This document shows positions 1-34,123 of a stretch of DNA of 34,123 bases, one piece after another (within the stretch, counting starts at the first letter, position 1; every line of letters starts with the position of its first letter). Under the pieces are notes generated by a model. That model saw only the letters and a program-made list of their open reading frames with translations, was not told the DNA's origin and ran no database searches. The stretch covers positions 1 through 34,123 of the forward strand of contig JAENWA010000099.1 of NCBI GenBank assembly GCA_016650295.1, written 5' to 3'. The translations under genes and the position numbers were made by a program. Source of the stretch: Desulfuromonadales bacterium (lineage in GTDB: Bacteria > Desulfobacterota > Desulfuromonadia > Geobacterales > Pseudopelobacteraceae).

Positions 1-2
1 CT

Positions 3-434
3 CCGAAACCTCCTCCGGCTCCGCCACCTGCGCCGACGCCGAAGCCGAAGCCTGTGCCTACTCCGGCTCCGACACCGAAGCCGACTCCTGCTCCTACCCC
101 GGCTCCGACACCGAAGCCGACTCCTGCGCCGACGCCTGTGCCTACTCCGGCTCCGACACCGAAGCCGACTCCTGCACCGACCCCGGCTCCGACACCTGCT
201 CCTACGCCCAAGCCGACCCCTGCACCGACCCCGGCTCCTACTCCGGCTCCTACTCCGGCTCCGGCAAAAACCTGGGCTCTGTACAACGCTAACTGTTCAG
301 GCTGCCACGGATCTTCGAAACAAGGTGCGTCAGCATCTTCCATCTCGAGCGCCATCAGCAGCAACAAGGGAGGTATGAGCTTTCTCTCCAGCCTGGGCTC
401 TGCTACGATTTCCGCACTGGCTGCCGGACAGTAA
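3..434 (+). CDS. Proline-rich c-type cytochrome, C-terminal part
   Basis: The reading frame is open to the left window edge, so this is the 3' part of a longer gene. The first ~90 visible codons are a low-complexity Pro/Thr/Ala/Lys tract built on PTPAPTPKP-type units, most likely an extended periplasmic or cell-wall-spanning linker. It is followed by a short domain with a single haem-binding CxxCH motif (CSGCH, bases about 295-309) and a later Met in a GGMSFL context that could be the distal haem ligand. This is a small class I cytochrome c domain ending at the TAA at 432-434. The protein should act outside the inner membrane in electron transfer. The N-terminus, signal peptide and any further haems lie off the window, so the full domain architecture is unknown. 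A terminator follows within 65 bases. Confidence 0.75.
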
Positions 435-495
435 CAACCACCCCGGTTTTCGATGAAATCGGTATTTCAGACCTGTTGAAGCCGGGAATGTAACG

Positions 496-531
496 AACCG
501 GGAGAGCTAAACGGCTCTCCCGGTTTTTTTT
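496..531 (+). terminator. Intrinsic terminator of the cytochrome gene
   Basis: A perfect 10-bp GC-rich stem (498-507 with 514-523), extendable by two A-T pairs, has a six-base loop and is followed by a run of T residues. It sits 62 bases after the cytochrome stop codon and points the same way. Confidence 0.9.
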
Positions 532-674
532 GATATGTTGTCCGGATCTCGACAGTCAGGTGATACTCCGGGTGTCGGCCGGGCTTCTATGGAATGCCGG
601 AGCAGAATTGTTTTTTTGTGCCGCTTGTGGGACAATGAATCAGAAAAACAAAAAAATTGATATAGATACATGAT

Positions 675-743
675 ACTACTTAACCATTCGCGAGGGTGGG
701 GCGGAAAGCCTAGGATTTTACGAAGATAGCCGGGATGCCGAAA
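675..743 (+). ncRNA. GEMM-I riboswitch aptamer, cyclic dinucleotide sensing (likely cGAMP-type GEMM-Ib)
   Basis: The segment aligns without gaps to the first helix of the Vibrio Vc2 GEMM-I aptamer (compared from memory). AACCATTCG is followed by a GCGA GNRA tetraloop (690-693), then GGTGGGGCGGAAAGCC, matching the conserved GTGGGACGCAAAGCC block. The 3' half AGCCGGGATGCCGA matches AGCGGGGTTACCGA. With this alignment the Vc2 G21-C46 pair becomes C679-G704, a compensatory change, and A47 is A705. The ligand-contacting base equivalent to Vc2 G20 is A678. G20A is the published hallmark of the 3',3'-cGAMP-responsive GEMM-Ib subclass typical of Geobacter. The base at the Vc2 A18 position is C, so ligand choice is an inference. 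No gene follows on this strand. Confidence 0.82.
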
Positions 744-776
744 TATCTTACCTGATATACGGCATTCCGTTTTTTT
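731..776 (+). terminator. Riboswitch expression platform: terminator overlapping the aptamer 3' half
   Basis: A 10-bp stem pairs 731-740 with 760-769 (one G-T pair), with a further ATATC/GATAT extension, and is followed by seven T residues at 770-776. The 5' arm is the conserved 3' part of the aptamer, so aptamer folding and termination are mutually exclusive. Ligand binding should therefore permit readthrough (an ON switch). The T-run contains two of the three bases of the stop codon of the convergent TolC-like gene. Confidence 0.85.
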
Positions 777-2547
777 ATTTTAAGAGTGGTTCTTCTTTTT
801 CCGGAGCATCTGTCGCGGGTTGTTGTGCTGCAACGCCGGAAGCAGCCGCAAAGGAAGATGTTGGGACTAACGTCATGTTCTGAGTATGATCCTGCAGTGC
901 TGCGGGAGCCACAGGCGGGTTGCCGGATGCGGGAGGGTCTACCAGGAGAGACGGATTCTGCTCTTTGCTTTCAGTCAGTTTATCCGGATGGGAGGTGTCA
1001 ATGTGAATGCCGTGACGATCAAGAAGCAGTCCCGTATCCTTCCAGAGCTTTGTTACAGCGTTTGAAAATGTTTCGATCGCTTCCAGATGCGCATTGTGGG
1101 CCGTATTGCGGTCATTTTCCGCATTCAGGACGTCCTGAATTGTAGCGCTGCCGAGCTGGTTGTTCTTGTGATACTCTTCAAGGCGCTGTTCGGCCAGCAG
1201 TCTCGACCTGTCGGATAACTGCATCTGCAGGCGGGCCGATATGAGCGCCCGCATGTCGGATTCGACATCATTCCGGATCTTCCACGACAACGCCTTGATC
1301 TGGTGCTGGACCTGCTCGGTCTTGATTCTGTTCTTGCGGTACTCATTCACTGCAACTGTATTTCCCAGCGGTACGCTGAATTGCAAACCAACACTCCAGA
1401 ATGTGCCCGGGTTGTTCCCAAGCTGCTGGTAACTTTCGCCGAAGTTGAATCCGGTTCCAGTGAACCCGCCACCGGCGAGGACCGAAAGATCCGGCCACGA
1501 CTGACGACGTGCAATCCGCTCCTGCAGCTGGGACGTTTTCAGACTCAACTGCATCTGCTTCAGGTCGCTGCGATGTTCCAGGGCTGCCTTCGCCGCCTGC
1601 TCGTCCGTTTCAAGTGGTTCGTACCTGGAGGGGGGGTCGCTTGGTATGATCTGGGTCGGCAAGTCCAGCCCGATCAGGTAACGGAGACTTACCTCGTGAT
1701 CCTTGGCGCTGCGGGAAGCCTCGACCAGATCTTTTCGGCGTTGGGCAATGGCAAACTCCGCATTTGCAAGTTCCATCCCCTGAACAGCCCCTGGAGTGGC
1801 CTTTTTCTTAATCTCGTCCAGGAGCTTCTGGGCCGAATTCAAGGCTGATACGCGTGTTTCCTGGGCATGACGCAGCACATAGAGGTGGTTGTAGGTGGTG
1901 ATGACATTGGAAACCGTTTCAATGGTGGATGCGCGAAACCGCTCCAGTGAATCCTGCTGCGTGTTGGCTGCCACGGTGATGTTCATTTCCACGGTTTCCC
2001 GGCCGGCATTCTTCAGCAACGGCAGGGTAACATTGAGGCCAGCTGTCGACTGCCAGTCCTTCGTGGCCGCCACAGAGTTATCGAGACTGAAGAATCCGGT
2101 CTGGGTAGTGGCGCTGATGCTTCCTCCGGTGGGAAGGTTCTGGACCAGACCGATGGATGCATTCGTTGTTTTAGCCGAGAAAAAGGCGTCTCCCGGAACA
2201 GCGGTAACCCCGCCGGAGCCGGAAGCGTTGAAGACCGGGTTATATATTCCCCAGCTTTTGGCAACGTCGGTTTCGGCCATTTTGAAATTGAGGGCCTCGA
2301 TCCGCAGGTCGATATTCCTGTAGACGGCCATTGCGACGGCATTGCCCAGTGAAAGAACGAGTGGTTGAGATTGCTGTACCGTTTCGGCGGTTGCCGGTTG
2401 ACTGCCATCTTGAGCAGAGGGTGCTGCACCGGGTGGCATATCAGTCGGGCCTGTAGCGGCGGTTTCGCCGGCCTGGGCATTCATGATCAGCGAGCAGAAA
2501 AACAGTACCAACAAGTAATCCAATTTTTTTTTGCGGAGAGTGGTCAT
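775..2547 (-). CDS. TolC-family outer-membrane efflux protein
   Basis: 590 residues. The ATG at 2545-2547 is preceded by AAGGAGT at a good distance and begins a basic N-terminus and hydrophobic signal sequence cleaved near NAQA. A longer upstream frame exists but lacks these signals. The body shows the outer-membrane efflux protein pattern: an LSLGNAVAMAVYRN-like start of the periplasmic helices, two repeats of long amphipathic helices, and NTVAVNEYRKNR preceding the second coiled-coil half, matching the trimeric alpha-barrel channel family. A Pro/Ala-rich tail of ~80 residues after the second repeat is unusual. It is the last gene of the AsmA-YdbL-TolC operon and follows the lipoprotein gene by 64 bases. 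No inner-membrane pump or adaptor is encoded beside it, so the substrate is unknown. Its stop codon lies in the T-run of the facing riboswitch terminator. Confidence 0.85.
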   Translation of the reverse strand: MTTLRKKKLDYLLVLFFCSLIMNAQAGETAATGPTDMPPGAAPSAQDGSQPATAETVQQSQPLVLSLGNAVAMAVYRNIDLRIEALNFKMAETDVAKSWGIYNPVFNASGSGGVTAVPGDAFFSAKTTNASIGLVQNLPTGGSISATTQTGFFSLDNSVAATKDWQSTAGLNVTLPLLKNAGRETVEMNITVAANTQQDSLERFRASTIETVSNVITTYNHLYVLRHAQETRVSALNSAQKLLDEIKKKATPGAVQGMELANAEFAIAQRRKDLVEASRSAKDHEVSLRYLIGLDLPTQIIPSDPPSRYEPLETDEQAAKAALEHRSDLKQMQLSLKTSQLQERIARRQSWPDLSVLAGGGFTGTGFNFGESYQQLGNNPGTFWSVGLQFSVPLGNTVAVNEYRKNRIKTEQVQHQIKALSWKIRNDVESDMRALISARLQMQLSDRSRLLAEQRLEEYHKNNQLGSATIQDVLNAENDRNTAHNAHLEAIETFSNAVTKLWKDTGLLLDRHGIHIDTSHPDKLTESKEQNPSLLVDPPASGNPPVAPAALQDHTQNMTLVPTSSFAAASGVAAQQPATDAPEKEEPLLK

Positions 2548-2611
2548 GGGAGACTCCTTGAAATAAATGCTCAGTAATGAATGTAAAGACAGGCTCAACC
2601 CCTCCCTGTTG

Positions 2612-3271
2612 CTACTTTTGCAGCCATCTGCCATTCTGCCCCTGGATCCACCAGCCCGGTTTGGCCGCATCGCGCTTGTTTTCGGCATAGGTGGCAGCGG
2701 CTTTGCCGAGTACCTGATCCTGGGCCGCCTTGCTGTCACTCTGTTTGGTGATCTTTAAGATCGCCCTGGCCATACCGCTCACCACCACCTTGCGGCTCTG
2801 GTTTTCGGCACTGACCAGCGCCTCGTCCTGGGAAGTGACTTTGGATTTTTCCCGAATGCTGACCAGTCCCTGATTGGTCAGGCCGACCGCGCCGCTGTCA
2901 AAAAGGGCTGTCAGGCGCGGCAGTCTCCGGTTCATCTCCTCATAGGCCGTGTTTACTTCCGGCATGCTGGCTACCTCGATCGCCAGTGCGTCACTCTCCG
3001 CATCGGCGGCCCAGGCGCTGGAAACCAGGGAGATGTGCGGGAACCTGATCAGTTGACTCTGCGGTTTTTCCGGCTGCATGGGCGCCGGCTGATCCGGGGC
3101 CGGGGGCGCGCCGGGCGTGGCCGGAGCATTCTTGAGCAGCATGTCATCCAGCGATTTGTAGGCCTCCTTGGCGGCCTTTTCGGGGAAATAGACGTTGATG
3201 GTTATAACGGCACAGGCTGCTAGCAGCCCGCAGCCAATTGCCAGCAGCCACATGATGATCTTTGTTTTCAT
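2612..3271 (-). CDS. YdbL-like DUF1318 lipoprotein
   Basis: 219 residues. The start has GGAGG seven bases upstream. The N-terminus is a lipoprotein signal with lipobox LLAAC, followed at once by AVITINVYFPEKAAKEAYKS, a hallmark of DUF1318 proteins. The C-terminal half (LFDSGAVGLTNQGLV to PGWWIQGQNGRWLQK) is the core DUF1318/YdbL domain, in which small residues and a terminal Trp-Ile/Trp-Leu pattern recur. In E. coli YdbL works with YdbH and the small lipoprotein YnbE in a trans-envelope phospholipid-transfer bridge. Here it lies directly after a YdbH-like giant protein, which supports the same role. No separate YnbE gene is visible. The lipid-anchored NVYFP region might substitute for it, but that is inference. 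Confidence 0.8.
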   Translation of the reverse strand: MKTKIIMWLLAIGCGLLAACAVITINVYFPEKAAKEAYKSLDDMLLKNAPATPGAPPAPDQPAPMQPEKPQSQLIRFPHISLVSSAWAADAESDALAIEVASMPEVNTAYEEMNRRLPRLTALFDSGAVGLTNQGLVSIREKSKVTSQDEALVSAENQSRKVVVSGMARAILKITKQSDSKAAQDQVLGKAAATYAENKRDAAKPGWWIQGQNGRWLQK

Positions 3272-3301
3272 GGATATTCCTCCGTTTTTAAAATCAGGTG
3301 G

Positions 3302-3436
<135 letters not shown>

Positions 3437-3472
3437 ACAAATATACCCCATATTTCCAATAAATAAAGCCTC

Positions 3473-6400
3473 TTATTCCTGCCATTTGAATTCGGTAGAC
3501 GGCGCTGCCCCCTCCGGGCTGCCGCCCTTTTCAGTGGCCGCCTTGCCGCTGTCCGAGGCCTGTTTTATGGACTCGATCAGGTGATCCAGGGCGATCCGGT
3601 TCTGGGTCGGGGCGATCGAGACATTCAGGTCGCGGACGCCGAAGATGTTGGTGTGGACTATGTCCAGGGTGTCGAAGGAGAGATAGCCCTGCTCCAGGAG
3701 CGCGCTGATCTCGGCCCGGTCGTAGGGGAGGCCCGCGCGAAAGAAGACGCCGCTCAGCTTCCTGCCCCCCAGCTTTTGGAGAAACTCCCGGCTGACCTGC
3801 ATCTTTTCCCCTTTGGCCTCGTTGGCCCACAGTTCGGTAAAACCGTTCAGCCCGGAGACGCCGCCCCCTTCGCCCGAGAGGCTGAAAATGCCATTGATCA
3901 GGCCGGAGATATAGCCCTTGATCCCTGGGAAACGGTTGCACAGCTCCGTCAGGCTCAGTCCGCTGATCAGCAGGTCGCCCCGGTAACTGGCCCGCTTTTT
4001 CATGACCAGTGATCCCGTGCCGAGCAGGGTGCCGCCGGAGAACGACGATCTCAGGGACGTGATCTCGGTCAGCCCCTTGGCAGCCTTGACGTGCATGGTC
4101 AGGGTGCCAAGCTCCAGTTTGCCGAGAGCGATTCTGCCGATGCTGACGACCTGTCCTTCCTTCGGTTCGCTGTTCAACTGCTGGTACAGCTGCTTGAAAT
4201 TGTCCCTGGAAAATTCGGCGGTTTTCGACAGGGAGGGCGCTGTTGTACCGGACAGATCCAGGGAAAAGGGGAGGTTGCCGTCCAGGCCGCTGATTACTGT
4301 CGCCTGATCGGCAGATTCCAGACGGATCTTGTGGAACCGGAGGGCACCCTGCAGCAGTTGGTGACCGTCCCGCAGGGCCAGGGTTCCGCTCGCGGCCAGC
4401 GAACCGTCCACCGTGGCCTCCTGCAGAAAGCGCGGCATGAGATTGACAAAGGCATCGATATACGAGTTCAAGGGGGCCTGCGGCATCGCAAAGTTCAAGT
4501 TCCCCTGGCGGGCGTCCGAAAAGGCGTTCTCCAGCACTCCGTCAGCCGTGATGCTTACCGTATCACCGGTGCTGACCCGCGCCGTGCGGATGCTGATCTT
4601 TTGTCCGGCGATATCGCCGGACAGGCTGACAGCGGCCCGGGAGATCAGGGCCTTGCCGTTGCTGGCTGCGGAAACACCCTTCCCGGTCGCTTCAACCCTG
4701 GCATTGAGGCCGCTGGCTGCGGAATAGCGCCCGGTTATCGAACCGTCCAGCAGTCCCTCGCTGACGGTGGCCGCGCTTTTCGGCGGCAGCAGTCCGGCGC
4801 TGCCTGACAGGTCGGCCCCCTTGATGGTCAGCCCAAAGGTTGCACCCGCTGCCGTTGCAAACGGGTTAAAGGCCGCATTGCCCGTCAGCACGCCTCCCAG
4901 AAGCGTTCCACCGACAGTGGCCCGTGCGCCGGATCGGCTGAAGGCCAGCCGTGCCAGCGGTGCGGCCAGAGGTTTGCCCTGCCAGGTCAGTTGCCCGCCC
5001 CCAAGCTCAGCCGTCCCCTCCAGCCAGCTTGATTTCGCGTCCCTGGCCAGATACCCGGCCAGACGGCCGGAGATGCCCCGGGCGGTTGCTGCCTTATTAT
5101 TCAGATCAACACCGCTGATCTCGATGGCCAGCGGATAATAGATGGCTTCCTTACGCTTCTCCACGGCCGGGACAGCCGCAGTCAGGCGGGCCAGGTTGAT
5201 CGTGCTGCCGTCCCAGGTGAGTGTGCTGTTCTCCAGCGTCAGCAGGTTGTTGGCCAGGCGCCAGGTCAGGCGGGCCTGACCGCTCTTGCCGCTTGCGGTC
5301 AACTCTTTCAGCTCGCTGTTGCCCGTGACGGTCAACTGCTCTGCCTTGCGCGAGATGCGGGCCGCGGCAGTCCCCTGCTTCAGGGATAGCCTGTCCTGTC
5401 CCCGGCTGCCATGCACTCCGGAGACCTTCAGATCGACTGCTGCGTTGAAGTCCTGCGGACGTGTGCCTGCGGCTTGCAGAGATGCAGAGCCTTTGCCGGA
5501 ATTGAACTGCAGGCCGGAGGGCTTGAGTAATGGATTGAGGGTGGCCAGATCGCCGGAAAAACTCTTTAGGGAGGCGCTGAAGGGCTCGGCGGCAGCAGCG
5601 TCGTAACCCGCCCGGCCATCCAGCCGGAGGCCCATGAAGCGGGCCTGCAGCGGGTTGAGGGTGGCTTTTTGCAGTTTCAGTCGTGGCGACAGGGCCAGCT
5701 CAAAGGGGGCCCGGATCGATTCCAGGGCTGCCTTCGTCCTGCTGCCACAATCGGACAGATCCCCCCTGACCGCTACCCCGGCTGCCTGTTTCGCAACACT
5801 GACCGTGCTGCAGAGACCGCTGATCCAGAGACGTCCGTCCTGTGTCAGTGAGAATCCCCGCAGGCGTGCAGCGCCGGTGATCGCGGTTATGCCCTGGTCG
5901 GCGGACCCGGTCAGATGCAGTGCCGTACCGCCCAGTGTGCCCGAAAACGCCGTCTGCCTGCCCTTTTCGGCCGGCAGAAGCGCGGCCAGCGGCTGCAGGT
6001 CCAGATCGTCCAACTTTGCATTCAGCTCAAAGCTGCGTTCTTTCTTCAGCCCGTTGACCGTAGCGCTGCCGTGCAGATGCAGGAGTTTGCCGACAATCAG
6101 ATCAAGATCCTCCAGACGGGCCTGATCGCTTGCCTGATGGTAGCTGCCGTTAAAGATCAGCTTGCCCGACAGGGGCGCCATGCGCTGGGCAGCCGCAATC
6201 CGGCTGAAGCCCAGCTCTCCGTGTGCCGACAGCTGTCCCTTATGCAGGGTGGCCGTCAGCAGAAGGTCGCCCTGGGCCTGCCGTAGATACTCGCCATTAT
6301 TCAGTTTCAGCAGCCCTGTCAACGGGGCCAGTGCCAGCGACGGCGCCCGCAGGGCAAGATCGAACCCCGCATCGCTGCCGGCCCGCCCGGTTCCGTTCAG

Positions 6401-7006
6401 GGTATAGCGGTTCTTGGCGTCATCGGCGAAGGTCAGGTCGATGCGGGAATTCTGGATACCCCTGGTCGCCAGGTCACGGACGCTGAAGGAGATATCCCGG
6501 ACAGCCAGGCCGTTGACCTTGACTGAACTGTTCCTGATGGACAAGTGCCGGACCAGGGTCTCCCCGGCAGAAGGTTTGTCGAAGAGTTGGCTGATCCCCG
6601 AAAAGTTCCAGACGCCGGCGCTGTTCTTGCGCAGGTCGATCCGCACCCCTTCCAGCTCGATCAGGCTAAAGTCGCGGCTGCCGAACATCAGCCGGCTCCA
6701 GTGCGGCGCTATGGCGATGGACTCGGCTGTCAGCAGGCTGTTGCCCGAAAAACCGGGCGAATCGGCGATGGTCAGACCCTTGAGATAGAGTGTTGAGCCG
6801 GAGGTGTGCAGAGAGTGCACCGTTACCGGCTGGTGCAGGTAGTCGGTCAGCAGATTGGAGAGCTGGCTGGCGGAGTAGGGGCTGATCAGGTAGATTTTCA
6901 GTGAAACGGCCAGCAGGGCGAAGGTCAGCAGGGCAATCCCAACGCAGTAAAAAAGTATCTTTCTGAAAGATTTGTTCGTTGTTTTTTGCCGTATGGTGTC
7001 ACTCAT
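3473..7006 (-). CDS. AsmA/YdbH-like giant inner-membrane-anchored envelope protein
   Basis: 1177 residues with one N-terminal membrane anchor (residues about 18-40) and a long periplasmic part made of repetitive beta-strand units. The region after the anchor (LTDYLHQPVTVHSLHTSGSTLYLKGL) is the classic AsmA/TamB-type opening. Residues ~960-1140 resemble the C-terminal DUF-type end of YdbH-like proteins (LALGKLELGTLTMHVKA, FRAGLPYDRAEISALL). Proteins of this class form hydrophobic grooves carrying phospholipid between inner and outer membranes. Co-transcription with a YdbL-like lipoprotein points to the YdbH branch, and the following TolC-like gene is an addition to that arrangement. The start ATG is preceded by AGGGA with a 10-base gap. 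A sigma70-like promoter lies just upstream. The exact subfamily (YdbH, YhdP or generic AsmA-like) is not certain by eye. Confidence 0.75.
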   Translation of the reverse strand: MSDTIRQKTTNKSFRKILFYCVGIALLTFALLAVSLKIYLISPYSASQLSNLLTDYLHQPVTVHSLHTSGSTLYLKGLTIADSPGFSGNSLLTAESIAIAPHWSRLMFGSRDFSLIELEGVRIDLRKNSAGVWNFSGISQLFDKPSAGETLVRHLSIRNSSVKVNGLAVRDISFSVRDLATRGIQNSRIDLTFADDAKNRYTLNGTGRAGSDAGFDLALRAPSLALAPLTGLLKLNNGEYLRQAQGDLLLTATLHKGQLSAHGELGFSRIAAAQRMAPLSGKLIFNGSYHQASDQARLEDLDLIVGKLLHLHGSATVNGLKKERSFELNAKLDDLDLQPLAALLPAEKGRQTAFSGTLGGTALHLTGSADQGITAITGAARLRGFSLTQDGRLWISGLCSTVSVAKQAAGVAVRGDLSDCGSRTKAALESIRAPFELALSPRLKLQKATLNPLQARFMGLRLDGRAGYDAAAAEPFSASLKSFSGDLATLNPLLKPSGLQFNSGKGSASLQAAGTRPQDFNAAVDLKVSGVHGSRGQDRLSLKQGTAAARISRKAEQLTVTGNSELKELTASGKSGQARLTWRLANNLLTLENSTLTWDGSTINLARLTAAVPAVEKRKEAIYYPLAIEISGVDLNNKAATARGISGRLAGYLARDAKSSWLEGTAELGGGQLTWQGKPLAAPLARLAFSRSGARATVGGTLLGGVLTGNAAFNPFATAAGATFGLTIKGADLSGSAGLLPPKSAATVSEGLLDGSITGRYSAASGLNARVEATGKGVSAASNGKALISRAAVSLSGDIAGQKISIRTARVSTGDTVSITADGVLENAFSDARQGNLNFAMPQAPLNSYIDAFVNLMPRFLQEATVDGSLAASGTLALRDGHQLLQGALRFHKIRLESADQATVISGLDGNLPFSLDLSGTTAPSLSKTAEFSRDNFKQLYQQLNSEPKEGQVVSIGRIALGKLELGTLTMHVKAAKGLTEITSLRSSFSGGTLLGTGSLVMKKRASYRGDLLISGLSLTELCNRFPGIKGYISGLINGIFSLSGEGGGVSGLNGFTELWANEAKGEKMQVSREFLQKLGGRKLSGVFFRAGLPYDRAEISALLEQGYLSFDTLDIVHTNIFGVRDLNVSIAPTQNRIALDHLIESIKQASDSGKAATEKGGSPEGAAPSTEFKWQE

Positions 7007-7029
7007 GGGCGTAGTTCCCTCATGGAGAA

Positions 7030-7058
7030 ACTGTAACCCGAAAGCAGCGTTTTGACAA
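7030..7058 (-). promoter_or_regulatory. Sigma70-like promoter for the AsmA-YdbL-TolC operon
   Basis: On the minus strand TTGTCA (7053-7058, 5/6 of consensus) and TACAGT (7030-7035, 4/6) are separated by exactly 17 bases. Transcription would begin about 15-20 bases before the start codon at 7006, leaving a short leader with the ribosome site. Confidence 0.45.
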
Positions 7059-7125
7059 GCGGAGCAGATGTTTCGGCAATGTCACCACATGATCCCGCCA
7101 TGCGGCTGTACGGTCCGGAAATATG

Positions 7126-7154
7126 TTTAACTAATAGCAATATATTGATAAAAT
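7126..7154 (+). promoter_or_regulatory. Candidate promoter of the broken exported-protein gene
   Basis: TTTAAC (7126-7131) and TAAAAT (7149-7154, 5/6 of the -10 consensus) are spaced by 17 bases in an AT-rich patch, just ahead of the AAAGGGG ribosome site of the gene starting at 7178. The -35 match is weak. Confidence 0.35.
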
Positions 7155-7177
7155 AATATGAGAAAGGGGTGTTGATC

Positions 7178-7630
7178 ATGGTACGCAGGATGATAATTCT
7201 TATCGCTCTAATCGTCACGACATGTGGATTTGCCTCGACGTCCGACCTGATGCGCCAGCAGTTGAAAACCCTTCCGTAGCATTACTCGAATTTTGATGTG
7301 AATATGGCGTGGGATGTAAAAAACATCGACGGCAATACCGTTATTGACGGTGTCATCCAGAATATCCGGTATTCAACGATGGAAGATATCGAAGTGTGGG
7401 TTGCGCTACTGGATGCCAAGGGCAAGACGCTTTGGCGGTCAGTTGACTTTGTCATACCACGGCAGATGGATATGAATGATACCAGCACCTTCAGTGTGAA
7501 GCTGAAGAGTGCCGCCACGCATGGCGCCAAACTGGTGTTCACCTATAAGTACAGTGGGTTTGAAGGGGGAGGACACGACAATGGTGGCGGGGTAAACTGG
7601 ACACAATCGTTTGAGTCGAAAATTCCTTGA
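7178..7630 (+). pseudogene. Exported small protein interrupted by an in-frame TAG
   Basis: An ATG at 7178 with AAAGGGG eight bases upstream opens a clear signal peptide (MVRRMIILIALIVTTCGFAS). The frame runs 33 codons to a TAG at 7277-7279. The same frame then continues without interruption for 116 codons (HYSNFDVNMAWDVKN onward) to TGA at 7628. The second part has alternating hydrophobic strands (GVIQNIRYSTMEDIEVWVAL, TLWRSVDFVIP, STFSVKLKS), which looks like a small beta-sandwich of the FxLYD/DUF3426-like type. No good ribosome site precedes the internal ATG at 7304 or GTG at 7298. The simplest reading is one ~150-residue periplasmic protein inactivated by one nonsense mutation. Amber recoding or a sequencing error are alternatives. 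The function is not recognised. Confidence 0.7.
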
Positions 7631-7640
7631 TTGCCTGAAC

Positions 7641-7673
7641 CTCCGAGGTTTCAGAAACCTCGGAGATTTGTTT
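7641..7673 (+). terminator. Intrinsic terminator after the broken exported-protein gene
   Basis: A perfect 11-bp stem (7641-7651 with 7655-7665) with a three-base loop is followed by ATTTGTTT. It starts 10 bases past the TGA of the upstream gene. Confidence 0.75.
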
Positions 7674-7704
7674 GATGCCAACTTGATTGCAACTCGGAAT
7701 AAGA

Positions 7705-7983
7705 CTAGCAATCAAGGCGGTTATGGACAATTTCGTACGCCTCCCTGCGATGGCAAATCGCATATACGAACACCTCACTCCCCTGAATTCCGAATACAAC
7801 CCGGTAGTCGCCCACCCGCAGTTTCCAGTATCCATTCAGCGTGGCGCGGAGCGGTTTTCCATACAGAGCGGGTTCGCTCGCCAACCGCTCCTTCAGGACA
7901 GTTTTAATCCTGTCCTTCATGGTTCCGGAGAGTCGCGATACATCGTGTGCCACTTCCGGGTGAAAGAGGATGGTGTAGCTCAT
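7705..7983 (-). CDS. RelE/ParE-family toxin
   Basis: 92 residues, the usual length for the family. The sequence SYTILFHPEVAHDVSRL, then a helix-rich middle, then GYWKLRVGDYRVVFGIQGSEVFVYAICHRREAYE, matches the RelE/ParE fold, including the WKLRVGDYRV strand and the C-terminal basic HRRE segment used by ribosome-dependent RelE-type RNases. Its ATG overlaps the antitoxin stop by four bases (ATGA), so the two genes are translationally coupled in antitoxin-toxin order. It should cleave mRNA (RelE-like) or poison gyrase (ParE-like). The sequence alone does not decide between them. Confidence 0.85.
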   Translation of the reverse strand: MSYTILFHPEVAHDVSRLSGTMKDRIKTVLKERLASEPALYGKPLRATLNGYWKLRVGDYRVVFGIQGSEVFVYAICHRREAYEIVHNRLDC

Positions 7984-8210
7984 TCACCAAAAACCTGATC
8001 CAGGGAGAGAGCCGTTGTGCGGTCAAAGGTTTCTGCACGTGAATCGGCCAAGGCAGTCAGCGCACGATCCTCGCGCAGTTCCAGCGCCTCCTTGATGAGG
8101 TCGTGGGCCACGGAAGAAAGAGAAGCTCCCTCCGACGCGGCGATGCTGCTTAATTCAAAGTACAATGGCTGTTCGCAGACCACATTGATGCGGGGATTTT
8201 TAGTCGGCAT
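7980..8210 (-). CDS. Ribbon-helix-helix-type antitoxin of the RelE/ParE pair
   Basis: 76 residues. The ATG at 8208-8210 has GAGGTGA five bases upstream; an earlier in-frame start has none. The N-terminal strand NPRINVVCEQPLYFELSSIAASEGASLSSVAHDLIKEAL has the pattern of a ribbon-helix-helix DNA-binding domain (strand, helix, turn, helix). The acidic C-terminal tail (RAETFDRTTALSLDQVFGE) is the likely toxin-wrapping segment. The protein should neutralise the adjacent toxin and repress its own promoter. Confidence 0.8.
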   Translation of the reverse strand: MPTKNPRINVVCEQPLYFELSSIAASEGASLSSVAHDLIKEALELREDRALTALADSRAETFDRTTALSLDQVFGE

Positions 8211-8278
8211 GATGTCACCTCTGCATAGAGTGTCGCATAAGTGAGGCACTTGGTCAATGCTGAAGAAACAGTAAGTAA

Positions 8279-8360
8279 GTAGGTTGGGGTAAACAGGTTC
8301 ATCGTGAACCCCAACATTGCACCGTTGGGGTTCACGGAAAGGCTGTTCACCCCAACCTAC
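8279..8360. repeat. Nested palindromic repeat (REP-like)
   Basis: Outer arms of 18 bases (8279-8296 and 8343-8360) are reverse complements with one mismatch. Inside them a second perfect 13-bp stem (8303-8315 with 8324-8336) forms around an 8-base loop. Both arms share the TTGGGGTT core, so the unit is internally repetitive. It lies between the two toxin-antitoxin pairs, has no T-run, and resembles mobile REP/MITE-like intergenic elements more than a terminator. Confidence 0.85.
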
Positions 8361-8366
8361 AAGCTA

Positions 8367-8807
8367 TTATATGGAATGCAGTTCCAGAAATTTCTGAGGG
8401 GTTAACACAGAGATTTCTCCGACACTCCTGAAATCGGCGTCGAAGGTGATCAGGAAGGAACAACGGCTCTCAATGGCTGTGGACATAATGATCGCGTCAG
8501 CGATGGCCAGTCGATTGGCTTTTTTCAGGGCGGCAGTACGCAGAACCCAGTCAGTACGGAATTCGGCGATGGAGAAGAGCGGGAGAGATTCTATTGAGCT
8601 GATTACTCGTTCTGCCTCTGAATAATGATCGGCGGCAGTGAGAATGGCGGCAAGTTCCAGGAGGGTGATGGTGGCGACAACGGACTTGATGCGGCGGGTA
8701 AAAAGAAGTTGGAAAAAGGCGGTACAGCTTTCGACTTTGTCCGGCTCGTCATTGAAAAATCCGAGCAGTACATTGGTGTCGATGCAAACGGTCACTGATC
8801 GCGCCAT
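8367..8807 (-). CDS. PIN-domain toxin (VapC-like)
   Basis: 146 residues. The N-terminal VTVCIDTNVLLGF carries the first catalytic Asp (D10 when counted from the ATG). TLLELAAIL supplies the conserved Glu, LAIADAIIMSTA the second Asp, and FLITFDADF the last acidic residues, together forming the Mg2+ site of a PIN ribonuclease. VapC-type toxins cut tRNA or rRNA. The ATG at 8805-8807 overlaps the antitoxin gene by 16 bases. A GTG four codons later (8793-8795) overlaps the antitoxin stop in a GTGA and is an equally plausible start. Confidence 0.85.
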   Translation of the reverse strand: MARSVTVCIDTNVLLGFFNDEPDKVESCTAFFQLLFTRRIKSVVATITLLELAAILTAADHYSEAERVISSIESLPLFSIAEFRTDWVLRTAALKKANRLAIADAIIMSTAIESRCSFLITFDADFRSVGEISVLTPQKFLELHSI

Positions 8808-9028
8808 TCGCTGCGGATCTTTTTCTGCATTTCAACCGAGTCTGTTCCAGCAAGACCATGGCTGATGCCGCGTAGGGCAAGAAAACCCATTTCCGCATCA
8901 GTCAGCTGATTCCGCTTCGTTTTTGTCTTAGGCAGCAGGAGCTTAACCTCGGTGTGTTCCGGCAGATTGACTGGTATGCAGGGCACGAATACACCATGTT
9001 CATAGGTGGCGGAAATAGTCTGTGGCAT
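8792..9028 (-). CDS. DUF104/AF2212-like antitoxin of the PIN pair
   Basis: 78 residues. The ATG at 9026-9028 with GAGGAT upstream is preferred to an earlier in-frame start without a ribosome site. The N-terminus ISATYEHGVFVPCIPVNLPEHTEVKLLLP is the diagnostic motif of the AF2212/PG0164-type antitoxins (ATYENGVFxPLxPVxLPEGTEV), known from Archaea and bacteria beside PIN toxins. The C-terminal part is charged and probably binds the toxin. It precedes and overlaps the PIN gene, the usual antitoxin-first order. Confidence 0.85.
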   Translation of the reverse strand: MPQTISATYEHGVFVPCIPVNLPEHTEVKLLLPKTKTKRNQLTDAEMGFLALRGISHGLAGTDSVEMQKKIRSEWRDQ

Positions 9029-9176
9029 TATCGAAATCCTCACTTTTGATGAAGTGACTATAACACAGAGAGTAGTGTGAGGCAAGTTTCGTTGCCGGGA
9101 ATGTCGCATTCCCGGTTGATCAATACCAATAAATATTATATGGTAATATTATGACGTCGTCGCTGGAGGTTATATC

Positions 9177-9410
9177 ATGCAAAAAAATACCAGTGTTACC
9201 CTTGGTTCACACTACGAAAAGTTCATTTCTCAGCAGGTTGTCCAGGGCCGTTTTGGTTCGGCAAGCGAGACAATTCGTGCCGGCCTACGACTATTGGAAG
9301 AGCGGGAAACTAAGCTATCTCTGCTACGCCGTGCTCTTATCGAGGGTGAAGAAAGCGGCACCGCTGATTATTCATTGAAGAGCTTACTCTCTGAACTTGA
9401 CGGGGAATAG
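9177..9410 (+). CDS. Solitary ParD-like antitoxin
   Basis: 77 residues. The ATG is preceded by GGAGG eight bases upstream. The sequence NTSVTLGSHYEKFISQQVVQGRFGSASETIRAGLRLLEERE is a typical ParD/CopG ribbon-helix-helix domain. The C-terminal SGTADYSLKSLLSELDGE is the acidic toxin-binding tail. A ParE gene normally overlaps the ParD stop. Here the 150 bases downstream contain a hairpin and no toxin-like frame. It is either an orphan left by toxin loss or an antitoxin acting on a toxin elsewhere. Confidence 0.8.
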   Translation: MQKNTSVTLGSHYEKFISQQVVQGRFGSASETIRAGLRLLEERETKLSLLRRALIEGEESGTADYSLKSLLSELDGE

Positions 9411-9426
9411 AACTTGAGGGGGGACA

Positions 9427-9472
9427 TTGTTGATTTGTTGATTAAGTGCCAAGTTAGTCAACTAATCAACAA
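9427..9472. repeat. Imperfect inverted repeat after the ParD-like gene
   Basis: Arms of 21 bases (9427-9447 and 9452-9472) pair with three or four mismatches around a GCCA loop. No T-run follows. It occupies the place where a ParE gene would be expected and could be a repeat inserted during toxin loss, or a transcript-end hairpin. Confidence 0.6.
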
Positions 9473-9567
9473 CGTTATAAGCCCTTCCTTTTAATCGCCA
9501 TGTCGTTTTCCTATCGACTCAATGTGAAGCATCAGAGTTGTACAACAGTGAAATTGTTTGCGTATTG

Positions 9568-10608
9568 TTATTTCTCTGCCAGTCTTTTTATTTTTGAATA
9601 AATTTGACCTGTAGCTTGGTTGTATATCCATATTTCTTTTAGGTTAATGTATAAATATTTACTCCTAAAAGTGTGTTCAGACGGGGAATCCATCGTAGCT
9701 TCAATATAGGAAAAGTCTTCATGAATTAAAGGTTCATCAAGGTTTCCTATTAGTAGAATTTTGACTTTATCTTTTATATTTTTTGCTTCTTCTGGGCTTG
9801 CCTTAATTTTTATACCCATTCGCCATTCTTTGTCTGAATCTCTAATAATATTTCCATCTCTATATATTTTAGCCATTTGTTTTCCAGTAGACCCATATTT
9901 TGTTTCAGAGTCTATGGCTTTCTTTTCCTCGGCATCATATCTGCTCTGCGCCGACTTACTCACAGTTTCAATGAATGGTAGTTCACGATAATTATCAACT
10001 ATTGCCCCGTAACTTTCATAATTAGATTCAGAAACTACCGTTGATGCTCCGTATCTATTTTGGGCTGCGTATGATCTTGATCCTTTTTCCTCACTAGTGA
10101 GCGATATTTCTTTTGAATTTTCTATGTAGCTGCTTACTTTATATGAAGGGTTTATTAGTTTTTGTATTCCGTAGCCCATTGGTTCTGAAACTTTTTGAAG
10201 TTCAATATCAACGCTAAGTTCTGATATGTCAGCAGAATAATTAACTTCAGTTCTGCGTGCTTGAAGCGAGAAAAGACCCTTTGGGCCAATTTGCCCAATA
10301 ATTGGAAGGCTATTTTCCTTGTCTATCCTCTTTTGAAATTGCTCTGTTGTCTCAAACTCTCCTTTTACTGCGGATCTGTTTCTTTTCTTAATAGCATCAT
10401 AAATTGATTTAGGGTCATTCCCGTAATAATTCGAGGGAAGCTTCTCCAGATTTGAGTCTATTTGAACAGCAGTGTATTTCTGTGTTTGATTTAAACGCTT
10501 CTTTTTCGTGGTGGTTGCAGCGGCTTTCTTATTTGTTTTAGGCTCTGCGAAAGCAATTGAAACAAGTGATATGAGAAGAATAAGCAGCACCGCAATAAAC
10601 TTTTTCAT
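9568..10608 (-). CDS. Secreted hypothetical protein, AT-rich
   Basis: 346 residues from the ATG at 10606-10608, which has GGAGACC just upstream and opens a clean signal peptide (MKKFIAVLLILLISLVSIAFA). A Lys/Thr/Ala-rich linker follows, then GEFETTEQFQKRIDKE and a mixed charged region with no recognisable catalytic motif. The family is not recognised. The DNA is far more AT-rich than the metabolic genes to the right, with many A/T-ending codons, suggesting recent acquisition. The next gene upstream on the same strand ends 65 bases before its start, so they may be co-transcribed. The product should be periplasmic or extracellular. Confidence 0.65.
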   Translation of the reverse strand: MKKFIAVLLILLISLVSIAFAEPKTNKKAAATTTKKKRLNQTQKYTAVQIDSNLEKLPSNYYGNDPKSIYDAIKKRNRSAVKGEFETTEQFQKRIDKENSLPIIGQIGPKGLFSLQARRTEVNYSADISELSVDIELQKVSEPMGYGIQKLINPSYKVSSYIENSKEISLTSEEKGSRSYAAQNRYGASTVVSESNYESYGAIVDNYRELPFIETVSKSAQSRYDAEEKKAIDSETKYGSTGKQMAKIYRDGNIIRDSDKEWRMGIKIKASPEEAKNIKDKVKILLIGNLDEPLIHEDFSYIEATMDSPSEHTFRSKYLYINLKEIWIYNQATGQIYSKIKRLAEK

Positions 10609-10673
10609 AAGGTCTCCATTCTCTTGAATTATCATTGTCCAACGGTGCGGGAGATCGCCTGATGGGTTTTAGG

Positions 10674-11780
10674 TCAGGTGCATCTTCCTAGTTGGGCGTC
10701 TTCTTTTGTTCCAGAGTTGCGAAGAAGGCTCAGCAGTCGTCGGAACTCGGCATCATTTCCATCACTCTTCCACCGGTTTACGAAGCGGCATACCACCTGT
10801 AAATTCCCTGGTTCATAATGACCGTCGCTGTCAATTCGATCAAGGGAACATAAAAGCTCTTGATCGTCGGCCAGTTCTTCGAATTGAAGTACCAAGCTTG
10901 TTATGGCACAGAGACCATCCTGTGCATCGACGAGCTCGGTTATATGTTTTTCAAAGTCCTGTTGCGTAGGGAATCGTAATTCTTTATTTTTGACAGTCCT
11001 CAATATTTGTTGCCCGTTCCCGGCATCAACAGTGTCTAGTGCAGTTTTTGCCATTCGATTAACAGCAATGTCTTTAGCATCCTCGCTTCTCCGTACATCT
11101 ATTTTACTTTGAACCCCGCCGGACCTTGAAAGAAACTCCTTGGCAAAGCCATAAAAATAGACTTCATTCGATGTTTCCTTTAGGCCGCATTCAAGAAGAA
11201 AAGCGTAAACAGAAGCTTCAATGCGATTCGGGTTAAAAGTGTGAAAATTGTTAATTACAGCTGATATCTTTTGAAAAGACAGTTTCGGTCTTGAGGCTTC
11301 GGTGGCCTTGATTCGTATGTAATCATCTGAAATTTCAATTATGCTGAAGTATTTCCTTCCGCCTCCAGACTGTACATCGTCACCAACTGAAAACAATTTT
11401 TCAATACTCATCCTATTGATTGAAATAACATTTTCGCGTTCTGCTATTTTAGTTGGGTCAGGAGTTATAATGTCTGTTGAGGTTAATGAACCAGCAAAAC
11501 GTGATGGTTCTTGCTTCTCCACAAAACGTCCTTTTTCTAATTCGACAATATCGTACCCTTCTTTTTCATAAAATTTCCTGTATGCTTTGAAGCGTTTTAT
11601 GCCTTTTATTTCGAACTTTTGAGCCATGAGTACGTACTCAGCTTCAGTCAGTCCGGTAGTAGCAAGCGCAACCGCGACGGCACGTCCGAACGACTCGGGT
11701 TTTCCGTAATTCAACAAATCGGTCATTTTCAGACCACGTCGAAACGTTTTCGCTGCGGGTGATGAAGTCATTGCACTCAT
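10674..11780 (-). CDS. HNH-endonuclease-like protein with an unknown N-terminal domain
   Basis: 368 residues from the ATG at 11778-11780. An ATG at 11724-11726 (MTDLLNYGK) is an alternative, and neither has a strong ribosome site. Residues ~285-345 read DGLCAITSLVLQF, then SLDRIDSDGHYEPGNLQVVCRFVNRW. This is the HNH nuclease variant in which LDRID replaces the first His and GYxxGN-x-N follows, seen in phage and mobile-element HNH proteins. Residues 1-280 are not recognised. They include a basic region around residues 55-90 and several predicted strands. It might be a restriction or homing-type nuclease. It lies in the accessory zone next to toxin-antitoxin genes and the AT-rich secreted protein. 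No methyltransferase partner is beside it. Confidence 0.6.
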   Translation of the reverse strand: MSAMTSSPAAKTFRRGLKMTDLLNYGKPESFGRAVAVALATTGLTEAEYVLMAQKFEIKGIKRFKAYRKFYEKEGYDIVELEKGRFVEKQEPSRFAGSLTSTDIITPDPTKIAERENVISINRMSIEKLFSVGDDVQSGGGRKYFSIIEISDDYIRIKATEASRPKLSFQKISAVINNFHTFNPNRIEASVYAFLLECGLKETSNEVYFYGFAKEFLSRSGGVQSKIDVRRSEDAKDIAVNRMAKTALDTVDAGNGQQILRTVKNKELRFPTQQDFEKHITELVDAQDGLCAITSLVLQFEELADDQELLCSLDRIDSDGHYEPGNLQVVCRFVNRWKSDGNDAEFRRLLSLLRNSGTKEDAQLGRCT

Positions 11781-12041
11781 GTTTTTCTCTTTTCTTTGAT
11801 AGGGTTTTGAATTTGGGGATGGCCAACATGTTATTCAGCAGCCCCCCGCGCGCGAACCGGCCATCTTTCCAAAATGGATATTTATCCTGTGATCATGAAA
11901 ATAACAAAATTATTCCGCACCATATATCAGTACCATTGCCATCTCAAAGAATATTCTGCTCGCTCAATTAACGGGGCTAAAAAAGCTTGAAGCAAAATCC
12001 GGACTGACAACTCTACGGGAAATGGAGGGGACGTGGCGGGA

Positions 12042-12842
12042 TTATTTCTTTGCCAGCATACTGGCGTAGGTGATTGAGCCGAAGAAGTTCCCATTGGCAA
12101 CACGGTTTCTGGCCTCGGCCTTGAGCGCAGTTGCCAGTTCCGCTCCGATTCGGCCGGAGGCCGCCAGCACGTCGGCCCCGCGGTCCACGACGGTCAGCAT
12201 GTAATCCGGGGCCGTGGTTTCAACGAAACCAAAACTGCGCTGGTTGATGATCGTGAAACCGGCATCCTTGACCAGTGCCGGCAGGCGGGGGATCAGCCAG
12301 CGGTCATGCACCAGGGCCGCCATGGCGGCATCGGCGCAGGCCTGCAGCGGATCGAAGTCGCCGGTGGCCAGGTTGGTGGTGGTGTAGTTGCCGTCAAACA
12401 CTGCCAGTACCCCACCGGGACGCAGCACCCGGAAGGCCTCGGCCAGGGCGGCTTGAGGTTCGGGGACGTGGCTGAGGGTGGTGTGGAAGATAAGCGCGTC
12501 GAAGCAGTTGTCCTGAAAGGGGAGGGCGCGGCCGTCACCCTCGACGAACTCCAGGTTGGGCAGGTTTTCGGCTGATGTGCGCGCTGCCGCCAGAAAAACG
12601 GGCGACGGGTCAACACCGATAACCTGGCCGATCCCCGGACGGCGGGCCAGTTCCCGGCTGACGGCGCCGGTGCCGCAGCCGACCTCCAGCACCCTGGCGC
12701 CGTCGGGCAGTTCCATATCCGCCAGGTAGGCCCGCAGCATGCCCTGCTGCTGGAGGTCTGCGGCGCGGCGTTCAAGCACAATCGCCAGGCGCTCCTGAAC
12801 CTCGTGTTCCGCATCCGCGATGGTGGCGTAGACATCTGCCAT
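12042..12842 (-). CDS. Class I SAM-dependent methyltransferase
   Basis: 266 residues. The start has GGGAGG about eight bases upstream. Motif I is VLEVGCGTGAVSREL (residues 51-65), motif II ends in VIGVDPSP, the EGDGRALPF segment supplies the adenine-contacting Asp, and HVPEPQAALAEAFRVLRPGGVLAVFDG is motif III with the post-III loop, a UbiE/COQ5-like small-molecule methyltransferase layout. The substrate cannot be told. It lies downstream of the MFS transporter gene but is separated from it by 171 bases of palindromic repeats, so co-transcription is uncertain. Confidence 0.85.
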   Translation of the reverse strand: MADVYATIADAEHEVQERLAIVLERRAADLQQQGMLRAYLADMELPDGARVLEVGCGTGAVSRELARRPGIGQVIGVDPSPVFLAAARTSAENLPNLEFVEGDGRALPFQDNCFDALIFHTTLSHVPEPQAALAEAFRVLRPGGVLAVFDGNYTTTNLATGDFDPLQACADAAMAALVHDRWLIPRLPALVKDAGFTIINQRSFGFVETTAPDYMLTVVDRGADVLAASGRIGAELATALKAEARNRVANGNFFGSITYASMLAKK

Positions 12843-12869
12843 GGGGGGCCTCCCTTGTCACATCTAAAA

Positions 12870-12995
12870 TCAAATCCCCCTCAATCCCCCTTTACAAAGG
12901 GGGATGTTTTAAAATTCCCCCCTTATGAAAGGGGGGGTAGGGGGGATTTGCCTGTGATTGTAAAAATAATATTCCCCTTTAGCAAAGGGGGGTAA
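12870..12995. repeat. Cluster of three C-run/G-run palindromic repeats
   Basis: Three consecutive units each pair a run of five or six C with a run of five to eight G: about 12871-12906, 12915-12947 and 12972-12993. The core form is ATCCCCCTTTACAAAGGGGG with small variations in loop and arm length. This is a widely dispersed type of bacterial intergenic repeat. It fills the gap between the methyltransferase and MFS genes and would form stable hairpins in either transcript. Confidence 0.85.
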
Positions 12996-13013
12996 ATTAG
13001 ATGAAATTTACCG

Positions 13014-14324
13014 CTAATCAGACTGAGCAATTGTAATATTCCGGCAGTGCGTCTCCCTGATCCTGGTCGCCCCGATGACGCCGATGGCGGCGAAGGCCAG
13101 CATGAACAGGAAGCCGGAATGGTAATCGGCTGGGGAATACACCCGCAGCCCGTTGACGGTCCTGCCGTCCCACCCCAGGTCCATGGCCCAGCCGAACAGC
13201 GGCTGCATCACGGCCGCACCCAGGAACAGCCCGGTGTTGACCAGTCCGACCGCCATGCCGGACAGGGCCGGAGCCACGACCTCCTTGGCATTGGCAAAGG
13301 TCACGATAAAACCGCCGCAGCCGAAGCCGAGCAGTGCAAACAGGGCCTGCCCGAAGAGACCGGGTGTCCAGGGGGCATAGGCCAGGCCGAGGCAGGCGGC
13401 CGTGTAGAGCAGGGTGCCGGCCATGATGACCGGTTTGCGGTGTCCCAGTCGGTCCGAAATCAGGCCGAACAGCAGGGAGCCGACGGCAAAGCCGGCCAGT
13501 GCCGTGGTGGTATAGACCGCAGCATCGGAGCGCCCCAGGCCGTGAACATCCCGCAGGAAGGGAATTGCCCACAAACCTACAAAGGCCAGCATACTCCCGA
13601 CCATCCCCAGATCGACCCATAAGACCGGCCAGGTTGCGCCGGTCCTGACGACGCTTGTGAGATCCTTCCACCAGTGCTGCTGGCGGACCGGATGACTGCT
13701 CTTGCCCTCCATCTCGCGCAGGGAGGGGAAGCCCAGATCCTCCGGGCGGTTACGGACAAACAGTGCCGTCAGCAGCGCCAGCCCGATGGTAGCGCCGCCC
13801 AGCACCAGAAAGACCGAACGCCAGGAACAGGACTTCAGGATCAGGGCCAGCGGGCCGGCCGAGGCAATGGCGCCGATGTTGCCGAACAGCAGGGTCAGTC
13901 CGCTGATCAGCCCGAAGTTGCGATCCCGGAACCAGAGACTGTTGCTTTTGAAGAGCCCGACAAAGACCACCGAAACGCCCAGTCCCACCAGCGCGCGACC
14001 GGCCGACACCCCGGAAAAGGTGGTTGCCAGGCCGAACAGGATCGAACCGGCTCCGGCCATCAGGCTGCCGGCCGAGATGGCGATGCGGGCGCCCAGGGTG
14101 TCCGCCAGCACACCGGCCGGGATCTGCATGGCGGTGTAGATGTAGAAATACATGGCCGCCAGCGAGCCGAGCTGCGCTCCCGAGGTGTTGAAGGCCTTCA
14201 TCAGGTTGGACGAGATCACTGCCGGGGCCATGCGGTGGAAAAAGGCGAGCATGTAGGTAAGGATCAGAATGATGAAAATGGACCAGCGCACGACGTTGAA
14301 GCGGGGAGGAGAAATGAAGGGCAT
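13014..14324 (-). CDS. MFS transporter
   Basis: 436 residues. The ATG at 14322-14324 has GGAG eight bases upstream; a TTG 33 bases earlier has no ribosome site. About twelve membrane segments are visible, in two groups of six. The first half contains YMLAFFHRMAPAVISSNLMKAF, typical of the anion/organic-acid MFS branch, and GLISGLTLLFGNIGA in helix 5. The loop between helices 2 and 3 (ADTLGARIAISAGS) and the equivalent loop in the second half (SDRLGHRKPVIMAG) carry the MFS motif A pattern. The gene follows the leucine operon terminator and may import a related acid, but the cargo is unproven. Confidence 0.85.
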   Translation of the reverse strand: MPFISPPRFNVVRWSIFIILILTYMLAFFHRMAPAVISSNLMKAFNTSGAQLGSLAAMYFYIYTAMQIPAGVLADTLGARIAISAGSLMAGAGSILFGLATTFSGVSAGRALVGLGVSVVFVGLFKSNSLWFRDRNFGLISGLTLLFGNIGAIASAGPLALILKSCSWRSVFLVLGGATIGLALLTALFVRNRPEDLGFPSLREMEGKSSHPVRQQHWWKDLTSVVRTGATWPVLWVDLGMVGSMLAFVGLWAIPFLRDVHGLGRSDAAVYTTTALAGFAVGSLLFGLISDRLGHRKPVIMAGTLLYTAACLGLAYAPWTPGLFGQALFALLGFGCGGFIVTFANAKEVVAPALSGMAVGLVNTGLFLGAAVMQPLFGWAMDLGWDGRTVNGLRVYSPADYHSGFLFMLAFAAIGVIGATRIRETHCRNITIAQSD

Positions 14325-14381
14325 GGCGTATTCTCCGTCGGGCTGGTTGTTGACCAACCCGGCACAGCCGGAACGAAACGG

Positions 14382-14425
14382 GAAAAATCAAAGGCAATAG
14401 AACGCGGATGACGCGTTCTATTGCC
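14382..14425 (-). terminator. Intrinsic terminator of the leucine degradation operon
   Basis: A perfect 14-bp stem (14412-14425 with 14393-14406) with a five-base loop is followed on the minus strand by TTTGATTTTT. It lies 33 bases after the acyl-CoA synthetase stop and separates the operon from the MFS gene. Confidence 0.9.
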
Positions 14426-14458
14426 GTTCAGGCTGTAAAGATTCAAGTCAAATACAGC

Positions 14459-16117
14459 TTAAGCTGTCAGCCCGGCGTCTTCCAGGGCCAGTTCCTTGAT
14501 CGCCATATCCCGCATCTTGAACTTTTGGATCTTGCCCGAGGCGGTCATGGGGAAGGAATCCACGAACTTGACGTACTTGGGAATCTTGTAGTTGGCGATC
14601 TTTTCCCGGCAGAATTCCCTGACCTCGTCCTCGCTCATCTCCAGCCCTTTTTTCAGGATGATGGAGGCCATGACCTGCTCGCCGTACTTCCGGTCCGGCA
14701 CGCCGTAGACCTGGATGTCGGAGATCTTGGGATGGGTATAGAGGAACTCCTCGATCTCGCGGGGATAGATGTTTTCGCCGCCGCGTATGATCATGTTCTT
14801 GATGCGGCCGGTGATCTTGCAGTAGCCGTTCTCATCCATGATGGCCAGGTCGCCGGTATGCAGCCACTGCTTGCTGTCGATGGCCTTGGCGGTCTCGTCG
14901 GGCATCTTGTAGTAGCCCTTCATGACCAGGTAGCCGCGGGTGCAGAGTTCGCCCTGTTTGCCGGGGGGCAGCGTGGCCCCTGTTTCGATATCGACGATCT
15001 TGACCTCCACGTCCGGCAGGGCACGGCCGACCGTGGCGACGCGCAGTTCGATGGCGTCATCGGTGCGGGTCTGGGTGATGACCGGCGAGGATTCGGTCTG
15101 GCCGTAGGCGATGGTGATCTCGCCGGCATTCATCTGGCTGATAACCTTTTTCATGACCTCGATCGGGCAGTTGGAGCCGGCCATGATGCCGGTGCGCAGG
15201 GAGGAAAGGTCGAATCTGCCGAACTCGGGGTGCTCCAGTTCGGCGATGAACATGGTCGGGACGCCGTGGACCGCGGTGCATTTCTCCGCCTCGATGGTCT
15301 GCAGCACCTTGAGCGGATCGAAGATCTCCACCGGCACCATGGTGGTGGCGTGGGTTACGCAGGCCATGACCCCCAGGACGCAGCCGAAACAGTGGAAGAA
15401 AGGCACCGGGATGCAGAGCCGGTCCTTTTCGGTCAGCTTCATGCACTCGCCGATGTTGAAGCCGTTGTTGACCACGTTGTAGTGGGTCAGCATGACCCCC
15501 TTGGGGAAGCCGGTGGTACCGGAGGTGTACTGCATGTTGATGGTCTCGTGGCAGTTGAGGGTGGCCTCGACCGCTGCCAGTCCGGCATCGCTGACCTCGC
15601 TTCCCAACTCCATGATGCGGCTGAAGTTGAGCATGCCGGCGGGGGTCCCGTCGCCGATGAATATGACGTTCCTCAGGTGCGGCAGACTGGGGCTGTTCAG
15701 ACTGCCGGCCCGGCTTGCCGCCAGCTCGGGAATCACATCGTTGGCTGTCTGGACATAATCCGAGTCCTTGAAGGATTTGACCATGAACAACGTATTCGAG
15801 TCGGACTGGTTGAGGATGTATTCCAGTTCGGCCGATTTGTAGCTGGTGTTGATCGTGACCAGAATCGCGCCGATCTTGGCGGTGGCAAACTGCAGGATTA
15901 CCCATTCCGGGACGTTGTAGGCCCAGATGGCCAGGTTGTCTCCCTTCTTGATTCCCAGACGCAGCAGCCCTTTGGCAACCGTACGGCAGACCTCGTTGAA
16001 TTCGCGGTAGGAATAACGCAGCCCCCGCTCCGGGTAGACCAGCGCGTCATTGTCCGGAAAACGCTCCGCCATCTGGTCCAGCAGGCCACCTACGGTTACA
16101 TCAAGCTGTCGTGACAT
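14459..16117 (-). CDS. Acyl-CoA synthetase (AMP-binding)
   Basis: 552 residues. AAGGATG lies just before the ATG. The P-loop motif YTSGTTGFPKG is at residues 197-207, the adenylate motif YGQTESSP follows in the middle, TGDLAIMDENGYCKITGRIKNMIIRGGENIYP contains the hinge and A8 motif, and the C-terminal PMTASGKIQKF carries the catalytic Lys (K529). It belongs to the medium-chain/branched-chain acyl-CoA synthetase branch that forms acyl-adenylate and then acyl-CoA. As last gene of the isovaleryl-CoA operon it most likely activates isovalerate or a related short branched acid. Acetoacetate activation is an alternative, since the HMG-CoA lyase upstream produces acetoacetate. The chain-length preference is not readable here. 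Confidence 0.88.
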   Translation of the reverse strand: MSRQLDVTVGGLLDQMAERFPDNDALVYPERGLRYSYREFNEVCRTVAKGLLRLGIKKGDNLAIWAYNVPEWVILQFATAKIGAILVTINTSYKSAELEYILNQSDSNTLFMVKSFKDSDYVQTANDVIPELAASRAGSLNSPSLPHLRNVIFIGDGTPAGMLNFSRIMELGSEVSDAGLAAVEATLNCHETINMQYTSGTTGFPKGVMLTHYNVVNNGFNIGECMKLTEKDRLCIPVPFFHCFGCVLGVMACVTHATTMVPVEIFDPLKVLQTIEAEKCTAVHGVPTMFIAELEHPEFGRFDLSSLRTGIMAGSNCPIEVMKKVISQMNAGEITIAYGQTESSPVITQTRTDDAIELRVATVGRALPDVEVKIVDIETGATLPPGKQGELCTRGYLVMKGYYKMPDETAKAIDSKQWLHTGDLAIMDENGYCKITGRIKNMIIRGGENIYPREIEEFLYTHPKISDIQVYGVPDRKYGEQVMASIILKKGLEMSEDEVREFCREKIANYKIPKYVKFVDSFPMTASGKIQKFKMRDMAIKELALEDAGLTA

Positions 16118-16184
16118 GGCTCATCCTTCTTCGGTGTATATATTGATGGATTATCTGTTTGCCTGTGCCGCACCCGGGCGCGAG

Positions 16185-16222
16185 CCTTCAGACCAGTCAG
16201 ACAAGTCAGACTGGTCTGAAGG
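16185..16222. repeat. Palindrome with GTCTGACT units at the HMG-CoA lyase 3' end
   Basis: A perfect 13-bp inverted repeat (16185-16197 with 16210-16222) surrounds CAGACAAGTCAG. On the minus strand it contains two or three 9-base units of the form GTCTGACTT/G. The element overlaps the last codons and stop (16206-16208) of the HMG-CoA lyase gene. A related element lies at 19994-20030 in the same operon. Confidence 0.8.
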
Positions 16223-17123
16223 CCAGTGCCGCCCCACGGGCGCGGGCAACCTTTGAGTCGGACGGGCGTCCCAGGATCCCGGAGATGAAATTGCCGGTCT
16301 CGATCAGCCGGTCTAGGTCTACACCGGTTTCTATCCCAAGTCCATTCAACATGTAAAGAAGATCTTCACTGGCCACGTTTCCGGATGCTCCGGCGGCGTA
16401 AGGGCAGCCACCCAGACCTGCCACCGAACTGTCAATGACCGAGATGCCCCGCTCCAGGACCGCCAGGATATTTGCCAGGGCCTGGCCGTAGGTATCGTGG
16501 AAATGGACCGCGATCAACTCGCGCGGCATCTTGTCAGCCACCGCATCCACCACGGCCTGGGCCCGGCCCGGTGTCCCGACGCCGATGGTGTCCCCCAGGA
16601 AGATCTCGTAACAGCCCAGTTCCAGCATGCGGGCCGCCACCTTGGCGACGGCGGCCGGCGCCACCTCGCCTTCGTAGGGGCAGCCCAAGGCGCAGGAAAC
16701 CGCTCCGCGCACCTTGACCCCTTTTTTTTTGGCGGCCTCGATGACCGTGGCAAAGCGCTCCAGGCTTTCGGCGATGGAACAGTTGATGTTTTTCCGCGAA
16801 AAGGTTTCCGAAGCGGCTCCGAAGACGGCCACCTCTTCCGCACCGGCCGCCATGGCCGCCTCGAATCCCTGCAGGTTCGGCACCAGGACCGGGTAACTGA
16901 CTCCGTCCCGGCGCTGAATGCCCGCCATGACCTGGGCATTGTCGGCCATCTGCGGCATCCATGTGGGAGAGACAAAGCTGGTGGCCTCGATGGCCTGCAG
17001 CCCGCAGGCGGTCAGGCGATTGATCAGCTCGATCTTGACGTCGGTCGGGACGATCAGGCGCTCTTTCTGCAGGCCGTCGCGCGGGCCGACCTCGACAATC
17101 TTGACCTGTTTCGGCAGTCTCAT
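16206..17123 (-). CDS. mvaB: Hydroxymethylglutaryl-CoA lyase
   Basis: 305 residues, the usual length. It cleaves HMG-CoA to acetyl-CoA and acetoacetate, the last step of leucine catabolism. [10 protein letters not shown] holds the Arg/Asp active-site pair (R15, D16), HFHDTYGQA (207-215) the metal-binding His residues, and [11 protein letters not shown] the signature with catalytic Cys240. The TIM-barrel sequence is complete. Its ATG overlaps the stop of the biotin-carboxylase subunit gene by four bases (ATGA), so translation is coupled. Its own 3' end lies in the palindrome at 16185-16222. Confidence 0.95.
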
Positions 17124-19129
17124 ACCGTTTCCCCGTCTGCGGCAAAGGACAGCAGTTCCGTTCCTTCATTGACCACCGCACCCACGGCAAAATGGATCTC
17201 CGCCACCACGCCGTCACGCGGGGCGCTGATGGTGTGCTCCATCTTCATGGCCTCCATGATGACCAGCGGGGTGCCCCGTTCCACGGCTGTTCCGGGTGTC
17301 ACCAGCAGCGCCACGATCTTGCCCGGCATGGGTGCTGTCAGGCGTCCTCCGGCCACCTCCTGCTCTCCGGCATCGGCCAGGGGATCGTGCAGGGTCAGGC
17401 GGTGGCTGCTGCCGTGTGAGATGACCGTCAGGTCGTTGCCGTGCCACACAATGCTGGCTGTGATCCGCATGCCGCCCAGATCTGCCAGCAGGTCGCCGTC
17501 GTTGTCGAGCCGGCCGCTCACCAGCATCCGGCAGTCAGGGAGTTCCAGCAGGTAGCCTTCCGGCCGGTAGTGGGCCGTGACGCAGACCGCCGTTTCTCCG
17601 TCCTGCAGGGTCAGTACATGGTGGTTGTCGCAGTTCAGCTGCCAGCCGGTGGTCTGGTGCCAGGGGGACCAGCGGTCGCTGGAGGCGGCTGCCGCGCTTT
17701 CCGCCTCGGCCGACCGGCGCAGAAGCACATACAGGGCGGCCAGGGCCACTGTCCGGGCCGGGGCCGGCTCTGTTTCCGGGAAGAGGGCCGTGCTGTGCCG
17801 CTCGATGAAACCGGTGTCGAAATCGCCGGCAGCAAAGGCCGGATGCGCAGCCACCGCAGCCAGGAACTCTACGTTGGTGGTGACGCCGACCACCTGGTAT
17901 TCGGCCAGGGCCGCGCGCAGGCGACGCAGGGCGCCGTCACGGGTGGCATCCCAGACAATCAGCTTGGCGATCATCGGGTCGTAGTTGATGCTGACGCTGT
18001 CGCCCTGGCGGACGCCGGTGTCGATCCTGACATGGGCGCTTTCCGGCGGGGTGCGCAGGTGGGTCAGGGTGCCGGTGGATGGCAGGAAATCCCGTGCAGG
18101 GTCCTCGGCATAGATGCGGGCCTCGATGGCATGTCCGTCGATGGCCAGCTGATCCTGTCCGCAGGGAAGCGTTTCGCCGGAGGCTACGCCCAGCTGCCAG
18201 CGGACCAGATCCTGGCCGGTGATCATCTCGGTTACCGGATGCTCCACCTGCAGCCTTGTGTTCATCTCCATGAAATAGAAGGAACCGTCCTCATCCAGCA
18301 GGAACTCGACCGTGCCGGCCCCGACATAACCGATGGCGCGGGCGGCCGCCACCGCCGCTGCCCCCATCCGTGAGCGGAGCTCTCCATCCATTCCGGGCGC
18401 AGGCGCTTCCTCCAGCACCTTCTGGTGACGGCGCTGGATCGAGCAGTCGCGCTCGAACAGGTGCAGCGCATTGCCGTGAAAATCGGCAAAGACCTGGATC
18501 TCCATATGGCGCGGCCGGGTCAGGTATTTTTCCAGCAGGACCCGCTCGTCCCCGAAGCCGGAGAGCGCCTCCCGCCTGGCCGCGGCCAGCAAGGCGCCGA
18601 ATGAGGCCGAATCCCGGACCACCCGCATCCCCTTGCCGCCGCCGCCGGCCGTAGCCTTGATCAGGACCGGATAGCCGATCCGGTCGGCGCTGTCCTGCAG
18701 CATGCCCGGGTCCTGATCCTCGCCATGGTAGCCGGGCACCAGCGGCACCCCGGCCTCCTCCATGATCCGCTTGGCCGCGCTCTTGGAGCCCATGGCCCGG
18801 ATGGCCCCGGCCGGTGGACCGATAAAGACCAGCCCGGCCCCGTCGCAGGCCTCGGCAAAATCGGCATTCTCGGAAAGAAAGCCGTAACCGGGGTGAATCG
18901 CCTGTGCGCCGCTTTGGCGGGCAACATCCAGGATCAGTTCCGGTCGCAGGTAGCTCTCGCGGGCCGGAGCCGGGCCGATATGATAGGCCTCGTCGGCCAG
19001 CGCCACATGCAGGGCATCGGCGTCGGCATCGGAATAGACCGCCACCGTGCGGATGCCCATCTGCCTGGCGGTGCGGATGATGCGGCAGGCGATCTCGCCG
19101 CGATTGGCTATCAGGATTTTATCGAACAT
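17120..19129 (-). CDS. mccA: Methylcrotonyl-CoA carboxylase biotin-containing (alpha) subunit
   Basis: 669 residues: biotin carboxylase (about 1-445), a linker, and a C-terminal biotinyl domain. The N-terminus [20 protein letters not shown] is standard. The ATP-grasp glycine loop is [10 protein letters not shown] (161-170), and [19 protein letters not shown] is the Mg-ATP/active-site block. The biotin site is [10 protein letters not shown] with Lys629. Length and layout fit MCC, propionyl-CoA or geranyl-CoA carboxylase alpha subunits. The surrounding genes decide for MCC. It carboxylates biotin with bicarbonate and ATP and delivers it to the beta subunit encoded two genes upstream. The ATG has GAGGAAGG upstream. 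Confidence 0.93.
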
Positions 19130-19174
19130 GGGAATGACCTTCCTCGGCTCGATTGGTATTAGGTCCTTATTGAT

Positions 19175-19969
19175 TTACGGTTTTACCCATCCCGGCGTGC
19201 GCTTCTCCAGAAAGGCCGAGACCCCTTCCCGCCCTTCGGCCGAGGCGCGCTGATTCGCTATCCGCGCGGCGGTGTCGCTGATCAGTTCCGGCCCGACCGG
19301 TCTGCCGGAGACCACTGCTATGAGCTGTTTGGCCCCGGCCATGGAGGCCGGTCCGTTCTTCAACAGCGTTTTCGCCAGGTCCTGTCCCCGCGACTGAAGG
19401 GCAGCATCGTCCTCCACCACTTCGTGCAGCAGCCCGAGCCGTTGAGCCTTCGCACAGTCAAACACCTCCGCCGACAGGAAATAGCGCCGGCAGGCCCGGG
19501 CGCCGATGGCAGCGATCACATAGGGGGAAATCACCGCCGGGAACAGTCCCAGTTTGACCTCGGACAGGCAGAAAGAGGCCCGGCGGGTGGCGATGGCCAT
19601 GTCGCAGCAGGCTACCAGGCCGACACCGCCACCGTAGGCGGCCCCCTGCACTAAGGCGATGGTCGGCTTGGCGAGACCATTGAGGGTCTGCATCAGTTCG
19701 GCCAGACCCAGGGCGTCACGCAGATTCTCCTCCCTGGTGTAGTCGGCCATTCTGCGCATCCAGTTGAGATCGGCCCCGGCCGAAAAGCTCTTGCCGCTGC
19801 CGGTCAGCAGCACTACCCGGACACGTTCGTCCGACGCCAGGTTTTTTAATTCCGCGGTCAGGTCCGCGATCAGGAGATCGTCGAAGGCATTATGCACCTC
19901 CGGCCGGTTCATGGTCAGGGTGGCAATGCCTTGGTTGTCGATCTGGGTCAGGATGGTAGGTTCGCTCAT
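19175..19969 (-). CDS. liuC: Enoyl-CoA hydratase, probably methylglutaconyl-CoA hydratase
   Basis: 264 residues of the crotonase family. GKSFSAGADLNWMRRM forms the first oxyanion-hole strand, ALVQGAAYGGGVGLVACCDMAIA the second, and FCLSEVKLGLFPAVISPYV carries the family catalytic Glu region. The SAGADLNWM pattern is typical of 3-methylglutaconyl-CoA hydratases in leucine pathways. Its place between the two MCC subunit genes supports hydration of 3-methylglutaconyl-CoA to HMG-CoA. AAGGAAA precedes the ATG. The 68-base gap upstream holds a palindromic element. Confidence 0.9.
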   Translation of the reverse strand: MSEPTILTQIDNQGIATLTMNRPEVHNAFDDLLIADLTAELKNLASDERVRVVLLTGSGKSFSAGADLNWMRRMADYTREENLRDALGLAELMQTLNGLAKPTIALVQGAAYGGGVGLVACCDMAIATRRASFCLSEVKLGLFPAVISPYVIAAIGARACRRYFLSAEVFDCAKAQRLGLLHEVVEDDAALQSRGQDLAKTLLKNGPASMAGAKQLIAVVSGRPVGPELISDTAARIANQRASAEGREGVSAFLEKRTPGWVKP

Positions 19970-19993
19970 AAGTGTTTTCCTTGGAGTGTTTTT

Positions 19994-20030
19994 TTCTGAC
20001 CAGTCAGACCAGTCAGACCGGTCTGAAAAA
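19994..20030. repeat. Second GTCTGACT-type palindrome, between mccB and liuC
   Basis: On the minus strand TTTTTCAGACC and GGTCAGAAAAA are the near-perfect outer arms (10 of 11). The inside holds direct 9-base units of GGTCTGACT. It shares its unit with the palindrome at 16185-16222 and is followed by A residues and not T residues, so it is not an ordinary terminator for the operon. Confidence 0.75.
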
Positions 20031-20037
20031 CCATTGG

Positions 20038-21645
<1,608 letters not shown>

Positions 21646-21669
21646 ACCGTGGTGGACTCCTCTGGAAGA

Positions 21670-22839
21670 TTAGGGCGCGGTCTCGTTGAACAGCTCCCGG
21701 CCGATCAGCATGCGGCGGATCTCGCTGGTCCCGGCGCCGATCTCGTAGAGTTTGGCGTCACGCAGCAGCCGTCCGGCGGGATACTCGTTGATATACCCGT
21801 TTCCGCCCAGGATCTGGATCGCCTCCAGCGCCATCCAGGTGGCTTTTTCAGCGGCATACAGTATCGCCCCGGCGGCATCCTTGCGGATCGCGTTCCTGCC
21901 GCTGCAGGCGTGGGCCACTGCGTAGACGTAAGCCCGGCAGGCATTCATGGTGCTGTACATGTCGGCCAGTTTGCCCTGCATCAACTGAAATTCGCCGATA
22001 GCCTTGCCGAACTGCCGGCGCTCGTGGATATAGGGAATGACCACGTCCAGGCAGGCCCGCATGATGCCCAGCGGACCGGCGGCAAGCACGGCCCGTTCGT
22101 AGTCCAGGCCGCTCATCAGGATCCTGACCCCTTCACCGACCTGGCCGACCACATTTTCAGCCGGCACCTCGCACTCCTCGAAGACCAGTTCACAGGTGTC
22201 CGAACCGCGCATGCCGAGTTTGTCCAGTTTCTGGGCCGTGGAGTAACCCTTGAACCCCTTCTCGATCAGGAAGGCGGTGATCCCCTTGGAACCGGCATTG
22301 ATGTCGGTCTTGGCATACACCAGCAGGGTATCGGCGTGGGGGCCGTTGGTGATCCACATCTTGGTGCCGTTGAGGATGTAGCGGTCCCCCTTCCGATCGG
22401 CCCGCAGCCGCATGCTGACCACATCCGAGCCGGCTCCGGCCTCGCTCATGGCCAGGGCGCCGACATGTTCGCCGCTGATCAGTTTCGGCAGGTAGTGCCT
22501 CTTCTGCGCCTCGCTTGCGTTACGATAAATCTGGTTGATGCAGAGGTTGGAGTGGGCGCCGTAGGCCAGGGCAACCGCAGCCGAGGCGCGGCTGAGCTCC
22601 TCCATGGCCACCACGTGCTCCAGGTAGGTCATGCCGGCGCCGCCGTACTCTTCGGAGACGGTGATGCCGTGCAGTCCCAGGTCACCCATCTTGCGCCAGA
22701 GGTCCATGGGAAAGTGGTTGTCGCGGTCGATATCCGCCGCACGCGGGGCGATTTCATCCGCGGCAAAGGACGCAACCGTGTCCCTCAGAAGGTCTGCCGT
22801 TTCGCCCAGATCAAAGTTAAGTGTCGGATAAGACCGCAT
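21670..22839 (-). CDS. ivd: Isovaleryl-CoA dehydrogenase
   Basis: 389 residues, matching the family. It oxidises isovaleryl-CoA to 3-methylcrotonyl-CoA with [24 protein letters not shown] and [19 protein letters not shown] are acyl-CoA dehydrogenase signatures. [16 protein letters not shown] places the catalytic Glu at residue 248, the helix-G position characteristic of isovaleryl-CoA dehydrogenases; most other acyl-CoA dehydrogenases carry it near residue 370. [42 protein letters not shown] closes the domain. The ATG at 22837-22839 has AGGGGG upstream; an earlier in-frame start lacks one. Electrons should go to electron-transfer flavoprotein, which is not encoded in the window. Confidence 0.95.
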
Positions 22840-22861
22840 AATATATACCCCCTGTCCCGCC

Positions 22862-23737
22862 TCAATCGGCACTAAAAGCCGGAAATGTATTCAGGCCGGC
22901 TGAGGTTCCGACCATCTTGTAAATACTGACTTCATCCCAGGGCTCATCCAGGATCTTATCAACGGTCAGATCATCCCAGGGCTCGTCCAGTATGCCGTCA
23001 TGGATTGCCCAGCTCCTGCCATGAACCGTCCGGTCGGCGCCGGGCATGCGGAACGGCGAAGATCCATCCAGCCTGCCGAAGAGTACGCCGACCGGACGGA
23101 ATTCCCGGTTGATCTCCTCCATCATGCGTCTGCCATTCAGGTAATCGAAGCCGTATTTTTCATAACGGATGGCATTGTCATAGGTCAGCGGTTCGGCCAT
23201 GATCATATCCATACCGAGGGAGTCCACAAAACATTCAAAACGGGAAAAGAATTCCGGAAACATCCGGAGACCTCGGCTGGTCTGGATCGGAAAGAGCCCG
23301 GCCCGCATGGCCCGGATCTCTTCCGGAATATTGCGCCCAAGGGTGGTAAAGCAGTTGTCGTGGCCCGCTTCGTCGATATCGACACGAAAGCGGGGTGCAG
23401 AGGGATCATTGATGATGCAGAAGGAAAGCTCCATCTGCCGAAAGTGTGTATCGGCGATATCAAGAAAAAAGACCGTCTGGTGATCGTCCGGGTCGTTTTT
23501 GACTTCAATCCGCGCCAGCCCCATCCCCTGCGGCGCAATGATGGTGACCCTGCGACGCCCGTCCGCACCACGGAACGTTACCGGCGAGACCTCCAGCAGT
23601 GTAAAGATGCGGGCCGGGATGATGCTCGTGTAGATGCGTTCTTTCTCGGCTGCCGCCAGCTCATTAATCTCGCTGAGAGACGATAGCCGGCAGCCCTGTT
23701 CCGAGATCAGCGACTCATTTCCGGGTAAATGGCTCAT
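22862..23737 (-). CDS. Unrecognised 291-residue protein of the leucine operon
   Basis: The protein has no signal peptide or membrane segment and should be cytoplasmic. No family is recognised with confidence. The part around residues 195-225 ([19 protein letters not shown], then [15 protein letters not shown]) resembles the fold end of GNAT acyltransferases (…A..YEK.GF.Y…), so an acyl-CoA-using role is possible. Near the C-terminus [11 protein letters not shown] is followed by [11 protein letters not shown], a short direct repeat (first ILDEPWD at about residue 251). The start codon lies nine bases after the original icmF stop and has no good ribosome site, suggesting translational coupling to icmF. 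That coupling is now broken by the icmF frameshifts. It precedes ivd by 22 bases and is surely in the same operon. Confidence 0.8.
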
Positions 23738-23746
23738 TCATCAAGT

Positions 23747-24412
23747 CTACATATTTCTTCGGTATTGTCCACCAACCTCATACAGAGCATGGCTGATCTG
23801 ACCCAGCGAGGCGAATTTGACCGTTTCCATCAAACTCGGCAAAGATATTGCCGCCGGCCACAGCCACCTCCTGCAGTCGTTTCAGGGCCTGGGGGGCTGT
23901 TTCGCGGTTCTGTTCCTGGAAGGCGCGCAGGTTGGCGATCTGCTGTTCCTTCTCCTCAGTGGTGGCCCGGGCCAGTTCTCCGGGGACATTGAAACCCTCT
24001 TCATCGGCGCGGGGATTGAGGAAGGTGTTGACCCCGATGATCGGCAGCTCGCCGGAATGTTTTTTATGTTCGTAGAGCATGGATTCGTCCTGGATTCTGG
24101 AGCGCTGGTACTGGGTCTCCATGGCGCCCAGCACACCGCCGCGCTGGTCGATGCGTTCGAACTCGCACAGCACGGCCTCCTCCACCAGATCGGTCAACTC
24201 CTCGATGATGAAGGAACCCTGGCTCGGTTTTCGTTCCTGGTCAGGCCGAACTCCCTGGTGATGTGTCCGAGATGAATGACTTCGGCACCCGAGACCTGCA
24301 GGATGCGGCGAATGACATTGATCGTTGCATCGTGCCCGTCGAACAGGCTTGTGGCGGTTACAAAGCGTACTTTATGGTGCGTTTTGTAAACCTCGCCGGC
24401 AACACTCGACAT
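23747..24412 (-). pseudogene. icmF: Decayed icmF (isobutyryl/pivalyl-CoA mutase, fused type)
   Basis: The ATG at 24410-24412 has a perfect AGGAGG. The first ~45 residues contain the B12-binding start [19 protein letters not shown] and [10 protein letters not shown] of IcmF. The sequence then jumps directly to the extreme C-terminal part of the mutase: [10 protein letters not shown], a frameshift near 24230, [50 protein letters not shown] and AGGNIFAE. An extra T near 23828 causes a second frameshift, after which [18 protein letters not shown] and QYRRNM complete the natural C-terminus at the TAG 23747-23749. An intact IcmF is about 1,080-1,100 residues, so roughly 2.6 kb, including the G-protein chaperone domain and most of the catalytic barrel, is missing. 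The remnant cannot be functional. Confidence 0.9.
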
Positions 24413-24447
24413 GACGGAACCTCCTGAGAAGTTAATTGTCAGACTTG

Positions 24448-24476
24448 GTTTTATCCGCAGCTTACGTTTATGTCAA
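24448..24476 (-). promoter_or_regulatory. Promoter of the leucine degradation operon
   Basis: On the minus strand a perfect TTGACA (24471-24476) and TAAAAC (24448-24453, 4/6) are separated by 17 bases. The start site would fall near 24440, leaving a ~28-base leader with AGGAGG before the icmF start. Confidence 0.6.
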
Positions 24477-24477
24477 G
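24461..24477. promoter_or_regulatory. Candidate MerR-family (LiuR-like) operator at the leucine promoter
   Basis: CTTACGTTTATGTCAAG overlaps the -35 box and spacer of the leucine promoter. ACGT-centred sites of this look are reported for LiuR, the MerR-family regulator of branched-chain amino acid breakdown in other proteobacteria (recalled, not checked). A related CTTTACGTCAACG occurs at 24617-24629 nearer to the regulator gene. The dyad symmetry is imperfect. Confidence 0.35.
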
Positions 24478-24740
24478 CGCTATTAAAACATATTTTTACT
24501 ATGCGCAAATTTTGTTTGATATTTGTTTTAAATCTGATTATAGTCGCAACCATAAGGCTGGCACATGATGTCCGGCAATCCGGAAAAACAACCCGCTGCA
24601 GATGTACCGTCAGATGCTTTACGTCAACGCCATCGTTCACATAACTACCTTTATTAAAAGAACAGATAAAAAAATTACGCAGCAGAAAACCATCGGCAGT
24701 CTGACCCTCGATAGAACAGATTGCCGGTTTTTTCGGGCCG
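24477..24740. other. Divergent intergenic region without a gene
   Basis: Together with the two flanking promoters this spans about 400 bases between icmF and the MerR-family gene. It is AT-rich on both sides and has a more mixed centre. Apart from the promoters and the two ACGT-type sites, nothing coding or structured stands out. Small frames here have no ribosome site. Confidence 0.6.
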
Positions 24741-24770
24741 TTTCAAATTCATATAACTTTGTTTTATACA
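24741..24770 (+). promoter_or_regulatory. Candidate promoter of the MerR-family gene
   Basis: TTTCAA (24741-24746) and TATACA (24765-24770, 4/6) are separated by 18 bases in an AT-rich stretch about 45 bases before the start codon. The slightly long spacer would suit autoregulation by a MerR-type protein. Confidence 0.4.
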
Positions 24771-24813
24771 TAAAGATAGCCAATTACCAACCTGATCCAA
24801 CCAGGAGAGCCGT

Positions 24814-25221
24814 ATGTCGAATGACAACAACGAAGAAGAGTATATTCCGATCGGTGAACTCGCCCGAACCATTGGCGTGACGACCAGAACCCTGCGCTAT
24901 TACGAAGAAGTCGGCATTATGGAGCCACCCCATCGCCTCGACGGTGGCAGCCGGGCCTATACGGCCAGCGGCGTGCGCAAGCTCAAATTTATCCTGCGAT
25001 TGAAGGAGATGGGGCTGAGCATCAAAGAGATGCAGGAGCTGAATGCCGCCTATTCCGAGGCCAAGCAGACCACCAAGATCATTCCGCGCCTGATAGAAAT
25101 GCTCGACTGTCACATCAACAATCTGGACGAGAAGATGTCGAAACTTGCCGTGCTGCGCAAGGAGATCGTGGATTACCGTCAACGTATGATCGAGCGTTTC
25201 CAGTTGCCTCCGACGCAGTGA
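24814..25221 (+). CDS. MerR-family transcriptional regulator (LiuR-like candidate)
   Basis: 135 residues. AGGAG lies eight bases before the ATG. Residues ~10-80 form the MerR winged helix: YIPIGELARTIGVTTRTLRYYEEVGIM, then RAYTASGVRKLKFILRLKEMGLSIKEMQEL. A long dimerisation helix follows (LIEMLDCHINNLDEKMSKLAVLRKEIVDYRQRM). There is no cysteine cluster for metal sensing, and the effector region is very short, as in LiuR/fatty-acid-type MerR proteins. It is divergent from the leucine operon with a shared 400-base control region, so regulation of that operon is the likely role. This is inference from position and family. Confidence 0.88.
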   Translation: MSNDNNEEEYIPIGELARTIGVTTRTLRYYEEVGIMEPPHRLDGGSRAYTASGVRKLKFILRLKEMGLSIKEMQELNAAYSEAKQTTKIIPRLIEMLDCHINNLDEKMSKLAVLRKEIVDYRQRMIERFQLPPTQ

Positions 25222-25292
25222 CGGATTGTTCCCGTTGGTCAGGAAGATCTGCCTCGTCTATATAGGTTGTACCGGTTTTGAAGGAGAATTCT

Positions 25293-26111
25293 ATGGCTCT
25301 CAAAGACATTCTGCTCCACATAGACAATACCCCGAGTTTCCCCAACAGGCTCGACCTGGCGATCAGTCTGGCGCGTCTGCATGGCGCCCATCTCAAGGGT
25401 CTGTATGTGGTCACCCACCCCTATTACACCCCCGATCATTCTGCCGGTGACGTCGAAATGGTCAGACGGATCGAGGCATTGTTCAAGGAAAAGGTTGCCC
25501 TGGCCGGCATATCGGGTGAGTGGCTCTATGTGGATTGGTCCGTGGTGGGCGTCGGTGTCACGGAGGTTATCAATCGGTATGCCTATTTTACCGATCTGGT
25601 GATCATCGGGCAGCCAAATCACGATTCTCCGGACCGGGATACCCCCAAAGACTTGCCAGAACGACTCGGACTGGGGGCCGGCCGACCTTTGCTGGTGGTG
25701 CCCTATGCCGGGACCTTCAACACAATCGGTGAGAGGGTCATGATTGCCTGGAAATCCGGACGCGAGGCAACACGTTCCGCCAGTGATGCGCTGCCGATCC
25801 TTGAGAAAGCCAAACATGTAAGTGTCGTAACCATCAGCCCGGCCGGAAATTTCGACAGCAATGAAATTGAGGACGCCCGCAAGATCTGTTCTCACCTGGC
25901 GCATCACGGTATTAATGCTACCCATGATCAGGTTCTGGCGAGTTTCAATCTGTCCATTGGCGACATGCTGCTCAACCATGCCTGCGAGCAGAGGATGGAT
26001 TTGCTCGTCATGGGGGCCTATGCCCAGTCCCGGCGCGGGGGTTACATGCACAGTCCGGTAGCCAGGCACTTGATGAACTTTATGACGGTGCCGATGCTGG
26101 TTTCGCATTAG
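25293..26111 (+). CDS. Universal stress protein, two tandem domains
   Basis: 272 residues. The ATG has AAGGAG six bases upstream; an in-frame TTG 15 bases earlier lies within the ribosome site. Residues 1-145 (MALKDILLHIDNTPSFPNRLD, TDLVIIGQPNH, RPLLVVPYAG) and 150-272 (ERVMIAWKSGREATRSASDALP, DLLVMGAYAQSRRGG, FMTVPMLVSH) are two USP folds in tandem, as in UspE. The final GAYAQSRRGG segment is the degenerate form of the GxxGxxxxxxxxxG ATP loop. It lies 71 bases downstream of the MerR-family gene on the same strand and may share its transcript. Its role in leucine use is not clear. Confidence 0.88.
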   Translation: MALKDILLHIDNTPSFPNRLDLAISLARLHGAHLKGLYVVTHPYYTPDHSAGDVEMVRRIEALFKEKVALAGISGEWLYVDWSVVGVGVTEVINRYAYFTDLVIIGQPNHDSPDRDTPKDLPERLGLGAGRPLLVVPYAGTFNTIGERVMIAWKSGREATRSASDALPILEKAKHVSVVTISPAGNFDSNEIEDARKICSHLAHHGINATHDQVLASFNLSIGDMLLNHACEQRMDLLVMGAYAQSRRGGYMHSPVARHLMNFMTVPMLVSH

Positions 26112-26590
26112 CGTTCCTGATCAGCGCATATCTCCGGCAAGTACAGTGATTGTGGCAAATGCATAAAGACTTCAGGAAAGCTGCCGGTAGGAAGACGTAA
26201 TCCAGGACGATCACTGGAAAGAAGAGCAATCGGAAAAAAAGAACAGACAACTGAAGGCCGCATCAAGCGGCATACTATCCCCATTGTTTCCATGCTGCTG
26301 CCAGCTAAATCCCAATTCCTTTATCCCATAAAAAGCAGTTACCGCAGAGTACGCAGAGTAACGCAGAGGAAAATCAAAAGGTTACGGTGACAAATCGTTT
26401 CACCCTTTTGGAGAATAGAATTTATTCCATAAGTATTGGTTTTCTCTGCGAACCTCGCTTAGAAGCGCCTACTTTTGGCTGCGTCCTCTGCGTTTAAATT
26501 GCCGTTAATAGGTTTATTCCTGATAAAAGAACGCAACGCCCGAAATTTGTGACAAACAGGCCGTCGAACGTTTGCGTCACGTATGTGTCC
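26112..26590. other. Gene-poor stretch with a dispersed repeat
   Basis: No supported gene. At about 26339-26371 the sequence reads ACCGCAGAGTACGCAGAG followed by AACGCAGAGG. At about 26442-26505 the complementary forms CTCTGCGAACCTCGCT and CCTCTGCGTTTAAATT appear. They frame an inverted CGCAGAG-type intergenic repeat of about 165 bases. The rest shows nothing recognisable. Confidence 0.6.
26339..26505. repeat. Inverted CGCAGAG-type intergenic repeat
   Basis: Three GCAGAG units within 33 bases on the left and CTCTGCG units on the right form the ends of a palindromic element. It is probably a non-coding dispersed repeat. The interior is AT-rich and has a further weak hairpin. Confidence 0.55.
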
Positions 26591-26962
26591 TTACGACATG
26601 GAAGCGGACTCTTCGGCGGGATTGTCATAAGTGCACCCATCTCGCGAGACAAGAACAAAGCGGGAGCCATCCCTGGTCCAGGGATGTTCCATCTTCAAGA
26701 TGCCGTGACAGGTGCATTTCATCTGCGGTACGCTGGCATGCAGGTAGGTTTGATAGCTGAAAAAATCAGTGTGATGCCATGTCTCATCCATTGCATCACA
26801 CACTTCCACGGTTTTCCCGCAGGTGGGACAAATAACGTTGTGATCCTGGTCAAAGCAAATCGTAATATCCAGGCGCTTTTCATCCTTGGAAAATAGTATG
26901 GTAGAAATTTCCCATGGATGATAAAGACCAAGTGTTGCGGAAAAAAATGTCTTCTGATCCAT
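26591..26962 (-). pseudogene. ISL3-family transposase, N-terminal fragment
   Basis: An ATG at 26960-26962 with AAGGAAAC upstream starts MDQKTFFSATLGLYHPWEI. The segment ITICFDQDHNVICPTCGK has a zinc-finger Cys pair, and HHTDFFSYQTYLHASVPQ followed by KCTCHG is the conserved N-terminal DNA-binding region of ISL3 transposases. Recognisable similarity stops near GSRFVL (base ~26640), and the frame ends at 26591. About 300 residues containing the DDE catalytic domain are missing, so this is a dead remnant. IS ends could not be placed. Confidence 0.8.
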
Positions 26963-27390
26963 TTGGTTTCCTTGTGTGCGCTTGATATCCATGCAATAGA
27001 TGCTGCGTTTCACCCAGCAAACCCGCAAGGGGGTGGCCTTATATTTGCAAACGGAATATTTAGTTCGACTCAGGTTTTGCTATTACCGTGCCAGCTCGTA
27101 CAAACGGCGCCATGAGTGGATTTGCCGGTTCCGTAATCCGAACCGGGTGGCTCCTGCACCGTCCAACCATTGTCAGGAAATGTACACTTCAGGCCTTGGT
27201 AAAAGCCGGATAACCGCTCTGTTGGCGACTTTGCAGGCCTGGTCCGAAATTGTACAGGGTGCAAATAATTGTGCACCCGTTTTATGTAGTAATCGATATA
27301 CGCAGCCGGCTTGTCGCTTAACGTTCCATGATAGTTCAGTAAAATACTGTTCGGGAATGAACAGCAAGCCATGACGTAAAGAGCGGAAGT
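26963..27390. other. Stretch without a supported gene
   Basis: It separates the ISL3 fragment from the histidine kinase promoter. A minus-strand frame of about 100 codons (27070-27372) has no ribosome site and no recognisable motif. The area probably holds further debris of mobile DNA, but nothing can be identified. Confidence 0.5.
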
Positions 27391-27420
27391 CTTACACTAT
27401 CCGTAATTATCTGCTATTAT
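27391..27420 (+). promoter_or_regulatory. Candidate promoter of the kinase/regulator operon
   Basis: CTTACA (27391-27396, 4/6) and TATTAT (27415-27420, 5/6) are separated by 18 bases. The start site near 27427 would leave almost no leader for the ATG at 27437 and ~55 bases for the ATG at 27482. Confidence 0.4.
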
Positions 27421-27436
27421 TAAAAAATAAACCAAA

Positions 27437-29707
27437 ATGACAGGCGTGCAAATAATAGAGAAAGTTCAGAATCGAATATCAATGACCTATAACTCCAAAG
27501 AGAAAATATCTGGTCCTTCATCAGCCGGCTTTTTTGGTCGGCTGCTGCTGCTCATATTTGCCATGGAGCTTGGAGTTGAGGTGTTGTTTTCAGGTCTGTT
27601 CACCAGGTTGGGACCGGCTTTTGACTGCATTGCGGATGGAGTTCTGGTGATCCTTTTCAGCGCCCCGTTTGTCTGGTTTATGGTCGTGAAGCCTCTGGCT
27701 GAGTGCCGGACAGCAACGGGGGAGGCAATTCGCGGTGCTTCTTCAGCCATGTTCATCAAAGTGATGTTGGTAATCTCACTGGTGGAATTCCTGGTCAACC
27801 TGATAATACTCCGCTTCCTGCCCCAGGCGGATACCGTCAACAGCTGGTTAGCAGTCGCCTGCCTCACCACTATTCTCAGCGCCCCTTTGCTATGGAATGT
27901 CATGTCACTGGAGCAGCGCAGCCAGGTCGATTCCCTGAAAGATTTGCTGGGGACTCCTTTGAAGCTGTATGTCATCCTGCTCGGAACGGTTTTTTTCGTC
28001 GATCTTGTGGAACTGCCGTTCGTGACGCTGTTTTCCCAGCACGGCAGCCTGCTTATTCACAAGGTTATCGACGCACTTCTGACCACCCTGATTGTTGCCC
28101 CCATTTTCTGGTGGCTGGTGATTCGACCCCTGAGGAGTGACGCCAGGTCAGAAAGAAGCCGTTCCGACGCCATACTTGCCCAAGTGGTTGAAGCCATCGT
28201 GACCATTGATGAACAGGGGGTGATCCTGAACTCCAATCCTGCCGCGGAGAGAATTTTCGGATATGCCGCGGCCGAATTCACCGGCAAGCCGCTAACACTT
28301 CTTCTCAGAGAGGAAGGACGGAGCCTGTTCGATCTGGAACGCTCAATAACCGTCATTGAAGAAGGCGGAGATGCCGACACGACCCAGGAGGTCAGTATCA
28401 GACGCCGGGACGGTTCGATAGTGTCCCTGGAAATTTTGCTCAACAAAGTTATCATTAAAGAGGAGCGGCGCTACCTGATATTCATGCGGGATATCACGGA
28501 GCGTAAAGAGACGGAAGCAGCCCTGCGCGAAAGCGAGCTGCGTTTTCGCCAGATTTTCGAACAGAGTGAAGATGCCATTATCTTTTTCAAACCCGGCTCT
28601 TGCTCCATCATTGACCTCAACCAGACCGTTGAAAAGATCTATGGCTATACCAAGACAGAACTCAAAGCGCTGGGCATGCAGTGTCTCTGCCGGCAGGATG
28701 ATTTTCCCCGTTTTAGCAGCGTTATCTGCGGCGTCAAGGAGGGCATGACGTCCCACGTGGACCGTCTGGCCAATCAGAGGAAAGACAGGTCGGAAATTAT
28801 CGTTTCCATGCATGCCAAGCAGATTGCACTGCAAGGGGTGAAAATAGTTTTATGCTCCATCCGTGACGTGACCGAACGGGTCCGCCTGGAGGAAGAGGCG
28901 CGGGATATGCAGTCCAAACTTATTCAGGCTAACAAGATGACGTCTCTCGGTCTTCTCGTCTCTGGTGTTGCCCACGAAATCAACAATCCGAACAATTACA
29001 TTATGACAAATTCAAGCATCCTGGACCGGGTCTGGCAGGACGCATTGAAGATTCTCCAGGCGTATTACCGGGAAAACGGAGATTTTCAGCTTGGCGGGGT
29101 TCCGTTTTCTGTTATGAATGAAGATGCATCGCATCTGTTTACGGGCATCGTCGACGGATCCCGCAGGATCAACGAACTTGTCGGCAATCTGAAGGATTTT
29201 GCCCGCCAGGACCGGTCGCCGGCGATGAGCGAAGTGGACATCAACCGCATCGTCACTACAGCCGTGACGATGCTTCATTATCAGATTGTCAAACATACCG
29301 AAAGGTTTCATCTTGAACTGGAGGAAAACCTTCCCATGGCCAGGGGGAATGGCCAGCAGTTCGAACAGGTTGTCATTAATCTGCTGATAAATGCCTGCCA
29401 GTCTATCAGTAACAAGCAGTGCGGCATCTGGGTAACTACCGGCTACGATGAGAACAGCGACCAGGTCAGCGTCGTCGTCCGCGACGAGGGTGTCGGCATG
29501 CCTGTTGCCATGCACAGCAGGATTATGGAGCCTTTCTTCACCACCAAGTTTGACACTGGCGGCACCGGTCTCGGGCTTTCAATTTCCCAATCGATCATCA
29601 GGGATCATAACGGGTCACTGGAATTCACCTCGGAGCCGGGCAAAGGGACGAGCTTTATCGTGAAAATTCCGGCAGGCAGATCTGCCACAGAGGAGCACTC
29701 TTCATGA
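27437..29707 (+). CDS. Membrane PAS-PAS sensor histidine kinase with triplicated membrane module
   Basis: 756 residues from the first ATG. An in-frame ATG at 27482 is possible, and neither has a good ribosome site. Residues 33-87, 106-158 and 174-232 are three copies of a two-helix unit: a first helix with acidic residues (AMELGVE, SLVEFLVN, FVDLVEL) and a second ending in an AP-aromatic pattern (LFSAPFVWF, ILSAPLLWN, IVAPIFWWL). Two PAS domains follow (about 245-355 and 365-480), each ending in RDITER/RDVTER. The dimerisation helix has LGLLVSGVAHEINNP with phospho-acceptor His513. The ATPase domain has the N box NLLINACQS, G1 DEGVGM and G2 GGTGLGLS. The stop overlaps the next gene in ATGA, so kinase and regulator are a coupled pair. 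Confidence 0.9.
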   Translation: MTGVQIIEKVQNRISMTYNSKEKISGPSSAGFFGRLLLLIFAMELGVEVLFSGLFTRLGPAFDCIADGVLVILFSAPFVWFMVVKPLAECRTATGEAIRGASSAMFIKVMLVISLVEFLVNLIILRFLPQADTVNSWLAVACLTTILSAPLLWNVMSLEQRSQVDSLKDLLGTPLKLYVILLGTVFFVDLVELPFVTLFSQHGSLLIHKVIDALLTTLIVAPIFWWLVIRPLRSDARSERSRSDAILAQVVEAIVTIDEQGVILNSNPAAERIFGYAAAEFTGKPLTLLLREEGRSLFDLERSITVIEEGGDADTTQEVSIRRRDGSIVSLEILLNKVIIKEERRYLIFMRDITERKETEAALRESELRFRQIFEQSEDAIIFFKPGSCSIIDLNQTVEKIYGYTKTELKALGMQCLCRQDDFPRFSSVICGVKEGMTSHVDRLANQRKDRSEIIVSMHAKQIALQGVKIVLCSIRDVTERVRLEEEARDMQSKLIQANKMTSLGLLVSGVAHEINNPNNYIMTNSSILDRVWQDALKILQAYYRENGDFQLGGVPFSVMNEDASHLFTGIVDGSRRINELVGNLKDFARQDRSPAMSEVDINRIVTTAVTMLHYQIVKHTERFHLELEENLPMARGNGQQFEQVVINLLINACQSISNKQCGIWVTTGYDENSDQVSVVVRDEGVGMPVAMHSRIMEPFFTTKFDTGGTGLGLSISQSIIRDHNGSLEFTSEPGKGTSFIVKIPAGRSATEEHSS

Positions 29708-31122
29708 AGCAGAAGACCAATCCACAAGCGACGGTTATGCTGGTGGACGACGAACCGCACATTCTCAAGACATCCCGGTTGATTCTCGGCAGTCACGGCA
29801 TTACAGATATAGTGACATTTGACGACAGCCGCGAGGTTCTTCCTTACCTGGCAACCCGCTCGGTAGCGGTGATCGTCTTCGACCTGAATATGCCGTACAT
29901 CTCCGGTTTTGAATTGCTGCCGAAACTTGCCAAAGATTTTCCTCAAACGCCTGTGATCCTCATGACTGCGGTTGACGACCTGGAAACCGTGATTAATTGC
30001 ATGAAAGAAGGGGCCTTTGATTATCTGGTCAAGCCGGTCGAGATGGGGCGACTGGTTTCCAGTGTCCGCAAGGCGCTTGAAATCGGGAATCTTTCGAATG
30101 AACTGTCATCCCTCAAGGACCGTCTGCTGACGGACAGTCTGGAACATCCGTCCGCCTTTGCGGAGATAGTTACCGGCAACAAAAAAATGAGGGCCACGTT
30201 CCAGTATATAGAGGTGATCGCGGGATCGGGAAAACCGGTACTGATAACCGGTGATTCCGGAGTCGGCAAAGAGCTGGTTGCAAAAGCGGTTCATGATTTG
30301 AGCGGCTGCAAAGGCAATTTCATCGCAGTCAACGTCGCCGGTCTGGACGACAACATGTTCTCCGACACCCTGTTCGGACACAAAAAGGGGGCCTTTACCG
30401 GCGCTGACCAGGCCCGGGAGGGGTTGATCGCCCGCGCCAATGGCGGCTCCCTGTTTCTTGACGAAATTGGCGACCTTAACGAAATGTCGCAGATCAAGCT
30501 GCTGAGACTCCTGCAGGAAAAGGATTATTACCCGGTCGGATCGGATATTGCCCGCATGAGCGATGCCCGGATAATTCTGGCCACGAACCGGGATCTGCAG
30601 AAACAGATCGCGGCGGGGAAATTTCGCAGAGACCTCTACTACCGGCTTTGTACTCACCAGGTCACCATTCCGCCGCTTCGCGAGCGTCTTGACGACATCC
30701 CCCTGTTGCTCGACCATTTTATTGCCCAGGCGGCTTCCAGTCTCAACAAGAAAAAACCGACTCCGCCACCTGAGCTTGCCGATCTGCTGTCGCTCCACCC
30801 GTTTCCGGGCAATCTCAGAGAACTGGAGGCAATGGTGTTCGATGCGGTAACCCGACATAGCTCGGGAGTGCTTTCCATGGAGAGTTTTCGGGAGGTAATC
30901 TTTGATGATCGGCCGGTGCTTCCGAGAACCGAGACCTCCACCCATTCTCCTGAAAACAATCCTCTGATCGGTATTTTTGGACATTTCCCGTCGATTGAAG
31001 AGGTCGAAAATCATACGATTGATGAGGCGATGAAGATGGCCAACGGGAATCAGGGGATTGCCGCCAATCTGCTGAAAATGGGACGCCAGAATCTCAACAG
31101 GCGTCTGAAATCCAGAAAATAA
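29704..31122 (+). CDS. NtrC-type sigma54-dependent response regulator
   Basis: 472 residues. The receiver domain (10-125) has acidic D15/D16, phospho-acceptor Asp60 in VFDLNMP and Lys110 in YLVKP. The AAA+ domain has Walker A GDSGVGKE (183-190), the sigma54-contacting GAFTGA loop (229-234), and Walker B GGSLFLDEIGD (247-257), with the RDLYYRL arginine-finger region later. The C-terminal Fis-type helix-turn-helix is DEAMKMANGNQGIAANLLKMGRQNLNRRLKSRK. It is a complete enhancer-binding activator. The partner is the kinase encoded immediately upstream. Its target may include the polysaccharide-export gene next to it, which has a weak -24/-12-like element. Confidence 0.93.
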   Translation: MKQKTNPQATVMLVDDEPHILKTSRLILGSHGITDIVTFDDSREVLPYLATRSVAVIVFDLNMPYISGFELLPKLAKDFPQTPVILMTAVDDLETVINCMKEGAFDYLVKPVEMGRLVSSVRKALEIGNLSNELSSLKDRLLTDSLEHPSAFAEIVTGNKKMRATFQYIEVIAGSGKPVLITGDSGVGKELVAKAVHDLSGCKGNFIAVNVAGLDDNMFSDTLFGHKKGAFTGADQAREGLIARANGGSLFLDEIGDLNEMSQIKLLRLLQEKDYYPVGSDIARMSDARIILATNRDLQKQIAAGKFRRDLYYRLCTHQVTIPPLRERLDDIPLLLDHFIAQAASSLNKKKPTPPPELADLLSLHPFPGNLRELEAMVFDAVTRHSSGVLSMESFREVIFDDRPVLPRTETSTHSPENNPLIGIFGHFPSIEEVENHTIDEAMKMANGNQGIAANLLKMGRQNLNRRLKSRK

Positions 31123-31280
31123 CCGAGCCAGGTCTTGTCCTTCAGGGACCGGAATCAATCTGAAGTAATTACGCATAAATGCTTCGACTCCGCTCAGAAG
31201 CACGCTCGCAAGAATTAAACAGGACAACACGGTAGAGAAATTGATGTTTATATTGTAAACTTAAAAAAATACCGTTAATT

Positions 31281-31296
31281 TTTCCCGGTCGGGAAA
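31281..31296. promoter_or_regulatory. 16-bp palindrome upstream of the export gene
   Basis: TTTCCCGGTCGGGAAA has perfect 7-base arms around GT. It ends two bases before the candidate -24 element of the polysaccharide-export gene and could be an operator. There is no direct evidence of a binding protein. Confidence 0.4.
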
Positions 31297-31297
31297 C

Positions 31298-31313
31298 TGG
31301 CCTATTGATTGAG
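31298..31313 (+). promoter_or_regulatory. Weak sigma54-like -24/-12 element
   Basis: TGGCCT, five bases, then TTGAG matches TGGCAC-N5-TTGCA in spacing and in the -24 GG, but has GA instead of the usual GC at -12. The setting next to a sigma54 activator raises its plausibility. The predicted start is about 25 bases before the TTG start codon. Confidence 0.3.
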
Positions 31314-31349
31314 TGTCCGGATAATTTATTTTTTCACAGGAGAGTCCGC

Positions 31350-33956
31350 TTGAAAAATGAAAATTACATTATTATTGCCATACTGTTTGTTGCGGCACTG
31401 CTGTTGCCGGGTGGTGCAGTGTGTGCAGAGCTGCCCGCGGATTCCTCTCTGCCCAAAGTAATAAAGTATCCGGATTCACCGTCCGACGTGATGCTGCCCG
31501 CGGATTCCTCTCAGCCCAAGGTAATAATGTATCCAGCTTCACAGTCCGACGTTATGCCGCCCGCAGCCACGACGACAAATACCGGCAGGCAGCAGCCGGG
31601 GAGTGGCGACCTTTCCCAAAAACCAAAAGATGTAACACCGCCGGAGACCGGTAAAAAAGCTGTAAAACTGTCTCCCGAAGTGAGTGGGCTATCAGGAAAA
31701 GTCGAGATTTCTGCTATTGAAAAGGCCGTAGCCACTCTGGAAAAGGGGGGTGAAAAGCCTGCTCCCCAGCCATACCAGGCGCAGATGCTTTCCCAGTTCG
31801 GCTACAGCTTCTTCCGGCCGGAAGCGGCGGGCTTCGCGTCGCTGACTGATATACCGGTCGGCCCTGACTATGTCATCGGTCCGGGAGACAGAATCGTTCT
31901 CAACCTGTGGGGGAGCGTCGAAGGGACCCATGAACTGGAGGTCAATCGGAGCGGAGAAATTATTCTTCCCAGGGTAGGGGGGGTAAAGGTGTGGGGGCTT
32001 ACCTTCGCCCGTCTGCCCGAGGTGTTGAAAACCACACTGTCCAAGGTGTTTAAGGACTTCGACCTGAATGTGACCATGGGCAAGTTACGGGTCATCAAGG
32101 TATTCGTGGTCGGAGAGGTAACCGCACCCGGAGATTATAATCTGACCTCGCTTTCTACATTGATCAACGCCCTCAGTGCCGCGGGCGGGCCGCTGAAAAG
32201 CGGCACGCTGCGGAATGTTCAGGTAAAACGTGCCGGGAAGGTCGTGGAAACAGTCGATCTCTATGATTTTTTTCTCAAAGGGGACAAGAGCAGGGATATA
32301 CGTCTCCAGCCTGGCGATACCATCTTCGTTCCTGTTCTGGGCAGAGTCGCGGCTATCGCCGGCAACGTGAGAAGGCCGGCCATCTACGAGCTCAAAGAGG
32401 AAAGAAATCTGGTTGATCTTATTGCGCTGGCGGAAGGCCTGCTCCCTACCGGCTACCTTCAGCGGGTGCAGATCTCCCGTATTGTGGCCCATGACAAGAA
32501 CGTGGTCGCCGATTTCAATATTGATCCGAAGGATGGGGATAAGTCCCTGGAGCAGCTTACCCGCTCCATTGCCATCCAGGACATGGATGTCGTCAAGATA
32601 TTCCCCATCAACAGGATCTTGAGGGGGCATGTCCAATTGAACGGTTACGTACTTCGTCCGGGCGATTATGCCCTTCAGCCCGGCATGAGGCTGAGCAGTC
32701 TGTTGCTCCCGGACAATCTTCTCCCGGAGTATTACCGGGAGGCTGCAGAAGTTACCCGCTACTACCCGCCGGACGATCATCCTGAGATCTTCTTTGTTAA
32801 TCTCGCCAAAGCGGTTGCCGGCGATCCTGTTCACGACACGGTGCTGAAAGAATTTGACCGGGTCAAGGTATTCTCGCGCTGGGAAATGGAAGAGAAGCCG
32901 GTTATCAGGATTAACGGTGAAGTGCAGCGGCCGGGTGAGTACCGTCTCTTCCCAAATATGACGGTCCGTGATCTCATCATGGAAGCCGGCAACCTGAAAA
33001 TAACCGCCTATACCAGAAATGCCGAAATCAACCGCATCACGAGGACCGGAGAGAAAGCCAAGTCCTTTCCGATTATCATCAATCTGGAAGAGGTTATGAA
33101 AGGCAACCCGAAGGACAACCTTGCACTTAACCCCTTCGACGAGCTGACCATCCGCAAGATTCCCAACTGGGCCGATGAAAAAGAACGCTATGTGACGCTC
33201 GTAGGCGAGTTCCAATTTCCGGGCGTTTACCCGATTTACAAGGGGGAACGATTGAGTTCCGTCATCCAGCGGTCTGGCGGTTTTACCGACAAGGCTTATC
33301 CCAGGGGGGCTAAATTTACCCGCGAGTCAGTGCGGGTACTTCAGCAGCAACGGATGGATGAGGCTATTGAACGTGCCCAGGAAATAATTCTCAGCAAGAA
33401 GTCAACCAGCCTTTCTGCAGCGGCCTCCAAAGAGGAGCTGGACGCCACCAAGGCTTCCCTTGATTCGCTCGAACGTTCAATCGCGATGCTCAAAACGAAA
33501 AAGGCTGAAGGCCGGATGATCATCACTCTTACCAGCGCGGAAAAGCTTGCCGAAAGTCCTTCCGATGTTGAGCTGAATGGCGGCGACGTGCTTCAAGTCC
33601 CGTCTGACCCGAAGAGTGTCAATGTGCTCGGAAGTGTCTATAATCCGACCACCGCACTGTATGAACCGTTGCACACTGTGGGTTATTACCTCGACAAGGT
33701 GGGCGGGCCGACCAATGAAGGCGACACGGATGAAATGTATATGGTGAAGGCAGATGGAACGGTTATCAGCACAAATCAGTCAAGCTCGTTTCTCTTTTTC
33801 AATGGTTTCTACTCAATAAATATAGATTCGGGTGATACGATCGTGGTTCCGCAGAAACTTGAACGAACCGCCTGGCTGCGGGAAATCAAGGACATCACCA
33901 CCATCATTTCCCAGATCGCTATTTCGGCCGGAACGGTTTTCCTGGGGTTGAGATAG
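31350..33956 (+). CDS. SLBB-domain polysaccharide export protein (Wza-like)
   Basis: 868 residues from the TTG at 31350, which has AGGAG seven bases upstream; no ATG in frame offers this. A signal peptide is followed by a 21-residue tandem repeat (LPADSSLPKVIKYP and LPADSSQPKVIMYP, each ending in SDVM). The poly-export domain begins near IPVGPDYVIGPGDRIVLNLWG and continues as HELEVNRSGEIILPRVGGV. Several SLBB units then follow (VKVFVVGEVTAPGDYNL, VRRPAIYELKEERNLVDLIA, GYVLRPGDYALQPGM, INGEVQRPGEYRLFPNM, VTLVGEFQFPGVYPIYKGE, VNVLGSVYNPT). It should form an outer-membrane or periplasmic channel for exopolysaccharide. The expected chain-length and synthesis genes would lie to the right, where an IS30 element now sits. 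Confidence 0.88.
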   Translation: MKNENYIIIAILFVAALLLPGGAVCAELPADSSLPKVIKYPDSPSDVMLPADSSQPKVIMYPASQSDVMPPAATTTNTGRQQPGSGDLSQKPKDVTPPETGKKAVKLSPEVSGLSGKVEISAIEKAVATLEKGGEKPAPQPYQAQMLSQFGYSFFRPEAAGFASLTDIPVGPDYVIGPGDRIVLNLWGSVEGTHELEVNRSGEIILPRVGGVKVWGLTFARLPEVLKTTLSKVFKDFDLNVTMGKLRVIKVFVVGEVTAPGDYNLTSLSTLINALSAAGGPLKSGTLRNVQVKRAGKVVETVDLYDFFLKGDKSRDIRLQPGDTIFVPVLGRVAAIAGNVRRPAIYELKEERNLVDLIALAEGLLPTGYLQRVQISRIVAHDKNVVADFNIDPKDGDKSLEQLTRSIAIQDMDVVKIFPINRILRGHVQLNGYVLRPGDYALQPGMRLSSLLLPDNLLPEYYREAAEVTRYYPPDDHPEIFFVNLAKAVAGDPVHDTVLKEFDRVKVFSRWEMEEKPVIRINGEVQRPGEYRLFPNMTVRDLIMEAGNLKITAYTRNAEINRITRTGEKAKSFPIIINLEEVMKGNPKDNLALNPFDELTIRKIPNWADEKERYVTLVGEFQFPGVYPIYKGERLSSVIQRSGGFTDKAYPRGAKFTRESVRVLQQQRMDEAIERAQEIILSKKSTSLSAAASKEELDATKASLDSLERSIAMLKTKKAEGRMIITLTSAEKLAESPSDVELNGGDVLQVPSDPKSVNVLGSVYNPTTALYEPLHTVGYYLDKVGGPTNEGDTDEMYMVKADGTVISTNQSSSFLFFNGFYSINIDSGDTIVVPQKLERTAWLREIKDITTIISQIAISAGTVFLGLR
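31437..31560 (+). repeat. Tandem 63-base repeat within the export gene
   Basis: Two direct copies of a 63-base unit start with CTGCCCGCGGATTCCTCTC/T near 31431 and 31494 and encode the LPADSS…SDVM repeat. A third, shorter and more diverged start follows. Expansion or contraction would stay in frame. Confidence 0.8.
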
Positions 33957-33991
33957 AGGCTGATAACCCTCATGTTTTAAAACTGGCGAAT

Positions 33992-34123
33992 TCAAGTTCG
34001 AAGTGCAACAGCCAGTGGTGGTTTGGTGTAACACATCTCCACCCCGAATAACACCTCATGCGGTGACCTGAATCCTAATACTTTACGTGGTCTGTGATTT
34101 AGTCGTTCTACCGCCCATTGCAC
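33992..34123 (-). CDS. IS30-family transposase, C-terminal end
   Basis: The minus-strand frame is open from the window edge to the TGA at 33992-33994. It reads VQWAVERLNHRPRKVLGF and then RSPHEVLFGV, the C-terminal motif of IS30 transposases (N-RPRK-LG-P-E), ending in VALRT as in many family members. The gene continues past the window. Its terminal inverted repeat should lie between about 33957 and 33991, immediately after the polysaccharide-export gene, but the exact end is not resolvable from one side. Confidence 0.85.
   Translation of the reverse strand: MQWAVERLNHRPRKVLGFRSPHEVLFGVEMCYTKPPLAVALRT

Follow-up and report, generated by a model that had tools for sequence, protein, structure and literature searches.

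A disrupted icmF reading frame at the head of a leucine-degradation operon in a Desulfuromonadales bacterium

In the bacterium studied here, the genes for leucine breakdown follow a start codon of icmF, behind which only the two ends of that gene can be recognised. Is this what is left of a gene that the organism has lost, an error of assembly, or a remnant that still serves the operon that it heads? The window (the whole stretch of DNA analysed, 34,123 nucleotides) is the complete contig C99 of a draft assembly, which comprises 4.07 Mb in 123 contigs and is 99.1% complete. Our analysis indicates that the remnant is very probably a very recent pseudogene, and ordinary gene decay is the most likely origin of such a pseudogene.

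Structure of the icmF remnant

Both ends of icmF were recognised by NF045497, the NCBIfam model of IcmF. Positions 1-38 of the model were matched by residues 13-50 of a 71-aa reading (24412-24200; 65.5 bits, E 2.2e-18), and positions 928-1049 by the 139-aa ORF listed in Table 1 (183.6 bits, E 4.6e-54). These two partial matches remain far below the family cut-off of 1500 bits, whereas the intact IcmF of a relative, G017, scored 1916.5 bits. When G017 IcmF was used as a query against the genome, three pieces were found on the contig, at 24415-24260 (71% identity), 24233-23832 (82%) and 23845-23750 (81%). The N-terminal piece matched 17 of the 20 relatives' loci searched, with 66-93% identity over 42-50 residues, and the C-terminal piece was 79-91% identical to all 20 loci. 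The two points that are joined here lie 860-863 residues apart in all 16 full-length relatives compared. Together with the NF045497 matches, this confirmed a previous proposal, made from a sequence-only reading of the window, that two ends of icmF are joined with ~2.6 kb gone. That reading had put the retained ends at ~45 and ~150 residues; both ends are indeed present, but they measure ~50 residues at the start and ~171 at the end.

At the junction, the icmF start is fused in frame to ITREFGL..., and one base is lost ~36 bases later. The joined ends share ~2 bp, as read from relatives and not from the lost DNA. Repeats detected in 22800-25300 do not flank the junction, and we rejected a repeat-mediated deletion on this basis and on that of the ~2 bp shared there, the lost DNA itself being unseen. 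A frameshift had been expected near 24230 and an extra T near 23828; we placed the former at 24226-24227 and the latter in the TTT run 23834-23832 of the minus strand. Both sit in short single-base runs. Because they are opposite in sign, the last ~30 residues are back in the original frame.

The remnant does not hold a complete N-terminal B12-binding domain: ~50 residues are left, in a piece without a Pfam match, and a PF02310 profile search of the genome returned 20 matches, none of them on C99. The central MeaB-like GTPase domain is absent from the remnant, PF03308 matching only C93 and, below cut-off, C31. The C-terminal mutase barrel is incomplete, with only positions 366-487 of the 512 of PF01642 matched. 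A working mutase cannot come from this remnant. It is like IcmF in that both of its ends align to the family model and in its position at the head of the liu operon, as in G017, but it differs from IcmF in its two frameshifts and in that 860-863 residues, the GTPase domain among them, are gone.

Table 1. Coordinates of the icmF remnant, its start signals and the neighbouring genes
Feature	Position	Strand	Basis or remark
Divergent MerR-family regulator (LiuR-like)	24814..25221	plus	profile match
TTGACATAAACGTAA, candidate operator of the MerR-type regulator	24462..24476	minus	enriched upstream of relatives' icmF
AGGAGG ribosome-binding site of icmF	24420..24425	minus	direct reading
icmF remnant	24412-23747	minus	both gene ends, ~2.6 kb middle gone, two frameshifts
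Surviving icmF start, 50 residues, beginning of B12-binding domain	24263..24412	minus	original frame; NF045497
72-residue ORF that opens at the icmF start codon	24194..24412	minus	stop and the TTG of the 139-aa ORF overlap as TTGA
Deletion junction	24262..24263	minus	860-863 residues (~2.6 kb) absent, joined in frame
First frameshift, one base fewer than relatives	24226..24227	minus	frames aligned with relatives
Surviving icmF end, shifted frame	23835..24225	minus	PF01642 and NF045497 matches
Mechanical ORF, 139 aa, TTG start	24197-23778	minus	overlaps the shifted-frame icmF end
Second frameshift, one base more than relatives	23832..23834	minus	inside TTT run
Last icmF residues and stop, original frame again	23747..23831	minus	G017 IcmF match; stop at 23749-23747
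orfX, conserved protein	22862..23737	minus	begins 9 bases past the icmF stop
liuA, isovaleryl-CoA dehydrogenase type acyl-CoA dehydrogenase	21670..22872	minus	profile match; substrate inferred from operon
liuB, methylcrotonyl-CoA carboxylase carboxyltransferase subunit	20038..21645	minus	profile match; name from operon context
liuC, methylglutaconyl-CoA hydratase type enzyme	19175..19969	minus	profile match; name from operon context
liuD, biotin carboxylase/carrier subunit	17120..19129	minus	profile match; name from operon context
liuE, hydroxymethylglutaryl-CoA lyase	16206..17123	minus	NF004283, 462.3 bits (cut-off 246)
Acyl-CoA ligase after liuE	14459..16117	minus	profile match and relatives

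The operon behind the remnant and its start signals

The gene order liuA-B-C-D-E, with a MerR-family regulator nearby, identifies a liu (leucine/isovalerate utilisation) operon. Thus, the remnant does head a leucine-degradation operon, as had been proposed, with the ligase gene at its far end. All genes downstream of the remnant in this operon are open frames, and liuB showed purifying selection (pN/pS 0.114-0.196) in six of six comparisons of the own copy with relatives. The claim that the operon is still under selection was therefore borne out for liuB. The liuA gene is 92% identical to the G017 copy. Homologues of the LiuR-like regulator, 52-65% identical to it, lie close to icmF in 5 of 20 relatives' loci. 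No Pfam or NCBIfam match to orfX was found at E 0.001. This gene is present in 115 of the 141 genomes of the order, this one counted, and precedes liuA in six of the seven fetched relatives' stretches that hold liuA.

Upstream of the remnant, the ATG start codon and the AGGAGG are in place. Of 16 relatives, which are not independent of each other, 8 carry a TTGACATAAACGTAA-like site (<=2 mismatches) in the 400 bases ahead of icmF. The background was 57/960 in random 400-base stretches of the same loci, which may include upstream regions, and 2/960 in shuffled ones; the pattern itself was shaped with the window in view. This site is a putative LiuR operator. TTGACA occurs at 24476-24471, and no pair in a consensus promoter scan uses it there. 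On the same strand upstream of icmF, the scan gave one site, 24564-24537 (10/12 bases), and in the whole region three sites, as compared to 1.1 in shuffles. Of the earlier statement that promoter, AGGAGG and start codon are intact, the last two parts hold, but the promoter was supported only partly. A search of 22800-25300 for RNA elements in the leader gave no Rfam match at gathering thresholds.

Several other features of the window were recorded. The end of orfX contains a 39-base direct repeat (74% alike; 22914-22991) that doubles an ILDEPWD stretch. The orfX and liuA ORFs overlap at 22862-22872; G017 has a crotonase-type gene between them (L194 9503-10928), and the gap varies elsewhere. 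A second deletion in the liu operon, between orfX and liuA, is possible. About 1.4 kb beyond the MerR gene lies an ISL3-type transposase fragment (26594-27028; zinc ribbon, PF14690, 31.1 bits). It is a mobile-element remnant, and the window is thus not free of broken material. Two neighbouring toxin-antitoxin-like pairs occupy 7705-8249 and 8367-9109, one consisting of a ParE-type protein (PF05016) and a weak ribbon-helix-helix match below cut-off, the other of a PIN protein (PF01850) and an AF2212-like protein (PF01954). At 3-434 lies the end of a protein in which long PTPxP repeats, cut by the contig edge, precede a CSGCH haem-binding-like motif.

icmF elsewhere in the genome and in relatives

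A search for a second intact icmF and a comparison with close relatives had been suggested as checks on the sequence-only reading, and both were carried out. Profile searches and searches with G017 IcmF found neither a second icmF nor the missing middle in the assembly beyond paralogues. PF01642 matched in two places only, the remnant and a 554-aa frame on contig C21. The C21 protein scored as a methylmalonyl-CoA mutase large subunit (TIGR00641, 804 bits) and fell short of full IcmF, with 351 bits where the cut-off is 1500. It has RQYAG where G017 IcmF has RQFAG, a difference at the residue that separates the two substrates. Two further proteins complete the separate mutase system, the small subunit (134 aa, C69) and a GTPase of the MeaB type (C93). 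At E 1e-5, the whole G017 IcmF matched nothing in the genome besides these paralogues and the three pieces of the remnant.

The search with the C-terminal piece covered 57 genomes, this one included. In the same genus, the icmF frames of G001 (1089 aa) and G002 (1090 aa) are open; in G003, this search found only a 34%-identical paralogue. Of the order's 141 genomes, 72 gave an IcmF match at E <= 1e-100, and 27, this one included, gave a liuB match at E <= 1e-150. All 26 other liuB-bearing genomes have icmF, and 46 of the 114 genomes without liuB have an IcmF match, although the genomes are related and neither count is one of independent cases. Within the 26, icmF is in two pieces on separate contigs in G104 and G035, and G058 shows only its last 671 residues; five of the 46 (G066, G075, G080, G088 and G091) have only a distant match of 41-48% identity. 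The icmF of G025 (L058) is split into two overlapping frames of 755 and 491 aa, so that this copy is either broken as well or wrongly assembled.

In 7 of the 26 genomes (G009, G017, G048, G081, G087, G125 and G131), icmF and liuB lie on one contig less than 20 kb apart. Gene order was viewed in 20 stretches fetched around orfX or liuA, and among the seven of these that hold liuA, icmF stands directly ahead of orfX and liuA only in G017. There, the order is icmF-orfX-ech-liuA-B-C-D-E-ligase, the crotonase-type gene between orfX and liuA being extra as compared to this genome. Judged from gene order, this arrangement is the intact form of the one seen here. The comparison with relatives has thus found icmF intact in G001 and G002 and at the head of the operon in G017.

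The liu operon itself is unevenly distributed in the genus: G002 holds both liuB and icmF, and G001 and G003 gave no liuB match at E 1e-150. The liuA and liuB genes of this genome (G000) are nearer to those of G009 and G017, which belong to other genera (liuA 92-93%, liuB 89-90%), than to those of the same-genus G002 (82% and 83%, respectively). This pattern suggests transfer or patchy loss of the operon.

Age of the loss, rival explanations and metabolic meaning

The frame of icmF is disrupted here and relatives hold an intact orthologue, as is found for a pseudogene. We compared the codons of the two pieces, each in its own frame, with those of distinct relatives (C-terminal piece, 121 codons, 46 relatives; N-terminal piece, 48 codons, 40 relatives). 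Integrity of the whole gene was checked in 16 of these relatives, the others being judged by the piece only and one (L058) coming from the split gene described above. The C-terminal piece had a median pN/pS of 0.154, as compared to 0.183 in 1028 relative pairs (rank 42nd of 47, 1 being the highest), and the N-terminal piece 0.212, as compared to 0.229 in 773 pairs (rank 26th of 41); reference values were taken from relative pairs with pS above 0.3. Not one change was seen at 73 invariant columns, 53 in the C-terminal and 20 in the N-terminal piece. Relaxed constraint in the remnant was thus found neither by pN/pS nor at invariant columns. Since pN/pS was not raised and no invariant residue had changed, icmF appears to have been under normal constraint until recently. 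The absence of invariant-residue changes places a 95% bound of ~8 substitutions in 507 bases on neutral divergence, supposing that ~0.32 of random substitutions alter an invariant residue and assuming a non-synonymous fraction of 0.70-0.78.

On these comparisons, the loss of icmF looks very recent. A new pseudogene need not show relaxed constraint, and its lack is a result against a long-standing pseudogene. The remnant resembles bacterial pseudogenes that arise by deletion and frameshifts, as generally known, in its broken frame, in the intact orthologues of relatives and in that no second copy was found; it differs from them in that no relaxed constraint is visible yet and in that it heads an operon of functional-looking genes. 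The locus had also been said to give a view of decay at the head of an operon, a claim that is weak, since no measurable drift accompanies the lesions as yet.

Three lesions without neutral drift make a tight combination, one that recency allows and that an assembly or strain-mixture error would produce as well. If such an artefact were responsible, the organism would have an intact icmF and the contig would be a wrong join with base errors. The lack of relaxed constraint, the draft state of the assembly and the position of both frameshifts in short one-base runs are all consistent with this. However, the missing middle was not found in an assembly that is nearly complete, and a junction that shares only ~2 bp, as judged from relatives, makes repeat collapse unlikely. 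In addition, all 16 other window genes, whose listed ORF lengths add up to 24.3 kb, have open frames, although openness was the criterion by which these ORFs were picked. Beside them, a pair of indel errors within 0.65 kb would be unusual. The window genes compared with relatives were the liu genes, ligase, orfX, liuR and Usp; the liu genes, ligase and orfX match relatives over nearly their full length. We therefore regard an artefact as unlikely.

Still less probable, in our view, is that the remnant has been kept for translation of the operon, with ribosomes covering the leader and preventing premature termination. The stop of the 72-aa ORF and the TTG start of the 139-aa ORF overlap as TTGA, and the 139-aa ORF itself ends ~40 bases before orfX. 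Given the 9-base spacing between the icmF stop and orfX, here as well as in G017, orfX was probably coupled to icmF. However, the TTGA and the GAGGAG that precedes it stem from codons of conserved residues (EELT), which needs no selection, and the GAGGAG directly abuts the TTG, a poor spacing. That the remnant encodes a working small protein is scarcely credible. The amino acids of both pieces are conserved, but recency accounts for this; two breaks interrupt the frame, the 72-aa product contains no more than the initial ~50 residues of a protein with a B12-binding domain, and the 139-aa frame has no well-spaced start site.

A recent pseudogene would have arisen as follows. An intact icmF presumably stood first in the ancestral liu operon, a place that it has kept in G017. 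A single ~2.6 kb deletion between sequences almost without shared ends would have taken out the GTPase domain entirely, together with the greater part of both the B12-binding domain and the mutase barrel. Two single-base indels would also have struck the parts that remain. The start region of the operon stays and presumably continues to drive transcription of the liu genes behind it.

The leucine route consists of isovaleryl-CoA dehydrogenase, methylcrotonyl-CoA carboxylase, the hydratase and HMG-CoA lyase. IcmF catalyses a side reaction that lies outside the degradation of leucine via HMG-CoA, and its loss therefore leaves the liu pathway unbroken. The sequence-only reading had spoken of a loss from an otherwise complete pathway, wording that implies a leucine step and that does not stand. 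The cell would lose the interconversion of isobutyryl- and n-butyryl-CoA and of isovaleryl- and pivalyl-CoA by IcmF, and would keep leucine breakdown and the separate methylmalonyl-CoA mutase with MeaB. No report of this icmF loss was seen in PMC10481361, PMC2700814 or PMC2996986, as far as these were consulted. It is conceivable, if quite improbable, that the loss still varies between strains and that the split remnant serves the operon as a leader, translated through the 72-aa ORF, TTGA and 139-aa ORF, from which ribosomes stay on the transcript as far as the liu genes; if so, the locus would be a snapshot of an operon surviving the death of its first gene. As a recent pseudogene, the remnant means that a full leucine-breakdown operon can be kept without IcmF, though all 26 other liuB-bearing genomes of the 141 examined have both.
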